Source: Clostridia bacterium
Lineage (GTDB): Bacteria > Bacillota_A > Clostridia > Oscillospirales > CAG-272
Direction of reading: 5' to 3'
DNA length: 64,000 nt
NCBI GenBank assembly: GCA_017468115.1
Contig: JAFUJS010000021.1
Coordinates: 10,460-74,459 of the forward strand
In this document: in pieces, positions 1-64,000 of the stretch
Numbering within the stretch: the first letter of the stretch is position 1
Layout of the letters: each line of letters opens with the position of its first letter
Position numbers and translations under genes: made by a program
Notes under the pieces: generated by a model
What the model saw: the letters and a program-made list of their open reading frames with translations, nothing else
Told to the model about the DNA's origin: nothing
The model's database searches: none

Positions 1-30
1 AAGCTGTGTTCCACAATTTGAACAAAACAT
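1..30 (-). CDS. Zinc-ribbon protein, N-terminal fragment
   Basis: Only the first ten codons lie in the window; the rest runs off its left edge. The minus strand reads MFCSNCGTQL, with the CxxC knuckle typical of the N-terminal zinc ribbon of many small Clostridia membrane or regulatory proteins. An AAAAGGAGAG ribosome binding site lies 6 to 15 nt upstream of the ATG (28-30). It follows the terminator of the 6S-like RNA, so it could be transcribed by read-through or from its own promoter. Its function cannot be inferred from ten residues. Confidence 0.6.
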   Translation of the reverse strand, partial: MFCSNCGTQL

Positions 31-60
31 TTGTGTCTCTCCTTTTAATAAAAATGTAGA

Positions 61-94
61 AAATAAAAAGTGCGCCAACCGAGGTTGAGCGCAC
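61..94 (-). terminator. Terminator of the 6S-like RNA
   Basis: Minus-strand hairpin with stem GTGCGC/GCGCAC continued by CAACC/GGTTG (70-94), followed by a run of T residues (61-69). It lies just before the zinc-ribbon start codon. Confidence 0.7.
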
Positions 95-276
95 CGAAAA
101 CGCAGAACCCCAATTGTCGCCAAACAAACTCTAAACAGCATGGGAAAACATACTATCAGCAGGGATACTACATTTTACACAAATGTTATTACTTGCTGAT
201 AGTATAGGCAAAAAAGGGTATAGTTATCCCTAAATAAAAAAATACCCATAGCTGTAATATTAAGTTTGTTTGGCAA
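62..276 (-). ncRNA. ssrS: Putative 6S RNA
   Basis: A minus-strand transcript with its own promoter (-35 TTTACA, 17-nt spacer, -10 TATAAT) and terminator. Its ends pair: AGTTTGTTTGGC (263-274) with GCCAAACAAACT (119-130). An inner stem pairs the ACAGC/ATGGG segments (135-144) with CCCATAGCTGT (244-254). After an unpaired region, TACTATCAGCA (151-161) pairs with TGCTGATAGTA (194-204). A long rod with a central bubble and a small side hairpin (GGGTATAGTTATCCC, 216-230) is the architecture of 6S RNA, which mimics an open promoter and sequesters the housekeeping RNA polymerase. Length (about 215 nt including terminator) fits. I infer the family from fold and promoter, not from a sequence match; another structured sRNA is possible. 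Confidence 0.55.
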
Positions 277-280
277 GGCT

Positions 281-309
281 ATTATACCATATTTTATATT
301 GTTTGTAAA
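281..309 (-). promoter_or_regulatory. Promoter of the 6S-like RNA
   Basis: On the minus strand TTTACA (304-309), a 17-nt spacer and a perfect TATAAT (281-286). Transcription would start near 274-276, exactly at the outer stem of the RNA. Confidence 0.75.
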
Positions 310-323
310 GAACCTTTTTTTAT

Positions 324-347
324 GCACAGCTTTGGCTGTGCTTTTTT
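324..347 (+). terminator. Intrinsic terminator, plus strand
   Basis: GCACAGC-TTT-GGCTGTGC followed by six T. No plus-strand gene ends just upstream, so it may insulate the phage-like operon from antisense transcription or be a leftover of a lost gene. The remaining bases to 440 hold a weak inverted repeat (GTACC/GGTAC, about 368-381) and no gene I can support. Confidence 0.6.
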
Positions 348-440
348 ATTTCGCAAGGGTCAAAACTGTACCGTTTGGTACCGGTTTTTCTGTGCAACAA
401 TAATAGTGCGGAATACAAAGCGGGTCAACTCTTAAGGTAG

Positions 441-758
441 ATGAAAAAGCAAATCACAGCCGAGGTTGAGGACGAGAAAAAACCAAAAAAAGAGGTGGGG
501 GTGGAGCCACCCACCTTTTTAGATACTCTTGAAAAAATGCTGGGTCGAGCCGTCCCGACGGAGCTTTTGCCCGAGAGTATTAAGGCTTCAATGCCAAACG
601 GCACAGCCACCTATCAGGAGGCTGTGCTGATGGCGATGATAATCAAGGCTATGGGTGGGGACACCCAAGCCTCGGTTTATCTGAGGGATACCTCAGGCAA
701 CAAGCTAAAGGACGGCGCAAGGGTAAGGACGGCTAAAAAGCGCTTTGAGGATTTTTAG
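441..758 (+). CDS. DUF5681-like small phage protein
   Basis: A 105-residue protein with a charged, Lys/Glu-rich head (about 1-22) and a compact core ending in MAMIIKAMGGDTQASVYLRD (about 70-90). The pattern of an alanine/methionine helix, GDxxA and a closing DTSGNK resembles the small proteins encoded at the start of terminase operons in Clostridia phages (DUF5681-like). Such proteins are suspected small-terminase or DNA-packaging factors, but no large terminase follows here. It is the first gene of an eight-gene block and has only a weak AAGG ribosome binding site. The family assignment rests on recalled sequence pattern and is tentative. Confidence 0.55.
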   Translation: MKKQITAEVEDEKKPKKEVGVEPPTFLDTLEKMLGRAVPTELLPESIKASMPNGTATYQEAVLMAMIIKAMGGDTQASVYLRDTSGNKLKDGARVRTAKKRFEDF

Positions 759-776
759 CCGCAGGAAAGGAGAAAA

Positions 777-1403
777 ATGAAAGCAGGACAAGTAAAACTT
801 GACAGCCTGATGCTTATGTACCCCGAGGCAAGGCTACCGACAGGTAGCGAGGGGCAAAGCCTTACGGACATAATTTATCAGCTGAAATCAAACAAAAGCC
901 TTGCCGAATTTATCGTTGCCTCTGTGGGCGCAATCAACAGGGGCATTACATATCTTGAGGCAAGGGGCTTTGGCAAAATCAGGTGTCGGCTTATTTCTCT
1001 TAAGGAAACAGAGCCGCACAGCAGAGGCAGAGTCAAGCTAAGCCTGAACGACCAAAGGCTTCTTGTGGTAGAGGCAGTTTATGCGCTTGTGGGCGGAGAA
1101 AGGGTAATGATCCCCTTCGAGCTTTGCCCCGACCTTGTCTTTGAGGGCGGCTACTGTGAGTATGAAATCAAGTACAGAGAAAGCATACCGAGAATAAGCC
1201 AGCTGACCTCTGACGACAAGGAGCTGGAGCTATGGGACGGGCTTGCCGCATTGCTTCCTTACTTTGTAAAGAGCGAGCTTCTTTCAAACGAGGATGCCGA
1301 GGAAGCTAAAAGAGCAAGAGAGGAATTTGAAAAAGGAGTTTTTGAATATGAGTACCTTTTAGGCGGTGGGGAGCCAAAGGAAACCATATACAAGCATTTT
1401 TAA
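777..1403 (+). CDS. Putative phage connector-type protein
   Basis: 208 residues, not recognised by a firm motif. It begins MKAGQVKLDSLMLMYPEA, has a mixed alpha/beta middle with short Gly turns, and ends in an acidic helix (about 150-190: SKLLSNEDAEEA-like, RAREEFEKGVFEYEYL). Size, charge and position, directly before a large beta-rich structural protein, are those of head-tail connector or adaptor proteins of short-tailed and siphophages; that role is inference from context only. An AGGAGA ribosome binding site precedes the ATG, and the gene starts 18 nt after the previous stop. Confidence 0.45.
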   Translation: MKAGQVKLDSLMLMYPEARLPTGSEGQSLTDIIYQLKSNKSLAEFIVASVGAINRGITYLEARGFGKIRCRLISLKETEPHSRGRVKLSLNDQRLLVVEAVYALVGGERVMIPFELCPDLVFEGGYCEYEIKYRESIPRISQLTSDDKELELWDGLAALLPYFVKSELLSNEDAEEAKRAREEFEKGVFEYEYLLGGGEPKETIYKHF

Positions 1404-1406
1404 GCT

Positions 1407-3908
1407 ATGGAAAGAAAAATTCTTAAGTTGGACTTAAATCTGGGGCTTGAAAATGAAAACAACGGCTCCCTTACCCGAGCCTCTTTTCTCAAAAATATTA
1501 TTTTGAAAAACGGCGCAAGCTGCAAGCGCCCCGGCTGGGACGTAATCGGACAGCTGAAGGACGAGGATGGAGAGCTGAAAATAAACGGCATCTTCCCCTT
1601 TGTGGAAAACGGGCAAGAGGAATTAATCGTCCATGCAGGCACAAGGCTGTATAAATGCGCCAAGGACCTTTCGGAAATAAAGGAAATTGCACATGAGGGC
1701 TTTTCTATACAGGACCAACGCTCCCAAGGAGTTATTATTGATAACAGGCTTTGGCTTTTCGGTGTTGGGGTGCCCCTTGCCTACGATGGGGAGCTTAGCT
1801 TGGCGGTAGACGGAGAAAAAAGCTACGTGCCGACAACAAGGGTGGGCATTACCGATATATATAGTGGAGATATGTATAAGGACCTAGAAAAGCCCAACCT
1901 TCTTACCACGAAAAGAAAAAACAGGGCCTTAGGCAAGGACACCTATCGCACCCTGGAAAAAAGCCCTGTTATCAGCCTTGACGGGGACATTTTGTGGGGT
2001 AAGCCCATTGACGTTGAGGTAAGGCTCAGGGTAAGAGCGTACGGAGACGGTGTTAACGAAAACACCTCAATATATCGAGGCGTAAACCGTGAGGGAAAGG
2101 AGCAAAATATGGTGGTAGTGGCAAGCTTCCACCTTGACAGCGCAAGCCTTGGCGCAACCATAAAGCCCAGCGGTCCCTTGTATGACGAGATGGGCGATGA
2201 GGTTACAATAAAATTCGAGGACGAGACCCACTACACCTACGATACTCTGCCCTGGTACATAAGAATCACGGGCAAAAGACAGCTTACCTTCGATTTTGAT
2301 GCTCCAACACCCACAAATGGGGTAGACAACATTGAAATTACCTTTCATTCACAAAGTGAGGAATGGGACCTTTCAAAAATCCGATTAGGCGTTGTAACCA
2401 CCACCGAGTCGGGACAGGATGTGGCAGTTTTAGTCTGTGGCGACAATCTGATTAGATACACCGACTACGAAAAGGGAATGGCGTATATTCCAACTGCAAA
2501 CCTATTGCAAATAGGAAGCGGTGCGCAAATTTCCGCAATCGTGCCTGTGGCAGGCGGCTACCTTGGGGTGTTTACAGAAAACGGCTTTTACAAGATTAAG
2601 CTACCGGGAGGTAGTGAAAAGAGCATAAGCGCCTACAAGTCCACCGACAAGGTGGGCGCACTTTCCCAATGGTGCTGTATGACAGTAGACAGCGACACCG
2701 TGGTTCTTACCTCTAGTGGGGTCTATGGCGTTAAAACAGGGGAAAACGACGAAATAGTAAGCCAGCTATACAACCGTGGCACAAGAATAGATAATATTCT
2801 AAATACCTTTTCAAGAGAGCAGCTTAAAGGTGCTGTGGCAGCGGAGCATCAGGGCAGGCTCTACCTATTTATAGATGGCAACGTGCTTGTGGCGGACAGC
2901 CAAAAAAGAAGCACAAGAAAGGGGCTTGGCAGCGCCGCCTTTGAATACGAATGGTGGCTTTGGGACACTTGCCCTGCGAGGGTGGCTGTGTCAGCCTATA
3001 ACAAACTCTATATGGGCAGAGAGGACGGCACAATTGCCACTTTTGAAAGTCAAGGGGCAGACACCCACAAAAGGCGCTTTAGCGAGGAAGCATTAACCCT
3101 TGCCTTTTCTCACGACGAGGCGGACAGGAGCGTATATGTAGCAAGCGACCAGCCCCAAAATGGCACAGAGGCTAGGGTCAGCCCCCACAGAAGAAGGGTG
3201 GCGGAGGGCATAAAGTACCTTGAACAGGGTCTTTATTCCATTCCCAAGGACCAGCTTTTTGACAAAAACGGAGCATTAAGGGTCTTTGAAGGGGACTACT
3301 ATATTTGCAAGAAGGCAGGGGCAATCATAGAGCAAATCAAGGTCCTTCAGGTAGACCCACAGGCGTGCACCTTAAAATGCGAGGCAAGGTTCACAGGGGA
3401 AAACGGCTACCTGTACGTGCCCTGCGACGAAAAAACCGTCTACACGGTAAAAAGAGAGACAGAGGGCTTTAGCCTTTGGCTGGGAAGCGAGGGCGCTGTG
3501 CTCAAGGGCGACAGCCTTGTATTTACCCTTAACGAGGTAAGGGAGATTGAGTGCGAAATTGTGTCCTGCCCAATCAGCCTTGGAGAGCCGATTTTTAGAA
3601 AAAACCTTTGGGGAGTGTACGTAAAGCCCACAAAAAGCACCACAGGCGAGGTGGAAGTTGAGATAGAAACCCTGCGTGGAAAAAGCAAGGAGGTCCTAAG
3701 GCTGGACACCGCCCTCGATTTTGAGGAACTTGACCTTGGCTCCCTTGCCTTCGGGGGCAGCTTTGACCGAGCTGTGTATGTGCCCTTTTTTGAAAGAGGG
3801 GTAAGCTATCTTACCCTTACACTAAGGTCAAGGGGCAAGGACGACTTCGGCATAGAAGCGGTATATCTTTGCTACACCCAAGGAAAGAAACACAAAGGAG
3901 AAGGATAA
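1407..3908 (+). CDS. Large beta-rich phage structural protein
   Basis: 833 residues without signal peptide or membrane segment. The start (LKNIILKNGASCKRPGWDVI, about 30-49) matches the 'non-interacting residues, then KRPG' opening of phage tail-stabilisation/structural proteins. The middle (about 340-560) shows repeated short beta motifs such as GGYLGVFTENGFYKI, SGVYGVKTG and GRLYLFIDGNVLVAD, then WWLWDTCPARVA and YMGREDGTI, which look like beta-propeller blades and are common in virion proteins of Clostridia phages. The most likely role is a tail or neck component. Its TAA overlaps the next ATG (TAATG), so translation is coupled. The family call is from pattern memory; HHpred would decide. 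Confidence 0.6.
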   Translation: MERKILKLDLNLGLENENNGSLTRASFLKNIILKNGASCKRPGWDVIGQLKDEDGELKINGIFPFVENGQEELIVHAGTRLYKCAKDLSEIKEIAHEGFSIQDQRSQGVIIDNRLWLFGVGVPLAYDGELSLAVDGEKSYVPTTRVGITDIYSGDMYKDLEKPNLLTTKRKNRALGKDTYRTLEKSPVISLDGDILWGKPIDVEVRLRVRAYGDGVNENTSIYRGVNREGKEQNMVVVASFHLDSASLGATIKPSGPLYDEMGDEVTIKFEDETHYTYDTLPWYIRITGKRQLTFDFDAPTPTNGVDNIEITFHSQSEEWDLSKIRLGVVTTTESGQDVAVLVCGDNLIRYTDYEKGMAYIPTANLLQIGSGAQISAIVPVAGGYLGVFTENGFYKIKLPGGSEKSISAYKSTDKVGALSQWCCMTVDSDTVVLTSSGVYGVKTGENDEIVSQLYNRGTRIDNILNTFSREQLKGAVAAEHQGRLYLFIDGNVLVADSQKRSTRKGLGSAAFEYEWWLWDTCPARVAVSAYNKLYMGREDGTIATFESQGADTHKRRFSEEALTLAFSHDEADRSVYVASDQPQNGTEARVSPHRRRVAEGIKYLEQGLYSIPKDQLFDKNGALRVFEGDYYICKKAGAIIEQIKVLQVDPQACTLKCEARFTGENGYLYVPCDEKTVYTVKRETEGFSLWLGSEGAVLKGDSLVFTLNEVREIECEIVSCPISLGEPIFRKNLWGVYVKPTKSTTGEVEVEIETLRGKSKEVLRLDTALDFEELDLGSLAFGGSFDRAVYVPFFERGVSYLTLTLRSRGKDDFGIEAVYLCYTQGKKHKGEG

Positions 3909-5089
3909 TGGAAGAAAAATTCCTGTTAACCGACGAGGAAATTAATGAGGCGCTTCTTCGTTCACCATATTCGCTCCCAAGCTCCCCTTCGGAGCAGGGG
4001 CTAAGCGCCTCAACAATCAAAAAATTCTTTTACGACTTTATATTCAGCCTTGGAAAAAGCATCAACCTGCACCTTGCCGACCTGGGGGCAGAGCTTGCCA
4101 AGCAGGCGAGCAAGGACTCGGAGCTTGAGGGGGCGCTCGGCTCTCACGACATATCAGCTCTTGCGCATCAAAGCTTAATCACTGAGCTAAGAGGGCTTAT
4201 TTCAAATCTTGAAAAAGCTCACACAGTTCACGAGGCTGATCCACAGGCGCACAGCTCTTGTATAGTGGCACAGGTGGCATCTCATAACAGTAGCACCACC
4301 GCCCACGCAGATATCCGTCAGCTTGCAAGCGATAGCGGACTTCTTGCACAAAGGGCACTGAATTTAGCCTCAGGAAAGAGCAAGGTGATACCCGTTGAAG
4401 CGAGAGAGGATATGCTGGAGTACATTCAGCAAAATCAGCTTTTTGTGGGGGACGTGTTTATTTTAGAGGAAAAAAACACGCCGGACTTTACTTATTTTGG
4501 CACGGTAGATGACTCCTATGTCGACAGCGAAATAGCCAAGGGCGCAATACTTATAGACTACGACAAGGTTGCCACCTCGCAGGTGGATCTTGCGGCAGGC
4601 TGCGTTTATATTTTTGAGGGCAAAAAGCTTGTTGCCTCGGAAAGTGGCTTTGATATTTCTCTCCTTGCAAAGCAAGAGGAGCTAAACAGAGTAGCCGCAC
4701 AGCTTGATGAGCTTTCAACTCAGCTGGAGGCAACGCTATCGGAAATAGATACGGAGCTGACAAAAAAGGAAGAGGCACTTGCCTATGTGGAAAGCAGTGA
4801 GGAAAACCCCTTAATCGAAAGTGGTAAGGAATATAGCCTGGGCTTAAGGGCAAGCTTGTCTTTTAAGCTGCCTGAGGAAATAGATACGGGCTATTTTGCA
4901 ATAGTTAGCTTCAGAACAGGAGCAGAGGAAGCAAGCTTTTTGGCGCCTGAGGGTGCTTTAATCTCCGGTGATGATTGCCAAGAGGGAACATTTGTGCCAC
5001 AGACTTCAAGACTGTATGAGCTTAGCATAAAAAGTGTTTCGGGCATACCTGTCATCAGAGTTGCGGGGGCTGACTACGAGGTGATTTAA
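3908..5089 (+). CDS. Putative phage tail fibre protein
   Basis: 393 residues from the ATG that overlaps the previous stop; this start has AAGGAGAAGG just upstream and is preferred over the in-frame one at 3869. A region at about 70-150 carries repeated polar helices with H-x(n)-H spacing (SHDISALAHQS, HTVHEADPQAHSS, SHNSSTTAHADIR), a pattern I know from trimeric phage fibres. A coiled coil follows at about 255-295 (AAQLDELSTQLEATLSEIDTEL). The C-terminal 100 residues look like a beta domain. It probably forms a trimeric fibre attached to the preceding structural protein. Its stop again overlaps the next ATG (TAATG). Confidence 0.6.
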   Translation: MEEKFLLTDEEINEALLRSPYSLPSSPSEQGLSASTIKKFFYDFIFSLGKSINLHLADLGAELAKQASKDSELEGALGSHDISALAHQSLITELRGLISNLEKAHTVHEADPQAHSSCIVAQVASHNSSTTAHADIRQLASDSGLLAQRALNLASGKSKVIPVEAREDMLEYIQQNQLFVGDVFILEEKNTPDFTYFGTVDDSYVDSEIAKGAILIDYDKVATSQVDLAAGCVYIFEGKKLVASESGFDISLLAKQEELNRVAAQLDELSTQLEATLSEIDTELTKKEEALAYVESSEENPLIESGKEYSLGLRASLSFKLPEEIDTGYFAIVSFRTGAEEASFLAPEGALISGDDCQEGTFVPQTSRLYELSIKSVSGIPVIRVAGADYEVI

Positions 5090-6621
5090 TGGACATTAAA
5101 AACCAGCAAAGGCGACTTTTCAAGGAAAGATACATAAGAGGTACAATCAGAACCGCCTCGGGAGAAGGTCGAGCTTCTGTTGCAAGCAGTAGCGGAATAG
5201 GGCTTGAGAGCTTGATTATCAAGGGGAAAACCCTGCACAGAGAAAAAAGCCCCACCGAAAGAGTAAGAACGCTTTTGGAAAACGGCAGCTATATTCCGGC
5301 GGGGGTAACAGGTGCCTATGCTTATGCGCTCCCTGACGGCTTTGCGCAAAGCCAGCTTTCCTTTGTGCCTTCATTAAGCGCAGAAACAACAGGAATATCT
5401 GTGCTTCTTGCAGACAGCTCCAGCCTTTTGTTTTCAAACTCGGTAGAGCTTTTATCGACACAGGGTAGTGTAAATTCCTTTTCGGGAAGTGGTTACGGCT
5501 ACATTATCGTAAACGGAGCGCTTACCGATGAGGAGCTAAGCGCCCTTTGGCAAAATCTAAGCATTGAGGTAAGCATAATCGGCGATTATGCGGCTAACAG
5601 CGAGTATGAGGTTGTAAACGCAGGTGACAATGGCCTTTTGGTAAGGCTAACAAGCAAAAACCTACTAGATCATAAAAAACTCAAAGCAAGCGCCCTTTTT
5701 AATGTTGTCGGCTTGCCAAAGGGCGAGTACTATGGAGTGACAGGTGTTCCTACCAAAACCTCATACATAGCACCGTTCTCCAGCATGGTCGACAGCCCGG
5801 CAAGTATGACCCGGGACATGATAGGAAAGAGTCTTTCATACATTACGTTTTACGAGGGTGGCTACGGCGCAAGAAAGGCTGAGGTTGGACTTTACGATAG
5901 TACCAATAAGTTAAAATCCAAATGGGGAAATATGAAAAGAGACCTTCCTTATACTTACTTAGAGCCTGAGGGCAGAGATAAGTTTCATATTAGAGTGAAC
6001 TACACAACCGGAGAGGAAATTGATGAGGTCTTCAGATTTATGGCAATGGAAGGAGAGTGTAGCTCTATACCTGAGTTTGTGCCGTTCTTTGAGCCAACAG
6101 AGGTACAGCTACCCACTCAAGCAACGGACAAGCAGGGCAGAATTGTAAGTCTAAGCTTTGCGGGCTACGGTGATAACTGTGACTGTTTGGTAGTTAGCCG
6201 ACAGGGAAGGAAGGTTGTGTATTATCAGCACGTGGCAGAGCAGAACCCCGGCCTACCGCAAGAGGAGCAGACCATTCTTGATGAGCCTGTGGCATACGAC
6301 CTGTCGAGCTGCGACTTTGCAAGGCAGCTTTTCGATCTGGACGTGCCCTATAATAACAGCGGAGTGCTTTATGCAAAAGGGGCAGGACTTGTTGAGGTGA
6401 AATACTACGCCACACGAGGACAAGACCAAGTGACGCTAAGCATAAAATACGCTTGTCAGGGGGATGAGATTGGACAGAGCAAGACCTTCAATGTAAGAAA
6501 AGGCTGTCGAGTTGACATAATTGCCCCTCATATTTCAGGCTACACACCCCTCAAAAGGAGCGTTAGCCTTGCACCGAGGGAAAACACAGAAATGATACTG
6601 GAATACAGAAAGGACGAGTAA
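5089..6621 (+). CDS. Putative phage tail/receptor-contact protein
   Basis: 510 residues, soluble, beta-rich, no signal peptide. The middle (about 185-330) reads like a lectin-type module (SYIAPFSSMVDSPASM, SYITFYEGGYGARKAEVGLYD). The last 80 residues (about 430-510) contain repeats of the type VTLSIKYACQGDEIG...APHISGYTPLKRSVSL, resembling a MucBP/Ig-like surface-binding fold. A role as distal tail or adhesion protein is inferred from these features and the position after the fibre gene. Coupled by TAATG to both neighbours. I recognise no enzyme motif. Confidence 0.5.
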   Translation: MDIKNQQRRLFKERYIRGTIRTASGEGRASVASSSGIGLESLIIKGKTLHREKSPTERVRTLLENGSYIPAGVTGAYAYALPDGFAQSQLSFVPSLSAETTGISVLLADSSSLLFSNSVELLSTQGSVNSFSGSGYGYIIVNGALTDEELSALWQNLSIEVSIIGDYAANSEYEVVNAGDNGLLVRLTSKNLLDHKKLKASALFNVVGLPKGEYYGVTGVPTKTSYIAPFSSMVDSPASMTRDMIGKSLSYITFYEGGYGARKAEVGLYDSTNKLKSKWGNMKRDLPYTYLEPEGRDKFHIRVNYTTGEEIDEVFRFMAMEGECSSIPEFVPFFEPTEVQLPTQATDKQGRIVSLSFAGYGDNCDCLVVSRQGRKVVYYQHVAEQNPGLPQEEQTILDEPVAYDLSSCDFARQLFDLDVPYNNSGVLYAKGAGLVEVKYYATRGQDQVTLSIKYACQGDEIGQSKTFNVRKGCRVDIIAPHISGYTPLKRSVSLAPRENTEMILEYRKDE

Positions 6622-7220
6622 TGAAAAAGGTATTAACAACAATTGCCTGCGTTTTTTTGCTTGCCTGCTTGCTTGCGCTCTCCATTCTTGCGCAAGACGT
6701 TACAGGACAAGAGAAAAACCAAGAAACAGGCGAGGGAGTGTCTGATTTTGACACAGAGAGCTGGGACGTCAAGGACTATTTGATTGAGAAAATCGCACCC
6801 GTGCTTGTGGGCGTGCTAACCGGCGCCTGCGCACTTATAACAACCCTTGGCTCAATTAAAAAATCCTTAAGCTCCCTAAAAAATACAAAGGAAGAGCTAA
6901 GGGGCGAGGGCGAGAAAAGCAGAGAGCTGTTTTTGGAGCAATCAAATCAGCTTATTGCCTGTAGCTCAAAAATGGAGGACACAAGCCAGCACCTAGAGGA
7001 GCTGAAGGAAAAAATCGAGGTGCTTGAAAAGGAGCTTTACTATCTTAGCGAGCAAAGCATGAGCCTTGCCAAAATTATCACAATCGGCTTTTTGGGGGAC
7101 GAAAAGAGGGTTGGCTCCGGCAGGGGAGAGAAAATGATGCTCCTTTTGGAAAACAGCCAAGCCATGCTTGAACAAATCAGCAAGAAAATCAAGGACCTAA
7201 AGGCTAGCGAGGTGGAGTAA
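6621..7220 (+). CDS. Membrane-anchored coiled-coil protein
   Basis: 199 residues: N-terminal signal or anchor segment (1-24, KKVLTTIACVFLLACLLAL), a short acidic stretch, a second hydrophobic segment (about 58-79, IAPVLVGVLTGACALITTL) and a long coiled coil (about 80-195, rich in E/K/L heptads). Topology suggests a periplasm-facing loop with a cytoplasmic coiled coil, or the reverse. In phages, proteins of this build lie in lysis or superinfection-exclusion modules, but no lysin is nearby. Overlaps the preceding stop (TAATG). Function unknown. Confidence 0.5.
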   Translation: MKKVLTTIACVFLLACLLALSILAQDVTGQEKNQETGEGVSDFDTESWDVKDYLIEKIAPVLVGVLTGACALITTLGSIKKSLSSLKNTKEELRGEGEKSRELFLEQSNQLIACSSKMEDTSQHLEELKEKIEVLEKELYYLSEQSMSLAKIITIGFLGDEKRVGSGRGEKMMLLLENSQAMLEQISKKIKDLKASEVE

Positions 7221-7631
7221 ATGAACAGGCTAAGGCTTCCACTTTTATACCTGCTTTCCTTCACCCTTTCCCTAGGACCCGTTTTGGTATACTTCTTTAT
7301 CAATTTAGATAAATATGTAACCTCGGTAGCCGATGCTGTAAGGCTTTCCTTCGGGGGCGTGATTATTTTGGGCGTAGTGCTTTTGAAGGTGGTGGGGCTT
7401 TTGAAAATGCCACCGAGAATTGTGCTTTTTGCCTTGGTTTTTGCAGGCTGTTATCTTCTTAGCAGTATACTTAACGACCTGATTATCTTTTCCTTTCTTG
7501 CCTTAATTGGCGAAATTGGGGATTCTGTTTGCCAAATCTTTATAAGACGAGAAAAGGAAAGACGGCTGATTGAAAAAACGGCAAGGGCGACAGCCACCGC
7601 CCTTGAGTCAAGCTTTACAGGAAGGGTGTAA
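7221..7631 (+). CDS. Small polytopic membrane protein (holin-like?)
   Basis: 136 residues with three or four hydrophobic segments (about 7-27, 42-62, 66-86, 88-104) and a basic tail (RREKERRLIEKTARATA, about 108-125). Size, topology and the charged tail are compatible with a phage holin, but no known holin family is recognised. It starts immediately after the TAA of the previous gene, so co-translation is likely. Confidence 0.5.
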   Translation: MNRLRLPLLYLLSFTLSLGPVLVYFFINLDKYVTSVADAVRLSFGGVIILGVVLLKVVGLLKMPPRIVLFALVFAGCYLLSSILNDLIIFSFLALIGEIGDSVCQIFIRREKERRLIEKTARATATALESSFTGRV

Positions 7632-7634
7632 GCT

Positions 7635-8528
7635 ATGAAAAGAAACAGTTTCGAGGAGGGCTTTTACAAAAATGCAGGCTACATAGCCGTGGTGCTAATC
7701 TCCCTTGTGTATATTGCAGGGAGCATGCTTATGATTTCAAGGACAGGAAAAACTGTCCTTGAAATACTCGGCACAGGTATTCTTTCAATGCTGGTGGGCA
7801 TTCTTATCAACGGAGTTTTCCGTGGTATTGGTCTTAGGCGAGGGGATGAGGACGAGAAAATGGTGTCAACCACCGCCCTTCACGCAAGGACTGTGGAGGA
7901 AATAACCCCCTACATAGACAGGCTGGACAGCTTTTGTCAAATTGAAACGGAGGGCGCAAGAAAAAGCCTGCGCACACAAATTCTTTTGGAGGAGGGCATT
8001 GCCTACGACACGGTGTTTGACGGGGCAGGAACGCTGAAAATAAAGGAGCCCTACTACCTCTTTACAAAGGAAGAAATAGACAGCACCAAGGGCTTTTTTG
8101 CGAGGCAAGGGCAAAGGCGCAAGAACAGAAAATACAGACAAGCGATTTTAAGGGCGGTGCGCCTTAAAATCAAAAGGCTGACCCCCTCGTCGCTGACCAC
8201 GGACGGCGCAAGGGTGGAAAACCCCTTCGACTTCGGAAAAAGCAAAAGCCAGTTTTCCAGAGGCAGAGGGGCGTCCGATATAGTTATTCGTGTCCTGATG
8301 GCAATAATCTTTGGCTACTTTGGCGTCAGTCTAGTGGGCGAAATAAATATTGCCTCAATAATTTGGAATGCCCTGCAAATTGTAATGTATATTTGCGGCG
8401 GCATAATCCAAATGCACACCGCCTACGTATGGGTGGTGGACAGCTACCGCGGCTCTATTGTTCGAAGAATAGACCTGATTGAAAAATTCAAGCTTTTTGT
8501 GAAAAAAGAGCAGAAAGTCAATTTTTAG
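7635..8528 (+). CDS. Four-helix membrane protein with cytoplasmic domain
   Basis: 297 residues with two N-terminal membrane helices (about 14-34 and 42-64), a soluble middle of about 145 residues that is rich in Arg/Lys (RRKNRKYRQAILRAVRLKIKRL), and two C-terminal helices (about 213-235, 240-262) ending in a basic tail. No family recognised. It is the last gene of the coupled block (3-nt gap to the previous stop), and no terminator is visible before the transketolase promoter. Three consecutive membrane proteins at the end of a phage structural operon is unusual. Confidence 0.5.
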   Translation: MKRNSFEEGFYKNAGYIAVVLISLVYIAGSMLMISRTGKTVLEILGTGILSMLVGILINGVFRGIGLRRGDEDEKMVSTTALHARTVEEITPYIDRLDSFCQIETEGARKSLRTQILLEEGIAYDTVFDGAGTLKIKEPYYLFTKEEIDSTKGFFARQGQRRKNRKYRQAILRAVRLKIKRLTPSSLTTDGARVENPFDFGKSKSQFSRGRGASDIVIRVLMAIIFGYFGVSLVGEINIASIIWNALQIVMYICGGIIQMHTAYVWVVDSYRGSIVRRIDLIEKFKLFVKKEQKVNF

Positions 8529-8552
8529 TAGCAAAAATCAAGCAAATATCTG

Positions 8553-8581
8553 TTGACATATTATAATATTAATGATAAAAT
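8553..8581 (+). promoter_or_regulatory. Promoter of the transketolase genes
   Basis: TTGACA (8553-8558), 17-nt spacer, TAAAAT (8576-8581), about 40 nt upstream of the GTG start. It marks the boundary between the phage-like block and host metabolism. Confidence 0.75.
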
Positions 8582-8624
8582 ACAATAAATCAGTTTAATA
8601 TTTTATGTTCGGAGGACAAATTCC

Positions 8625-9473
8625 GTGAGCGAAAACAAGATACTTGAGCTTAAGAAAATTGCTACTGAAATAAGGCTCGGCGCACTTGAGGCTGTTTACA
8701 ACGCAAAAAGTGGACATCCGGGTGGCGCACTTTCATCTGCTGATATTTTGGCGTGCCTTTACTTTTCAGAGCTAAATGTTAATCCACAAAATCCTGAGGA
8801 CGAAAACAGAGATAGGTTCGTTCTTTCCAAGGGTCATTCCTGCCCTGCATACTATGCGGCTCTTGCGCTAAAGGGCTACTTTAACAGGAGTGAGCTTAAA
8901 TGCTTCAGACAAATCGGCACCTTCCTTCAGGGTCACCCGGATATGAAGGGCATTAAGGGCGTTGATATGTCCACAGGCTCCCTGGGTCAGGGACTTTCTG
9001 TTGCCTGTGGTATGGCACTTGCCGCAAAGCTTGATGGCAAGGACTACCGCACCTATACAATAATTGGCGACGGAGAGAGCCAAGAGGGTCAGGTTTGGGA
9101 GGCAATTACCTTTGCTTCACACTACAAGCTTGACAACCTTTGCCTGATTATTGACAACAACGGCTTGCAGATAGACGGCAAGGTTAAGGATGTTATGAAC
9201 ATTATGCCTTACGCAAGCAAGCTAAAGGCATTTGGCTGGAATGTAATCTCTATTGACGGCCATAGCTATGAGGAAATCCTTTCCGCGTTTGACAGTGCGA
9301 AAAAGACAAAGGGCAAGCCTACCGCTATTGTGGCAAGCACAATAAAGGGCAAGGGCGTTTCCTTTATGGAAAATCAAGCAGGCTGGCATGGCAAGGCTCC
9401 AAACGAGGACCAGTATAATCTTGCGTTTAGTGAGCTTGTGGCATACAAAAATTCTCTTGGAGGTAACGAGTAA
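8625..9473 (+). CDS. Transketolase, N-terminal subunit
   Basis: 282 residues forming the thiamine-diphosphate-binding half of a split transketolase, which moves two-carbon ketol units in the non-oxidative pentose phosphate pathway. Visible motifs: SGHPGG near residue 28, SKGHSCPAYYA near 68, and the ThDP motif GDGESQEGQVWE...IIDNNGLQIDG (about 148-185). The GTG start is set by a GGAGGA ribosome binding site (8611-8616); no ATG fits better. It shares TAATG coupling with the C-terminal subunit, so the two form one enzyme. Full-length transketolases are about 650 residues; 282 + 316 matches the archaeal/Firmicute split form. Confidence 0.92.
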   Translation: MSENKILELKKIATEIRLGALEAVYNAKSGHPGGALSSADILACLYFSELNVNPQNPEDENRDRFVLSKGHSCPAYYAALALKGYFNRSELKCFRQIGTFLQGHPDMKGIKGVDMSTGSLGQGLSVACGMALAAKLDGKDYRTYTIIGDGESQEGQVWEAITFASHYKLDNLCLIIDNNGLQIDGKVKDVMNIMPYASKLKAFGWNVISIDGHSYEEILSAFDSAKKTKGKPTAIVASTIKGKGVSFMENQAGWHGKAPNEDQYNLAFSELVAYKNSLGGNE

Positions 9474-10423
9474 TGGCAGATAAGATAGCAACAAGAGAAG
9501 CCTATGGCAACGCCCTGTGCGAATTTGGCGGCGTTTATAAGGATATTGTAGTTTTGGACGCAGACCTTGCAGAGGCTACAAAGACTTGTATCTTCAAGAA
9601 AAAATATCCGGATAGATTTTTCGATTGCGGCATTTCAGAGAACAATATGGTTTGCGTTGCTGCCGGTCTTTCAACAGCAGGCAAGATTCCTTTTGTATCT
9701 ACCTTCGCAATGTTTGCGGCAGGCAGAAGCTTTGAGCAGATTAGAAACTCTATCGGCTACCCACACCTTAACGTAAAGATTTGCGCAACCCACGCAGGCA
9801 TCAGCGTTGGCGAGGACGGTGCAACACACCAATGCAACGAGGACATTGCTCTTATGAGAACAATTCCCGGTATGGTTGTTATAAACCCATCTGACGCAGT
9901 TGAGGCAAAGGCGGCGGTTGAGGCTGTAATTAAGTATAACGGACCTGCATATTTAAGATTTGGCAGACTTCCAATCTCCATTATCAACGATAACCCCGAC
10001 TATAAGTTTGAAATCGGCAAGGCTATTAAGATGGCTGACGGTATTGATGTTACCATCGTTGCAAACGGTATGATGGTTGAAGAGGCTTTGATTGCCCGTG
10101 AAATGTTGTTTTCCGAGGGTATTTCCGCCGCTGTTATCAATATGCACACAGTAAAGCCAATCGACGTTGAAATGCTTATTGCAGAGGCACAGCAGACAGG
10201 CGCTATCGTAACCAGTGAGGAGCACAACATTATCGGTGGACTTGGCTCTGCCGTGGCAGAGGCTCTTTCCGAAATTTGCCCTGTTCCTGTTGTAAGACAC
10301 GGTGTAAATGATGAGTTCGGTAAGAGCGGACCTGCAAAGGCACTGCTTGAGCACTACTCACTAAATGCCCGTGGCATTTGCGAAAAGGTTAAGCTTGCAC
10401 TTCAGCTAAAAAACTCAAGATAA
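9473..10423 (+). CDS. Transketolase, C-terminal subunit
   Basis: 316 residues containing the pyrimidine-binding and C-terminal domains of transketolase. The catalytic glutamate region reads CGISENNMVCVAAGLS (about 52-67), followed by FAMFAAGRSFEQIRNSI and HAGISVGEDGATHQ; the C-terminal domain begins around residue 190 (VTIVANGMMVEEAL). It overlaps the N-terminal subunit by one base, which supports balanced production of a two-subunit enzyme. A strong terminator follows after 5 nt. Confidence 0.92.
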   Translation: MADKIATREAYGNALCEFGGVYKDIVVLDADLAEATKTCIFKKKYPDRFFDCGISENNMVCVAAGLSTAGKIPFVSTFAMFAAGRSFEQIRNSIGYPHLNVKICATHAGISVGEDGATHQCNEDIALMRTIPGMVVINPSDAVEAKAAVEAVIKYNGPAYLRFGRLPISIINDNPDYKFEIGKAIKMADGIDVTIVANGMMVEEALIAREMLFSEGISAAVINMHTVKPIDVEMLIAEAQQTGAIVTSEEHNIIGGLGSAVAEALSEICPVPVVRHGVNDEFGKSGPAKALLEHYSLNARGICEKVKLALQLKNSR

Positions 10424-10428
10424 ACTAA

Positions 10429-10456
10429 AAAATGCGACCCTGTGTCGCATTTTTTG
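10429..10456 (+). terminator. Terminator, palindromic repeat copy 1
   Basis: ATGCGAC-CCTGT-GTCGCAT with flanking A and T runs. The same 19-nt palindrome recurs at about 28726, 34237, 56537 and 58360. Confidence 0.85.
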
Positions 10457-10485
10457 TTGCAATTTGGGAATTAGTGTGGTAAAAT
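10457..10485 (+). promoter_or_regulatory. Promoter of the SGNH hydrolase gene
   Basis: TTGCAA (10457-10462), 17-nt spacer, TAAAAT (10480-10485). It begins inside the T run of the preceding terminator. Confidence 0.65.
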
Positions 10486-10509
10486 AATTGAGAAAGGACG
10501 GTATTTGTT

Positions 10510-11469
10510 ATGAAGCTTTCAAGTAAATCATTAATCAAGCATATAAAGGGTGCCTGCTATCATGAAACGGAGCGTGGCTACCTGTTTCCATATCATTACA
10601 GCAAGGCGCAGCTTGACTACTTTGCAAGACCTGAATACGATTGGGGCTGGAGATGGCGTGCCCATTTTCAAAGCTGTATAAGAATCGAGCTTATTACAAG
10701 CTCAACCGAAATCAGCCTTGACTACCTTGCAAAAAGCTATTCAAGCGACCATTGCACCTTTGACCTTTATGTTGACGGCATAGCAACAGCGGTAAGGCCG
10801 ATTTGCGACAAAAGGGGCAGGGTTACATACACCTTGAAGGAAGGGGAAAAGAGGGTTACAATTTATTTCCCTATTGACTGTGAGGTTGGTATAAAGAATT
10901 TTACCCTCAACGGCACCTATAAGGCAGCAAAGACAAGGGGCAAAAGACTACTTATTATCGGCGACTCAATTACACAGGGCTACGGACCGTTTATGTCAGG
11001 TGCAGCCTATGCAAATATTCTTCAAAGAAAAACAGGCTATGATATTTTGGCACAGGGTATTGGCGGCTATCGCTTTGAGCCGCAGGACCTGATGTACGTT
11101 GACGGCTTTATGCCCGACAGAATAATGGTTTTCCTTGGCACAAACTATTACGAGCCGATGGAGAATTACGATTACGCACAGGCGGTAAGGGACTTCTTTG
11201 TAAAGCTAAAGGAGCTTTATCCCAATACTCCGATTTTGGTTGTTTTACCACTTTGGAGAAACAACGACGTGGACTTTGTCCGCTTTGAGTGGTGTAGGGA
11301 GCAAATCCGCACAAGCGCACGAGCGCACGAGGGCATTTACGTGGTAGACGGCTTTGAGCTGGTGCCGAACATCGACGAGTGCTTCATAGATAAAATCCAT
11401 CCAAATGCCTATGGCTGCCAGCTTCTTGCTGACAACCTGGCAACCGTAATGAAGGACATAAAATTCTAA
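10510..11469 (+). CDS. SGNH/GDSL-family hydrolase
   Basis: 319 residues with a jelly-roll-like N-terminal domain (about 1-138) and a C-terminal SGNH domain. Block I is GDSITQGYGP (151-160, nucleophile Ser153); the GxGG (block II) and FLGTNYY (block III Gly/Asn) follow, and block V is DKIHPNAYG near residue 295, giving the Asp-x-x-His pair. No signal peptide, so it acts in the cytoplasm. The two-domain build is that of carbohydrate esterases, which remove acetyl groups from sugars (CE2/CE3-like); substrate not determined. Single-gene unit with promoter and terminator. Confidence 0.85.
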   Translation: MKLSSKSLIKHIKGACYHETERGYLFPYHYSKAQLDYFARPEYDWGWRWRAHFQSCIRIELITSSTEISLDYLAKSYSSDHCTFDLYVDGIATAVRPICDKRGRVTYTLKEGEKRVTIYFPIDCEVGIKNFTLNGTYKAAKTRGKRLLIIGDSITQGYGPFMSGAAYANILQRKTGYDILAQGIGGYRFEPQDLMYVDGFMPDRIMVFLGTNYYEPMENYDYAQAVRDFFVKLKELYPNTPILVVLPLWRNNDVDFVRFEWCREQIRTSARAHEGIYVVDGFELVPNIDECFIDKIHPNAYGCQLLADNLATVMKDIKF

Positions 11470-11475
11470 ATAAAA

Positions 11476-11497
11476 AGAACGGGTCAACCGTTCTTTT
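11476..11497 (+). terminator. Terminator after SGNH hydrolase
   Basis: AGAACGG-GTCAA-CCGTTCT hairpin followed by seven T. Confidence 0.8.
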
Positions 11498-11549
11498 TTG
11501 TTTTAGAGGTGAACAAGAGCTGAAAAGAGAAAATTTCAAAATATTGTTA

Positions 11550-11578
11550 TTGATTTATAATATATAATATGGTATACT
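11550..11578 (+). promoter_or_regulatory. Promoter of the ABC export operon
   Basis: TTGATT (11550-11555), 17-nt spacer, TATACT (11573-11578). The leader of about 110 nt to the first gene contains a hairpin GGTTTTG/CAAAACC (about 11638-11660) of unknown role. Confidence 0.6.
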
Positions 11579-11697
11579 GTAAAATGAAAAATTATAGATT
11601 ATTAGTAACACTTCAAAAATTTTAACGCCGAAGACGGGGGTTTTGTCCGTTCCAAAACCGGTTCGTATCACTCTCGCAAGGCATATAGGTGAAAAAG

Positions 11698-12645
11698 ATG
11701 ATTGAAATTACAAACCTAGTTCGTAAATTCGGCACAAAGGTTGCCGTTGACGACATTTCCTTTAGCGTTAAGGAAGGCGAAATTGTTGGCTTTCTTGGAC
11801 CAAACGGTGCAGGCAAGTCCACAACTATGAATATAATCACAGGCTACCTTTCCCCAACCTCGGGTAAGGTTTTGGTTGACGGCAAGGACGTTTTTGAGGA
11901 GCCTGAGGATGTAAAAAGGCTTATCGGCTTTTTGCCTGAGCAGCCGCCCCTTTATATGGATATGACCGTTTGGGAATATCTTTCCTTTGTCTTTGACCTT
12001 AAGGGCTGCGACTTTAACAAGAAGAAGCACCTTACAGAGGCGTGCGAGGTTGTAAAAATCCTTGACGTAAAAAACCGCCTTATAAGAACACTTTCTAAGG
12101 GCTATAAGCAAAGGGTTGGCATTGCGAGCGCCCTTATCGGAAACCCCAAAATCATTATTTTGGACGAGCCTACCGTTGGTCTTTCTCCGGAGCAGGTTAT
12201 CGAGTTTCGTAGCCTTATTCGTGGACTTGCAAAGACCCACACAATTATACTTTCAACACATATTCTTTCAGAGGTACAAGCCCTCTGTAATAGAATTATC
12301 GTTATAAACGAGGGCAAAATCGTTGCCGACCAGGACACCCCGCACCTTAAGAGGGTCGTTGGCGAGAACAACCGCTTTCAGGTCAAGATTGCAGGACCTC
12401 AGAAGGAGGTTTACAACCTGCTTCGCTCAATTCACAGCGTAAGAAATGTTACCTGCGACGGTGTTCGTGATGCCGATACATACACATTTATTGTAGAATA
12501 TTCAGGCTCTGTGGACATAAGAAAGATTATGTTTAAGGAGCTGGCAAGCAAGGGCTGGCCGATTATGGCTATGGAGGGTGTTGAAACCACACTTGAGGAC
12601 CTGTTTGTAAAGCTGATTTCAACAAAGAAGGGAGAAGAGGAATGA
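11698..12645 (+). CDS. ABC transporter ATP-binding protein (GldA/ABC-2 type)
   Basis: 315 residues from ATG 11698; AGGTG lies 7 nt upstream. An in-frame GTG at 11689 would add three residues but overlaps that ribosome binding site. Walker A GPNGAGKST (about residue 35), the ABC signature reads LSKGYKQRVGIA rather than LSGGQ, Walker B IILDEPTVGL and the switch His in ILSTHI. The C-terminal domain (about 220-315) is the extra domain of GldA/CcmA-type subunits. It energises the membrane partners encoded next; its last codons overlap the permease start by 4 nt. Confidence 0.9.
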   Translation: MIEITNLVRKFGTKVAVDDISFSVKEGEIVGFLGPNGAGKSTTMNIITGYLSPTSGKVLVDGKDVFEEPEDVKRLIGFLPEQPPLYMDMTVWEYLSFVFDLKGCDFNKKKHLTEACEVVKILDVKNRLIRTLSKGYKQRVGIASALIGNPKIIILDEPTVGLSPEQVIEFRSLIRGLAKTHTIILSTHILSEVQALCNRIIVINEGKIVADQDTPHLKRVVGENNRFQVKIAGPQKEVYNLLRSIHSVRNVTCDGVRDADTYTFIVEYSGSVDIRKIMFKELASKGWPIMAMEGVETTLEDLFVKLISTKKGEEE

Positions 12646-13367
12646 TAGCAATTTTCAAAAAGGAAATGAGATCCTATTTTACAACACCTATGGGATATAT
12701 TTTCTTGGCTGTTGCTCTTTTCGTTTCGTCCTTTGTTTTCGCCCTTACTACATATTATCAAGAGGAGCCAACCTCCAACACAGGTACATATTTTACGCTT
12801 TTGGTTTTCCTTCTGGCAATTTTGCTGCCTGTGCTTACAATGCGCTCCTTCAGCGAAGAAAAAAGGGCAAAGACAGACCAGCTTTTGTTTACCTCGCCTG
12901 TGTCAATTTTCTCACTTGTGCTGGGTAAATTTTTGGCAGCCGTTTGTATGTTCCTTGTTTATTTAGGACTTTCAATGATAAACCTAATTCCTATTTTTGC
13001 CACCGTTGCACAGGGCGCAAGCCAGCCCAACGGCTCAATTATAGTAGGAAACATAATTGCCATAATCCTTGTGGGCATTTGCTTTATTGCCATTGGCATT
13101 TTTGCCTCTGCTCTTAGCGAAAACTCTGCCGTTTCCTTCATTATCACTCTTGGTATTCTGGCAGGCTTTTTGGTAATCAACCTGTTCAACTCCTATATTG
13201 AAATTGACTGGCTCAGGTCCGTCCTTAGCTGGCTTTCAATCTATGGCAGATTTGTAAACTTCACCTATGGCATTTTTGATATAGGCGCACTTGTGTACTA
13301 TATCTCTATCACAGGCATATTCCTGTTTTTGACCGAGCGCATTTTTCAGGTGCGCAGGCTGGGTTAA
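12642..13367 (+). CDS. ABC-2 type permease (GldF-like)
   Basis: 241 residues with six membrane helices, starting with the cytoplasmic MIAIFKKEMRSYFTTPMGYIF that is characteristic of ABC-2 permeases of the Gld/NosY group. Conserved PVLTMRSFSEEKRAKTDQLL loop after helix 2 (about 64-84). It forms the membrane channel with the ATPase upstream (ATGA overlap) and the GldG-like protein downstream. Confidence 0.88.
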   Translation: MIAIFKKEMRSYFTTPMGYIFLAVALFVSSFVFALTTYYQEEPTSNTGTYFTLLVFLLAILLPVLTMRSFSEEKRAKTDQLLFTSPVSIFSLVLGKFLAAVCMFLVYLGLSMINLIPIFATVAQGASQPNGSIIVGNIIAIILVGICFIAIGIFASALSENSAVSFIITLGILAGFLVINLFNSYIEIDWLRSVLSWLSIYGRFVNFTYGIFDIGALVYYISITGIFLFLTERIFQVRRLG

Positions 13368-13379
13368 GGGGGTAACGAT

Positions 13380-15053
13380 ATGAAAATGAACTTCCTTCAA
13401 ACTCTTGCCGAAAAGAGAAAGCTGAAATACGGCTCAGTTACCCTTGCGTTCTGCGCTGTAATTATTGCACTTATAGTGGTGCTTAATGTAATTGTTACAT
13501 CCTTAGCCGACAATAACGAGTGGTATATTGATATGACCGACGAGGGTATCTTTACCGTCTCCGAGGAATTTGTCGAGCTGGCAGGTAACATAAACCAAGA
13601 CGCAAAAATTGATATTATTTTCTGCACCTCAGAGGCAGATGCCAAGGAGAGCATGGAAACAAACTGGTATTTCTCCTACGTGCATTCCACTGCCGAGCAG
13701 CTGGCAAGAAGGCTTGACAATATTACAGTTGTTTACAAGGACCCTGTTTTAGACCACGACTTCTTCAAGGCGCAGGGCTGGACAAGCAGAGCCTCTAAAA
13801 ATAACGTATTTATCGCACGTGTAAATCAGGACGGCACCTATGGGGCGTCCAGATACCGCACAATCAGCGAATACTTTTCCACAGATACAGCCGACACCTC
13901 GGTGCTTTACGGCTACGACGGAGAATATGTTTTCGCCGTTGACCTGATTAGGCTTGCCTACGACACACAGCCAATTGTTTACGCAGTTACAAACCACTAC
14001 GAAAATATCGGCGTGGGCACAGAAAGCTTCTGGGAGCTTTTTGTTGACGCAGGCTTTGATATCTACCCAATCGACCTGCTTGAAAACATTTTCAAGTGTG
14101 AGTGCGGCAGGGACCACAGCCCAACCTACGACATTAACGAAAAGGCATCAGACGGCTCATATGTGAACCAATATACCAAAAACGGCAAGAGGTATTACAA
14201 ATGCTCCAGCTGTGAAAGGGAATATCTGGTTGACGAAATGGTATATGTGGCAAGGGAGCAAATTCCCGAAAATGCCCGTATGGTTATAATCAATAAGCCA
14301 ACTGCCGACTTTGCCGAGAGCGAAACTGACCTTTTGGAAAAATATCTTGATGGAGAAGGCTCTGTAATGTGCTTTACCGACCCCGACGTTAAGAAGAATG
14401 AAATGACAAACTTCTACGGCTTCCTTGAAAGCTGGGGCGGAGTTACAATAAATGAGGGAATGGTTAAGGACTCACAGTCAATGGTTCTTGGTCAGCCCGA
14501 CTATTTCCGTGGCGTTGTTGCCTCAAGCGATGCGGCAAGCGCATATATTCCGAATCTGGTTGCAAACAGCACAGTAAGACCTGTGTTCAAAAACTCCTCA
14601 TACCTTACAATCAGCCCCACATTTGAGCAGGGCTTTACATCCGGTCTTGGAGAGAGAAAGACACAGCCTCTGTTTGTTACCTCAAACACCGCACAGGTAA
14701 ACGGTGGAGAGAAGCAGTCCTTTAATGTAATGAGCGTTTCCTACTCCTCAGGCATTAAGGGCGGCACGGACGAGTACACCTCATACCTTGTGGTATGCAC
14801 CTGTCCTAACTTTATAGTTGACGACTATCTTAAGGCGTTCGGACAGACAAATGCAGACGTTATCTCATCACTTATCACTCAAACAACAGCAGCCCAAACG
14901 CCCGTAGACCTTGACACAAAGGCGTTTGCAGATTACAGCCTGGACATTTCTGCTGTTGATGCACAAACAACAATGCTACTTATCAGTATAATTCCTGCGC
15001 TCCTAATTATCGGCGTTATGTTTGTCGTAATCGTAAGGAGAAAGCACAGATGA
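13380..15053 (+). CDS. GldG-like ABC auxiliary protein
   Basis: 557 residues. One membrane helix near the N-terminus (about 20-43), a large extracytoplasmic ABC_transp_aux-type domain (about 45-520) and a C-terminal helix (about 528-550). In known Gld-type systems this subunit works with the permease outside the membrane. Unusual: an internal Cys4 cluster (C240-x-C242 and C274-x2-C277, KCECG...KCSSC) looks like an inserted zinc ribbon. Tightly linked (12 nt) to the permease, with a 4-nt overlap to the next gene. Confidence 0.85.
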   Translation: MKMNFLQTLAEKRKLKYGSVTLAFCAVIIALIVVLNVIVTSLADNNEWYIDMTDEGIFTVSEEFVELAGNINQDAKIDIIFCTSEADAKESMETNWYFSYVHSTAEQLARRLDNITVVYKDPVLDHDFFKAQGWTSRASKNNVFIARVNQDGTYGASRYRTISEYFSTDTADTSVLYGYDGEYVFAVDLIRLAYDTQPIVYAVTNHYENIGVGTESFWELFVDAGFDIYPIDLLENIFKCECGRDHSPTYDINEKASDGSYVNQYTKNGKRYYKCSSCEREYLVDEMVYVAREQIPENARMVIINKPTADFAESETDLLEKYLDGEGSVMCFTDPDVKKNEMTNFYGFLESWGGVTINEGMVKDSQSMVLGQPDYFRGVVASSDAASAYIPNLVANSTVRPVFKNSSYLTISPTFEQGFTSGLGERKTQPLFVTSNTAQVNGGEKQSFNVMSVSYSSGIKGGTDEYTSYLVVCTCPNFIVDDYLKAFGQTNADVISSLITQTTAAQTPVDLDTKAFADYSLDISAVDAQTTMLLISIIPALLIIGVMFVVIVRRKHR

Positions 15054-16789
15054 CAAAGGCGGCAAGACAAAGACTTATTACCTTAATTGTGCTTGGTGCC
15101 TTGCTGGTGGCGGGAATTATTGTTGCAGTTGTGCTTTCCTTAAATAAGACGCCCGAGGACCCGGGGGACGAGGAAAACCAAATCCCAATCCCCGCAGAGG
15201 GCGAGAGCACCTATGCAAACGTGCTTCTTATGTATCCGCAGATTTCCACAAGCGGAATTACCTCAATAGAGATAACCACTAAGGATTCACAGCTTAAATT
15301 CAAGCGTGTTTGGAGCAAGGAAGACAACAATTACAGCCTAAGGCTGGAGGGGCTTGAAAGCGTGCCTCTTGACGACGGGCTTATTGCCTCACTCCGCTCC
15401 TACATAGGCACAGCAATTACCCTTGACCCTATAAGGGACGCAACGCCGGAGCAAATGGACACCTATGGCGTTAGCGAGGGTAAATATCAAGCAAAATATA
15501 AAATCACCTTCGAGGATGATGAGGGTGTTTTACGCTACGCAACCGTAAGAATAGGCGACAAGGCTGCTGAGACAAACCCTGTCTTCTATGCTGTGGTTGA
15601 GGGGCGAGATGTAATTTACAGAATGCAGGCAGGCGTTTCGGGCTATACCCCCTTTGAGGAGCTTCTGTTTGCAAAGCCTGTTGACTTTTTGAAGGCGATT
15701 ATCTTTTCAAAGTTTACCGACGAAACAAACGCCTATATGGGCGTTGATTCCTTCAATATCTTTACCACCACCTATGAGGATGCTGACCAAAACGGCACCA
15801 TTGATATAAAAACTCTTATCAGCATAGGTCTTAACGAAAGAGATAAGGACAAGGACACAGCAGAATTTTTCGTGCTTATAAGAAGGCAAAACGGCAGCGT
15901 TGTTTCTGCCCTTGCAGACAGCGAATATCTGACAAACGTCTTTTCAATTCTTTATACCACCTTTGAGGGGGACAAGGTCGTTGATGTTATCACAAGCGAC
16001 ACAGACCTTTCACAGTATGGGCTTGAGGAGGGCAGGACAAGATATCTTGTTGATGCCACCTTTAGCGACGGTACCACAAGCACCATAGAAATCAGCAAGC
16101 CCATAGACGGCTATTCTTATGCTGTTTCTACTGTGTTCGGGGGAGAATCAAAGCTGGTAGTAAGGCTCAAAAGCGATAATATTTCCTTCATTAACGAGGA
16201 CAACGAGTATCTTTTGGAAAGCTACACCGCAACAAACACGGTTCTTGCAGGCTTCTACGAGTATTTGCAGAGGGATGAAACCTCGGGCGCTCCCGGTATG
16301 AAGAAGATTACAATCAAAACCAAGGACTACGAGGAAATCTTCTATACAAATTATGACACAACAAACTCACGCCTTTCTGTTACGACAGAATATAGCGGAC
16401 TTGTCTTCAACGACAAGGAGTCAGAGGATTCCTTTGGGAAAAACCAATTTGCAAACCTATACACACTTCTTTTGCTTTACCCGATGCCAAGGCGCATTAA
16501 CACCATGACCGACGAGGAAAGGGCAGGGTATATGACAGAGGAAAATATGGTTTATGAGCTTATTGCCGAAAGAAACGACGGCAAGGTTCTTCGCTACACC
16601 TACTACAAGACCTTGGCAAGCTATGCCCTGGCTGAATACCAGGAGGGACAAAACAGCGGCGGTCAAATTGAGTGGGGCGAGGCAAAAGTTGTCTTTGACA
16701 CCACAATGGAGCACATAAGAGTTATTACAGATAACTACAAAAAGCTTATGACCGGCGAGGAAATCCACCCGGATCAAATCATTTACTAA
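15050..16789 (+). CDS. DUF4340 protein of the Gld-type ABC system
   Basis: 579 residues with an N-terminal membrane anchor (about 8-29) and a long extracytoplasmic part made of DUF4340-like repeats (for example about 60-200 and 300-380: SGITSIEITTKDSQLKFKR, VDATFSDGTTSTIEISKP). DUF4340 proteins follow GldA-GldF-GldG in many Firmicutes and Bacteroidota and are thought to be accessory lipoprotein-like parts. It ends the operon; no clear terminator is seen before the GH94 gene. Cargo of the system is unknown. Confidence 0.82.
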   Translation: MTKAARQRLITLIVLGALLVAGIIVAVVLSLNKTPEDPGDEENQIPIPAEGESTYANVLLMYPQISTSGITSIEITTKDSQLKFKRVWSKEDNNYSLRLEGLESVPLDDGLIASLRSYIGTAITLDPIRDATPEQMDTYGVSEGKYQAKYKITFEDDEGVLRYATVRIGDKAAETNPVFYAVVEGRDVIYRMQAGVSGYTPFEELLFAKPVDFLKAIIFSKFTDETNAYMGVDSFNIFTTTYEDADQNGTIDIKTLISIGLNERDKDKDTAEFFVLIRRQNGSVVSALADSEYLTNVFSILYTTFEGDKVVDVITSDTDLSQYGLEEGRTRYLVDATFSDGTTSTIEISKPIDGYSYAVSTVFGGESKLVVRLKSDNISFINEDNEYLLESYTATNTVLAGFYEYLQRDETSGAPGMKKITIKTKDYEEIFYTNYDTTNSRLSVTTEYSGLVFNDKESEDSFGKNQFANLYTLLLLYPMPRRINTMTDEERAGYMTEENMVYELIAERNDGKVLRYTYYKTLASYALAEYQEGQNSGGQIEWGEAKVVFDTTMEHIRVITDNYKKLMTGEEIHPDQIIY

Positions 16790-16825
16790 TAAAAATTTTG
16801 GTAAAACCAAAACAAGGAGATAAAT

Positions 16826-19165
16826 ATGGAATACAAGTACGGTTATTTTAACCAAAGTGGAGATGAATTTATAATTACAGCACCAAACACTCCACGCCCA
16901 TTTGACAACTTTCTTTTCAATGATTCCTGCTATGCAAACGTGCATCAAACAGGTATCGGCTGCTTTGACTACCAAATCAACGGCACCGAGGGCATTCAGC
17001 TCTACACAGGTGTAGGCCGTATCTGCGACTACGACGTTTTCGGCAAGGACCACCTTTACAACAGACTTGTTTTTATAAGAGACAACGAAACAGGGGAGTT
17101 CTGGACTCTTAACTGGGAGCCTGTGTGCCACCCATATCAGTCCTACAAGTGCGTGCAGGGTCTTGGTTACACAATGATTGAAAATAAGACCTGCGATACT
17201 GTTTCAAAAATGCGTCTTTTCGTGCCACAGGGCAACGACCCTGTTGAAATTTGGAAGCTTTCCTTCAAGAACGAGGGTAAGGGCAAGCGCTCCTATTCCA
17301 TATTTACATACAGCCAAATTCAGTTCAGATTCAAGTGGGGCTTTGACAGCTACGGCGATACTATGTATCGTTGCACACGCTTTGACGAGGCAAAGAACAC
17401 CTTCTATATGTCCAAGCACCCATTTATAGTTCCCCACAACTACCTAACAGCATTTATGGTTGCTGATGAGAAGATTACAGGCAGCGAGGGCTGTCAGAAC
17501 GTATTCGTTGGCGAGTACGGCACTATTGCATCTCCTGAGGTTGTAAGAGAGGGCGTTTCCAAAAACTCCATCGGCTCTGCAAACGCAACCATTTGCTCAC
17601 TTCGCTTCGATATCACACTTGACGTAGGCGAGGAAAAGGACATCAGCCTTCTTCTTGGCGCAGGCGAGTGCGAGGCTGACAGCGAGAAATACGCAGACAA
17701 ATACCTTAAGGACCAGGACAAGTATTTTGAGGCAACAAAGAAATACTACAAGGACCTTTATTCAAAGAACCACTTAACAACAGAGGATGAGCACTTTGAC
17801 AGACTTATCAACTACTGGGGCAAGCACGCAACAAACTTCGGCGCAACCTGGTGCCGTTGGGGCTATAACGGCTACCGTGATATTGTTCAGCACGGCTTTG
17901 GCGTAGTTTCCTTCAAGAACGAGAGAACAAAACAGATTCTTCGTGAGGCAGTTGCTAATCAATACGCATCGGGTATGGCTGTTCGTGGCTGGAACCCTGT
18001 TGACACAAAGGCATACTCCGACTCCGCCCTTTGGCTCGAGTTCACACTCACCGCTTACCTAAGAGAAACAGGGGACGTTGACTTCCTTAAGGAGGTAGTT
18101 CCATTCAGAGACCAGGGCGAGGCTACCGTTTACGGACATATGGACAGAGCCCTTGACTTCCTCGAGTCCAACAAGGGCGCACACGACCTTCTCCTTATTA
18201 AGTTTGGCGACTGGAACGACTCGCTAACAGGCGTTGGTAAGGAGGGCAAGGGCGAGAGCGTATGGCTTTCCATCGCTTACGCACAGGCGCTTTTGGAAAT
18301 GGCAGAGCTTGCAGAGCATCTTGGCGAAAAGGATAAGCAGGCAAGCTATCTTGCTCGTAGAGAAGCTATTATGAAGGCAATTAACGACAATGCTTGGGAT
18401 GGCGAGTGGTACAGACGCTGCTATACCGACGCGGGCAAGCCACTTGGCTCAAAGGAAAACAAGTACGCAAAGATGTTTATGGAATCCCAATGCTGGTCCC
18501 TCATTTCCGGCGTAGCCAGCGAGGAAAGAGCAAACACCCTTATCAAGGCTATGGATGAGCATATGGCAACACCTGTTGGTTATATGCTTCTTACCCCGTC
18601 CTTCAAGGAGTTTGATTCCACAATCGGACGTATTTCCGCAATGGAGCCGGGTATTTGTGAAAACGGTACTATCTACTCACACACAAACATCTGGATGATT
18701 CTCGGTCTTCTTAAGTACGGCAAGGCTGACCTTGCATATGAGCTGTTTAAGAAGATTGCACCGGGCTACATTATCGGCGACAATGCAGAAATTAAGAATA
18801 AGTGTCTTCCATATATGTTCTCAAACTGCTACTTTGGTCCGGAGCACAAAAACAGCGCATTCCAAATGGAATACAGCTGGATTACAGGCTCTGTTGCTTG
18901 GTACACAAACACAATGGAGAACTACCTAGTTGGCGCAAGACCAACCTACAAGGGACTTGTTATCGACCCACACCTACCATTCACAGGCGCTAAGATGACA
19001 AGACAGTTCCGTGGGGCTACCTACGAAATCGAAATTAAGAACTCACAGGGCAAGTACAAGGCAGAGTCCATCGCCCTTGTCGTTGACGGCAAGGCAATCG
19101 AGGGCAACCTTGTTCCCGACTTCAAGGACGGCAAGTGCCACACAGTTGTAGCTACAATAAAATAA
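16826..19165 (+). CDS. GH94 glycoside phosphorylase (cellobiose/chitobiose phosphorylase-like)
   Basis: 779 residues, the usual length of GH94. These enzymes split beta-linked disaccharides with phosphate, giving a sugar 1-phosphate and a free sugar, in the cytoplasm. The beta-sandwich domain occupies about 1-280, the (alpha/alpha)6 barrel about 310-700. The catalytic acid lies in GDWND (461-465); VRGWNPVDTKAYSDSALW (about 387-404) and the ISAMEPGICENGTIYSH/EYSWITGSVAW phosphate/substrate region are also typical. Which disaccharide is used (cellobiose, N,N'-diacetylchitobiose or another) cannot be fixed from sequence. AAGGAG precedes the ATG; a strong terminator follows. Confidence 0.9.
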   Translation: MEYKYGYFNQSGDEFIITAPNTPRPFDNFLFNDSCYANVHQTGIGCFDYQINGTEGIQLYTGVGRICDYDVFGKDHLYNRLVFIRDNETGEFWTLNWEPVCHPYQSYKCVQGLGYTMIENKTCDTVSKMRLFVPQGNDPVEIWKLSFKNEGKGKRSYSIFTYSQIQFRFKWGFDSYGDTMYRCTRFDEAKNTFYMSKHPFIVPHNYLTAFMVADEKITGSEGCQNVFVGEYGTIASPEVVREGVSKNSIGSANATICSLRFDITLDVGEEKDISLLLGAGECEADSEKYADKYLKDQDKYFEATKKYYKDLYSKNHLTTEDEHFDRLINYWGKHATNFGATWCRWGYNGYRDIVQHGFGVVSFKNERTKQILREAVANQYASGMAVRGWNPVDTKAYSDSALWLEFTLTAYLRETGDVDFLKEVVPFRDQGEATVYGHMDRALDFLESNKGAHDLLLIKFGDWNDSLTGVGKEGKGESVWLSIAYAQALLEMAELAEHLGEKDKQASYLARREAIMKAINDNAWDGEWYRRCYTDAGKPLGSKENKYAKMFMESQCWSLISGVASEERANTLIKAMDEHMATPVGYMLLTPSFKEFDSTIGRISAMEPGICENGTIYSHTNIWMILGLLKYGKADLAYELFKKIAPGYIIGDNAEIKNKCLPYMFSNCYFGPEHKNSAFQMEYSWITGSVAWYTNTMENYLVGARPTYKGLVIDPHLPFTGAKMTRQFRGATYEIEIKNSQGKYKAESIALVVDGKAIEGNLVPDFKDGKCHTVVATIK

Positions 19166-19167
19166 TG

Positions 19168-19199
19168 AAAAAAGAACAGGCGAGTGCCTGTTCTTTTTT
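19168..19199 (+). terminator. Terminator after the GH94 gene
   Basis: AAAAAAGAACAGGC-GAGT-GCCTGTTCTTTTTT, a near-perfect hairpin with T run. Confidence 0.9.
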
Positions 19200-19371
19200 A
19201 ATGAATTGATGCTACCCATCATAAATTGCAATAGTATTGCATTAATTGGCTTTGCCATGAATTTTCGCTTCGCTCCATTAATCAATGTGCACAAGGTGCA
19301 TGCAAAACAAAGAGTCCAAACCACCGTAGGGTGGGGCGTATCTCCTGCCGAAAAGGAGCGCACCATTTTTA
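19200..19371. repeat. Mini-hairpin repeat tract
   Basis: Non-coding tract of short hairpins separated by ATTAATG/ATTCATG-like linkers; on the minus strand GGAGCGAAGCGAA, GGCAAAGCC and TGCAATACTATTGCA are the hairpin units. It ends in CCGTAGGGTGGGGCGTA with a CTCCTGCCG/AAAAGGAG tail, which resembles the G-rich intergenic repeats at 25617 and 28501. Any reading frame through it is accidental. Confidence 0.5.
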
Positions 19372-19406
19372 TTATTGATTTTATTTTATATTTATGTTAT
19401 ACTAAA

Positions 19407-19434
19407 AAACGGCAGGAAAATCCTGCCGTTTTGT
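19407..19434 (-). terminator. Terminator of tRNA-Thr
   Basis: ACGGCAGG-ATTTT-CCTGCCGT followed by T6 on the minus strand, directly after the tRNA 3' end. Confidence 0.8.
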
Positions 19435-19509
19435 TGGAGCTGAAGATGAGATTTGAACTCACGACCTGCTGATTACGAATCAGCTGCACTACCACTGTGC
19501 TACTCCAGC
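19435..19509 (-). tRNA. tRNA-Thr (CGU)
   Basis: Minus-strand cloverleaf of 75 nt including an encoded CCA. Acceptor stem GCTGGAG/CTTCAGC, D arm AGCACAGTGGTAGTGC, anticodon arm GCTGA-TTCGTAA-TCAGC (anticodon CGU, reads ACG), T arm with GAGTTCAAATCTC. It has its own promoter and terminator and stands alone. Confidence 0.93.
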
Positions 19510-19518
19510 GCAAGAATT

Positions 19519-19547
19519 ATTTTACTATAAAGATTTAACTTTGTCAA
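19519..19547 (-). promoter_or_regulatory. Promoter of tRNA-Thr
   Basis: Minus strand TTGACA (19542-19547), 17-nt spacer, TAAAAT (19519-19524), 9 nt before the tRNA. Confidence 0.8.
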
Positions 19548-19567
19548 GAGAAAGGAAGGGGAAGCTT

Positions 19568-20467
19568 ATGAATTTATGCGATATCAGGGTCGTAAAGGGT
19601 CTTATGTCCCAGCACGGCACAGGCACAAAAAAGGGCTTTGGTCAAAACTTTCTTATAAACAAGGCAATACCCGAGGGCATTTGTGAGGAAAGCTACACCC
19701 ATCACAAAGGCGTAAACCCGGAGGGCAAGAGTGGCGTTTTGGAAATCGGCCCCGGCATTGGCTGTCTTACCTACGAGCTTTGTCAAGCCTACGACAGGGT
19801 TGTGGCGGTTGAAATTGACAAATCCCTAATTCCAATCCTTGATAAAACCCTTTCAGAGTTTGACAATGTCAAGGTTATAAACGAGGACTTTTTGAAGCTT
19901 AATTTGAAGGAGCTTCTTGAAAAAGAGCTGGGGGAGTGTACGGTTTCCGTGTGCGCAAACCTGCCATACTATATTACAACACCCATTATTATGGCGCTTT
20001 TAGAGGGCGCAAGAGATGAGGGCGGTAAGAGCCTGATTACCTCAATTACCGTTATGGTACAAAAGGAGGTGGCGCTTCGCCTTTGCGCAAACGAGAAAAA
20101 GGGAGATTATGGCGCAATCAGCGCATCCGTTGCCTACTATGGCAGGGCGGTAAAGCTTTTTGACGTTGCCCCCGATAATTTCCTGCCGCCGCCAAAGGTA
20201 ACCTCCAGCGTTGTGAGAATTGAGCTTTATGATAAGCCTATATATAATGTAAATAATGAAAAAATGCTGTTTAAGGTGATAGCAGGCGCCTTTTCTCAAA
20301 GGAGAAAGACCCTTCTTAATTCCTTGTCGTCTTACTTTAGCTCTATATCTAAGGAAAGAATAAGTGAAATAATCAGTCAGCTGGGCTTTGCGCCCGATAT
20401 AAGGGGAGAAAAGCTTTCCATAGAGGACTTTTGCCGCTTGGCTGATATAATTGAAAAAGAGGTATAA
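19568..20467 (+). CDS. rsmA: 16S rRNA dimethyladenosine transferase
   Basis: 299 residues. Dimethylates two adjacent adenines in helix 45 of 16S rRNA using S-adenosylmethionine. Motifs: KKGFGQNFLIN (about 21-31), the SAM loop VLEIGPGIGCLTYEL (about 57-71) and the catalytic NLPYYITTP (about 132-140), then FSQRRKTLLNSL in the C-terminal domain. The start is the ATG at 19568, because AAGGAAGGGG lies just upstream; an in-frame TTG at 19541 would overlap the tRNA promoter. Directly followed (no gap) by the DUF554 gene. Confidence 0.93.
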   Translation: MNLCDIRVVKGLMSQHGTGTKKGFGQNFLINKAIPEGICEESYTHHKGVNPEGKSGVLEIGPGIGCLTYELCQAYDRVVAVEIDKSLIPILDKTLSEFDNVKVINEDFLKLNLKELLEKELGECTVSVCANLPYYITTPIIMALLEGARDEGGKSLITSITVMVQKEVALRLCANEKKGDYGAISASVAYYGRAVKLFDVAPDNFLPPPKVTSSVVRIELYDKPIYNVNNEKMLFKVIAGAFSQRRKTLLNSLSSYFSSISKERISEIISQLGFAPDIRGEKLSIEDFCRLADIIEKEV

Positions 20468-21202
20468 ATGATACTTTTAGGAACCTTTGTAAATGTTGCC
20501 ACTATTATTGCCGGCGCATTGCTTGGCTGGCTCCTTTCAAGTGCTTTGGAGAAAAGCCCAAGGCTCAGACAGGTGCCAAACGCCGCTATGAAGGCGGTTT
20601 CCGTTGTGGTGCTGGTGGTTGGCATTGACGGCGCCCTCAAATCGGAAAAGCCCATGGTGCTGCTTATTTCCATGGTGCTTGGTACAATAATCGGCACAAT
20701 TATTGATATTGACGGGCTGCTTGACCGCTTTGGCAAGTGGGTCGAAAGAAAATTCATTAAAAAGAAAGCATCGGACGGCATAAAGGAAGAAGAGGGCAGG
20801 GTGGAAAAAAGCTTTTCCAAGGCGCTTGTTGCCACAACCCTTACCTGTCTTGTTGGCGCACTTTCCATAACAGGCTCTCTCGAAAGCGGGCTTGAGGGCA
20901 ACCATAACACCCTTTATATGAAAAGCGTTTTAGACCTTGTTACAGCCTTTGTTTTTTCCTCAACCTACGGCTTTTGGGGCACTGTTGCCTCAGTTGTGCC
21001 CGTGCTTATTTATCAGGGCGCAATTACCCTTGGCGCACAGGCGCTTAGCGGATTTCTTGCAGGCTCCATTGCAGAAATCTCTGCTGTCGGCTCCTTAATT
21101 GTATGCGCTCTCGGACTTAATATGCTGGGCGCAACGAAAATAAAAATCGCAAATATGCTCCCTGCAGTATTTTTGCCCATTCTGCTTTGCTTATTTATGT
21201 AA
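20468..21202 (+). CDS. DUF554 family membrane protein
   Basis: 244 residues with about six to seven membrane helices and the DUF554 (YdfK/YqgA) opening MILLGTFVNVATIIAGALLG; a charged cytoplasmic loop (about 82-120) carries KWVERKFIKKKASDG. The family is thought to be a membrane transporter or channel, but no substrate is established. It begins right after the rsmA stop, so the two are likely co-transcribed. Confidence 0.85.
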   Translation: MILLGTFVNVATIIAGALLGWLLSSALEKSPRLRQVPNAAMKAVSVVVLVVGIDGALKSEKPMVLLISMVLGTIIGTIIDIDGLLDRFGKWVERKFIKKKASDGIKEEEGRVEKSFSKALVATTLTCLVGALSITGSLESGLEGNHNTLYMKSVLDLVTAFVFSSTYGFWGTVASVVPVLIYQGAITLGAQALSGFLAGSIAEISAVGSLIVCALGLNMLGATKIKIANMLPAVFLPILLCLFM

Positions 21203-21205
21203 AAA

Positions 21206-21265
21206 AACGGACCCTGTGTACGAAAACAACCGAGAGTTGATTTTTCCGAAAGAGGGTCCTATTTT
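21206..21265 (+). terminator. Long hairpin terminator, palindrome relative
   Basis: GGACCCT (21211-21217) pairs with AGGGTCC (about 21253-21259), enclosing CGAAAACAAC/GTTGATTTTTCCG, followed by TATTTTT. The left arm GGACCCTGTGTACG shares the core ACCCTGTGT with the 19-nt palindrome family, suggesting an expanded relative. Confidence 0.55.
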
Positions 21266-21311
21266 TGAAGGCAAGGGGCAAGCGGGAAAAAACCGAAAAA
21301 AGTCCCCAAAA

Positions 21312-21337
21312 AGAGTTGATTTTATTAAAATCAACTA
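21312..21337. promoter_or_regulatory. Inverted repeat upstream of the XRE regulator
   Basis: AGTTGATTTT-ATTA-AAATCAACT lies about 30 nt upstream of the -35 box of the following regulator. A candidate operator for autoregulation, or a weak hairpin; its half-site GTTGATTT recurs in the terminator loop just upstream. Confidence 0.4.
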
Positions 21338-21365
21338 AAAGTAGAGATATTCAACTTTTGGCTTA

Positions 21366-21394
21366 TTGAATTTTGGCTGACTCTGTGGTATTCT
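21366..21394 (+). promoter_or_regulatory. Promoter of the XRE regulator
   Basis: TTGAAT (21366-21371), 17-nt spacer, TATTCT (21389-21394). Confidence 0.55.
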
Positions 21395-21425
21395 GTACTC
21401 GACAAGTGGTCAAAGGAGGATTAAA

Positions 21426-22439
21426 ATGACTTTAGGACAACAGCTTTCTCAATTTCGTAAAAGAAGCTTTATGACTCAGCAGGAGCTGGGCGAGCGCTTG
21501 AACATAAGCGCACAAGCAATATCAAAGTGGGAGAATGATTTATCAGAGCCTGACCTTGCAACGCTGAAAAAGCTTGCAGAGCTTTATGGCGTGTCAATCA
21601 GCACCTTGCTTGACTTCGAGGAAAAGGACGAGGTGGCAGAGGCTACATATGAAGCATATGAAACATACGAGCCTGTTCAGCCTGCGGTTACTGACGAGGA
21701 TGTTAGTAAAATCAGCGATATTGTAACAGAGGCTGTAAGCGAGCAGGTTTCAAGGGTGGTTTATGAGGAGATTCACTCAGGACCCAGAACAATTGGCTTT
21801 TGCATTGAGTGCGGAATAACGGTAACAGAGGACAATTTGGGCGAGGAAAGCCCACGTGTGCTGTGTCGCTCCTGCGTTGAGGCAAGGGAGCAGGCAAGAA
21901 TAGGGGCAGAAAGGCAGGCGGCTATCGATGCCGAAAATGCGGAGCGCGCTTATCAAGCAACTATGGAAAGCAACCGACATACAATGAGGTTCAAAAGAAA
22001 CCTCAGCGCAATTGTGGGTGGCATTATAGCTACTGTGTTTTTGGCAATATTGCTTGTAGCAGTAATTCAAAGTCCTGTTAATTATTTTGGCTCGCTGGCT
22101 GCCGACATTGCGGTAAGCTGTGTTATTACCTATGCTGTTTTTGCATTCGTTGCGTCCCTGTTCTACGAGGGCCCTGTAAGAGACTTTGTGCTGTATATGA
22201 TTACAAAAACAGTCAGCTTTCCGGGACTTATTTTTACCTGGGACTTAGACGGCTTTATTTGGCTTATCGGTATGAAGATTTTGTTTGCAATCCTAGGCTT
22301 CTTGGCTGGCGTTTTGTTCGCTATCGTAGGAATTGTAGGCGGTATTATCATAGCTCCATTTGTTTACCCCTTCAGACTGGCAAAAATCAACAGACTGATA
22401 AAAGAGGGCGACATCGAGGAATATAATGCAGATTTTTAA
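21426..22439 (+). CDS. Membrane-anchored XRE-family regulator with zinc ribbon
   Basis: 337 residues. An HTH_3 domain at 1-62 (LGQQLSQFRKRSFMTQQELGERLNISAQAISKWENDLSEPDL) binds DNA; a linker follows, then a Cys4 cluster C126-x2-C129...C147-x2-C150 and four hydrophobic segments (about 196-217, 220-245, 255-275, 280-315). Regulators of this build sense a membrane or envelope state while staying attached to it; the ligand and target genes are unknown. AAAGGAGGA ribosome binding site, own promoter, and a bidirectional terminator shared with the convergent gene. Confidence 0.82.
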   Translation: MTLGQQLSQFRKRSFMTQQELGERLNISAQAISKWENDLSEPDLATLKKLAELYGVSISTLLDFEEKDEVAEATYEAYETYEPVQPAVTDEDVSKISDIVTEAVSEQVSRVVYEEIHSGPRTIGFCIECGITVTEDNLGEESPRVLCRSCVEAREQARIGAERQAAIDAENAERAYQATMESNRHTMRFKRNLSAIVGGIIATVFLAILLVAVIQSPVNYFGSLAADIAVSCVITYAVFAFVASLFYEGPVRDFVLYMITKTVSFPGLIFTWDLDGFIWLIGMKILFAILGFLAGVLFAIVGIVGGIIIAPFVYPFRLAKINRLIKEGDIEEYNADF

Positions 22440-22443
22440 CAAC

Positions 22444-22473
22444 AAAAAAGCTCGGAAAAATCCGAGCTTTTTA
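22444..22473. terminator. Bidirectional terminator
   Basis: AAAAAGCTCGGA-AAAA-TCCGAGCTTTTT, with A/T runs on both sides, between the convergent regulator and surface-protein genes. Confidence 0.85.
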
Positions 22474-22482
22474 TTTTGAATT

Positions 22483-24641
22483 TTAGCCGTCAACCTTTGT
22501 CTTTATGTCAGCAAGGGTAAAGCTTGTTTTAACTGTGCCCTCGTCAACGCTGTTGTCGTTTAGGTAGTAAACCTGACCGTCAACGAAAATGTAAGCGCAA
22601 AGGTAGATAGATGTGCCCGCATTGTTGCCTGTAAGGCCTGTTACACCCATTTCAAACAGGTCGTAATTTCTTTCTGTAAAGTCAACGTGTGCAACCTTTT
22701 CCTTAGCGGTTAGCACACCCTCGTTTACATCAAAGAGGGTACCTGTGTGGATTGTGTTCGGTGTGCTGTCTACATAGTAGGTGTTAACTGCAGCCACAAG
22801 ACCGTAGCTAATAGCGCCAAATCTTTCAGTATAGAAGTCTAAAACGCTCTTGTCAATAGCAAACGCTTGCATTACCTTGCCACTATCTGTGCCTTCCTCG
22901 TAGGAGAAGCCATTGAAGTGGAACAATGGTGCAACTGTTTCAATTGTTTCTGTGTTGCCACAGCGAGTGCAGGCAACCTGCAAGGTTGCAGTTGATACAA
23001 ACATGTCGTCAGCAAACTTTACTGATTCCTCACCGTCGTGAACGCTCTTATAGAATGCTGTGCAAACGTCGACGAGAACAGGCTCAGTAATGCTAAGGAA
23101 TGTTCCGTTGTTTTTATTTGCAACCTCATTAACCTTTGCTAAAACGTCAGTCCATTGTTTAGCTGTGCCGGTATAATAAATTGTAGGGGTTGAACAGCTG
23201 TTAATAAGCTGAATCCAGTCTGCAGTAACATCGTCAGCGGTTATAGCAGGGAAGGTTATAGATTTTAGGTTTGGTTGGTTATAGAAGAACCAGGTGTCTC
23301 CGCCGTCGTTAATAAAACCCTTGAAGGAAGGACCTAAGTTTACTGTTTCCAATGCACCCTTTGCGCTACCGGTTGAAGCCTGGAAGGCACGGTTGTGAAC
23401 ATACTCAACCTTGTGAGGAAGAATGATTTCCTTAAGAGCAAGACAACCTTGGAAGGCAGAGTTGCCAATCTCGGTAAGAGGACAGTCTAAATCAAAGGAA
23501 ATAGACTCAAGAGAAGAACAGTTTTTAAAGGTGTACTCTAATTTACCGGTAAGCTGCGAGCCCTCTTCAAATACTACGGTTTGTAGGCTGGTGCAGTTGG
23601 CAAAAATACCATAGCTCTGGTAGCTTGTGCTTAGGTCGGAAACGGCAGCAGGAATATATGCAGAGGTTAGGTTGTCAGCGCCATAGAATGCCCAGTTTCC
23701 AAAGGAGGAAACGCTTGTGTTTTCACTAAGTGGCCAGTTGATAATTCCGGAGTTTCTAAATGTTTCATCAGGGATAGTTTCCAAGTCATCGGGAAGAGGT
23801 GCGCTTTCAAGGCTTGTGGTGTTACTAAAAATACGCACACCCATGCTGGTTACTGTGCTTGGAAGTTCAATGGATTTAAGGCTGGAACAGCCGTTGAATA
23901 CGTCGTTTAGAAGGGTGGTTAGCTTAGAATCAGGACCAAATGTAACACTCTCCAAGGATTTGCAATTGTAAAATGGGGCGCCGTTTTGTGCGCTATTACC
24001 ATTGATTTTTTCAACGCTGGAAGGAATTTTTATAGAGGTCAGATTAAACGCACCGTGTGCAAAGTTTTGAGGAATTTCCTTAACTGGCGTTTCGAAGTCA
24101 ATGTCTACAACAATAACATTTGACTCCTGAACAAGGTTGAAGGGAAGCGCTGTTAGTGTGTTTGGCAAATAGCAGAAAAGAATAGTAGAGGAAGAACGCT
24201 TGCCGTTTCCTGCGTAGGTGCTGAAGCTAAGTGTTTTAATGCCCATGTTGTCAGGGAAGTTTGCGCTTACTACATTGCTTGTTTCAACGGGAGAAGCGTA
24301 TGAATATGCGCCACTAGCATTAATTGTGCTGCAACAACACTTGTCTCGTCGCCATCTACAGGAAGTGTAAGCGCAGGGGCAACGGTATAAGTGATATTGC
24401 CACTGCCGTCGTCTACCTTGTCAGTAATGTACCAGGTTAGTGCATTGCCGTTCGCATCCTCTTTTGCAAAGCCGACACCAGCCTTGTTTGAAATGATATA
24501 AGAGCTTGTGTCATAATCATAGCTATAAAGCTCGTTACCGTCAGCGTCGTTATATGTATAGGAAACAGCGCTAACAGAAACTGCAAGCATTAAAACTGCA
24601 AGTACAGTTAAAACAAGAAATAAGAGTATTTTCTTTTTCAT
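22483..24641 (-). pseudogene. BspA-like LRR surface protein, frameshifted
   Basis: One gene of about 719 codons split by a single-base shift. The first part (ATG at 24641, AAAGGAGAG upstream) has a signal peptide (1-24, MKKKILLFLVLTVLAVLMLA) and runs in frame to about 24335; the rest continues in another frame as SYASPVETSNVVSANFPDNMGIKT and on through LRR_5 repeats of the BspA type (LTSIKIPSSVEKI, LKSIELPSTVTSM, LKEIILPHKVEYV; about 130-420). The C-terminal part (about 480-719) holds a CxxC pair and a beta-rich domain. Such secreted proteins bind host or cell-surface ligands. One missing base near 24325-24340 restores a single frame, so this is either a real mutation or an assembly error. 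Confidence 0.75.
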
Positions 24642-24749
24642 ATTTATCTCTCCTTTAAAAAAGATTATTTCTATACTATTATATTAACACGGGCGCACAC
24701 TATATTTCAATAAAATAAACGCAAAAAGAAAATTTTTGCCAAAATTGCA

Positions 24750-24786
24750 CAAAAAATCCCTGCGCCAAAAGGTGCGCAGGGGTTTA
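24750..24786 (-). terminator. Terminator after the SDR gene
   Basis: CCCTGCGCACC-TTTT-GGCGCAGGG followed by ATTTTTTG on the minus strand. Confidence 0.75.
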
Positions 24787-24787
24787 T

Positions 24788-25588
24788 TTATTGTGCAAAA
24801 AGCGCAAGACCGGATTTTTTAAGGAAGGAGCTTATCATTTTCGGGGCGCTGTTTGGAAAATGCTTATACATAAAGTCCATTAGCTTGGCATCAAAGCCGA
24901 TAACAGTTCTTCTTTTCCTCTTTCTTGCCTTGGCAAGTATCTTTTTTGCCACCTTGTCGGCATCGGCGCTGAATTTGTCAATCAGGCTCTTTTCCCTTTG
25001 GCTGGGGTTTTGTCCCCTCATAATGTCGGTTTTTACGAAGCCGGGCAAGGCTGTGGTAACGGAAATACGGGTGCTTTCGCAGGCAAGAGCCTCGGAAAAG
25101 CGCTCAAAGGCCGCCTTGGAGGCAGAGTAGGCGCTAACAAGCCCAAAGGGACAAAGGGCAGAGGAGCTTGCGATATTAATCACTATGGAGCCTTCATTCA
25201 TAATGGGCATAAACGCCTCACAGCCATAAACGCCTGCCATAAGATTTATGCTTATTACCTCTAAAAGCTTTTCGGAGCCGCTTTTCAAAAAAGGCTCAAA
25301 CTTAGGTAAAACTCCTGCGCAATTTATCAAAATATCTGGGGGAGTGTCTGATTTTTTCAAAAAATCTCTAAGCTCCTGCCACCCCTCCTTGCTGGTTGCA
25401 TCCATAGGATAGGGCACATAAAGGTCCCCCAGCTCCTCTTTTGCAAGGCGTAGCCTTTCCTCATTCCGAGCAATGGCAAAAACTGTGCAATTGTACCTTT
25501 TGATAAGCTCACCTGCAAGGGCCTTGCCGATTCCGCTTGAAGCCCCCGTGATTATGGCAACCTTATCCTTATAGTCAAAGCGTTTCAT
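24788..25588 (-). CDS. SDR-family oxidoreductase
   Basis: 266 residues, classical short-chain dehydrogenase. NAD(P)-binding motif TGASSGIG (about 14-21), NCAGVL near 90, catalytic Ser in NIASSSAL and the YSASK signature (about 152-156). Basic residues after the second strand (IARNEERL) suggest NADPH. The C-terminal 40 residues (KRKRRTVIGFDAKLMDFMYKHFPNSAP) look like those of membrane-associated SDRs acting on lipids or acyl groups, but the substrate is unknown. Confidence 0.88.
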   Translation of the reverse strand: MKRFDYKDKVAIITGASSGIGKALAGELIKRYNCTVFAIARNEERLRLAKEELGDLYVPYPMDATSKEGWQELRDFLKKSDTPPDILINCAGVLPKFEPFLKSGSEKLLEVISINLMAGVYGCEAFMPIMNEGSIVINIASSSALCPFGLVSAYSASKAAFERFSEALACESTRISVTTALPGFVKTDIMRGQNPSQREKSLIDKFSADADKVAKKILAKARKRKRRTVIGFDAKLMDFMYKHFPNSAPKMISSFLKKSGLALFAQ

Positions 25589-25611
25589 AAAAACCTCTTA
25601 AAATCAAAAAT

Positions 25612-25655
25612 ATGATGTAGGGGCAAACCGTCCCCGACTGCCCGTTGCCCGTAGG
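25612..25655. repeat. G-rich intergenic repeat unit
   Basis: GTAGGGGCAAACCGTCCCCG followed by ACTGCCCGTTGCCCGTAGG. The same unit occurs at 28501, 28608 and 28656. Confidence 0.7.
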
Positions 25656-25660
25656 ATTGC

Positions 25661-25707
25661 TATAAAAAATCGGTCTATTGCTTTTGCCATAGACCGATAT
25701 TTTTTGC
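25661..25707 (-). terminator. Terminator after the sugar kinase
   Basis: ATCGGTCTAT/ATAGACCGAT inverted repeat with a run of T on the minus-strand side. Confidence 0.75.
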
Positions 25708-25710
25708 AGG

Positions 25711-26736
25711 TTATCTCTGAACTCTTCCGCTTCCGCCGCCCTTGATAAGACCCTCAACCTCGCTAACGGAAACAAGGTTGTAGTCGCCAAGGATTGTGTG
25801 CTTCAGGCAGGATGCCGCAACAGCAAACTCGATAACATCCTGTGAGGACTTGTTCATAAGTGAAGCGTAGATAAGACCGCCACCAAAGGAGTCGCCACCG
25901 CCAACACGGTCAACAATGTGAATGTTGTAGGAGCGAGAGAAGTAATACTCGCCCTCAGCCTTATCGTAGAGCATAGCAGCCCAAATGTTGTCGTTTGCGG
26001 AAATGCTGGTTCTTAGTGTGATAGCAACTCTCTTAAAGCCGAATGTGTCGGACAGCTGCTTAGCAACGCTCTTATAGCCGTCGTGGTTAACAACGCCCTT
26101 ATCAACGTCGGTGTTTTCAGCCTTGATGCCGAATACCTTTTCAGCATCCTCCTCGTTTGCGATGCAAACGTCAACAAGCTTCATAAGCTGACCCATAACT
26201 CTGCCGGCTTCCTCGGTTGTCCAAAGGTTTTTGCGGTAGTTAAGGTCGCAGCTTGTGGTAATACCCTTTGCCTTGCAGGCTGTAAGCGCATCCATACAAA
26301 TTTCGGGAAGCTCTCCGCCAAGAGCCGGAGTAATGCCTGTAAAGTGGAACCAATTTGCGCCATCAAGGATTTTATCCCAATCAAAATCTTCTCTCTTTGC
26401 CATAGCAATAGAGGAGTAGGCTCTATCATAAATAACCTTTGAAGGACGCTGAGATGCGCCTGTTTCAAGGTAGTAAATACCAACCCTGTCGCCGCCTCTT
26501 ACGATATCGCTTGTGTCAACGCCGTATCTTCTGAGAGAATTTACTGCCGCCTGACCGATTTCGTGCTTAGGGAGCTTGGTAACGTAGGATGCGTCAATGC
26601 CGTAGTTAGCAAGGGACACAGCCACATTAGCCTCGCCGCCGCCATATGTAGCGCCAAAGGTATCGGTTTGAACAAATCTTGTGTAGCCGTTTGGGTTAAG
26701 TCTTAGCATAATTTCGCCAAAGCATACTGTTTTCAT
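25711..26736 (-). CDS. kdgK: PfkB-family kinase, KdgK-like
   Basis: 341 residues. Probable 2-keto-3-deoxygluconate kinase, which phosphorylates KDG in uronate breakdown. The N-terminal substrate region reads TFGATYGGGEANVAVSLANYG (about 27-47) and the C-terminal ATP/catalytic signature is DRVGGGDSFGGGLIYASL with catalytic Asp in GGDSF (about 287-304). Length and layout match KdgK/ribokinase-like enzymes; fructokinase is the main alternative. A GAGGTAAATG ribosome binding site precedes the ATG. No uronate aldolase or isomerase lies nearby. Confidence 0.8.
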   Translation of the reverse strand: MKTVCFGEIMLRLNPNGYTRFVQTDTFGATYGGGEANVAVSLANYGIDASYVTKLPKHEIGQAAVNSLRRYGVDTSDIVRGGDRVGIYYLETGASQRPSKVIYDRAYSSIAMAKREDFDWDKILDGANWFHFTGITPALGGELPEICMDALTACKAKGITTSCDLNYRKNLWTTEEAGRVMGQLMKLVDVCIANEEDAEKVFGIKAENTDVDKGVVNHDGYKSVAKQLSDTFGFKRVAITLRTSISANDNIWAAMLYDKAEGEYYFSRSYNIHIVDRVGGGDSFGGGLIYASLMNKSSQDVIEFAVAASCLKHTILGDYNLVSVSEVEGLIKGGGSGRVQR

Positions 26737-26790
26737 ATCATTTACCTCGTAAAGTTTTTTAACAATTTAATTATATAACAAAATCGCCCT

Positions 26791-27669
26791 TTATTCAAGT
26801 GCTTTATTATATTTTTCGTAATAGAAAAGATACTGCTGTGCAAGGCCTGCGTGCTCCCCGAGGGCGCAAACATCAAAGCCGTCCTTGAAATATTTTTCAA
26901 GGGTGCGCTTCATATGCACGTCAATGGGGAAGGCATCTCTTCTCTTGGAGCTGAAAAGCAAAATGCAGGAAGCCACCTTAAGACCTATGCCCTTGACCTG
27001 ACAAAGGGTTTCAATGTCGTCCTCAAGGGAAGAAAGCCCAAGGGAGAAAATTTTGTCCGTTTCCTTAAGATAAAAGCGGCAGGCATCGTACACATACTTG
27101 GCACGAAAGCCCATTTTCAGCTGAAAAAGCTCCTCAACCGTGGCTTTTGCCAGCACGTCCGCCTCGGGAAAGGCATAGTAGGTGCCGCCCATAAACTCTA
27201 TTTTTTCACCGTATTTTTCCGAAAGAGCAGAAATAATCTTTTTTATTCGGGGAATATTATTGTTTTGGGAAATAATAAAGGAAATCATACACTCCCAAAG
27301 GCTTTGGCAAAGCAGCCTTATGCCGCTTCCGTACTTAACGCACCTTTCCATATGCTCCGAGGGTACAGCCTCAAGGATTTTTTCGTTTGCCCGTTGGTAA
27401 TCAATCAAAAAATCAAGATAGATGCACCAGATATTCTCAAAATCAAGGGCGTCGGAGTTATAAATATACAGCTCATCCTCTCGGTCCTGGGCAAAAACCA
27501 CATACCTGCCAAAGGCAACGCCGCCCCACTCCTGCTTGTGCCCGAAGAAGGAAACAGGGTCAAAGCGAAAGGCTTGACCGCAGTCAAAGGTTTTATATAG
27601 GCAAAGCGTGGGTATATTATCTATATGTACATAGGTTATACCGTCTTTTGTAAGCTCCTTGATTTTCAT
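26791..27669 (-). CDS. OGG1-family 8-oxoguanine DNA glycosylase
   Basis: 292 residues. Removes oxidised guanine from DNA and has lyase activity. It has the OGG1-type N-terminal beta domain (about 1-110), the helix CQSLWECMISFIISQNNNIPRI (about 120-141), and a helix-hairpin-helix CQVKGIGLKVASCI (about 226-239) with the catalytic Lys in GLKVA and the catalytic Asp in FPIDVHM (about 252-258). This is the bacterial OGG1-like form common in Clostridia. Transcribed divergently from the next gene. Confidence 0.88.
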   Translation of the reverse strand: MKIKELTKDGITYVHIDNIPTLCLYKTFDCGQAFRFDPVSFFGHKQEWGGVAFGRYVVFAQDREDELYIYNSDALDFENIWCIYLDFLIDYQRANEKILEAVPSEHMERCVKYGSGIRLLCQSLWECMISFIISQNNNIPRIKKIISALSEKYGEKIEFMGGTYYAFPEADVLAKATVEELFQLKMGFRAKYVYDACRFYLKETDKIFSLGLSSLEDDIETLCQVKGIGLKVASCILLFSSKRRDAFPIDVHMKRTLEKYFKDGFDVCALGEHAGLAQQYLFYYEKYNKALE

Positions 27670-27698
27670 GCGTATACCCCCCTTTTTCAGAAAAAGTC

Positions 27699-27727
27699 TT
27701 GCAATAATTAAATTATAACCTTATAAT
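27699..27727 (+). promoter_or_regulatory. Promoter of the DUF6062 gene
   Basis: TTGCAA (27699-27704), 17-nt spacer, perfect TATAAT (27722-27727). Confidence 0.75.
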
Positions 27728-27758
27728 AAAATTAAATCAAGTAGAAAGGTTAACATTA

Positions 27759-28475
27759 ATGGAACAAATTTATACCATTCCCGTAAACGAGGCGTTTGAG
27801 GAGTGCCGTGATAGCCAAAAGTGCGATTGTCCTCTTTGCAAAATCTACGACAAGCTGGAAAGAAAAGAGGTAGAATTAACCCTTGGCCCTGCTATGATGG
27901 AGCCGTCCACCCGCATCCAAACCAACGAAAAGGGCTTTTGTAAGCACCATTTTGATTTACTCCTTCTACAAAATAACCGTCTTTCATTAGCTCTTATTCT
28001 GGAGAGCCACATTGACGAAATTAAAAACAAAATGAAGGGCAATTTCTTTTCAAATATCCTTGGCACAACCGCCAAAAGGGCGGTAAAGACAGCCGGCGGA
28101 GTAAGCTCCAGCTGCTTTATTTGCGAAAGAATTGAGTTCAATTTTGAAAGAATGCTGGAAACAGCCGTTTTGCTATACTCCCTAGACCCGGATTTCAGGG
28201 GCAAGCTAAGGGCGCAAAAGTATTTCTGCCTGCCACACTACCAGCGCCTTATGGAAATGGCGCAAGCAAAGCTGAACAAAAAGAAATTTCAGGAGCTTTC
28301 AAAGGACGTTTCCGATATAGAAAACGCCTACCTTGAAAAGCTAAAGGGCGACATTACCTGGTTCACAAAGAAATTTGACTACCGCTACGACAGCGAGCCC
28401 TGGTACGACTCCAAGGACGCAATCGAAAGGGCAATAGCCCTTCTCTCAAGCGGAATAACCCCCGAGAAAAAATAA
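27759..28475 (+). CDS. DUF6062 family protein
   Basis: 238 residues, no signal peptide or membrane segment. Begins MEQIYTIPVNEAFEE, the hallmark of DUF6062. Cysteine pairs suggest bound metal: C22-x-C24-x2-C27 (KCDCPLC), CKHH near 63, CFIC near 127 and CLPHY near 158. The family is widespread in Clostridia and has no known function; paired CxxC/CxxH sites hint at zinc or an Fe-S cluster. Transcribed from its own promoter. Confidence 0.8.
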   Translation: MEQIYTIPVNEAFEECRDSQKCDCPLCKIYDKLERKEVELTLGPAMMEPSTRIQTNEKGFCKHHFDLLLLQNNRLSLALILESHIDEIKNKMKGNFFSNILGTTAKRAVKTAGGVSSSCFICERIEFNFERMLETAVLLYSLDPDFRGKLRAQKYFCLPHYQRLMEMAQAKLNKKKFQELSKDVSDIENAYLEKLKGDITWFTKKFDYRYDSEPWYDSKDAIERAIALLSSGITPEKK

Positions 28476-28500
28476 AAGCAAAGGGGCGCACTAAATAAAA

Positions 28501-28690
28501 TGCAGGGGCAGACCGTCCCCGACTGCCCGTTAAAATGGCACAACCAAAACCCGTAGGGCGGGGGCTTGCTCCCGCCGCAACCTCGATGCCCTTTTGCAGT
28601 TCACTTCGTAGGGGGCAGGCGTCCCCGACTGCCCGCAAAAACAGCACAGACAAAACCCGTAGGGGGCACACCGTCCTCGACTGCCCGCAA
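28501..28690. repeat. Cluster of G-rich intergenic repeats
   Basis: At least four units in the 516-nt gap between the DUF6062 and protease genes: GGGGCAGACCGTCCCCGACT (about 28504), CCCGTAGGGCGGGGGCTTGC (about 28551), GTAGGGGGCAGGCGTCCCCG (about 28608) and CGTAGGGGGCACACCGTCCT (about 28657), mostly ending in ACTGCCCG. No coding function. Confidence 0.7.
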
Positions 28691-28720
28691 ATTAACCTTT
28701 AGAATTTGTCAAGCAAAAAC

Positions 28721-28750
28721 AAAAAATGCGACCCTGTGTCGCATTTTTTT
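28721..28750 (+). terminator. Terminator, palindromic repeat copy 2
   Basis: Same 19-nt palindrome as copy 1, flanked by A6 and T7. It ends transcription from the DUF6062 gene. Confidence 0.85.
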
Positions 28751-28845
28751 ATTTTTCTAAAAATTTTTTGTAAATTTTTCAAAAAAGTTGAAACCTTTTT
28801 CCAAAAACTTGCGTTTATATATATAGAAGGGTAAAAAATGTGCGT

Positions 28846-28874
28846 TTGACACATATACGCATATACGATAAAAT
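28846..28874 (+). promoter_or_regulatory. Promoter of the protease-lipoprotein operon
   Basis: Perfect TTGACA (28846-28851), 17-nt spacer, TAAAAT (28869-28874). The spacer contains two copies of ATATACG, possibly an operator. Confidence 0.75.
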
Positions 28875-28894
28875 ATTAATGGAGGTAAGGTCCA

Positions 28895-28918
28895 ATGGCA
28901 AGTATTATTTTAAAATAG
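28895..28918 (+). CDS. Possible seven-residue leader peptide
   Basis: ATG to TAG encodes MASIILK. GGAGG lies 9 nt upstream and the promoter about 20 nt before that. A strong ribosome binding site on so short a frame could be a leader peptide, or just a decoy site in the untranslated region. Low certainty. Confidence 0.25.
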   Translation: MASIILK

Positions 28919-28991
28919 CTAAAGATTAAGATTGTATATGAAAGGATAAAGATTATGAAAAAAAATACTTGCAACCCTTATTATAGCCATA

Positions 28992-31553
28992 ATGCTGATT
29001 TCACAGGTTGCGATAGTCATAAGCGCTTCTCAAGTTGAAGAATTAGAGGGAAATTCTAAAATTACAGCGCAACTGAAAGAAAAAATGGATAGCGTAGAAG
29101 ACGACGAATATATACCTGTGTATATATGGTTGAATTCTCATAATGATTTTGTTGTTTATGAAGCGTTGTCCAGAACATACAATGAAGAAATAAATGTCGA
29201 GAACGAGCAACTGTTTATTGATAGCCGTACACAAAACAGTTTGGATGAACTAAAGGCAGAGATAAACAGCTTTGACAAGGACACAAACTCAAGAGCAAAT
29301 TTTGATACAAAGAAAAAGCACATAAAAAACACCAAAGCAGGCTCAAGGCTGTCGGATGACCAAATAGAGCGTTTTTTAGAAAGCGATGACAGGCAACAAG
29401 AAATTATAGCAAACGTAGAGCAAACCCAATATATATCCGAGTGGAGAAATGCAAGATACAATATAAATCAATTTATAAACAGAGAGTTTGAAAAACGCTT
29501 GGATATGGAAAGATGCCGCAATGTCAGCCCAGACATTCAGCTGGCATTTGTCGAGCTAGAAACAACAAAATCCTACATATATGAGCTTGAAAAGCTCAAC
29601 ATGGTGGATTCGATAGGATTGTTATTCTCCGAAGAAGATGTTAGTATAGAAACATCAACCGAAACAGAGGTGAGTGAAAATAACTCATATAATTATCATA
29701 TGAATCCGATTGACGGCTTGGAAAATTATGATGGTACTAACATAAAAATTGGAGTTATTGAATACATCGAATTAAATTCAAACGGTAAATACGAAATAGG
29801 CTTTACAAGATATGCTCCCCATTTTTTTAACAAGGTACTAGGCGAAGATATAATCACGTATGAAGACTTGTGGAATGATAGTGATAATGTGCTTAGAGGT
29901 TCTATGACTGAACATGCAAGAAGTGTTTTGAGCATTCTGTGGGGCGACTCTGCCGAGTCAGACTATTCAGTAACCGAAAATGAAACAACAATACCAAGCG
30001 GAACAGTGTATGGTGGAATTGCGCCTAATGCGAAAATTTTTTACTCATGTTATAGAGAAAATGACGATGACGAAAATGATGAGTACAAGTATTTAAAAAA
30101 ATCGATAAGATGGTGTATTAGTAAAAACGTTTCTGTCATAAACATGAGTTTCAGAGCGGGTAAGGAGCATGTTTATGATTATATGGATCGGTATCTAGAC
30201 TGCATAATAACACAATACAGGGTGAGCATAGTTAAATCTTCTGGTAATGATTCAGCGGACAACAATGTAACAAGTCCGGGGCTTGCATATAATGTGATAA
30301 CTGTAGGGAATATGACTGCAAATGTTGACTCTGCAGGCAAATATATAATTAGCGGTGATAGTTGTTACAATGAAGAAAATTATTTGCCTAATAAGCCGGA
30401 TATATGCGCCTTTGGAACAAATATAGTTATGCTAACTAAAAACGGATTAAACAAAAATACGCAATATACTGTGGGAAGCGGCACTAGTTTTGCGGCTCCT
30501 ATGGTAACCGGCACCATAGCTCTAATGATGCAGGCGAATCCTTCCCTTGTTGGCAACCCGACAATGGTAAAGGCGATTCTTATGAATACGGCAAGCACAA
30601 CAAACATATCCACAACGAATGATGGGTATGCAGACTGGGATTATTTTAATTGCAACTATAGTTATGTAGACGCAGAGGTTGTGCTAAGAGAAAAAACAGG
30701 AGCAGGACTTTTAAATATTCCGGCAGCAGTAGCATCGAGTATATTGAGTAAATCTTTTTCTGTTAGAGTTGATAGCTCTATCGATACCATAAAAACAGGA
30801 AATTACTATTTTAACGCAGGACAAAAAATCAAAGCGACACTCGTATTCGAAAAAAATTACTACGAAATGATTGATTCAGCTGACATAAAAACGACTAATT
30901 TTGCTTTGTCAATGAGAAATGCAAATAACAACCAGGTAGTATCTACTTTTTCGGAAGTAAACAACGTTCAAATGTTTGAGGGAGAGATAGAAACAAGTGG
31001 GTTATATTACTTTGAAATAATAAATTTGAATTATTTTGAAGGAACAGAAACGATGAATATCGAGGGAACTTCAAAATCTATAGAACCGTTAGATTTCATT
31101 TACGCCGCACTTGTGTTCTCTTGTGGCTGCAGCCGACCTGAATATGAAGCAATTTGCAATGGTGGAAATCATCATATATTTAAATGCAAAAACGATGAAT
31201 GTGGATGGCAGGTTAAAGAAATGCACAATACTGCAATCAACGGCGTAGCTTTCGAAAATGCATCAGTGAAATTTGAAATAAACTATCTATATACATTGAA
31301 TTCTTCAGAGATACCCTACCAAATATGGTGTTATGAATACAAGGTTGATTCATCAGCGGAAAATGTAAATCATTCTGTTCAAACAACATTGAATGCTCAA
31401 AGCAATGAAACGGCTACGGGTACAGAAACAGAAATATTGAGCTACACTATAAAGGTGAACGATGAAAATAGTGTGAATATAAATACATATTACGTTACAG
31501 TAAGAATAATCAAAAACTATTTAGAGGGAACTATAAGCATAGTTGTCAGTTGA
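28992..31553 (+). CDS. Secreted S8 (subtilisin-like) protein, degenerate triad
   Basis: 853 residues counted from ATG 28992. The better start is ATG 28955 (AAAGGATAAAG upstream), which would give the signal peptide MKKILATLIIAIMLISQVAI, but eight A residues (28958-28965) instead of seven put it out of frame. Residues about 1-230 are a long pro-region or helical domain. The S8 domain (about 250-590) keeps His308 (TEHARSVLSI), oxyanion Asn419 (SSGN) and Ser499 (GSGTSFAAP), but the usual DTG Asp is Glu257 (GVIEYIEL). The C-terminal part has a CGC/CxxC cluster (about 712-735). It heads an AT-rich run with lipoprotein genes. Likely secreted; protease activity uncertain. Confidence 0.8.
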   Translation: MLISQVAIVISASQVEELEGNSKITAQLKEKMDSVEDDEYIPVYIWLNSHNDFVVYEALSRTYNEEINVENEQLFIDSRTQNSLDELKAEINSFDKDTNSRANFDTKKKHIKNTKAGSRLSDDQIERFLESDDRQQEIIANVEQTQYISEWRNARYNINQFINREFEKRLDMERCRNVSPDIQLAFVELETTKSYIYELEKLNMVDSIGLLFSEEDVSIETSTETEVSENNSYNYHMNPIDGLENYDGTNIKIGVIEYIELNSNGKYEIGFTRYAPHFFNKVLGEDIITYEDLWNDSDNVLRGSMTEHARSVLSILWGDSAESDYSVTENETTIPSGTVYGGIAPNAKIFYSCYRENDDDENDEYKYLKKSIRWCISKNVSVINMSFRAGKEHVYDYMDRYLDCIITQYRVSIVKSSGNDSADNNVTSPGLAYNVITVGNMTANVDSAGKYIISGDSCYNEENYLPNKPDICAFGTNIVMLTKNGLNKNTQYTVGSGTSFAAPMVTGTIALMMQANPSLVGNPTMVKAILMNTASTTNISTTNDGYADWDYFNCNYSYVDAEVVLREKTGAGLLNIPAAVASSILSKSFSVRVDSSIDTIKTGNYYFNAGQKIKATLVFEKNYYEMIDSADIKTTNFALSMRNANNNQVVSTFSEVNNVQMFEGEIETSGLYYFEIINLNYFEGTETMNIEGTSKSIEPLDFIYAALVFSCGCSRPEYEAICNGGNHHIFKCKNDECGWQVKEMHNTAINGVAFENASVKFEINYLYTLNSSEIPYQIWCYEYKVDSSAENVNHSVQTTLNAQSNETATGTETEILSYTIKVNDENSVNINTYYVTVRIIKNYLEGTISIVVS

Positions 31554-31569
31554 AAAAGGAGGGGTACTC

Positions 31570-32358
31570 GTGAAAAAAATTGCATTTGTTTTTCTTGTGA
31601 TACTGTTGGCGTTTACAATTGTATGCTGCGATTCTGAAGGAATGAAAGCGGCAATAGATTCGATTGAAATTGTAAATGGAGAGCTTGTGGTTAAATATAG
31701 TAATGGCTCGTCCAGAAACTTCGGAAGGGTAGACCTGAATAGCGAAGGAACTGACGGACTTAGTTATTATCCACTAATCGATGGCACTTATGAGGTTAGT
31801 ATTGGTGCTGCGACAAGTGAAAAAATAATAGTCATACCATCTAGTTACAACGGTATTCCTGTTACAAAAATTGCAGATAATGGGTTTTCTGAAAACAAAA
31901 CATTGGAGCAGGTTGTCATTCCGCAAACTGTAACACGCATCGGCTATCATGCGTTTGGTTTGTGTAGCAATTTGAAGAGTATAGAAATACCTAACAGCGT
32001 TATAGAACTGGAAGACTCCGCCTTCTTTTGGTGTGAAGGACTAGAATCAGTTACTCTTTCAGAGAATATTAAGGAAATAAATCCTTTGACATTTAGCGGC
32101 TGCTTTTCACTTGCAGAGCTGAATATACCTGTGGGGACTCAATACATAGGGAGAGAAGCATTTGCTTACAGTAAGATTGCCGAAATAACGATACCTGATA
32201 GTGTCGAAATAATAGATGGTAAAGTATTTGAGTATTGCGTGAATCTTGAAACGGTATATTGTGAGGCTGAGATTGCACCGAACGGGTGGAGCGAGAACTG
32301 GCTGTATGGATGTCAAGCCGAGGTTTTCTACGGCTACAAAGGGACTAAGGAGGAATGA
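31570..32358 (+). CDS. LRR_5 (BspA-like) lipoprotein
   Basis: 262 residues from GTG 31570, chosen because AAAGGAGGGG lies 7 nt upstream; the frame is open further back but lacks a ribosome binding site. N-terminal lipoprotein signal with lipobox TIVC-C (Cys near residue 18). Residues about 90-240 form five LRR_5 repeats (LEQVVIPQTVTRIG, LKSIEIPNSVIEL, LESVTLSENIKEI, LAELNIPVGTQYI, IAEITIPDSVEII). Anchored on the outer face of the membrane; ligand unknown. Its stop overlaps the next start region, so the two lipoproteins are co-translated. Confidence 0.85.
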   Translation: MKKIAFVFLVILLAFTIVCCDSEGMKAAIDSIEIVNGELVVKYSNGSSRNFGRVDLNSEGTDGLSYYPLIDGTYEVSIGAATSEKIIVIPSSYNGIPVTKIADNGFSENKTLEQVVIPQTVTRIGYHAFGLCSNLKSIEIPNSVIELEDSAFFWCEGLESVTLSENIKEINPLTFSGCFSLAELNIPVGTQYIGREAFAYSKIAEITIPDSVEIIDGKVFEYCVNLETVYCEAEIAPNGWSENWLYGCQAEVFYGYKGTKEE

Positions 32359-32360
32359 GC

Positions 32361-32930
32361 ATGAAAAAATATGTAATCTTGGCTTTGGCTTTACTTATGT
32401 TATTTATCTTGATTTCGTGTAATAACACTAGTGATGATATTGAAGAATGTAAAATCATAGATGGAGAAGTGATAATAACATACTCTGACGGGAGGACAGA
32501 AAATGCAGGTAGATTAAGCGAAGAAAATAGAGGTGCAGAGGGCCTTGACTTTTACCTTCTGCAAGACTTGACATATGCCGTAAGGTTTAATGGGGACAAT
32601 GGGGTGAAAAATATAGTAATACCAGACACCTACAATGGACGACCCGTAACAGAGATTATGAAAAGCGCATTCAGTAATAATAAAACTATAGAAACTATTG
32701 TCATAGGAAAAAATGTGAAAGCAATCAAAAAATATGCCTTTGAAGGCTGCGAAAATCTAAAAAGTATTACCATACCAAAGGGAGTTGAGCAATGCGGAGA
32801 ATGGGTTTTTTCTCTATGCCCTAATCTTGCCGTGATCAATTGCGAGGCAGAAAGCTTGCCTACCGATTGGGACAAGGATTGGCTGGGCGGTTGCGAGGCG
32901 GAGGTGCACTTTGGCAACAACGGCAATTAA
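32361..32930 (+). CDS. Short LRR_5 lipoprotein
   Basis: 189 residues from ATG 32361 (AGGAGG 7 nt upstream). Signal peptide with lipobox LISC (Cys near residue 20). It is a shorter paralogue of the preceding protein: the same order of EIVNGELVVKYSNG/KIIDGEVIITYSDG, the FGRVDLNSEG/AGRLSEENRG segment, then only two to three LRR_5 repeats (IETIVIGKNVKAI, LKSITIPKGVEQC) and the same ending (CEAE...W..GC.AEV.FG). Arose by duplication and loss of repeats. Confidence 0.82.
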   Translation: MKKYVILALALLMLFILISCNNTSDDIEECKIIDGEVIITYSDGRTENAGRLSEENRGAEGLDFYLLQDLTYAVRFNGDNGVKNIVIPDTYNGRPVTEIMKSAFSNNKTIETIVIGKNVKAIKKYAFEGCENLKSITIPKGVEQCGEWVFSLCPNLAVINCEAESLPTDWDKDWLGGCEAEVHFGNNGN

Positions 32931-32986
32931 TTGACACATTGGACAACCTTTTATTACAATAATCCAATTTGGAAAGGAGTGATTTT

Positions 32987-34045
32987 ATGAAAAAACTAAT
33001 TACAGTTTTATCAATACTTTTGGCGCTGTGCCTTTGTGCCTGCAGCACTCCTGTGCCGCCTGTTGAGAGCGGTGGAACATCCAGCCTGAATGGCGGCTTG
33101 GCTGACGATAGCCAAGATGGAATAGAGGCATTGGGAAACCCCTTGAATGTGGCGTTTGCCAACCCTATCGAAGCCGAAGAAACGTACGATGAGTTAAGCT
33201 TGGAAAACAGAGAATATATAGGAAACGCCTTTCCAAAAATCGGCTCATATTATCAGGTGCTTGATACTTATGAAAAAATCAAAGAGAACATTGCAAATGT
33301 TACCCAAGAGGAATTGAACCTGATAAATTTGTCTAAAAATTATCTGGTAATTTTGCGTGAAGCGTATACCTCATATTCTGGAGTAGACAGAGCCGGGGAA
33401 TATGGCTTCAGAGAGCTAAGCCTGTCTGAAAACGGAGCAAGCATAACTCATCATTGGCACGAGCTTAAAAAAGTCTTTGTGCCCGGTTTAGGTCCGCAGG
33501 AGCCACAGCACTATAAATATTATTGGCACTACCTAATAGTGCCAAGAGGGGAAGATGGTATATCAGATAAATTCGCTCTTGAAGGAAGCATTGACATAAA
33601 AAACTCATCTGTGCTAACGGATGAACATTCTGACAGCTTTAGCTACTATAACACAATGAAATGTGTTACAGGACTTGTCAATAATACGGCAATTTTGGTA
33701 AAGGGAAAAGCAGGAATTAATGAGATAAACAGCAGGTATCCACAGGCACAGCTACCATCTTATCCGCCTGAGGGAGAGGGCGGATATAACTTAATGATGT
33801 ATGTAGAGGAGTCTATTGCAGAATTGCCCACATACACCTTTGCCAATGTAACGGTAAGCGGAAACAACGTATATTTATCGGTTTCATACTGCAAGGAATG
33901 GAAAAAGGGCGGAAGCAAGCTGTTTTTCATTAGCCTGCCACAGGACAAAATGCAAAACGTAGACCTGAAAAATGCACAGGTGCACATAATCGTAACGGAA
34001 ATTATTACAGCAAGAGAAATAATCTCCGCCGCCACGAGCGAGTAG
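32987..34045 (+). CDS. Orphan lipoprotein, family A
   Basis: 352 residues from ATG 32987 (GGAAAGGAG upstream). Signal peptide MKKLITVLSILLALCLCAC with lipobox LCAC (Cys 19). No domain recognised. Clearly homologous over its whole length to the protein at 56716 (shared: GGLADD, LDTYEKI, Q-E-LN-INLS, GEYGF, S-Y-KEW, HIIVTE). The mature part is rich in Tyr and charged residues and predicted soluble. Last gene of the protease-LRR block. Probably a cell-surface protein; function unknown. Confidence 0.75.
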   Translation: MKKLITVLSILLALCLCACSTPVPPVESGGTSSLNGGLADDSQDGIEALGNPLNVAFANPIEAEETYDELSLENREYIGNAFPKIGSYYQVLDTYEKIKENIANVTQEELNLINLSKNYLVILREAYTSYSGVDRAGEYGFRELSLSENGASITHHWHELKKVFVPGLGPQEPQHYKYYWHYLIVPRGEDGISDKFALEGSIDIKNSSVLTDEHSDSFSYYNTMKCVTGLVNNTAILVKGKAGINEINSRYPQAQLPSYPPEGEGGYNLMMYVEESIAELPTYTFANVTVSGNNVYLSVSYCKEWKKGGSKLFFISLPQDKMQNVDLKNAQVHIIVTEIITAREIISAATSE

Positions 34046-34083
34046 CTTCTTTGAATGAGATTGAATAAAAAAGGAGTAATTTT

Positions 34084-34170
34084 ATGAAAAAGCTAATTAC
34101 AGTTTTGTCAATACTTTTATCACTATGCCTTTGTGCCTGCAGCACTCCTGTGCCGCCTGTTGAGTGGAGA
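34084..34170 (+). pseudogene. Truncated copy of the family A lipoprotein
   Basis: A duplicate of the 5' end of the preceding gene: AAAGGAGTAATTTTATG, then MKKLITVLSILLSLCLCACS and TPVPPVE, nearly identical to 32987. Homology ends at codon 27 where a G-rich hairpin element begins. The frame stays open to 34317 only by passing through that repeat and a terminator, so it is not a working gene. Confidence 0.75.
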
Positions 34171-34200
34171 CAGGGGACGGTTCCTTGTCTCCTGACCCCT
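34168..34200. repeat. Palindromic element at the truncation point
   Basis: GGAGACAGGGGACGGTTCCT followed by TGTCTCC; the arms GGAGACA/TGTCTCC pair. Lies exactly where the lipoprotein copy breaks off, as expected for an inserted mini-element. Confidence 0.5.
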
Positions 34201-34230
34201 TGGATTCTTAAAATTCTTATACGTACAAAC

Positions 34231-34262
34231 AAAAAAATGCGACCCTGTGTCGCATTTCTTTG
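34231..34262 (+). terminator. Terminator, palindromic repeat copy 3
   Basis: Same 19-nt palindrome as copies 1 and 2, with A7 before and TTTCTTTG after; sits at the 3' end of the convergent foldase gene. Confidence 0.75.
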
Positions 34263-34264
34263 TT

Positions 34265-35509
34265 TTATTGTTCCTTTGAGCCGTAGAAATAATAGTAGTC
34301 AAGCTCGTTTGCCATAACTCCGTCAAGGGTGTAGCTGTCCTTGGCTGAGGATGTGTAGGCGGTGATTCCGCTTTGGCTTTCGTATTCGTTCAGCTTTTTG
34401 AGAAAGGCATCCTCGGCGGTGTTTGCAAGGAAGGTGTTTTCGTCAAAGAAATCCTTGTTTTCCTCTCTTAGATATGCATCGTTGTCAAGGGACAGCTTTT
34501 TGATAAAGGCAGAGCCGTAGGTAAAGTAGTCGCCCTCTTTAATTTCTTCCTCGCCGTTTTCGGTTTTGATTGTTCCGTCGCCGTCAAAATATCTCTTTGC
34601 ATCAACCACGCCGCAATCTCCAACCCTTAAAACAAGAGCGGTTGCAAGTGTGCTTGAGGTCGCCATTTGGGTAGAGGTAGGCTCCTGCATATACCAGCCC
34701 TGTGAAAATTCCTTATCGTCGGAGTACTCTTCCCAAAGCTCCTCGTAGGAAAGGCTTGGGTCAATAATTTTGTAGTCGTAGCTTTCATTTTTGCTGACTA
34801 AAAGCTCTGTCAGCTCGTTTACAAGCTGCTTTTTATATTTCATTTCCGCTTCGGTAAGGTTAATATAGGACACATTCCCCAAGGAATCCTCGTGCTTTTT
34901 GTAAAGGGTGTTTATAACAAGCACCTGAAAATGCATATAATTGTCCTTGTAGAAGGAATCCTTTTGCTCCTTGGTTACCTTTGAGTAGTCAAGACCGTAA
35001 AGGTAGTCCATAACTGCGCTTTCCTTAAGCTGCAAATCGTAAACACGGCGAATGGTGTCGGCACTAAAGCCGTAGCCGTAGTTTTCCAGATACTTGTCAA
35101 AATACTTCTCGTTAAAGCCGCCGTAGTATTTTATAAGCTCCGACAAAACGTTATCGGAGTTATTTTTGCTTTCCTCTCTTACGCTAAGTCCGTATTCCTC
35201 GAAAAGCGCCTGTGAGAAGAGCAGCCTTAAAACAGATTGCTCAAAGCCGGGGCGATACACAGTCTCCCAATACTGTCCCAGGGTCATACCGTCGGCAACC
35301 TCATAGGAAAGGTCGCTTTCGTTTTCCACCTCGAAGGAAGCCATAAGCTGTCTTTTGAACATACTGAGAAGATAATAATACTCGTCCGCCATAATACAGT
35401 GGGCGCCAAGAGTATAAATTGCCTCATTTTGATTGCAGGAGCTAACCACAGGCAGCATAAGCAGCAAGCAAAGGGCAAGAATTAAAATTCTTAATGATAA
35501 TTTTTTCAA
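34265..35509 (-). CDS. prsA: PrsA/SurA-like foldase lipoprotein
   Basis: 414 residues; TTG start with AAAGGAA upstream. Lipoprotein signal with lipobox VSSC (Cys 25). The N-terminal region (about 28-180: YYYLLSMFKRQLM, GQYWETVYRPGFEQSVLRLLFSQALFEEYGLSV) is the helical SurA/PrsA chaperone module; a parvulin isomerase domain would lie at about 185-330 but its signature residues are not obvious, so it may be degenerate. Helps secreted proteins fold outside the membrane. Placed downstream of mfd, as in other Clostridia. Confidence 0.75.
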   Translation of the reverse strand: MKKLSLRILILALCLLLMLPVVSSCNQNEAIYTLGAHCIMADEYYYLLSMFKRQLMASFEVENESDLSYEVADGMTLGQYWETVYRPGFEQSVLRLLFSQALFEEYGLSVREESKNNSDNVLSELIKYYGGFNEKYFDKYLENYGYGFSADTIRRVYDLQLKESAVMDYLYGLDYSKVTKEQKDSFYKDNYMHFQVLVINTLYKKHEDSLGNVSYINLTEAEMKYKKQLVNELTELLVSKNESYDYKIIDPSLSYEELWEEYSDDKEFSQGWYMQEPTSTQMATSSTLATALVLRVGDCGVVDAKRYFDGDGTIKTENGEEEIKEGDYFTYGSAFIKKLSLDNDAYLREENKDFFDENTFLANTAEDAFLKKLNEYESQSGITAYTSSAKDSYTLDGVMANELDYYYFYGSKEQ

Positions 35510-35575
35510 AGTAAAAATTCCTTTAATTTAGTATTCCATTAGATTGTAGCACAAAGGGAGAGGAAAGTCTACCTT

Positions 35576-38500
35576 TTAGTTGTTACTTTTTTGTATATAA
35601 AATTTAATAACCTCAAGGGTGCGCCTTGAAAAATCCTCGCCCGGGGCAATTTTTACAGAAATGTAAGGAGTGGTTTTAATGCCGCAAATCTGAACATTTT
35701 GCCTGTCCATTTGAGAAATTTCCACAAACAGCGGCAGATTAACCTCGCTTGGGTAGAGTCTGACCTCTGTGCGCAGTTGCTCCACCTTGGCAAATTTTCC
35801 ATTCTGGGCATATGCCTTAACAATAGCAACGGAGAACAGATTTTCCGCCTCCTTAGGCGGTTTTCCGAAGCGGTCGGTTATTTCGTCCCTTATGTCCCTT
35901 AGCTCCTCCTCGGTTTTAATGTGGGCAATCTTCTTGTAAAGCTCCATTCTCTGAGAAGAGGACTCCACATAGTATTCGGGCAAAAAGGCGTCCACGGAAA
36001 TAACCATCTTCGTTTCAAAGTCCTCAGCTGTGGGCTGTCCTCGCTCCTCTAAAACAGCCTCGTTAAGAAGCCTTATATAAAGGTCGTAGCCAACTGCATC
36101 AAGGTGTCCGTGCTGCTCGGCGCCCAACAGGTTGCCTGCCCCACGGATTTCCAAGTCCTTCATAGCGATTTTGAAGCCTGCGCCAAACTCACAAAAATCA
36201 CGAATGGCGCTAAGTCGGGACTTTGCAACATCAGAAAGCTCCTTGCCACGGCGATAGGTAAAGAAGGCGTAGGCACGGCGGTGGCTCCTGCCCACCCTGC
36301 CACGGATTTGGTGAAGCTGAGAAAGCCCCATTCTGTCTGCGTTTTCGATAATAAGCGTGTTTGCGTTTGGGATATCAATTCCCGTTTCGATAATAGTGGT
36401 GCTGACTAAAATATCAACCTCGCCAAGCACAAGCCTGTGCCAAATTTCCTCAAGGCTGTCTTTGTCCATTTGTCCGTGTCCCACGGCAATTGATGCATCG
36501 GGAAAGTCCTTTTGAAGCTTTGCGGCGGTGTAATAAATGTCGTCAACATTGTTATGGAGATAGAAAACCTGTCCGCCACGGTGAAGCTCACGCTTGATTG
36601 CATCGTTTATAATGTTGTCGTCGTGCTCCAAAACATAGGATTGAACCCCAACCCTGCCAAGGGGCGCCTCATCAAGAATGGAAAGGTCTCTGATACCGCC
36701 CATTGCCATACTGAGGGTACGTGGAATAGGGGTGGCGGAAAGGGTAAGGGAGTCAACCTGCGGAAAGGCTTCCTTTATCTTTTCCTTTTGGGCAACGCCA
36801 AAGCGCTGCTCCTCGTCAACTATCAAAAGACCAAGGTCCTTAAAGGCAATCTTGTTACCAAGCAGCTTATGGGTGCCAATGATAATATCAAGGTCGCCGT
36901 TTTTCAGCCTTTCAAGGATTTTTCGTTGCTCCTTGCCGGTTCTGAAGCGGGAGAGCATATCAACAGTAACCCCCGTGCCTGCAAAGCGGGCAAGAGCAGT
37001 CTGGTAGTGCTGCATAGCAAGAATAGTGGTAGGCACCAAAATTGCCACCTGCTTGTTGTTGGCAACAGCCTTCATAGCGCCACGGAAGGCAACCTCTGTC
37101 TTGCCGTAGCCCACATCTCCGCAAAGCACCCTGTCCATAGGGTAGGGGAGCTCCATATCACTTTTTATTTCGCTGATTGCGATAAGCTGGCTTTCCGTTT
37201 CCTCGAACTCAAAGGATGAGTCAAACTCTCTTTCCATCAGGTCGTCGGGCAAAAAGGCATAGCCTGGGGTCCTTGTGCGCCTTGCGTAAAGGTCAATGAG
37301 CTGCTTTGCCATATCACGTGCGGCGGTTTTTGCCTTGGTTGTGGCTCTTTTCCACTCGGCACCGCCCATTTTCGACAGCTTAACATCCTTACTGCCGGCA
37401 CCGGAGCCGATATATTTCGCTACCATATCAAGCTGGTCAACAGGCAGGTACAGCTTTTCTGCGCCTGCGTACTGAATGGCGATATAATCTCTGTGGGCGC
37501 CCATAATGTACAGATTTTGTATGCCAAGATATCTGCCGATTCCGTGCTTAATGTGCACAATAAGGTCGCCTACATTAAGGTCGTTATAGGAAAGGATTTT
37601 TTCTCCCGCATTCTTAGCAAAGCTCTTTAGCTTAAGCGATTTTTTCTTCTCGCCCCTTGCCTTAGAGGAAAGGACCACAAGGGCAAGCTTGCTTTCGGGA
37701 ATTTCAAAGCCGTAAGGGAAGGCGCCGCTTAAAACGCCAACCGTGCCCGCCTTCATTTCCTTAATATCATTAATCAAAAAGGCAGGGATGTCCTCTTGGT
37801 TCAGCATTCTGACGGAGCTTTTTGCCTCCGCATCTGTCTGACAAACAAGAATGCTCTTATACTTGCTTTTTGCAAAATATTTAAGCTCATCAATAAGGGA
37901 GCCAAGGGAGCTGTTTGCAAGAGTAACGCCCTTGGTGTTGAAATTGTAAATTCCGCCCTGTCTGTCCAGCCTTGACATAATAAACGGGTCAATGGAAATT
38001 GATTGATGGGTTCTGATAAAATCGTCAATTAGCGACACAGGTGCGCTAAAATCCGCATATTCGGAGGGCACAAGACGGCTATCAATAAGGCTTTTTGCGA
38101 TTTCGTTTTCCTCGCCTTGGCTTGATTTTGCCTTAGCGCTGACGCCTGTGGAGTCGGCAACAATGATAGCCGTGTCTTTGTCAAAATAGTCAAGCAGGCA
38201 GGCGTGCTCCGGATAAATGTAGGAAATAAGCTTGTCAAGGAATGGGTAAGAGGAGTCATTTGTGGAAAGAGATGCAAGCTCCCTCTTTAGCTCGGTGGCA
38301 GATGCCTCGTCCCTGTTGCCAACCAAAAGCTCCTCAAGCATAGCCTTAATTTCGTCCCTTTGGCTATCTGTTATAATTATTTCCCTTGAGGGGGTAATCA
38401 TGAAGGAGTCGATTTTATCAGTCATACGCTGGCTTTGGGTGTCAAAGGTAACAAGCCTGTCGATTTCATCCCCGAAAAGCTCAATACGAATAGGCAGCTG

Positions 38501-39121
38501 CTCCTTAAAGCTCTCGCCACCACGGGTGTACTCACACTTGGTTGGGAAAATATCTATAATTCCGCCACGGATGGCATATTGTCCTGCACCCTCAACAGCC
38601 TCCGCCTGAGCATAGCCAAGGTCATAAAGCTGTCTTGAAAACCCGGAAATGTCCAGGGGAGTGTCCAGATTTACGTAAATTGACTTTCCTTCAAGCTCCT
38701 TTTTCGGCATTGTTAATTGTAGTGCCGAGTCGGGTGTGGCAATTACCACATCGAGAGAGGAGAAGGCAACGCCCGAAAGGACCTTTAGCCTTTCGTGCTC
38801 CAAATCGTGTGAGGCGGTCAGGTCGTAAAAGTTAAAATCCCTTTTTGGGTAAAACTCACTTTTAAGACCGCATTTTTGCAAAAACTCGTTTAGCTTTGCC
38901 CCACGCCTTTCCTCGCCTGTCAGCAAAAGAAGGGGCTTTTTGCTTTTTGCCCTGATGTCCTGACAAAGAGAGAAAACCAAGGAATAAAGCGCACCGTCAG
39001 AAACACCGTCAACCAAAAGGGGAAGCGGTGTTTTTTCCTTGGATAGCTCCTTGTAGCGTGCAATCAGACTTTTATATTGCTTGCTGTCCTTAATAAGACC
39101 GGCTAAATCTCTTATCTCCAT
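35576..39121 (-). CDS. mfd: Transcription-repair coupling factor
   Basis: 1181 residues. Removes stalled RNA polymerase from damaged DNA and recruits UvrA. UvrB-like N-terminal domains (about 1-450), RNAP-interaction domain (about 470-560, SYNDLNVGDLIVHIKHGIGRYLGI), RecG-like translocase (about 600-960; Walker A GDVGYGKTEVA at about 668-678, Walker B LIVDEEQRFG), GRAGNLLGAEQHG and the TRCF C-terminal domain (about 1030-1140). The start chosen is ATG 39121 with ACAAGGAGGTTAT upstream; an in-frame start at 39166 would add 15 residues without a site. Synteny glmU-pth-mfd supports the call. Confidence 0.96.
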   Translation of the reverse strand: MEIRDLAGLIKDSKQYKSLIARYKELSKEKTPLPLLVDGVSDGALYSLVFSLCQDIRAKSKKPLLLLTGEERRGAKLNEFLQKCGLKSEFYPKRDFNFYDLTASHDLEHERLKVLSGVAFSSLDVVIATPDSALQLTMPKKELEGKSIYVNLDTPLDISGFSRQLYDLGYAQAEAVEGAGQYAIRGGIIDIFPTKCEYTRGGESFKEQLPIRIELFGDEIDRLVTFDTQSQRMTDKIDSFMITPSREIIITDSQRDEIKAMLEELLVGNRDEASATELKRELASLSTNDSSYPFLDKLISYIYPEHACLLDYFDKDTAIIVADSTGVSAKAKSSQGEENEIAKSLIDSRLVPSEYADFSAPVSLIDDFIRTHQSISIDPFIMSRLDRQGGIYNFNTKGVTLANSSLGSLIDELKYFAKSKYKSILVCQTDAEAKSSVRMLNQEDIPAFLINDIKEMKAGTVGVLSGAFPYGFEIPESKLALVVLSSKARGEKKKSLKLKSFAKNAGEKILSYNDLNVGDLIVHIKHGIGRYLGIQNLYIMGAHRDYIAIQYAGAEKLYLPVDQLDMVAKYIGSGAGSKDVKLSKMGGAEWKRATTKAKTAARDMAKQLIDLYARRTRTPGYAFLPDDLMEREFDSSFEFEETESQLIAISEIKSDMELPYPMDRVLCGDVGYGKTEVAFRGAMKAVANNKQVAILVPTTILAMQHYQTALARFAGTGVTVDMLSRFRTGKEQRKILERLKNGDLDIIIGTHKLLGNKIAFKDLGLLIVDEEQRFGVAQKEKIKEAFPQVDSLTLSATPIPRTLSMAMGGIRDLSILDEAPLGRVGVQSYVLEHDDNIINDAIKRELHRGGQVFYLHNNVDDIYYTAAKLQKDFPDASIAVGHGQMDKDSLEEIWHRLVLGEVDILVSTTIIETGIDIPNANTLIIENADRMGLSQLHQIRGRVGRSHRRAYAFFTYRRGKELSDVAKSRLSAIRDFCEFGAGFKIAMKDLEIRGAGNLLGAEQHGHLDAVGYDLYIRLLNEAVLEERGQPTAEDFETKMVISVDAFLPEYYVESSSQRMELYKKIAHIKTEEELRDIRDEITDRFGKPPKEAENLFSVAIVKAYAQNGKFAKVEQLRTEVRLYPSEVNLPLFVEISQMDRQNVQICGIKTTPYISVKIAPGEDFSRRTLEVIKFYIQKSNN

Positions 39122-39193
39122 ATAACCTCCTTGTAAAGTGGAAAAGGCCGATTTTTTAATCGGCATAGCTTGTTAAATTTTGTAGAAAAATGT

Positions 39194-39237
39194 AAAAAAC
39201 AAACACAGAGTGCCACTTTTTTCAAAGTGGCTCCGTG
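39194..39237 (-). terminator. Terminator after pth
   Basis: Minus-strand hairpin CACGGAG/CTCTGTG extended by CCACTTT/AAAGTGG, followed by TTTGTTTTTT. Separates pth from mfd. Confidence 0.75.
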
Positions 39238-39303
39238 AAATATTTCAAAATTTTAGTGTATTTGTCGTGAAATAAGGTGCGCTTGCATTTGCTCAATCGG
39301 AAA

Positions 39304-39930
39304 TTATTTTATAATTCCGTTAAAATCGCACATTGCGCCCTCAATATCGTCCGAAACCATTTTGTCAAGGGCAGAGGGGACAAGCTTAATTATTTCGACA
39401 AATTTCTTTTCGTCCTCGGGCATCATTTTGCCAAGAACCCAAGCAACCTGGTCGTATTCCTTCGGCTTTTGCCCAACACCCAGCTTGATTCTGGGGTAGG
39501 ACTCGGTGCCAAGGTGCTGATTTATGCTTTTAAGACCATTGTGTCCGCCGGCACTACCGCCCTTGCGAATACGAAGCCTGCCAACATCAAGAGAAATATC
39601 GTCGGAAAGAACAATAACATTTTCAGGTGGGATTTTATAGAAGCTTACAGCCTCAGAGACTGCCTCGCCCGAAAGATTCATATAGGTTTGGGGCTTCATA
39701 AGAAGCACACGCCTGCCGCCGATTTTACCCTCGCCGATAAGCGCCTTGAACTTTAGCCTGTCGCACTTAAGCCCACGCTCCTGACACAGGTAGTCAATTG
39801 CCATAAAGCCTGCGTTGTGTCGGGTGGCGTTGTACTTAGACTCAGGGTTTCCAAGACCAACGATTATATGAGAAATAGGCTCGCTTTCCTCTTTTTTCTC
39901 AATCTTCTTAAACAAATCAAATATAGACAT
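39304..39930 (-). CDS. pth: Peptidyl-tRNA hydrolase
   Basis: 208 residues. Frees tRNA from peptidyl-tRNA that drops off the ribosome. Motifs: VGLGNPESKY, catalytic His in TRHNAGF (about residue 38), MKPQTYMNLSG (about 78-88) and GGSAGGHNGLKS (about 123-134). The N-terminal 20 residues (MSIFDLFKKIEKKEESEPIS) are an extension not found in most Pth proteins. Located between the GlmU-like gene (6-nt gap) and mfd. Confidence 0.94.
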   Translation of the reverse strand: MSIFDLFKKIEKKEESEPISHIIVGLGNPESKYNATRHNAGFMAIDYLCQERGLKCDRLKFKALIGEGKIGGRRVLLMKPQTYMNLSGEAVSEAVSFYKIPPENVIVLSDDISLDVGRLRIRKGGSAGGHNGLKSINQHLGTESYPRIKLGVGQKPKEYDQVAWVLGKMMPEDEKKFVEIIKLVPSALDKMVSDDIEGAMCDFNGIIK

Positions 39931-39936
39931 AAAACC

Positions 39937-41106
39937 TCAAAAATTCTTGTGTCTTTTCTTTCTGCCCCAGCCGGAGCGGTTAACCTGATACTCACGGGCA
40001 ATGCCAAGGTGTCCCTGCGGCACGTCGTCTGTAATTGTGGAGCCTGCCGCAATAAATGCGCTGGAGCCAATAGTAACAGGGGAGATTAGTGTGGCATTGT
40101 TACCAATTAAGGAGTCGTCCCCAATCTTAATGGAGCTTGCCTTCTTGGAGTCGCTAAAGTCAACACAAACAACTCCGCTGCCAACAACGGCTCTTGAGCC
40201 AACGCTGGCATCGTGCAGCACGCTTCCTGTGCAAATGTGTGTATTCTGGTTAAGAGTACAGGAGCTGATAAGACAGGAGCTGTCAACCTTTGCCTCGGAA
40301 AGAATATGTGTGCCCTTGATTATTGTGTAGGAGTCAACGGTAACATCTCTTTCAAGGTCGCAGTTTTCAATGGTTGAGGCGCCGATAATACAGCCCTCGC
40401 CAATTTCGGAGCCTATAATAGTGGCATTAGGACCGATAACACAGCCTGCCATAATTTTGGAGTCAGAAACAATGCTTGTGCCTGCCTTAATAACTGCACC
40501 GGGCTGAATTTCTGCCATTGGGGAGATTATAACTCCATCACGAAGCTCAATATCAACGCCATTCATAACAAGATAGTCAAGAAGCTCGTGCCTGTATGCC
40601 TCCAACTTCTTCAGATAGTCCAGCTTTGATGGCGGAACAGATTTTTCAGAGTCAAGAAAATGCGCAGAGAAGGTCTTTGCGGGGCTTTGGTTCATAGCCG
40701 CAACAAAGTCGGAGCAGGAGCCAACCTCACAGTCGGTGAGCATCTTGCCCTGACCAACGGAAAGATACAGGCTTCTTAAGCTACCAACGGTGGCGTAGCC
40801 CACGTCGCTTTTGATTACATAGTCAATAGCACCCTCAATATCCTTGGAGCCTGCAAGAAAGGCAAGGGGAGAGGCGAAAACAACAATGTCCTCAAAGGAA
40901 GGGGTAATTTTGTGGCTTGCGTTCATAACCTCGTCGTGGTTAGAGGCCCGCACCACCTCTACATTTAAGCCGATTCTGTGAACTGCGTCGTTAATTTTTC
41001 TATATGTGTGCTCGTAAATAGGAGCGCCAAAGGCAATGGTGGTAACACCATCAGGCAAGTAAGGAACCGTATCCATGTTGCATATGGTAATAAACAGCTT
41101 TCTCAT
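39937..41106 (-). CDS. GlmU-like protein with left-handed beta-helix
   Basis: 389 residues. The C-terminal half is a GlmU-type hexapeptide-repeat helix (about 200-375) ending KIGDDSLIGNNATLISPVTI and ITDDVPQGHLGIAREYQVNR, very close to true GlmU, the acetyltransferase/uridylyltransferase of UDP-GlcNAc synthesis. The N-terminal half (about 1-195) does not show the nucleotidyltransferase signature (GxGTRM-S-PK-), so only the acetyltransferase part seems intact. Position directly before pth and mfd matches gcaD-spoVC-mfd of Bacillus. Either a diverged GlmU or an acetyltransferase acting with a separate uridylyltransferase. Confidence 0.75.
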   Translation of the reverse strand: MRKLFITICNMDTVPYLPDGVTTIAFGAPIYEHTYRKINDAVHRIGLNVEVVRASNHDEVMNASHKITPSFEDIVVFASPLAFLAGSKDIEGAIDYVIKSDVGYATVGSLRSLYLSVGQGKMLTDCEVGSCSDFVAAMNQSPAKTFSAHFLDSEKSVPPSKLDYLKKLEAYRHELLDYLVMNGVDIELRDGVIISPMAEIQPGAVIKAGTSIVSDSKIMAGCVIGPNATIIGSEIGEGCIIGASTIENCDLERDVTVDSYTIIKGTHILSEAKVDSSCLISSCTLNQNTHICTGSVLHDASVGSRAVVGSGVVCVDFSDSKKASSIKIGDDSLIGNNATLISPVTIGSSAFIAAGSTITDDVPQGHLGIAREYQVNRSGWGRKKRHKNF

Positions 41107-41142
41107 ACATGTACCTCGCTTTTTGTACTGAATTTCATTAAA

Positions 41143-41171
41143 AGTATATCACAAAACAACCAAGGTTGCAA
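41143..41171 (-). promoter_or_regulatory. Promoter of the GlmU-like/pth/mfd genes
   Basis: Minus strand TTGCAA (41166-41171), 17-nt spacer, TATACT (41143-41148). Confidence 0.7.
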
Positions 41172-41191
41172 GTACAAATACACAAAACTAC

Positions 41192-41220
41192 TTTACAAAA
41201 TAATAAAAATATGCTAAGAT
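41192..41220 (+). promoter_or_regulatory. Promoter of gdpP-rplI-dnaB
   Basis: TTTACA (41192-41197), 17-nt spacer, TAAGAT (41215-41220); a second TATAAT lies a few bases on. Confidence 0.5.
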
Positions 41221-41263
41221 ATAATATAATTATAAAGAAATAAGCTAAAAAGGAGGTCGTTTT

Positions 41264-43264
41264 ATGAAAAGGAAAATTGACTTCAAGAGTATAATTATAA
41301 AATCTATTTTGCCAATTATTGCAATCTTAGTTGTAGTAGCTGATATTATTATGGTTGTAAAGCTTCCAAGCAAGGCTGTGCCCCTGGGCATTGGCGGCGC
41401 ATGCATATTTGCTTCCATTATGGTAATTTGGTTTATCTTTTTTGCATCCTCTACCTCGGGCACCAAGGAAAAGGGCAAGCCTGTGCTTAGCGGAATTATG
41501 TACGACAAGATAAACTCGCTTAGTGAGCCTGCGCTCATTTGCGACATCAACCACAAAATCATTTGGGCAAACCCATATACAGCTGTGGCAGTCGGCAAAA
41601 GGTCCGTGCTTGGAGACAATGCCTACAATCTGCTCTCCTACCGTGCAGGTGAGGAAAAATCGCAAAAGAACGACGAGGAGGCAAGAATTGTCCTAGGTGG
41701 CGAGACCTACATTGTTGAGGAAACAGGCGTTAATAGCGGAAATGAGCGCTATTATCTTTTGACCCTGCGTAATATTACCGAGCAGGCAAGGTTGGAGCAG
41801 TTTATTGATGACGACGAAAAGGTTGTTGCGTACGTTATCGTAGATAATCTTGACGAGCTTCTTCGCTTTGAGCAGGAAAGATATCGTGAAATTGCCGCTA
41901 AGGTTGAGGCAATGCTCAGGGATTGGTGTGAGTCCTGCAGCGGACTCCTTCGTGAGTACGAGAAGGACAAGTACCTGTTCATTTTCAATGGCATTGACCT
42001 AAATCGCTTCATTGAGGAAAAGTTCTCAATACTCGACAAGGTAAGAGAAATCCGTGTTGGCTCCGGCAGTATTCCCGTTACCCTTTCTATCGGTGTTGCA
42101 AGAGTTGACGGACCTATGGCGGAGAAGGAAAAGATGGCGCACCAGGCGCTTGACTCCGCACTTCAGCGTGGCGGCGACCAGGCTGCTGTCAGAATCGACG
42201 ACCAAATCACCTATTACGGCGGAAAGACAAACACGCTTCAAAACAGAACCAAGGTTCGTTCCCGTGTTATCGCAAACGAGCTTGCCAATAGAATTGCCAG
42301 TGCCTCTAACGTGCTTGTTATGGGTCACGCATTCCCCGACTACGATGCCATTGGCGCATCAGCAGGCATTGCACGCCTTGCTATGTACTGTGGCGTTAAG
42401 GTTAATATTATTACAAACTTCAAGGATTCAAACGTTAAAAGATGTATGAAAATCCTTGAGAAGGACGAGCATTATAAGGGCGTTTTTGTAAACGCATCAA
42501 AGGGTCTTGATTTAGTAAGACCCGACACACTTCTTATTGTTGTGGACGTTAATAATCCGAGGATGTTTGAGTCAAAGGATGTGGCAAAGCAGGTTGACGA
42601 CATCATCTTTATTGACCACCACAGAAAAACCGGCGAATTTGAAAAGCTTGAGAAGGAGCCGGCGCTTACCTATATCGACCCATCTGCATCCAGCGCAAGT
42701 GAAATTGTTACAGAGATTTTGGAGCATGCGCTCCCTGCTGACTATTTGACCCCAACCGATGCAGATATGCTTTATGCCGGCATTATTCTTGACACAAAGC
42801 ACTTTGTCAAGGGTACAGGCACAAAGACCCACTCTGCGTCTATGTTCCTTCGTGACCATGGCGCAACCTACGAGAGCATTCAGGAGCTGTTTAAGACCAA
42901 TATTGCCGAATATAAGAGAGAGGCAAGGCTGGGGGAAAAGGCTGAGATTTACCGTAACTGCGTTGCAATCGTTGTAAACGCAAACGGCACAGATTCCTCT
43001 GACAAGATTCTTGCCGCTAAGGTTGCAGACGAGCTTCTTACCGTTGAAAGCGTAAGCGCAAGCTTTGCACTTGTAAAGATTGGCAATCTTGTGCACATTT
43101 CCGCGCGCTCAAACGGCACAATCAACGTTCAGCTTATTGTTGAAAAGCTTGGTGGCGGCGGCAGATACGACGAGGCAGGCGCACAGGTTAAGGACAGCGA
43201 GGTTGCACACGTGCTTCTAAGGCTCAAGCAGGCTATTGACGAATACATTAATTTGGAGGAATAA
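41264..43264 (+). CDS. gdpP: Cyclic di-AMP phosphodiesterase
   Basis: 666 residues. Degrades c-di-AMP, the second messenger of potassium and cell-wall balance in Gram-positives. Two membrane helices (about 9-32, 40-62), a PAS-like domain (about 75-170), a degenerate GGDEF domain (about 175-310), and a DHH/DHHA1 phosphodiesterase (about 345-660). Metal ligands visible: H355, D359 and D361 in GHAFPDYD, and D451-H452-H453 in FIDHHRK; GGGGRYDEAGAQ near the end is the DHHA1 loop. AAAAAGGAGGT ribosome binding site. Followed without gap by rplI, the standard gdpP-rplI-dnaB order. Confidence 0.95.
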   Translation: MKRKIDFKSIIIKSILPIIAILVVVADIIMVVKLPSKAVPLGIGGACIFASIMVIWFIFFASSTSGTKEKGKPVLSGIMYDKINSLSEPALICDINHKIIWANPYTAVAVGKRSVLGDNAYNLLSYRAGEEKSQKNDEEARIVLGGETYIVEETGVNSGNERYYLLTLRNITEQARLEQFIDDDEKVVAYVIVDNLDELLRFEQERYREIAAKVEAMLRDWCESCSGLLREYEKDKYLFIFNGIDLNRFIEEKFSILDKVREIRVGSGSIPVTLSIGVARVDGPMAEKEKMAHQALDSALQRGGDQAAVRIDDQITYYGGKTNTLQNRTKVRSRVIANELANRIASASNVLVMGHAFPDYDAIGASAGIARLAMYCGVKVNIITNFKDSNVKRCMKILEKDEHYKGVFVNASKGLDLVRPDTLLIVVDVNNPRMFESKDVAKQVDDIIFIDHHRKTGEFEKLEKEPALTYIDPSASSASEIVTEILEHALPADYLTPTDADMLYAGIILDTKHFVKGTGTKTHSASMFLRDHGATYESIQELFKTNIAEYKREARLGEKAEIYRNCVAIVVNANGTDSSDKILAAKVADELLTVESVSASFALVKIGNLVHISARSNGTINVQLIVEKLGGGGRYDEAGAQVKDSEVAHVLLRLKQAIDEYINLEE

Positions 43265-43711
43265 ATGAAGGTAGTACTTTTACAGGATGTAAAATCCCAA
43301 GGCAAGAAAAATCAGATTATTGATGTGTCCGAGGGCTATGCAAGAAACTTTCTTTTCCCAAGAAAGCTTGCTATCGTTGCGGATGCAAAGGCTATAAACG
43401 ACGTTAAAAACAAGGAAAGCTCCGACAAGCACAAAAAAGAGGTTGAAAAGGCAGAGGCACAGGCACTTGCCGGCAAAATCTCCGAGGTTACCGTCAAGAT
43501 TGCCGCAGAGGCAGGAGGCGACGGTAGATTTTACGGTGCGGTTACCGCAAAGGATATTAGCGAGGCTATAAAGGCGCAGGCAGGGCTTGATGTTGACAAG
43601 AGAAAAATCGTGCTTGACGCACCCATTAAGGCGTTTGGCACATACAAGCTCGATGTTAAGGTTTACCCCGACGTTGTTGGTAAGCTGACAGTGGCAGTTG
43701 TGGAGAAATAA
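43265..43711 (+). CDS. rplI: 50S ribosomal protein L9
   Basis: 148 residues. Large-subunit protein near the L1 stalk that helps keep the reading frame. N-terminal RNA-binding domain [32 protein letters not shown] (signature GxxxNFLFP), long central helix (about 40-75) and C-terminal domain. The start codon follows the gdpP TAA directly. Confidence 0.97.
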
Positions 43712-43712
43712 G

Positions 43713-45053
43713 ATGGACGCATTACAGAGAAAAATGCCTTATTCTATTGATGCGGAGCAGGCAGTTTTAGGCTCAATTATCATTGACCCCGAAAAATGCT
43801 TTGATGCTGTTGCACAAATTTTGAAGGCTGACGACTTTTATCACGATACCCACGCAAGAATTTACGAGGTTATGATGGACTTCAGATACAACAGCAAGCC
43901 CATTGACTTAGTTACCCTTCTTGCAAATTTGGTTAGCGGTGGAGTATATAATGACGAGGCAGAGGCGCGCTCCTACATTAAGCTTCTCATTGATACCACC
44001 CCAACCACCTCAAACGTGAAGGATTACGCAAAGATTGTTTACGACAAAAGCGTGCTCCGCCGTTTGATTTTGGCATCAGAGGAAATCCAGAAGGACGCAT
44101 ATAGCGAGGGCGACAAGGTTGAAAACATTGTTGACGCTGCCGAGCAGAGGATTTTTGAAATTGCCGAGAATAACGAAAAGAGAGATTTTGTCCACATTAA
44201 GGACGTAATCTATAAAACCTACGAGCATCTGAACCAGCTCCAAACTGCCTCTAAGGAGGACATTCTGGGTCTTCCCACAGGCTATTCCGACCTTGACAAG
44301 GTTGTGGTTGGCTTCGGTAAGGGCGACCTTGTTATCGTTGGCGCCCGTCCCGGTGTTGGTAAAACCTCGTTTTGCTTGAACCTTGGCACAAATATTGCCA
44401 AGAAATCAAAGAAGGCTGTTTGTATGTTCTCTCTCGAGATGTCAAACGAGCAGCTTGTTTCAAGAATTATTGCCAGCGAGGCTATGGTTGACTCTCAAAA
44501 GCTCCGTACAGGTGCTCTTGAGCCGTCCGATTGGGAAAAGATTGCAAACGCAACAGCGATTCTTTCCGAAACAAACATTTACATAGACGATACCACCGAC
44601 GTTTCTATTACCGCTATGAAGGCAAAGCTGAGAAGAATCAAAAATCTCGGTCTTGTTGTAGTTGACTACCTTCAGCTTATGGAATCGGAAAATAAGCGCA
44701 GGGACGGTAGCCGTGTAAACGAAATTGCAGAAATTTCAAGAGGACTTAAGATTCTTGCAAAGGAGCTCAATGTTCCTGTTATCACCTGCTCCCAGCTCTC
44801 CCGTGGAACTGAAAAGGAGAAGGAGAGAAAGCCTATGCTTTCCGACCTTCGTGATTCCGGTTCTATCGAGCAGGACGCAGATATGGTTATCTTTTTGTCA
44901 AGGGACTATTATGGCAACGACCCGGAAAAGGCGAATTTGGTTGACGTTATCGTTGCTAAAAACCGTCATGGCGGACTTGGCACTGTTCAAATGAGCTGGC
45001 TTGGTCAATACACCAAGTTTTCAACTCTTGAAAACGGAATAGTTGAGTATTAA
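43713..45053 (+). CDS. dnaB: Replicative DNA helicase
   Basis: 446 residues. Unwinds DNA ahead of the replication fork. N-terminal domain (about 1-110, MPYSIDAEQAVLGSIIID), linker, RecA-like C-terminal domain with Walker A GARPGVGKT (210-218), Walker B LVVVDYLQLM, and QLSR...LSDLRDSGSIEQDAD (about 355-395). No intein is present. The start at 43713 follows GGAGAAATAAG. Confidence 0.96.
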   Translation: MDALQRKMPYSIDAEQAVLGSIIIDPEKCFDAVAQILKADDFYHDTHARIYEVMMDFRYNSKPIDLVTLLANLVSGGVYNDEAEARSYIKLLIDTTPTTSNVKDYAKIVYDKSVLRRLILASEEIQKDAYSEGDKVENIVDAAEQRIFEIAENNEKRDFVHIKDVIYKTYEHLNQLQTASKEDILGLPTGYSDLDKVVVGFGKGDLVIVGARPGVGKTSFCLNLGTNIAKKSKKAVCMFSLEMSNEQLVSRIIASEAMVDSQKLRTGALEPSDWEKIANATAILSETNIYIDDTTDVSITAMKAKLRRIKNLGLVVVDYLQLMESENKRRDGSRVNEIAEISRGLKILAKELNVPVITCSQLSRGTEKEKERKPMLSDLRDSGSIEQDADMVIFLSRDYYGNDPEKANLVDVIVAKNRHGGLGTVQMSWLGQYTKFSTLENGIVEY

Positions 45054-45062
45054 GGAGTAATT

Positions 45063-45353
45063 ATGAAAAACGAAAGATTTGTAGATAAGCTCTTTGGCGA
45101 AGATGAGGACAATGTTTTCATCAAGGACAACGACGGCAAGGAAATTGAATTTAAGCAGGTTGCGGTAGTTGACTACGAAGCAAACTACTATGCAATTTTA
45201 GAGCCTGTTACAGCCATTGAGGGCGTTGAAGAGGACGAGCTTATGGTGTTCCTTATCGACGAGGAAAACGACTGTGTGGTTTACCTTGAGGACGAGGACC
45301 TTATGGAAAAGGTGTTCGACGCATTTATCGAAATGCTGGACGACGAGGAATAA
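45063..45353 (+). CDS. DUF1292 family protein
   Basis: 96 residues, very acidic (many D/E; ends EMLDDEE), with the DUF1292 (YrzB-like) core DNVFIKDNDGKEIEFKQVAVVDYEANYYAILEPV. Widespread small Firmicute protein without an established function. AAGGAG site; follows dnaB by 9 nt. A weak hairpin TGCCACC/GGGTGGCA (45361-45381) follows. Confidence 0.85.
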   Translation: MKNERFVDKLFGEDEDNVFIKDNDGKEIEFKQVAVVDYEANYYAILEPVTAIEGVEEDELMVFLIDEENDCVVYLEDEDLMEKVFDAFIEMLDDEE

Positions 45354-45446
45354 AAAATAGTGCCACCTCAAGGGTGGCATTATTAACATACCGCAAGGGG
45401 CAAGCCTTGAATTAGGGCCGGCTCCAATGATTGAAGGGAGAAAACT

Positions 45447-47426
45447 ATGAAGGGGAAGGCTTTTTTGCCTATTACCAAGGCTGAGTGCGAGGCGCTGGGC
45501 TGGGATGCGCCGGACTTTGTATATGTCAGCGGTGATGCCTATGTGGACCACCCGTCCTTTGGCACGGCTATTATTACAAGAGTCCTTGAAAACGCAGGCT
45601 TCAGGGTTGCGGTTTTGGCGCAGCCGGACTATAAAAGCTGTGAGGATTTTAAGCGCTTTGGCAGACCACGCTTAGGCTTTCTTGTTAGCGCAGGCAACAT
45701 AGACTCAATGGTTGCCCACTACACGGTTTCCAAGAAAAAGCGCTCCTACGACTACTATTCCCCCGGCGGGAAAATGGGCAAGCGTCCCGACAGAGCTCTA
45801 ATAGTTTATTCCAACAGAATAAGAGAGGCGTATGGCGATGTACCGATTATTCTTGGGGGACTTGAGGCGTCCCTTCGCCGCTTTGCCCACTACGACTATT
45901 GGGACAACAAAATCAGACGCAGTGTGCTTGTTGACTCTCGTGCTGACATTCTTACCTACGGTATGGGCGAGAATATTATTCTAAGAATAGCAAGGCTTCT
46001 TGACAAGGGCGTGCCTGTAAAGAAAATCCGTGGGGAGCGTGGCTGTGTCTACCTCTGTAAAAGAGAGGACGAGGTTCCCTTTGAGGTTTGCTGTGAGCTT
46101 GACTTTAACAAAATCAAGGAGGACAAGGAAGAATACGCCCGTGCCTTCGGTATTCAATACAAGAACCAAGACGCTATTTCCGGCAAGGCAATAGTAGAAT
46201 ATTACGACAACAAAAAGCTGGTGCAAAACCCACCCGCATTCCCTCTTGAAAGAGAGGAGCTGGACAAGGTTTATGCCCTTCCATATATGAGAATGCCCCA
46301 CTCTGTGTACGAAAAAGAGGGTGGAGTGCCTGCCATTAACGAGGTTAAATTCTCCATAACACACAACCGTGGCTGCTTTGGCGCATGTAACTTCTGCGCC
46401 CTTGCCTTTCATCAGGGCAGACAGGTGCGCTCACGCAGTATAGAGTCCTGCGTTGAGGAGGCAAGGCTCATTACGGAAATGAGCGACTTTAAGGGCTACA
46501 TACACGACGTTGGCGGACCAACTGCCAACTTCAGATACCCAGCCTGCAAAAAGCAGCTTAAGGACGGAGTGTGCACAAGCAGAAAATGCCTTGTGCCAAC
46601 ACCCTGTAAAAATCTTGAGGTTGATCATAGCGAGTATATAGAGCTGCTTAACCGAATTCAAGAATTACCAAGGGTTAAAAAGGTATTTATTCGCTCGGGC
46701 ATTCGCTTTGACTATATGATTTACGACAAGAGTGACGCATTTTTCAGAAAGCTTGTCCGTGAGCACGTAAGCGGTCAATTAAAGGTTGCGCCGGAGCATT
46801 GCTCCTCAAATGTACTAAGGTATATGGGCAAGCCTGATGTTAGCGTTTACGACAAATTCAGAGAAAAATATTTCAGACTTACAAAGGAATGTGGGCTGGA
46901 GCAATATTTGGTTCCATACCTTATGTCCTCACACCCCGGCTCAAAAATTGATGACGCAATAGAGCTTGCCCTGTATCTTAAGGATCTGGGCTTGAATCCG
47001 GAGCAGGTACAGGACTTTTACCCCACACCGGGTACAGCCTCAACGGTTATGTACTACACAGGCATTAACCCGCTTGATGGCAAAAGGGTTTATCAGCCGG
47101 ACGACTATCGAGAAAAGCTGATGCAAAGGGCGCTTTTGCAGTTTCGAAAGCCCGAAAACCGCAACCTTGTAAGAGAGGCGCTGACTAAGGCAGGGCGAGA
47201 GGACCTAATCGGCTTTGAGTCCTACTGCCTTGTAAAGCCGGACCTGAGAGTAGGCTCCGAATATTTTGAAAAGCAGGGCAAAAATACAAAAAAACCACCC
47301 CAAAAAGCCAAAAGGGGCGCAAAAACAGAGGCTCCGAAAAAGAAAAACCCAGAGCCTAAAAAGGGCACAAAGGGAGCAAAAAACAGACACTCCCCCGCCA
47401 AAAATACTAAAAAGGGCAGAAGATAA
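45447..47426 (+). CDS. YgiQ family radical SAM protein
   Basis: 659 residues. Radical SAM cluster C310-x3-C314-x2-C317 (GCFGACNFC), N-terminal YgiQ domain (about 10-290: GDAYVDHPSFGTAIITRVLE) and C-terminal part to about 610. The last 45 residues are a Lys/Pro-rich basic tail (PKKKNPEPKKGTKG) that may bind nucleic acid or be disordered. The family is a radical SAM enzyme of unknown substrate. GAAGGGAG upstream; no gene coupling. Confidence 0.9.
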   Translation: MKGKAFLPITKAECEALGWDAPDFVYVSGDAYVDHPSFGTAIITRVLENAGFRVAVLAQPDYKSCEDFKRFGRPRLGFLVSAGNIDSMVAHYTVSKKKRSYDYYSPGGKMGKRPDRALIVYSNRIREAYGDVPIILGGLEASLRRFAHYDYWDNKIRRSVLVDSRADILTYGMGENIILRIARLLDKGVPVKKIRGERGCVYLCKREDEVPFEVCCELDFNKIKEDKEEYARAFGIQYKNQDAISGKAIVEYYDNKKLVQNPPAFPLEREELDKVYALPYMRMPHSVYEKEGGVPAINEVKFSITHNRGCFGACNFCALAFHQGRQVRSRSIESCVEEARLITEMSDFKGYIHDVGGPTANFRYPACKKQLKDGVCTSRKCLVPTPCKNLEVDHSEYIELLNRIQELPRVKKVFIRSGIRFDYMIYDKSDAFFRKLVREHVSGQLKVAPEHCSSNVLRYMGKPDVSVYDKFREKYFRLTKECGLEQYLVPYLMSSHPGSKIDDAIELALYLKDLGLNPEQVQDFYPTPGTASTVMYYTGINPLDGKRVYQPDDYREKLMQRALLQFRKPENRNLVREALTKAGREDLIGFESYCLVKPDLRVGSEYFEKQGKNTKKPPQKAKRGAKTEAPKKKNPEPKKGTKGAKNRHSPAKNTKKGRR

Positions 47427-47470
47427 TACCTCGGCAAGGGCTAAAAAAAGACATTTGCAGAAAAAAACAC

Positions 47471-47499
47471 TTGACAAACGAGGGTCCTTTGTGTATAAT
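47471..47499 (+). promoter_or_regulatory. Promoter of rpmH
   Basis: Consensus TTGACA (47471-47476), 17-nt spacer, TATAAT (47494-47499); one of the best promoters in the window, as expected for a ribosomal gene. Confidence 0.9.
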
Positions 47500-47587
47500 A
47501 TAACTTGTCTTAAAAAATAGAGATATAATTATCTATCAGATTGCGTATGTAAATACGGCTTCCAATTTGAACCAAGGAGGTGCTACT

Positions 47588-47722
47588 ATGTTAAGAACTT
47601 ACCAACCAAAGAAGCGTCAAAGAAAGAAAGAGCACGGCTTCAGAAAGAGAATGAGAACCGCTGACGGCAGAAAGGTTTTGAAGAGAAGACGCGCTAAAGG
47701 CAGAGCAAGACTTACTTACTAA
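47588..47722 (+). CDS. rpmH: 50S ribosomal protein L34
   Basis: 44 residues: [20 protein letters not shown], then [24 protein letters not shown] in the usual order. Small basic protein of the 50S subunit. AAGGAGGTG lies 7 nt upstream of the ATG at 47588. Confidence 0.98.
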
Positions 47723-47745
47723 TCGTTAATTGCATGCTTTAAGTT

Positions 47746-47779
47746 CGGGACTGCTTGGATTAAAGCAGTCCCGTTTTTT
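47746..47779 (+). terminator. Terminator/attenuator between rpmH and rnpA
   Basis: CGGGACTGCTT-GGATTA-AAGCAGTCCCG followed by T6. It would let rpmH be made in excess over rnpA, a common arrangement. Confidence 0.85.
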
Positions 47780-47867
47780 CGTTCTACCGGAGAACTAAAA
47801 CACCGGACAGTAATCGTGAAGGATAAAGTGCAGGGGCTAGCCTGCAAATTTTAGGAAGGAAGCGGTT

Positions 47868-48254
47868 ATGAAGCATATAGCAATCACTGAAAATCATTTA
47901 TACTCTAAGGCATATGCCAAGGGCGGCAAGGCTGTTACAAAATCAGTTATCGTCTATGCCCTGAAGGACTTAAAGGCTAAAAGGCTTATGCTTGCCCACC
48001 CTATGAAGCAATTTGTCAACAGAATCGGACTTACGGTTTCCAAAAAAATCGGCAAGGCGACAGTCAGAAACAGGGTGAAGCGTGTTATACGTGAGGGCTT
48101 AAGACAAACAGAAAAGAGCTTTTCAACAAAAAAGGGCTACCTACTTGTGCTGGTGGCAAGACCGGCCATCATAGAAATGAAGAGCACACAGGTGGCACAG
48201 GACATCGAAAGGGCGCTTAAGTCGCTCAAAATTATTGATAATGAAAATAATTAG
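47868..48254 (+). CDS. rnpA: Ribonuclease P protein component
   Basis: 128 residues. Protein subunit of RNase P, which trims tRNA 5' ends. Conserved RNA-binding motif KATVRNRVKRVIREGLR (about 64-80) and NRIGLTVSKKIGKA. AGGAAG upstream. The yidD frame begins inside its last codons. Confidence 0.95.
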   Translation: MKHIAITENHLYSKAYAKGGKAVTKSVIVYALKDLKAKRLMLAHPMKQFVNRIGLTVSKKIGKATVRNRVKRVIREGLRQTEKSFSTKKGYLLVLVARPAIIEMKSTQVAQDIERALKSLKIIDNENN

Positions 48255-48510
48255 AAAAGTATTTACATTACCGCTTAAGGGTTATAAAAAATACATTTCC
48301 CCCTACTTACCAAAGGCGTGTAGATTTACACCGACCTGCTCCGAGTATGCCATTGAGGCAATTGAAAAATTCGGGGTTATAAGGGGTAGCCTTTTGGCAG
48401 GCTACAGGGTGCTTCGCTGCAACCCGTACTCCAAGGGCGGATATGACCCGGTGCCTGAGAAATTTACATTCAAAAGGCAACAACAAATTACAGGAGAAAC
48501 AAATAAATGA
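48241..48510 (+). CDS. yidD: Membrane protein insertion efficiency factor
   Basis: 89 residues from ATG 48241. The YidD hallmark CRFTPTCSEYAIEAIEKFG is at about 27-45, and CNPYSKGGYDPVP at about 60-72. Helps YidC insert membrane proteins. Overlaps rnpA (14 nt) and yidC (4 nt). Confidence 0.95.
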   Translation: MKIIRKVFTLPLKGYKKYISPYLPKACRFTPTCSEYAIEAIEKFGVIRGSLLAGYRVLRCNPYSKGGYDPVPEKFTFKRQQQITGETNK

Positions 48511-49577
48511 ACTTTTGGGATATTTTAGCTACTCCCTTTGCTTATGTAATGAAGGGCTGCTATTGGCTAACACAGAACTATGTTTTAGCCCTACTCCTAT
48601 TTGCATTTGTTATGCAAATTTTTATGTGCCTCGTGTTCGGCATCAGACAACAAAAGAACATGATTAAGCAAGCAAAGCTTCGCCCCTACGAGGCGATAAT
48701 TCGTAAAAAGTACGCCGGCAGAACCGACCAGGCTACAATGAAGAAGATGCAGGAAGAGATTATGGGTCTTTACCAAAAGGAGGGCTACAGCCCACTTGGC
48801 GGATGCCTACCAATGATTGTTCAGCTTATCATAATCTTCCCACTTTATGAGGTTGTAAGAAGACCGCTTGAGTTTATTTCCGGCTTTGCACAGAACACTT
48901 GTAACATTCTTGCAAGCGCATTTGGACTTGACTTTAACGGCACAGCTATTCAAATCAGAACCGCTACAAACCTAAGAACACACGACCTTGCGACAATTAC
49001 CGAAAAGGTACAGGCAATGGTAGGACAACCATACTGGAGCGAGACAGAGCTGTTCACACAGGAGCACGCAGATGCCGCAATCAGCGAGGTTGAGTATCTT
49101 TTGGAAAACAACTCCAAGTTTTTGCCGGACGTTACTATGTTTGGCGCAGACCTTGGTGTTACCCCATTTGACTCCTTTGGTCAATGGTATTGGTTCCTTA
49201 TCCTTATTCCGATTTTGAACCTTGGCTTTACCTACCTTTCACAGTTCCTTTCCAAGAAAATGACATATCAGCCGGCACAAGAGGGTCAGCAGGCTGCAGG
49301 CATGAATTCTATGAAGATTATGCTTTACGCAATGCCGCTTATGTCAATGTTCTTTACATTCACCTTCCCGGCTGCTATCGGTATTTACTGGATTTTCAGA
49401 ACAATTCTTAACACTCTTCAGCAGTTTATTTTGTCAAAGGCAATGCCTTATCCAAGGTACACCGACGAGGACATTAAGAATATAGAAAAGGAAATGAAGG
49501 AAGCCGCAAAGGGCAAAAACAAAAAGCGCCGTGAAATTGACGTTACAAACAGCGCAAAGGACGAGGGAGACGAATAA
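48507..49577 (+). CDS. yidC: Membrane protein insertase (YidC/Oxa1/SpoIIIJ)
   Basis: 356 residues with five to six membrane helices: about 24-46, 100-120 (SPLGGCLPMIVQLIIIFPLYEVV), 225-247, 265-290 (IMLYAMPLMSMFFTF) and 292-315. The Gram-positive type lacks the large periplasmic domain, but a 100-residue extracytoplasmic loop (about 120-220) is longer than in SpoIIIJ. No lipobox at the N-terminus. Overlaps jag. Confidence 0.94.
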   Translation: MNFWDILATPFAYVMKGCYWLTQNYVLALLLFAFVMQIFMCLVFGIRQQKNMIKQAKLRPYEAIIRKKYAGRTDQATMKKMQEEIMGLYQKEGYSPLGGCLPMIVQLIIIFPLYEVVRRPLEFISGFAQNTCNILASAFGLDFNGTAIQIRTATNLRTHDLATITEKVQAMVGQPYWSETELFTQEHADAAISEVEYLLENNSKFLPDVTMFGADLGVTPFDSFGQWYWFLILIPILNLGFTYLSQFLSKKMTYQPAQEGQQAAGMNSMKIMLYAMPLMSMFFTFTFPAAIGIYWIFRTILNTLQQFILSKAMPYPRYTDEDIKNIEKEMKEAAKGKNKKRREIDVTNSAKDEGDE

Positions 49578-50449
49578 TGAGACAGGAATTTACAATACAA
49601 GCAAAAACCGTTGAGGAAGCATATGCAAAGGCGCACGACATTTATGACGCACTTGGCGAGCTTACAATCGAGGTTATAAATCAAGGCAAAAAGGGCTTTC
49701 TTGGTATCGGCAGAGTACCTGCTGAAATCAAGGTTATCGTTGATGACGGTGTAGAGGAGCCAAAGCAACCAAAGCAACCAAAGCAGCAGCCACAGCCAAA
49801 GCAGGAAAAGAAGGCTGAGGCGCCAAAGAAAAAGGAAAACAAAAAGCCACAGCAAAAGCAGCAGCCAAAGGCTGAGCCTAAGGCAGAGCCAAGAAAGGAA
49901 GAGCCAAAGGCAACACAAACAAAGGAAGAAAAGGAAGAGAGCATCAACGTAACAGTTGAGGAAAAGACTCTTGCTATGAACTTTCTTAAGGACTTTGTTC
50001 GTGACATCGGCTTTAACTGCCAGGTTAAGGGAGACTTGACTCTTAACGAAAAGGGCTTTGTTTCAAGACTTATCACAATCGAGGGCGAGGATGCGCATAG
50101 CCTTATCGGCCACCGTGGCGAGATGCTTGATGCACTCCAGTACCTTTCAAACCTTTGCCTAGCACGCAAGAGCGAGGGCGAGCACAAGGAATACGTTAAG
50201 GTAATTATCGACATCGAAAATTACAGAGAGAAGAGAGAGGAAACTCTCCGTGCTCTTGCAAGAAGAATGGCAGAAAAGGCGCTTAAGTACCAAAGAAACG
50301 TTCTTCTTGAGCCAATGAACCCATATGAGAGAATGATTATTCACTCTGAAATTCAGGGCATTGAGGGTGTTTCTACCCACTCTGTTGGCTATGACGAAAA
50401 CCGCAAAATCGTTATTACCTGCGAAAATAAGAAGAGAAACAAAAAATAA
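49577..50449 (+). CDS. jag: Jag/KhpB RNA-binding protein
   Basis: 290 residues. Jag_N domain (about 1-52, TIQAKTVEEAYAKAHDIYDAL), a low-complexity Lys/Pro/Gln/Glu linker (about 57-125), KH domain (about 130-215, LIGHRGEMLDALQYLSNLC) and R3H domain (about 225-288, ARRMAEKALKYQRNVLLEPMNPYERMIIHS). Partners YidC in sporulating and non-sporulating Firmicutes and binds RNA. One-base overlap with yidC. Confidence 0.94.
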   Translation: MRQEFTIQAKTVEEAYAKAHDIYDALGELTIEVINQGKKGFLGIGRVPAEIKVIVDDGVEEPKQPKQPKQQPQPKQEKKAEAPKKKENKKPQQKQQPKAEPKAEPRKEEPKATQTKEEKEESINVTVEEKTLAMNFLKDFVRDIGFNCQVKGDLTLNEKGFVSRLITIEGEDAHSLIGHRGEMLDALQYLSNLCLARKSEGEHKEYVKVIIDIENYREKREETLRALARRMAEKALKYQRNVLLEPMNPYERMIIHSEIQGIEGVSTHSVGYDENRKIVITCENKKRNKK

Positions 50450-50452
50450 AAT

Positions 50453-50488
50453 AAAAGGCTCAACCCAAAAACGGGTTGAGCCTTTTTT
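50453..50488. terminator. Bidirectional terminator between jag and dapA
   Basis: AAAAGGCTCAACCC / GGGTTGAGCCTTTTTT, serving both convergent genes. Confidence 0.9.
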
Positions 50489-51362
50489 ACGTTGACGAAA
50501 GCACCGCCAAAATTTCCTCTGTCCTTGACGAGGCGGAAAGGGGTAGCCTGAACTCGTTTTCGCAAAGACCCAAGAGAGAAAGGGCAGTTTTTACAGGTAC
50601 GGGGTTTACTTCCATAAACATTTCCTTAATAAGCGGGGAGATTTGCAGCTGCAGCTCACGGCTCTTTACCACATTCCCCTCTAAAAATTCCATACAAAGC
50701 TGGTGCATATGGCTTGGAATAATGTTGGCAACCACGGAAATAACGCCCTTTCCCCCAAGGGCAAGGGTGGTAAAGGTCAGCTCATCACAGCCGGAATAAA
50801 CATCAAAATCATTTCCAAAGGTGGAAATCAGCTCCGTCATATATGTAATATTTCCGGACGCCTCCTTAACACCCACAATGTTGTCAACAGATGCTAAGGA
50901 CTCATAACCTCGCCTAGAAATTGACACCCCTGTTCTTGTGGGAACATTGTATAAAATTATGGGAATATCTACACTCCCCGCCACATTTTTGTAGTGAGAG
51001 ATGAGTCCCTGCTCAGTTGCCTTGTTGTAGTAGGGCGTTACCACAAGACACCCGTCCGCCCCCAGCCTTTCTGCCATTTTGGTGTATCTTACGCTTACCT
51101 CTGTGGAGTTTGTACCCGTGCCCACAATAAGCGGCACCTTGCCACGGGTCCTTTCCTTGGCAAAGGGAATTACCTTCTCCCTTTCGTCCTCGTTTACTGT
51201 GGAAGCCTCGCCCGTTGTGCCAAGAAGCACAATGGCATCTGTGCCGTTTGAGATTTGAAAATTAATAAGACCATCAAGCGCGCCATAGTCAATTTCTCCG
51301 TTCTTAAAGGGGGTAACAATGGCACAGGCGCTACCCTTAAACAAATTTCTTTTTCTGCTCAC
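50487..51362 (-). CDS. dapA: 4-hydroxy-tetrahydrodipicolinate synthase
   Basis: 291 residues, GTG start with GGAGG upstream. Condenses pyruvate with aspartate semialdehyde in lysine/diaminopimelate synthesis. Motifs: GTTGEASTVNEDE (about 48-60), YYNKATEQGL (about 108-117), YNVPTRTGVSI and the Schiff-base Lys in VGVKEASGN (about 160-168). Single gene; transcribed divergently from queA. Confidence 0.93.
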   Translation of the reverse strand: MSRKRNLFKGSACAIVTPFKNGEIDYGALDGLINFQISNGTDAIVLLGTTGEASTVNEDEREKVIPFAKERTRGKVPLIVGTGTNSTEVSVRYTKMAERLGADGCLVVTPYYNKATEQGLISHYKNVAGSVDIPIILYNVPTRTGVSISRRGYESLASVDNIVGVKEASGNITYMTELISTFGNDFDVYSGCDELTFTTLALGGKGVISVVANIIPSHMHQLCMEFLEGNVVKSRELQLQISPLIKEMFMEVNPVPVKTALSLLGLCENEFRLPLSASSRTEEILAVLSST

Positions 51363-51383
51363 CTACTAAAACCTCCAAAATAG

Positions 51384-51412
51384 TTGAAAAATTTTTCGAG
51401 ATATTATATAAT
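51384..51412 (+). promoter_or_regulatory. Promoter of queA
   Basis: TTGAAA (51384-51389), 17-nt spacer, TATAAT (51407-51412). On the opposite strand TTGGCA with TATTAT could drive dapA. Confidence 0.7.
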
Positions 51413-51481
51413 ATAATGTAAGGCAGTATTGCCAATAACATTTTATGTTACCCTTTTAACTTTTGATAACAGGAATTTCAG

Positions 51482-52564
51482 ATGATTAAGAACAAGCTGA
51501 CAGAAACCACACTTAAAACAAGTGATTTTTATTACGATTTACCCGAGGAGCGTATTGCCCAAACTCCAATAGAGCCAAGGGACCACTCCCGACTTATGGT
51601 GCTCCGCAAGGACGGCACAATCGAGCATAAGCATTTTTACGACATAATAGACTACCTAAACCCAAATGACACTTTGGTTATAAACGACTCAAGGGTTATC
51701 CCTGCAAGAATTTACGGGCAAAAGGTAAGAGAAGAAGGCACCTTTGTGTCCGCCCCCTCAAAAATTGAAACTCTGCTTTTGAAGCAGCACACCTCTGAAA
51801 GGTGGGAGGTTTTGCTCCGCCCTGCCAAAAAGGTAAAAATCGGTGGCAAAATAAGCTATGGCGACATACTTACAGCAACCGTTTTAGAGGTAGTAGAGGA
51901 CGGCAACCGAATTGTGGAGTTTTCCTACGACAAGGAAAAATATCAAAGCATATTCGAGGTCTTAAATATTATCGGCTCAATGCCCCTGCCACCCTACATT
52001 ACAAAAAAGCTTGAGGACAAGGAAAGATATCAAACCGTATATTCAAGAGAAAACGGCAGCTCTGCGGCACCCACCGCAGGACTCCACTTTACTAAGGAGC
52101 TTCTTAAAAGGATTGAAGAAAAGGGCGTAAAAATCGTGCCCGTTATGCTCCACGTGGGTCTTGGCACCTTCCGTCCTGTTAAGGCAGATAAGATTACCGA
52201 CCACATTATGCACGCAGAGTATATTGAGGTTACAAAGGAAAGTGCCGATATAATCAATGAAAGAAGAAAGAACGGTGGCAGAATAATTGCCGTTGGCACC
52301 ACCTCTGCCCGCACCCTTGAAAGCGCCACGACCGACGACGGCATAGTGGAGCCGATTTCAGGAGACACCGGCATATTTATTTACCCCGGCTATAAATTCA
52401 AGGCAGTAGATACATTAATCACCAACTTCCACCTGCCCGAAAGCACCCTGCTTATGCTGGTTTCAGCCCTGGCAGGTAAGGACTATATTATGCGTGCCTA
52501 CAACGAGGCGGTAGAGAGGGAGTATAGGTTCTTTTCCTTCGGCGACGCCATGTTGATTGAATAA
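51482..52564 (+). CDS. queA: tRNA preQ1(34) S-adenosylmethionine ribosyltransferase-isomerase
   Basis: 360 residues. Moves a ribosyl group from SAM onto preQ1 in tRNA during queuosine synthesis. Motifs: [26 protein letters not shown] (about 17-42), [15 protein letters not shown] (about 195-209), [10 protein letters not shown] and [17 protein letters not shown] (about 318-334). No tgt follows, so queuosine genes are split in this genome. Confidence 0.94.
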
Positions 52565-52819
52565 AAGCCTTAATGCGTTGTTGTCGGCTGATGCGCCAAC
52601 CTCGATGTAGGCTCAACTACACCTTCGGCAGGCTTACAGCCTTACGCCTAGCCTAAAGGCTTTTCTTCTAACCAACACACCTTCAATGCTGTTGGGCTAA
52701 GCCGAAAACGTTAGCTCGTTTGCGCCTTGCTTTTCTGTGTCTATTACAACCAACAGAAAGCGGGTACGCCTGCACCTAGGTGCCGTTCAATTAAAAATTA
52801 ATCTAAGAAAGGAGTCAAT
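52565..52819. repeat. Intergenic repeat-like block
   Basis: No gene. Complex block with GCGCCAACCTCGATGTAGGC, several AGCCTT/AAGGCT arms (a possible queA terminator at about 52631-52664) and CCAACAGAAAGCGGGTACGC near the end. It looks like a structured, copy-number type element, but the window holds only this copy. Confidence 0.35.
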
Positions 52820-54415
52820 ATGAAGGTAATTGCAATTGTTGGGCCTACGGCTGTGGGTAAGACAGCTCTTAGTATAGAGCTGGCAAAGCGACTTAACGGC
52901 GAGATTATCTCTTGCGACTCCATGCAAATATACAAATATATGGACATCGGTACGGCAAAGCCCACCTACGAGGAAAGGGCAGGGGTGCCACACCATCTTA
53001 TTGACATAAAAAGCCCAAGCGAGCAGTTTTCCTGCGCTGACTATCAAGCTCTTGCAAAAAGAGCGATTGAGGACATAATAAGCCGTGGCAAAACTCCGAT
53101 TTTCTGTGGCGGCACAGGTCTTTATCTTGACAGCGTTTTGGAAATTCCGTCCTTTTCGGAAACTGCAAAGGATGAGGAATACAGGTCCTACCTAGAGGGT
53201 GTTGCTCTTGAAAGGGGCAACGAGGCGGTTCACAAAATGCTTTCAGAGGTAGACAAGGAAAGCGCCGAGGCAATTCACCCAAATAACCTAAAAAGGGTTA
53301 TACGTGCCCTTGAAATTTACAAATGCACAGGGGTTACAAAAAGCGAGTGGGACAGGCGCTCCAAGGAGCAAAAGCCGCCCTACGAGAAAGAGGTATTTTT
53401 CTTAACCTGCAGGGACAGGGAAACACTATATAACAAAATAGATAAGCGTGTAGACCTTATGCTTGCCGAGGGGCTTCTTAGCGAGGCAAGGTGGCTATAC
53501 GAAAACAGCTTTTTGGAAAAGCAATACACCGCATCAAGCGCCATCGGCTACAAGGAGCTTTTGCCATACCTGAGGGGAGAGTGCACGCTGGACTTAGCCG
53601 TTAAGCAGCTGAAGCTATCAACAAGGCATTATGCAAAGCGCCAGCTTACCTGGTTCTCAAAGCACGAGGATTATCATAAAATCTACGTGGATACAGAGGA
53701 GCCGCTAGCCACAGCCCTTAGCATCTTAGAGGGGAAAATGGATACAAGAAAAGAGCAAATAAAAAAGAGCTACCAAGCGGTAGTAAATAATATAGACAGC
53801 CTAAGAGGGCAAAGGCAGGTAACGCTCCTTGCCGCAACAAAAATGCAAGGCGTAGAGGATATAAACTACCTAATTTCTCAGGGCTGTGGGGTCATTGGGG
53901 AAAATCGTGTAAATGAGCTGCTTGAAAAGTACGAGGGCTACGACAAAAGTGCAGAGCTGCACTTTATCGGCACTCTGCAAAAGAACAAGGTAAAATATAT
54001 CATTGACAAGGTAAGTCTAATCCACTCTGTCGATAGCATAGGACTTTTAGAGGAAATTAATAAAAGAGCTGAAAAAATCCACAAGGTTATGGATATATTA
54101 ATAGAGGTAAATAGTGGCAGGGAGCAAGCCAAGGGTGGCATTTTGCCCGAGGACGTGTCTGACTTTTACAAAAAAGCCAAGGAATATAGCTCCGTGCGTG
54201 TGCGTGGACTTATGACCATGGCGCCAAGATGCGAGAGCCGTGAGGAATATCTACATTATTTCGGCATTGTAAAGGAGCTTTTTGACACACTATTTAAGGA
54301 CGACAAAACCGCAATTTTATCAATGGGTATGAGTGAAAGCTACACCTACGCAATAGAGGCAGGCGCTAATCTTGTAAGGGTGGGCAGCAAAATATTTGGA
54401 GAAAGGAAATACTAA
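52820..54415 (+). CDS. miaA: MiaA-YggS fusion protein
   Basis: 531 residues in one open frame. Residues 1-306 are tRNA dimethylallyltransferase MiaA (P-loop IVGPTAVGKTALS at 4-16, DSMQIYKYMDIGTAKPT at about 34-50, then STRHYAKRQLTWF). Residues 307-531 are the PLP-binding homeostasis protein YggS/YlmE (PLP Lys341 in AATKMQ, FIGTLQKNKVKYI, VNSGREQAKGG, MSMGMSESYTYAIEAGANLVRVGSKIFGER). GAGGGGAAAA precedes Met307 (53738), so separate YggS could also be made. MiaA modifies A37 of tRNA; YggS controls PLP balance. YggS normally heads the sepF-yggT cluster, which follows here. Confidence 0.9.
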   Translation: MKVIAIVGPTAVGKTALSIELAKRLNGEIISCDSMQIYKYMDIGTAKPTYEERAGVPHHLIDIKSPSEQFSCADYQALAKRAIEDIISRGKTPIFCGGTGLYLDSVLEIPSFSETAKDEEYRSYLEGVALERGNEAVHKMLSEVDKESAEAIHPNNLKRVIRALEIYKCTGVTKSEWDRRSKEQKPPYEKEVFFLTCRDRETLYNKIDKRVDLMLAEGLLSEARWLYENSFLEKQYTASSAIGYKELLPYLRGECTLDLAVKQLKLSTRHYAKRQLTWFSKHEDYHKIYVDTEEPLATALSILEGKMDTRKEQIKKSYQAVVNNIDSLRGQRQVTLLAATKMQGVEDINYLISQGCGVIGENRVNELLEKYEGYDKSAELHFIGTLQKNKVKYIIDKVSLIHSVDSIGLLEEINKRAEKIHKVMDILIEVNSGREQAKGGILPEDVSDFYKKAKEYSSVRVRGLMTMAPRCESREEYLHYFGIVKELFDTLFKDDKTAILSMGMSESYTYAIEAGANLVRVGSKIFGERKY

Positions 54416-54416
54416 A

Positions 54417-54806
54417 ATGGGACTTTTTGATTGGTTTAAGAAAAAGAGAGATTACGACGAGGACGACGAGAATTTCGAGGACGAGACAGAGGGTGCCGAG
54501 GTCGAGGCAGCCGTTTCCCTTGAGGGCGCTCTGGAGCTTAAGATTTGCAAGCCAAAGACATTTGAGCAGATGCTTTCTGCCGTTGACTACTTGGTTCTTG
54601 GAAGAACTGTTCTTCTGAATCTTGAGGGCGTTGAAAAAACTCTTTATCGCAGAATGATTGATTTTATTAGCGGAGCTGCATATGCTCTCGGAATGACAAT
54701 TAAAAAGGCAACAAATGATTCCTTCCTAATCGCACCAAGAGATGTTGACGTCAGCGGAGAGGTATTTGACAATAGCGACGGAGATGAGGAATTTTTTACG
54801 GTGTAA
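54417..54806 (+). CDS. sepF: Cell division protein SepF
   Basis: 129 residues from ATG 54417. N-terminal membrane-binding helix MGLFDWFKKKR, acidic linker (about 13-40) and SepF domain (about 45-125, ICKPKTFEQMLSAVDYLVLGRTVLLNLEGVEK, RRMIDFISGAAYALG). Links FtsZ to the membrane and can replace FtsA. Separated from the MiaA-YggS stop by one base. Confidence 0.93.
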   Translation: MGLFDWFKKKRDYDEDDENFEDETEGAEVEAAVSLEGALELKICKPKTFEQMLSAVDYLVLGRTVLLNLEGVEKTLYRRMIDFISGAAYALGMTIKKATNDSFLIAPRDVDVSGEVFDNSDGDEEFFTV

Positions 54807-54809
54807 AAA

Positions 54810-55094
54810 ATGGAAGCTTTAAGAATAATTCTTTTAATAATTTACCACCTGCTGGATGCGTTTAGCATGCTTATGCTGGTTAGCGCAATCCTTTCCTGGA
54901 TACCACCGGCAAGGGAGTCAAAATTCTACGCAGTAATCGAAAGAATCATAGGTCCGATTCTAAACCCCATAAGGAGATTCCTTTTTAGGTTTGAGTGGGT
55001 AAGAAGATGCCCTATTGACCTGTCCTTTTTAGTGCTCGTTTTGATAGTGGGCTTGGCATCAAGCTGTGTGGGAATTCTTTATAACGCAATTTAG
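54810..55094 (+). CDS. YggT family membrane protein
   Basis: 94 residues with two membrane helices (about 5-27, 62-88) and the family core ILSWIPPARESKFYAVIERIIGPILNPIRRF. YlmG/YggT proteins accompany sepF and have a role in division or osmotic balance that is not settled. Confidence 0.9.
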   Translation: MEALRIILLIIYHLLDAFSMLMLVSAILSWIPPARESKFYAVIERIIGPILNPIRRFLFRFEWVRRCPIDLSFLVLVLIVGLASSCVGILYNAI

Positions 55095-55102
55095 GAGATA
55101 TA

Positions 55103-55624
55103 ATGACACAAATTCTGATTTTAATAGGCATTATCGTTGTGGGTATCGGTGTTGACCAGCTTACAAAGGCGCTTGTCGTTGCCTTTATGCAGGTTGGGGA
55201 TTCAATACCGCTAATACCCGGCTTTTTGCACCTTACCTTCGTGGAAAACGACGGTATGGCATTCGGCTTGGCAGACGATAGCGTTGGCAGAGTAATATTT
55301 ATGGTGGTTTCCACCATTGCCATAATAGGTATTGGCGTTTATCTTTTCCGCTTTTGCAAGGAAAGGATGCTGCTCAAAGTGGGACTTGCTATGATTATCA
55401 GCGGTGGAATCGGCAATATGATTGACCGCATTTTCCGCTATAACGTGGTAGATATGATAGACTTCTGTGGCATATGGAAATATGTTTTCAACGTGGCAGA
55501 TGCGCTTGTTTGCGTTGGCGCAGGCGTTGTGGTTTTGGCACTTGTGCTTGATATTATCAAGGACAAGAAAAATAAAAAAAGCTCCCCAAGTGAGGAGAAG
55601 GAAGATGGAAATAACTCCAAATGA
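55103..55624 (+). CDS. lspA: Lipoprotein signal peptidase
   Basis: 173 residues with four membrane helices. Cleaves signal peptides of prolipoproteins, of which this window encodes several. Catalytic motifs: GGIGNMIDRIFRYNVVDMIDF (about 97-117, first Asp in MIDR) and FNVADALVCVG (about 130-140, second Asp in VAD). The motif VENDGMAFG differs from the common VENTGAAF. Its end overlaps the rluD start by 20 nt. Confidence 0.93.
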   Translation: MTQILILIGIIVVGIGVDQLTKALVVAFMQVGDSIPLIPGFLHLTFVENDGMAFGLADDSVGRVIFMVVSTIAIIGIGVYLFRFCKERMLLKVGLAMIISGGIGNMIDRIFRYNVVDMIDFCGIWKYVFNVADALVCVGAGVVVLALVLDIIKDKKNKKSSPSEEKEDGNNSK

Positions 55625-56534
55625 TATGAAAAAACGCCTTGACGTGTATGTTTCCGAGACTCTGGACATTACTCGCTCTGCAGCGCAAGGGCTTATTGAC
55701 GAGGGCTTTGTTCTTGTAAACGGCAGGGCTGAAGCAAAGAACTATCGCCTAAGGGACAAGGACCTTGTGGACATTGAGGAAAGAGAGCCAAAGGAGCTTT
55801 CGGTTGAGGCAGAAAATATCCCCCTTGACATTGTGTTTGAGGACGAGGATATTATAGTAATAAATAAGCCGTCGGGCATGGTGGTACACCCTGCGCCCGG
55901 CAACGAAAGCGGCACCCTTGTAAACGCCCTTTTGTATCATTGCAGGGACGGGCTTTCGGGCATAAACGGCATAATTCGCCCCGGTATTGTCCATAGAATC
56001 GACAAGGACACAAGCGGTCTTTTGGTTGTGGCAAAGAATGACGAGAGCCATGTGTTTTTGTCCTCGCTTCTTAAGGACCACCAAATAAAAAGAGTATATT
56101 ATGCAATTCTGACAGGCAGACTAAAGGAGAGCTGTGGCAGGGTGCATAACTTTATGGCACGCCATCCTGCCGACAGAAAGAAAATGGCAGTTGTTTCCCC
56201 AACCCACACAGGCGCAAGGGAGGCAATAACCAATTATGAGGTAATAGAGGAGTTTTCCGGATATTGCCTTGCCAAGATGGAGCTTGAAACAGGAAGGACC
56301 CACCAAATAAGGGTACATATGAGCAGCCTTGGGCACCCAATCATAGGGGACATAGTCTATGGCGGCGGCAAAACCCAATTTGAAAAAGCAAACAAGAGCC
56401 TGCTTGATGGTCAAGCCCTGCACGCAGGGGAGCTTTCCTTCCCGCACCCAAGGACAAGGGAAATGGTTACCTTTAAGGCAGACCTACCCGAAGCCTTCAA
56501 GACCCTTCTTGCAAGATTAAGAGAAAAGCAATAA
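55605..56534 (+). CDS. rluD: RluA/RluD-family 23S rRNA pseudouridine synthase
   Basis: 309 residues from ATG 55605, behind GAGGAGAAGGAAG. S4-like RNA-binding domain (about 1-65), then the pseudouridine synthase domain with catalytic Asp in IVHRIDKDTSGLLVVAK (about 127-143) and RTHQIRVHMSSLGHPIIGD (about 226-244). Modifies uridines of 23S rRNA helix 69. lspA-rluD order is classic. Confidence 0.92.
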   Translation: MEITPNDMKKRLDVYVSETLDITRSAAQGLIDEGFVLVNGRAEAKNYRLRDKDLVDIEEREPKELSVEAENIPLDIVFEDEDIIVINKPSGMVVHPAPGNESGTLVNALLYHCRDGLSGINGIIRPGIVHRIDKDTSGLLVVAKNDESHVFLSSLLKDHQIKRVYYAILTGRLKESCGRVHNFMARHPADRKKMAVVSPTHTGAREAITNYEVIEEFSGYCLAKMELETGRTHQIRVHMSSLGHPIIGDIVYGGGKTQFEKANKSLLDGQALHAGELSFPHPRTREMVTFKADLPEAFKTLLARLREKQ

Positions 56535-56563
56535 AAATGCGACCCTGTGTCGCATTTTTTTAT
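56532..56563 (+). terminator. Terminator, palindromic repeat copy 4
   Basis: 19-nt palindrome as in copy 1, followed by T7; ends the rluD transcript. Confidence 0.85.
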
Positions 56564-56655
56564 CATCAAAATTTTTGAAAATCTTCAAAATACCATCAAC
56601 CTTTTATCAAAAATTTGGTCTAATATGTAAATAGAGGGATAATTTACATCGTCTT

Positions 56656-56688
56656 AACCTGAACAAGGTTGAAGCGTGTTAATATAAT
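56656..56688 (+). promoter_or_regulatory. Promoter with palindrome of the second lipoprotein
   Basis: TGAACA (56660-56665), 17-nt spacer, TATAAT (56683-56688). The -35 box lies inside the perfect inverted repeat AACCT-GAACA-AGGTT (56656-56670), a candidate operator. Confidence 0.5.
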
Positions 56689-56715
56689 TAGAGGGAAACA
56701 AAAGGAGGACTTTTT

Positions 56716-57762
56716 ATGAAAAAGATTTTAATGCTAGTCGCTCTTGTAATGGCTTTATGCCTATGTGCCTGTAATACGCCCTTGCCACCCAACGATAGTG
56801 AATCCAGTCAAACGGAGACAGGCGTGGGCGGTGGATTAGCTACTGACAACGATGATGCCGACAGTATTGGAAACGTTGTCAATGTGGCATATGCACGGAA
56901 TATAGAACACGAGGGCTTTTACAAAAAGTTAGACTTGAATATAGATGGAAGCGATTATGTCGGAGAGGCATTCCCTGAAATGGTGTCGTATTATAAAATT
57001 TTAGATACCTACGAAAAGATTAGAGAAAAGATTCCAAGCATAACCCAAGAGCAATTAAACGAAATAAACCTTTCAAATAACAAGTTTGTTATAGTAAGAG
57101 AGGCGGACACCCGTCTTTATGGTCGAGTAGAATCCGGTGAATATGGATTTAAGGGTATAAATCTCAGTAAGGAAGGATCCACTATAGATCACTACTATCA
57201 AGAGGTGAGATTTGATGGCGCTACGGAGCCGGTGCCAGAGCCAGATGACTTCGTCTATTATTGGTATTTCTTTATAATTAAGCGATCTGAATTTTCTGAG
57301 CCTCATAATATAGAGGGCGAAATAAAAATCCAAGCAAAGTCTCAGGTGGATATAAAAAATGCTGATGGTTACAACGGCTATCATGTAAAAAGTTGTGAGC
57401 TTGATTTGCCAAATAACACGATGATATATGTGCGAGGCAACCAGGACATAGAGAAACTGAACGAAAAGCACCCTGGCTTGAATATTCCACTTCTCACGAA
57501 GGATGGATCTACACGTAAATATTTGCTGATTTACGTAGAAAATGCAGTTAAAAACCTGCCATTGTACACCTTTCATAGCGTTAGCACAACGGGCAATAAC
57601 CTGTATATATCATTAGAATACAGCAAGGAATGGGAAACAACCGATAAGAGCTGTCTTTACTACATAGCCGTGCCCGAAATGGAGGGCTATGAGTCAGAGG
57701 ATATAGTTGTCCATTTCATTGTAACAGAGGTAAACACCAGCTTGGCAAAATATAAAAAATAA
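56716..57762 (+). CDS. Orphan lipoprotein, family A paralogue
   Basis: 348 residues. Signal peptide MKKILMLVALVMALCLCAC, lipobox LCAC (Cys 19), followed by a low-complexity Ser/Thr/Gly segment to about 55. Homologous along its length to the protein at 32987, with the same landmark segments (GGGLATD, ILDTYEKIREKI, INLSNNKFVIVREA, GEYGFKG, YSKEWET, VHFIVTEV). No catalytic or binding motif recognised. Probably surface-exposed. Sits alone between an operator-like promoter and a broken palindrome terminator. Confidence 0.72.
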   Translation: MKKILMLVALVMALCLCACNTPLPPNDSESSQTETGVGGGLATDNDDADSIGNVVNVAYARNIEHEGFYKKLDLNIDGSDYVGEAFPEMVSYYKILDTYEKIREKIPSITQEQLNEINLSNNKFVIVREADTRLYGRVESGEYGFKGINLSKEGSTIDHYYQEVRFDGATEPVPEPDDFVYYWYFFIIKRSEFSEPHNIEGEIKIQAKSQVDIKNADGYNGYHVKSCELDLPNNTMIYVRGNQDIEKLNEKHPGLNIPLLTKDGSTRKYLLIYVENAVKNLPLYTFHSVSTTGNNLYISLEYSKEWETTDKSCLYYIAVPEMEGYESEDIVVHFIVTEVNTSLAKYKK

Positions 57763-57805
57763 AAGCTAAAGACAAATCAATCAAAACAAAAAATGCGACC
57801 CTGTG
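57747..57805 (+). repeat. 59-nt direct repeat, left copy
   Basis: Covers the last codons of the lipoprotein gene and the first half of the palindromic terminator (up to GCGACCCTGTG). The right copy is at 58314-58372 with one mismatch (C versus T). Confidence 0.75.
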
Positions 57806-57883
57806 GCACAAATACTGAGAAGACGTGAAAGGGTCGCCATCCCCCCGTCTAAATACACCCACAATCACAAGGAGGAATGATAT

Positions 57884-58285
57884 ATGAAAAGGCTGATTGC
57901 CGTTGCTTTCGTGATTTTGCTAATAATGTTTTCTATTATGTCTTGTGAAAAAGGAGAAGAACCGAAAGAGATCGAATACGAAGAGGGCATATATCACGAT
58001 AAAAATTTGGATGATAATCTTGGGAGCTACAATGGCACAGTGATTGCCGATAAAAATGTTGCTGTTGATGTAGCAACATCTATTTTCAACTCTCTTTTCA
58101 AAGACAAGGTGGATGAAGGATATGCTCCACAGCTGGTATTTTATGACAAGGAAGAGGATTTATATGTAGTTTCCTTTTGGAACGGTTCTTGCTATGACGA
58201 TGGTACGGTTTCGCTTGGAGAGGAGTGTAGTATTGCTATTCGAGCTAGCGATGGAAAGGTGCTGAAAATTTGGTTTGCGGAGTGA
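57884..58285 (+). CDS. Small lipoprotein, NTF2-fold immunity-like
   Basis: 133 residues; AAGGAGGAATG upstream. Lipoprotein signal with lipobox IMSC (Cys 21). The mature part (about 45-133: DKNVAVDVATSIFNSLFKDKV, PQLVFYDKEEDLYVVSFWNG, SIAIRASDGKVLKIW) resembles NTF2-fold immunity proteins that neutralise polymorphic toxins. No toxin is nearby. The gene lies inside a cassette bounded by 59-nt direct repeats. Family call is from memory of the pattern. Confidence 0.6.
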   Translation: MKRLIAVAFVILLIMFSIMSCEKGEEPKEIEYEEGIYHDKNLDDNLGSYNGTVIADKNVAVDVATSIFNSLFKDKVDEGYAPQLVFYDKEEDLYVVSFWNGSCYDDGTVSLGEECSIAIRASDGKVLKIWFAE

Positions 58286-58313
58286 AGGGAATGGGGAGCT
58301 GTCCTCTGTCCTA

Positions 58314-58372
58314 AAAATATAAAAAATAAAAGCTAAAGACAAATTAATCAAAACAAAAAATGCGACCCTGTG
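58314..58372 (+). repeat. 59-nt direct repeat, right copy
   Basis: Matches 57747-57805 except one base; carries the intact terminator palindrome. Confidence 0.75.
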
Positions 58373-58383
58373 TCGCATTTTTT
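58351..58383 (+). terminator. Terminator, palindromic repeat copy 5
   Basis: 19-nt palindrome with A6 before and T6 after, between the small lipoprotein and the convergent asparaginase. Confidence 0.8.
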
Positions 58384-59398
58384 ATGATTTTGTAAGCTCG
58401 CCACGGAGATTTTCTTCCATTAGAGCCTTGATTTCTTCCTTGGAGTAGCCCTTGCTAAACAGATAGTAGAGCTTGGCAACGCAAGCCTCGGTTGTCATAT
58501 CAAAGCCGCTTACAGCACCTGCTTTTTTAAGGGGAGAGCTGGTGGCATAGGTGCCAAGGGAAACTGTGCCCTGTGGGCATTGAGAGGAAACGGTAATAAC
58601 CGAGCCGGCATTAAAGGCGCGCTCGATAATCGGCAAAAGGGCATTACCCTCGCCTGGGATGTTTCCTGCGCCAAAGGTTTCAAGCACGATGCCCTTTAGC
58701 TTTTCGGTCATCAGCTTATCAAAAATGGGAAAGCGAATGCCGGGGAACACCTTCAAAACTCCGATTGGCACGTCCAACAGACGACAAAGGGTAAGCTTGT
58801 CCCCTTGTGGCTTTGGAGCAGGCGGAACAGGCAAATATCTGATGCTTATTCCTGCCTCGCAAAGTCGTGGGCAGTTTGGAGAGTCAAAGGCTAAAAGGCC
58901 GTCAGCAGACATCTTTGTGGAACGGTTTCCACGAAGTAGCCTGCCACCGAAATACAGACACACCTCGCCAAATTTTCCGTCCTGTGCAATTAAAAGCGAG
59001 GTAACCAGATTATCTCGTCCGTCGCTCCTTACCTCGCAAAGAGGAATTTGTGAGCCGGTCAGAATAACAGGCTTACTCAGATTTTCCAGCATAAAGGAAA
59101 GGGCAGAGGCGGTATAAGCCATAGTGTCCGTGCCGTGCAGGATTACAAAGCCGTCGTACAAATCGTATCTTGAGGCAATTTCCTCGCCAATTCTGTTCCA
59201 ATCTCCAACCGCCATATCGGACGAGTCAAGAAGGGGGTCCATCTCGAAAAAGTCAAAGTCGGGCATAGCCTCGTTCCTTAAGTCCTCAATGGTGTCAAGT
59301 ACAGCCCCAAAGTAGCCCGCCTTAGGAGAGTAGCCACTCTCGCCACGGAGCATACCAATGGTGCCGCCTGTGTGTATTAAGCAAATTTTCTTTTTCAT
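58382..59398 (-). CDS. ansA: L-asparaginase (type I)
   Basis: 338 residues from ATG 59398. Hydrolyses asparagine to aspartate and ammonia in the cytoplasm. Motifs: KKICLIHTGGTIGML with the first catalytic Thr (about residue 12), and HGTDTMAYTASAL with the second Thr (about 90-102). Type I asparaginases are about 330-340 residues, which favours this start. An in-frame GTG at 59494 would add 32 poorly conserved residues. A recognisable ribosome binding site is missing before either, so the start is not certain. Confidence 0.85.
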   Translation of the reverse strand: MKKKICLIHTGGTIGMLRGESGYSPKAGYFGAVLDTIEDLRNEAMPDFDFFEMDPLLDSSDMAVGDWNRIGEEIASRYDLYDGFVILHGTDTMAYTASALSFMLENLSKPVILTGSQIPLCEVRSDGRDNLVTSLLIAQDGKFGEVCLYFGGRLLRGNRSTKMSADGLLAFDSPNCPRLCEAGISIRYLPVPPAPKPQGDKLTLCRLLDVPIGVLKVFPGIRFPIFDKLMTEKLKGIVLETFGAGNIPGEGNALLPIIERAFNAGSVITVSSQCPQGTVSLGTYATSSPLKKAGAVSGFDMTTEACVAKLYYLFSKGYSKEEIKALMEENLRGELTKS

Positions 59399-59540
59399 AT
59401 TATGGTTTACGGGAGAGAATAAAGCCGTAGTAAAGCGGCAAATGCTCCCGCCTTTCGTGTCTGAATTTAATGTGTGGGGAAAATTGTTACACACTTATTT
59501 TAACATATCGGCACTCTTTTGTAAATAACCAAAATAAAAC

Positions 59541-59569
59541 TTGACATATAATATAAGTAGTGCTAAAAT
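59541..59569 (+). promoter_or_regulatory. Promoter of the FMN riboswitch-ribU unit
   Basis: TTGACA (59541-59546), 17-nt spacer, TAAAAT (59564-59569). Confidence 0.85.
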
Positions 59570-59584
59570 AAAGTAAAATAAATA

Positions 59585-59702
59585 ATCTTCGGGGCAGGGT
59601 GCAATTCCCTACCGGTGGTATAGCCCACGAGCCTTTTTGGTTGATTTGGTGAAATTCCAAAGCCGACAGTACAGTCTGGATGAAAGAAGAGTATGCTGAC
59701 TT
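59585..59702 (+). promoter_or_regulatory. FMN riboswitch (RFN element)
   Basis: Conserved RFN blocks in order: TCTTCGGGGCAGGGTG, AATTCCCTACCGGTGGT, GCCCACGAGC, GAAATTCC, AAAGCCGACAGT and AGTCTGGATG-AAGA. When FMN binds, the terminator at 59715 can form and shut off ribU. Confidence 0.95.
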
Positions 59703-59714
59703 ATGCGTATCTAT

Positions 59715-59743
59715 GCCCTCGTTTTAGCGAGGGCTTTTGTTTT
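59715..59743 (+). terminator. Riboswitch-controlled terminator
   Basis: GCCCTCG-TTTTAG-CGAGGGC followed by TTTTGTTTT, just after the FMN aptamer. Confidence 0.85.
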
Positions 59744-59760
59744 CCCGAGAAGGAGTATAT

Positions 59761-60369
59761 ATGAAATCAAAAAAGGCAAGAAGCATTACCACAATCGGTG
59801 TTTTCTGCGCCCTTGCATATGTTTTATCGGTGCTTACAAGCTTGGTTGTACCAATCAAATTTAACGAATTTCTGGGCTTCGACTTTAAGGACTCGGTAAT
59901 AGTTATGGCAGGCTTTGCATTGGGTCCCTACGCCACAATAATTATCTCTCTTGTTGTTTCCTTTGTTGAAATGGTAACAATAAGCACCACAGGACCCATT
60001 GGAATGGTTATGAATATAATCTCCAGCGTAACCTACGCAATAATTCCGTCCCTGCTTTACAAGAAAAACAGGCGCTTTTATATGGCAATTATCGGTCTTG
60101 TCCTTGGCACACTTGTTACAACAGGGACAATGATACTTTGGAACTTTCTTATAACCCCTCACTATAACGGCACACCCCAAGAGGTGGTAAACGGCATGCT
60201 TTTGCCTGTATTTTTGCCCTTCAATCTGATTAAATACAGCATAAACACAGTAATAGCAATTGTGATTTACAAGCCGGTGGTAAGGGTGCTGCGAAAGGTG
60301 CTGCTCCTTGACCAAAAGCCGAAAAAACAGGACCCCGTGTCCGAAATTGAAGAAAAAAAGGCGGATTAA
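59761..60369 (+). CDS. ribU: Riboflavin ECF transporter S component
   Basis: 202 residues from ATG 59761 (AAGGAG upstream). Binds riboflavin and works with a shared ECF ATPase/T module. Six membrane helices; opening ITTIGVFCALAYVLSVLTSL and the substrate-binding stretch VPIKFNEFLGFDFKDSVIVMAGFALGP (about 37-63) are those of RibU. The FMN riboswitch directly upstream confirms the substrate. Confidence 0.93.
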   Translation: MKSKKARSITTIGVFCALAYVLSVLTSLVVPIKFNEFLGFDFKDSVIVMAGFALGPYATIIISLVVSFVEMVTISTTGPIGMVMNIISSVTYAIIPSLLYKKNRRFYMAIIGLVLGTLVTTGTMILWNFLITPHYNGTPQEVVNGMLLPVFLPFNLIKYSINTVIAIVIYKPVVRVLRKVLLLDQKPKKQDPVSEIEEKKAD

Positions 60370-60380
60370 CCGCCTTTTTT
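60353..60380. terminator. Bidirectional terminator after ribU
   Basis: AAAAAAAGGCGG-ATTAA-CCGCCTTTTTT, shared with the convergent fucosidase. Confidence 0.8.
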
Positions 60381-61662
60381 ATATCTTTGGAAGCTTGATA
60401 ACTGTATCAATAGGGTCAAGGGTAGCAAAGCGAGGAAGATGAATATAAAGGTTGTCAACACCCTCGTAGCTGCCCACATTCCAAGGGTCGCTTCTTGAAA
60501 TAAGGGAGCCGTCGTCAAGACGGGTAGGCATACCGACACGGCTACCTAAGCCCTCGATTGCAACCGTATCCATATTAATGTCGGTAAAGTGAAGATAAAT
60601 GTGGGTTTTGCTTTCGGTAATGCGTCCCCATTCGGGCTTTGGAATCTGGCATATGCCACAGCCGTAAATGCTTTCCCCGTTTTTGTCCATCCACTTGCCA
60701 ACCTCTGTAAGAATTTCCACACTCTTTTTTGGAATGTTGCCTCTTGCATCAGGTCCCACATTAAGAATAAGGTTTCCGCCCTTGCTTGTGCATTCAACAA
60801 GCTGGCGTATAACGTTTTGCGCGCTCTTGTAATTTGTGTCGCTGGAGCTGTAGCCCCAGTTGTCGTTAAGGGTCATACAGGTTTCCCAAGGGATTGGGTT
60901 GCCACGGTAGTCCTTAACACCGCCCACAGGAATCATCTGCTCGGGAGAGCCGAAGTCCCCTGCGTAGTAAACAGGCTCATCAACCTTAATATCTCCGCCA
61001 AGACGGTCGTCAATTATAACGTCGGGATTAATCTCACGGACCATTTTAACAAGCCTTGAGGCTTCCCATTTTTCACCGGTCATTTCGTCGTAGTGAAAGT
61101 CAAACCAGAGAATATCTATCTTGCCATAGTTGGTCATCAGCTCACGTACCTGTCCGTGCAGATATTCAATATATCTCTCAAAATGCTCGCCCTGATGCTT
61201 GTACTCGGGATTGTCTCGCATCGGGTGATGGGCATCGCCATAGGCAGGGTAGTCAGGGTGGTGCCAGTCAAGCAGAGAATAGTAAAGACCTACCATAATG
61301 CCCTCGGCACGAAACGCCTCAACATACTCCTTAACAAGGTCTCTTCCTGCCTTGGTGTTAGTCGCTTTGTAGTCGGTATATTGGCTGTCAAAAAGGCAAA
61401 AGCCGTCGTGGTGCTTTGCAGTAAGCACAGCATATTTCATACCTGCAGCCTTCGCCAGCTTAGCCCACTTCTTCGGGTCGTAATCCACAGGGTCAAAGGC
61501 ATCAAAATATGGCTGATACTCCTCGTTTGAAACCTTGTCAACAGAGCGAATCCACTCGCTCCTTGAAGCCCTTGCAGGCACAGCATAAATGCCCCAGTGT
61601 ATAAACATACCAAATCGCCTGTCCATAAGAGGCTGAACTCTATTTATTCTTTGAATATCCAT
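60379..61662 (-). CDS. GH29 alpha-L-fucosidase
   Basis: 427 residues, no signal peptide, so it acts inside the cell on imported fucosides. Motifs: RRFGMFIHWGIYAVPARASRSEWIR (about 16-40), YAVLTAKHHDGFCLFDS (about 75-91), DILWFDFHYDE with the nucleophile Asp (about 184-194) and GGNLILNVGPDARG (about 294-307). Length fits the short bacterial GH29 form without a C-terminal binding module. Fucose release from mucin or milk glycans suits a gut habitat. Confidence 0.9.
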   Translation of the reverse strand: MDIQRINRVQPLMDRRFGMFIHWGIYAVPARASRSEWIRSVDKVSNEEYQPYFDAFDPVDYDPKKWAKLAKAAGMKYAVLTAKHHDGFCLFDSQYTDYKATNTKAGRDLVKEYVEAFRAEGIMVGLYYSLLDWHHPDYPAYGDAHHPMRDNPEYKHQGEHFERYIEYLHGQVRELMTNYGKIDILWFDFHYDEMTGEKWEASRLVKMVREINPDVIIDDRLGGDIKVDEPVYYAGDFGSPEQMIPVGGVKDYRGNPIPWETCMTLNDNWGYSSSDTNYKSAQNVIRQLVECTSKGGNLILNVGPDARGNIPKKSVEILTEVGKWMDKNGESIYGCGICQIPKPEWGRITESKTHIYLHFTDINMDTVAIEGLGSRVGMPTRLDDGSLISRSDPWNVGSYEGVDNLYIHLPRFATLDPIDTVIKLPKI

Positions 61663-61794
61663 AATAAACTCTCCTTTGGAAATAGTCCTAAGAAAATATT
61701 ATCACAATTAGATATTAAAAGCAATACGAAAATAAAAAAGACCCATCACAAACAAAAAATAGGGGTGGTTGGGGGCTTTGCTTTATCCGCTCTT

Positions 61795-61895
61795 GTGCAA
61801 AACGAAGCCTAGAAGTGCTGAGGGGTGGAGAAAATCCACGACTGGGAAGCCGTGAGCCGTACTTTGTACGGTAGTGCGAGTAGTCGTGAATAAAA
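61795..61895. other. Structured inverted-repeat element
   Basis: Plus strand: GTGGA/TCCAC hairpin, then CACGACT pairing with AGTCGTG around an inner CCGTAC-TTT-GTACGG hairpin. The compact nested fold suggests a small RNA or the end of a lost mobile element. No coding potential and no second copy in the window. Confidence 0.4.
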
Positions 61896-61907
61896 GGCAC
61901 ATATAAA

Positions 61908-61943
61908 AAACGAAAGCCTTGCGAAAATCGCAAGGCTTTCTAC
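61908..61943 (-). terminator. Terminator of ppdK
   Basis: GAAAGCCTTGCG/CGCAAGGCTTTC hairpin followed by GTTTTTT on the minus strand. The rest of the 366-nt gap to the fucosidase start holds only the element at 61795 and A/T-rich sequence. Confidence 0.8.
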
Positions 61944-62028
61944 CTTATACCTTTATTAAGTTACAGGTTTTTGAAAATCAGATAATTAAGTGTGCCTTTG
62001 GTTTCTACCGGCTCAGCCGCTTCTACAA

Positions 62029-64000
62029 TTATCTAGGGTTCTTAATAGCAGCCTGAGCAGCAGCAAGTCTTGCAATTGGAACTCTGAATGGTGAGCAGGA
62101 AACATAGGAAAGACCGATGTTATGGCAGAACTCAACAGATGTTGGGTCTCCACCGTGCTCGCCGCAGATACCGATGTGCATTGTTGGACGAACGTCACGG
62201 CCCATTTCAACAGCCATGCTCATAAGCTTACCAACACCGTTTTGGTCGATTCTAGCGAATGGATCGTTCTCGTAAATCTTGCTCTCGTAGTAAGCTGTAA
62301 GGAACTTAGCAGCGTCGTCACGGGAGAAGCCGAATGTCATCTGTGTAAGGTCGTTTGTACCGAAGCAGAAGAACTCAGCATCCTTAGCGATTTCGTCAGC
62401 AGTTAGACAAGCTCTTGGAATTTCCATCATTGTACCAACCTCATACTTAAGGTCAGCGCCTGCGTTAGCGATTTCCTCGTCAGCAACAGCAACAACAATC
62501 TTCTTAACGAACATGAACTCCTTGTACTCGCCTACAAGTGGAATCATGATTTCAGGAACGATTGACCAGTCTGGGTGCTTCTTAGAAACATTGATAGCAG
62601 CACGGATAACAGCTCTTGTCTGCATCTTAGCGATTTCTGGGTAAGTAACTGTTAGACGGCATCCACGGTGACCCATCATAGGGTTGAACTCATGGAGAGA
62701 AGCGATGATGTTCTTAATGTCAGCAACAGTCTTGTTTTGTGTTTGAGCAAGAAGCTCAATATCCTTTTCCTCAGTAGGAACAAACTCGTGTAGAGGTGGG
62801 TCAAGGAAACGGATTGTAACAGGGTGTCCCTCAAGAGCCTCGTAAAGCTTCTCGAAGTCGCCTTGCTGCATTGGAAGAAGTTTGTCAAGAGCAGCCTCTC
62901 TTTCCTCAACAGTGTCAGAGCAGATCATTTCACGAATAGCGGAAATTCTGTCTGGCTCGAAGAACATATGCTCAGTACGGCAAAGACCGATACCCTCAGC
63001 ACCGAAGGTTCTAGCCTGAATAGCGTCTCTTGGTGTGTCAGCATTTGTTCTAACCTGGAGCTGTCTGTATTCGTCAGCCCAAGCCATGATTGTACCAAAC
63101 TCGCCACCGATAGTAGCAGGTACAGTAGGAATAGCCTCGCCGTAGATGTTACCTGTTGAGCCGTCGAGGGAGATGTAGTCGCCTTCAACGTAGGTTCTAC
63201 CGGCAAGAGTAAACTTCTTGTTTTCCTCGTCCATAGCGATTTCGCCACAGCCGGATACACAGCAAGTACCCATACCACGAGCAACAACGGCTGCGTGAGA
63301 TGTCATACCGCCACGTACTGTAAGGATACCCTGAGCGTAGTGCATACCCTCAATATCCTCTGGAGATGTTTCAAGACGAACAAGAACAACCTTCTCGCCC
63401 TTCTTGCCCTCTTCAACAGCGTCCTCAGCAGTAAATACAATCTTACCGCAAGCAGCACCCGGAGAAGCTGGAAGTGCAGAAGCAACCGGCTTAGCAGCCT
63501 TAAGTGCCTTAGCATCGAATTGTGGGTGGAGAAGAGCATCAAGCTGCTTAGGATCAAGCATCAAGAGCGCCTCTTCCTTAGTCTTAAGACCTTCATTTAC
63601 AAGAGCAACAGCAATCTTGAGCGCTGCAGTAGCAGTTCTCTTACCGTTTCTTGTCTGGAGCATATAGAGCTTACCGTGCTCAACAGTAAATTCCATATCC
63701 TGCATATCTCTGTAGTGGTTTTCAAGAATACCGCAAACCTCAACAAACTGCTTGTAAGCCTCTGGGAACTTTTCCTCCATCATAGCGATTGGCATTGGAG
63801 TACGAACACCTGCAACAACGTCCTCGCCCTGTGCGTTTGTAAGGAATTCACCCATAAGCTTCTTTTCACCTGTAGCAGGGTCACGAGTAAATGCAACACC
63901 TGTACCACAGTCATCACCCATGTTACCGAAAGCCATAGCCTGTACGTTAACAGCAGTACCCCAAGTATATGGGATTTCGTTCTGCATTCTGTAGTAGTTA
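62029..64000 (-). CDS. ppdK: Pyruvate, phosphate dikinase (3' part)
   Basis: About 657 C-terminal residues; the 5' end lies beyond the window. Interconverts pyruvate, ATP and phosphate with PEP, AMP and pyrophosphate, common in anaerobic glycolysis. Visible: part of the ATP-grasp domain (EIPYTWGTAVNVQAMAFGNMG), the swivelling phosphohistidine loop GGMTSHAAVVARGMGTCCVSG and the PEP/pyruvate barrel (GLCRTEHMFFE, MGHRGCRLTVTYPEI, CFGTNDLTQMTFGFSRDD) ending GICGEHGGDPTSVEF. Its frame is open to the window edge. Confidence 0.95.
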   Translation of the reverse strand, partial: NYYRMQNEIPYTWGTAVNVQAMAFGNMGDDCGTGVAFTRDPATGEKKLMGEFLTNAQGEDVVAGVRTPMPIAMMEEKFPEAYKQFVEVCGILENHYRDMQDMEFTVEHGKLYMLQTRNGKRTATAALKIAVALVNEGLKTKEEALLMLDPKQLDALLHPQFDAKALKAAKPVASALPASPGAACGKIVFTAEDAVEEGKKGEKVVLVRLETSPEDIEGMHYAQGILTVRGGMTSHAAVVARGMGTCCVSGCGEIAMDEENKKFTLAGRTYVEGDYISLDGSTGNIYGEAIPTVPATIGGEFGTIMAWADEYRQLQVRTNADTPRDAIQARTFGAEGIGLCRTEHMFFEPDRISAIREMICSDTVEEREAALDKLLPMQQGDFEKLYEALEGHPVTIRFLDPPLHEFVPTEEKDIELLAQTQNKTVADIKNIIASLHEFNPMMGHRGCRLTVTYPEIAKMQTRAVIRAAINVSKKHPDWSIVPEIMIPLVGEYKEFMFVKKIVVAVADEEIANAGADLKYEVGTMMEIPRACLTADEIAKDAEFFCFGTNDLTQMTFGFSRDDAAKFLTAYYESKIYENDPFARIDQNGVGKLMSMAVEMGRDVRPTMHIGICGEHGGDPTSVEFCHNIGLSYVSCSPFRVPIARLAAAQAAIKNPR

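Follow-up and report, generated by a model that had tools for sequence, protein, structure and literature searches.

The locus examined here raises the question of what eight phage-like structural genes are doing in a bacterial genome when no capsid gene accompanies them in the 64,000 nucleotides that we analyzed (hereafter, the window). A first reading of the sequence alone (the sequence-only reading) had proposed either a prophage edge whose remainder was deleted or a domesticated, capsid-less device derived from a tail. Comparison across the genus suggests a different answer. We consider it likely that these genes constitute the tail operon of a podovirus-type element that resembles a gene transfer agent (GTA), is inherited vertically, and is split in two. 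The element would have originated from a temperate short-tailed phage, and its head operon would be encoded elsewhere.

An Intact Block of Probable Tail Genes Between Host Genes

The block spans positions 441–8528 and comprises eight intact ORFs in one direction (forward strand). Its junctions are an 18-nt gap, a 3-nt gap, three TAATG overlaps, 0 nt, and 3 nt, so the tightly packed genes and undamaged frames described initially are real, and the same order recurs in two related loci, L001 and L002 (gp3 identity 63 and 31%, respectively), which is beyond chance. To the right lie the split host transketolase genes tktN-tktC (8625–10423, forward strand), the usual neighbor of the block, and to the left the start only of a host gene on the reverse strand (1–30). 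Viewed through L001, the region upstream of position 1 contains the counterpart of this gene (7888–8709 of L001), which encodes a zinc-ribbon protein (PF13240, Pfam), followed by dxs. Host genes are found on both sides of the block in the window, L001, L002, L060, and L067, and thus the block is not embedded in the continuous full phage genome, integrase and replication genes included, that a temperate podovirus would have. Profiles of the small terminase (TerS), large terminase (TerL), portal, scaffold, and major capsid protein (MCP), together with prophage queries (internal protein, giant protein), detected no further element genes in the 64 kb, consistent with the initially noted lack of large terminase, portal, and capsid genes in the window; besides the tkt and dxs controls, the other profile matches were three to gp6, all below 15 bits.

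The first protein, gp1 (441–758), is identified by homology as a small terminase of the GTA type, without a recognized helix-turn-helix (HTH), since its homologues overlap the start of the large-terminase gene by 4 nt in two relatives, G314 (L176, E 2e-39) and G315 (L180, E 5e-38). Its C-terminal FED motif resembles that of 16 of the 17 ORFs that immediately precede TerL in prophages or in contiguous elements. Family searches gave no HTH match for gp1; HTH matches were obtained for all eight prophage TerS tested (only one of which passes Pfam's cut-off) versus none of seven GTA-type TerS. All 17 family members belong to phrog_2412 (function unknown), and the initial label "DUF5681-like" was fair, given that a gp1 homologue weakly matches PF18932.

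The next two proteins had been called a connector and a beta-propeller, correctly in both cases. The profile of gp2 (A12; gene at 777–1403) matches the PDB structure 9d83_B, "Head to tail adaptor Gp50" (E 2e-5), and fold comparison indicates that gp3 (1407–3908) is a beta-propeller tail nozzle of the short-tailed-phage type, with the fold of the P22 gp10 and T7 gp12 nozzles. The variable, fibre-like gp4 (3908–5089) has no significant family match and is 54 and 37% identical to its counterparts in L001 and L002. A second adhesion-like protein, gp5 (5089–6621), is the least similar of the eight to its counterparts in these two loci (43 and 26% identity), and no gp5 match was found in three genomes that carry the block (G091, G297, and G310); one clade lacks it.

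A simple hydropathy scan of the window copies finds two, four, and four membrane segments in gp6 (6621–7220), gp7 (7221–7631), and gp8 (7635–8528), in agreement with the three membrane proteins first noticed. The N-terminal hydrophobic segment of gp6 is combined with a coiled coil, and homologues occur in complete prophages. The four-segment gp7 belongs to an unnamed phage family (none of its 20 members has a PHROG match at E 0.01) and gp8 to an uncharacterized one (none of 23 members with a PHROG match); the AF2 model of gp8 (pLDDT 77.7) has four BFVD phage-protein matches, none functionally named (E 2e-6 to 4e-4). These two are the best conserved proteins of the block. The trio had been taken as a substitute for a lysis cassette, an idea that does not hold, as related complete prophages have this trio at the equivalent position; gp6–gp8 thus belong to the ancestral phage module. 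No protein of the block matches a holin or endolysin family and no endolysin was recognized in either the head or the tail operon. The trio may serve lysis or form an injection channel.

Head Genes at a Second Locus in Relatives

We searched 29 genomes of the genus of the window organism, in which all relatives are draft assemblies. The block occurs in 17 of them, in some without gp5 and in four broken by contig ends, and directly precedes tktN in 15 of the 17. TerL, portal, and MCP each match 22 of the 29 genomes, the same seven lacking all three. In 16 of the 17 carriers, TerL, portal, scaffold, and capsid genes form a second locus between an ACT gene and noc-parA-parB (TerL and the ACT gene share a contig in 12 of these 16, MCP and the noc-like gene in 14); in the 17th, G306, the contig stops 0.55 kb past the ACT gene, before the place of the head locus. 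Split head and tail thus co-occur in 16 genomes, tail only in one, head only in none, and neither in 12 (Fisher p 2.5e-7, uncorrected for shared ancestry); of the last 12, six have no element and six have contiguous forms. The ACT gene adjoins a transporter-like operon in all nine genomes examined that have neither split half. The suggestion of a capsid-less device is therefore very probably wrong. We refer to the split arrangement as class A: its head loci begin at TerL, TerS (gp1) being in the tail operon, and in G001 the two operons span 5.4 and 8.2 kb.

The head locus was read in the relatives, the window itself showing tail genes alone, and the nearest hint of the window's own head locus is a portal (P0006) 88% identical to that of G001. 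That head and tail are unlinked is read from their different flanks and contigs, all the comparison genomes being drafts whose completeness is not stated. The class A blocks of G214, G303, G306, and G313 were each pieced together from two contigs, and L036 (G119), with gp8 only, was placed in no class. One locus (L158; G310 C31) was dropped as contamination, being 97% identical to the G001 head locus. A single homology search matched 16 genomes, eight of them outside the genus (five with complete phage modules, two with partial ones, and one with gp8 only). Pfam confirmed dxs, ACT, noc-like ParB, parA, parB, the zinc ribbon, and the G298 prophage integrase on one example each, and phmmer to the G001 copies gave the remaining ACT, noc, parA, and parB assignments; metA, metY, UPF0210/PFL, the transporter operon, OAD genes, and prophage replication genes were labeled by sequence reading, without family search.

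Inheritance, Selection, and Alternative Explanations

Head and tail genes are vertically inherited and under purifying selection. Class A is monophyletic in both tails (1.00) and heads (0.98), and across 15 genomes Mantel correlations are 0.87 (tail-host), 0.81 (head-host), and 0.75 (tail-head), with G300 and G306 left out because no single unit gave their head genes. In the tail tree, from which G307C was omitted because gp8 is missing from its locus, the contiguous elements of G314 and G315 group with class C; the head tree places G314 beside class A, and the host tree places it weakly inside the class A hosts. Values of dN/dS are 0.09–0.33 between the window and G001, its nearest relative, and 0.04–0.14 for head genes of other pairs where computable, many dS values being saturated. 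TerL motifs are kept where covered, save for a G to S change in the first motif of G001 (SRQQGFT versus GRQQGFT in all the other TerL copies covering it).

Could the two loci instead encode a killer particle of the PBSX type, in which gp4/gp5 would target relatives, gp6–gp8 may act at membranes, and the packaged DNA would be irrelevant? The divergence of gp5 and its loss in one clade fit such a role, and the excerpted text of PMC12946183 discusses the PBSX precedent. However, a pure killer would have less need of TerS, which is kept, and of TerL, whose motifs largely are, and we regard this explanation as unlikely. Far less probable is a prophage in decay, its parts dispersed by rearrangement and persisting by chance. 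Complete related prophages do exist in the genus, and TerL of G297, split over two frames, looks broken; against this, the loci recur in most carriers with congruent divergence, dN/dS is well below 1, and the tail genes are long open frames. The recurrent position before tktN (15 of 17 carriers) and the divergence that tracks the host likewise speak against a prophage edge whose remainder was randomly deleted, and support the "domesticated" part of the sequence-only reading. Equally improbable is a tail device acting alone (a podovirus-type tailocin, an adhesin, or superinfection exclusion), with a head locus serving something else: the window holds phage genes of the tail only and cell binding by a nozzle and fibre is conceivable, but capsid, portal, and TerL accompany the tail in 16 of 17 carriers, the head locus never occurs alone, TerS sits in the tail operon, and head and tail are contiguous in sister species.

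Related Prophages and Contiguous Elements

Complete or near-complete prophages found in this genus and in related ones (L026, L029, L031, L033, L037, and L057) have homologous head and tail genes in the same relative order. Unlike the split element, they encode TerS with an HTH where tested (G298, G218, and G156), longer portals, and a giant protein after gp8, in most preceded by an internal protein; an integrase gene (PF00589) lies near the G298 prophage. In the last 130 alignment columns, portals retain 82–109 residues in six prophages, 53–57 in three contiguous elements, and 3–29 in 15 split ones. No giant virion protein is encoded beside either class A locus. Genome-wide, it is absent from eight of the 17 class A genomes, present as fragments in seven, and full-length with its own prophage in two; since it is absent from only eight, a third locus could exist.

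The contiguous versions in sister species suggest how the split arose: TerL, portal, scaffold, and capsid genes probably moved out of an ancestor in which all were contiguous, so that TerS stayed behind ahead of gp2. More broadly, we see an even balance of probability for at least two domestications of related podoviruses into working GTAs in this genus (contiguous class C, and contiguous class D with split class A). On each occasion TerS would have lost its DNA-binding domain, the portal would have become shorter, and the giant internal protein would have disappeared; class A would in addition have separated TerS and the tail genes from TerL and the head genes, and living relatives would preserve the steps from prophage to GTA.

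Proposed Function and Relationship to Known Gene Transfer Agents

GTA particles carry random host DNA, too little to hold their own genes. Class A has structural and packaging genes at more than one locus (16 of 17 genomes), TerL, and a TerS apparently lacking a DNA-binding domain; no replication or integration genes were recognized on reading its loci. Judging from its genes alone, the split GTA-like element probably packages and transfers host DNA. Both operons would be induced simultaneously in a subset of cells, with capsid and portal assembling into the head and gp1 directing TerL to host DNA irrespective of its sequence. Once TerL had filled the head, gp2 and gp3 would seal it and provide the short tail, while gp4/gp5 would bind related cells; upon lysis of the producing cell, the particle would inject host DNA into a relative. 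Alphaproteobacterial GTAs have a carbon-poor amino-acid composition, which is absent here (carbon atoms per residue versus prophages: TerL 5.16 versus 5.06, portal 5.03 versus 4.91, MCP equal).

The element shares the P22_portal family (PF16510), nozzle fold, and adaptor with P22/T7-type podoviruses, whereas its genes are split in two and neither locus adjoins a gene for a giant internal virion protein. In gene content it resembles FpGTA, another podovirus-type GTA-like element of Gram-positive gut bacteria with two separate operons. As given in the excerpted text of PMC12946183 (Borodovich et al., 2026), FpGTA operon I, present in all 12 Faecalibacterium genomes of that study, encodes TerS (without an obvious DNA-binding domain), TerL, portal, scaffold, and MCP, and operon II encodes baseplate, fibre, receptor-binding protein, holin, and endolysin. 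Relative to that account, class A differs in that TerS is grouped with the adaptor and nozzle in the tail operon rather than with TerL-portal-scaffold-MCP, the head operon lies between the ACT gene and noc-parA-parB, no holin or endolysin is recognized, and the genus is another. RcGTA gp1, described in the excerpted text of PMC6854486 as a small TerS without an N-terminal DNA-binding domain whose C-terminus binds TerL, is similar to the gp1 of the block by description; unlike the latter, it is from an alphaproteobacterium, where its gene stands immediately ahead of TerL in a core cluster that also includes tail genes.

A single gut Clostridia genus thus contains, side by side, prophages and both contiguous and split GTA-like forms whose genes are homologous. 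This makes it possible to test an order of domestication in which TerS would lose its sequence specificity, the portal would shorten, and the giant protein would disappear, with the split coming last. If this is true, some "prophage remnants" of gut Clostridia would each be one half of a functioning apparatus for DNA transfer, easy to overlook since hallmark genes are missing from either half. As to source, two named metagenome-assembled genomes came from sheep colon and roe deer rectum.

The tail block and its protein identities

As the sequence-only reading had claimed, positions 441–8528 hold eight intact ORFs (gp1 to gp8) in one direction with tight junctions, and our search of the rest of the 64-kb window likewise found neither terminase nor portal, capsid or giant virion protein genes. 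A split transketolase pair (tktN-tktC) adjoins the block on the right. On the left, a minus-strand gene starts at positions 1–30; its counterpart in L001, the closest relative's locus, encodes a zinc-ribbon protein and is followed by dxs. About 39 kb from the block, at 47868–50449, is a cluster labelled from sequence as rnpA-yidD-yidC-jag-like, an arrangement commonly found near the replication origin.

The gp3 model (pLDDT 86) has a podovirus nozzle fold, and its top 27 PDB matches are without exception phage tail or virion chains. The protein earlier described as connector-like, gp2, does match a solved head-to-tail adaptor (E 2e-5). We identify gp1 as the small terminase (TerS) because its homologue overlaps the TerL start by 4 nt in G314 and G315, two genomes in which TerS and head genes are contiguous. 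In prophages and contiguous elements, 16/17 ORFs directly upstream of TerL end in a [KR]FE[DE] motif, and all aligned gp1 proteins but one end similarly. Helix-turn-helix (HTH) matches were found in all eight prophage TerS tested (one above Pfam's cut-off) and in none of seven GTA-type TerS, window gp1 included; loss of the DNA-binding domain is argued in PMC6854486 to mark GTA-type TerS. Searches of 395 genomes of the family gave 15 strong gp1 matches, every one within the genus, plus three weak matches beyond it, so that the gp1 family appears almost confined to the genus.

The membrane proteins gp6, gp7 and gp8 occupy the same position in complete prophages and thus are not an odd substitute for lysis genes, contrary to the initial interpretation. 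Neither gp7 nor gp8 had a PHROG match in any scanned member.

Recurrence of the block and a separate head locus

A gp3 genome scan matched two MAG loci, both with the eight genes in the same order and then transketolase. Matches to gp8 occur in 16/295 genomes of the family and 23/29 of the genus. Window DNA aligns to all 29 genus genomes, best to G001 (83% over 7.5 kb). The check for the same gene order elsewhere recovered the block without linked head genes in 17/29 genus genomes (class A; four blocks, in G214, G303, G306 and G313, each assembled from two contigs). In 15 of these 17, tktN directly follows gp8; in G313 tktC precedes the block, and in G300 the contigs stop short of the junction. 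No gp5 match was found in three class A genomes (G091, G297 and G310), and their fibre regions (L056, L066 and L032) carry other small genes, which together suggests exchange of the receptor-binding part.

Prophage-derived portal, MCP and TerL profiles each match 22/29 genus genomes, leaving the identical seven unmatched. Class A matches are arranged TerL-portal-scaffold-MCP, without gp2 or gp3, at a separate locus in 16/17 block-carrying relatives (as fragments in G303 and G300), and the earlier description of the system as capsid-less is therefore very probably wrong. The G001 portal belongs to P22_portal and its MCP matches the phrog_267 major head protein (2.6e-39); a profile of prophage MCPs hits a capsid protein of known structure (8e-37).

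Among the 16 class A genomes with head genes, an ACT gene shares a contig with TerL in 12, one gene away in G002 and G301 and two in G313, and a noc-like gene shares a contig with MCP in 14, with both parA and parB further along in 8 and just parB in 2. The gene between TerL and ACT in G002 (L151 7043–9058) and G301 (L155 13912–15933) encodes 671–673 aa on the strand opposite TerL, and Pfam gave no match for the copy in G002. G306, the only class A genome without head genes, has a contig that stops 0.55 kb past the ACT gene. Beside the ACT gene, nine further genomes have a transporter-like operon and no head gene. Profile searches of the 29 genomes found neither block nor head genes in six, although gp3 matched one of these, G312, weakly twice (E 7e-6 and 5e-5). 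Portal and gp8 bear distant locus tags in the public MAGs E7596, IJ437 and IJ004, compatible with a split element. Another public MAG portal, P0006, is 88% identical to that of G001 and may come from the window's species or another close one.

Descent, selection and a possible particle

In concatenated trees all class A tails group together (support 1.00), as do all class A heads (0.98, some inner nodes weak), with prophages outside in both; most transketolase host clades reappear in the two trees. Distance matrices of 15 genomes correlate at r = 0.87 (tail-host), 0.81 (head-host) and 0.75 (tail-head), each with the smallest p value that the permutations allow (2e-4). Comparing the window with G001 gives dN/dS ratios of 0.33 for gp1, 0.23 each for gp2, gp3 and gp6, and 0.09 each for gp7 and gp8, with gp4 and gp5 near synonymous saturation; for head genes, other genome pairs give 0.04–0.14, and many of these comparisons approach or reach saturation. 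TerL copies covering the ATPase and nuclease motifs retain them with two blemishes: serine replaces the first glycine of the first motif in G001, and G297 TerL is broken across two frames.

From gene content, these two recurrent, co-inherited and selected operons are predicted to encode jointly, in relatives, a DNA-packaging short-tailed particle. No mobilisation genes were recognised beside the two operons of relatives. Head and tail operons would be induced together, a TerS without sequence choice would lead to unselective packaging of host DNA, and released particles would deliver it to related cells.

The nearest published system is FpGTA of Faecalibacterium, presented in PMC12946183 as the first podovirus-shaped GTA-like element. 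By its description there, it shares the kind and the two-operon layout; here, however, the breakpoint differs, with TerS within the tail operon, the genomic sites and genus are others, and no holin or endolysin was recognised. That paper also describes GTA-like packaging, genes not identified, in further gut Clostridia: Gemmiger, CAG-115, Ruminococcus callidus, Onthomonas and two Christensenellaceae groups. Among the matches listed from full-text literature (excluding preprints and most subscription papers), there was no other gene-level Clostridia GTA.

A gradation of prophage, contiguous and split forms within the genus

Prophage-type loci have an HTH-bearing TerS and a giant protein after gp8. 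In the last 130 alignment columns, portals retain 82–109 residues in prophages (six measured, five from other genera), 53–57 in contiguous elements (three measured) and 3–29 in class A (15 measured). Four genomes encode the giant protein in full, each with prophage-type loci; class A genomes have none (8/17) or fragments only (7/17). At the prophage-type loci L068 (4625–11398), L064 (3351–9923) and L034 (328–7428), giant proteins of 2200–2400 aa come after gp8 and an internal protein; fragments occur in nine genus genomes, and an HExxH-like motif was seen by eye in the consensus. Besides both class A loci, G298 has a separate integrase-bearing prophage; G214 contains another two loci in which head and tail genes are contiguous and TerS bears an HTH, and G311 has prophage genes spread over two contigs.

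Two contiguous types were distinguished. Class C (G243, G295, G307 and G308) has its own TerS, HTH-less in the three tested, and contig ends separate gp4/gp5 from gp6–gp8 in all four; G243 and G295 have host-like genes and no giant protein after gp8. Class C is possibly an independent domestication. Its loci are L028 (7732–9691), L030 (2–1838), L065, L139, L146, L167, L168, L182 and L185; G307 holds the TerS-to-gp4 part, and OAD-like genes lie near gp8 in G243 and G295 and near TerL in G308. Class D, found on a single contig in G314 and across two in G315, has a gp1-type TerS and a divergent gene after gp8. G314 stands beside class A in the head tree (support 0.99); taken together with the gp1 that they share, this suggests an origin of class A through departure of TerL-portal-scaffold-MCP from a D-like ancestor. 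Class D groups with class C in the tail tree and G314 falls weakly within class A hosts in the host tree, so exchange or rate effects are possible.

An unannotated 9.6-kb human faecal 'Bacteriophage sp.' scaffold (L170, MT836592.1), whose TerL does not match the profile used here, has homologues of portal, scaffold, MCP, gp2 and gp3 together with a collagen-like fibre.
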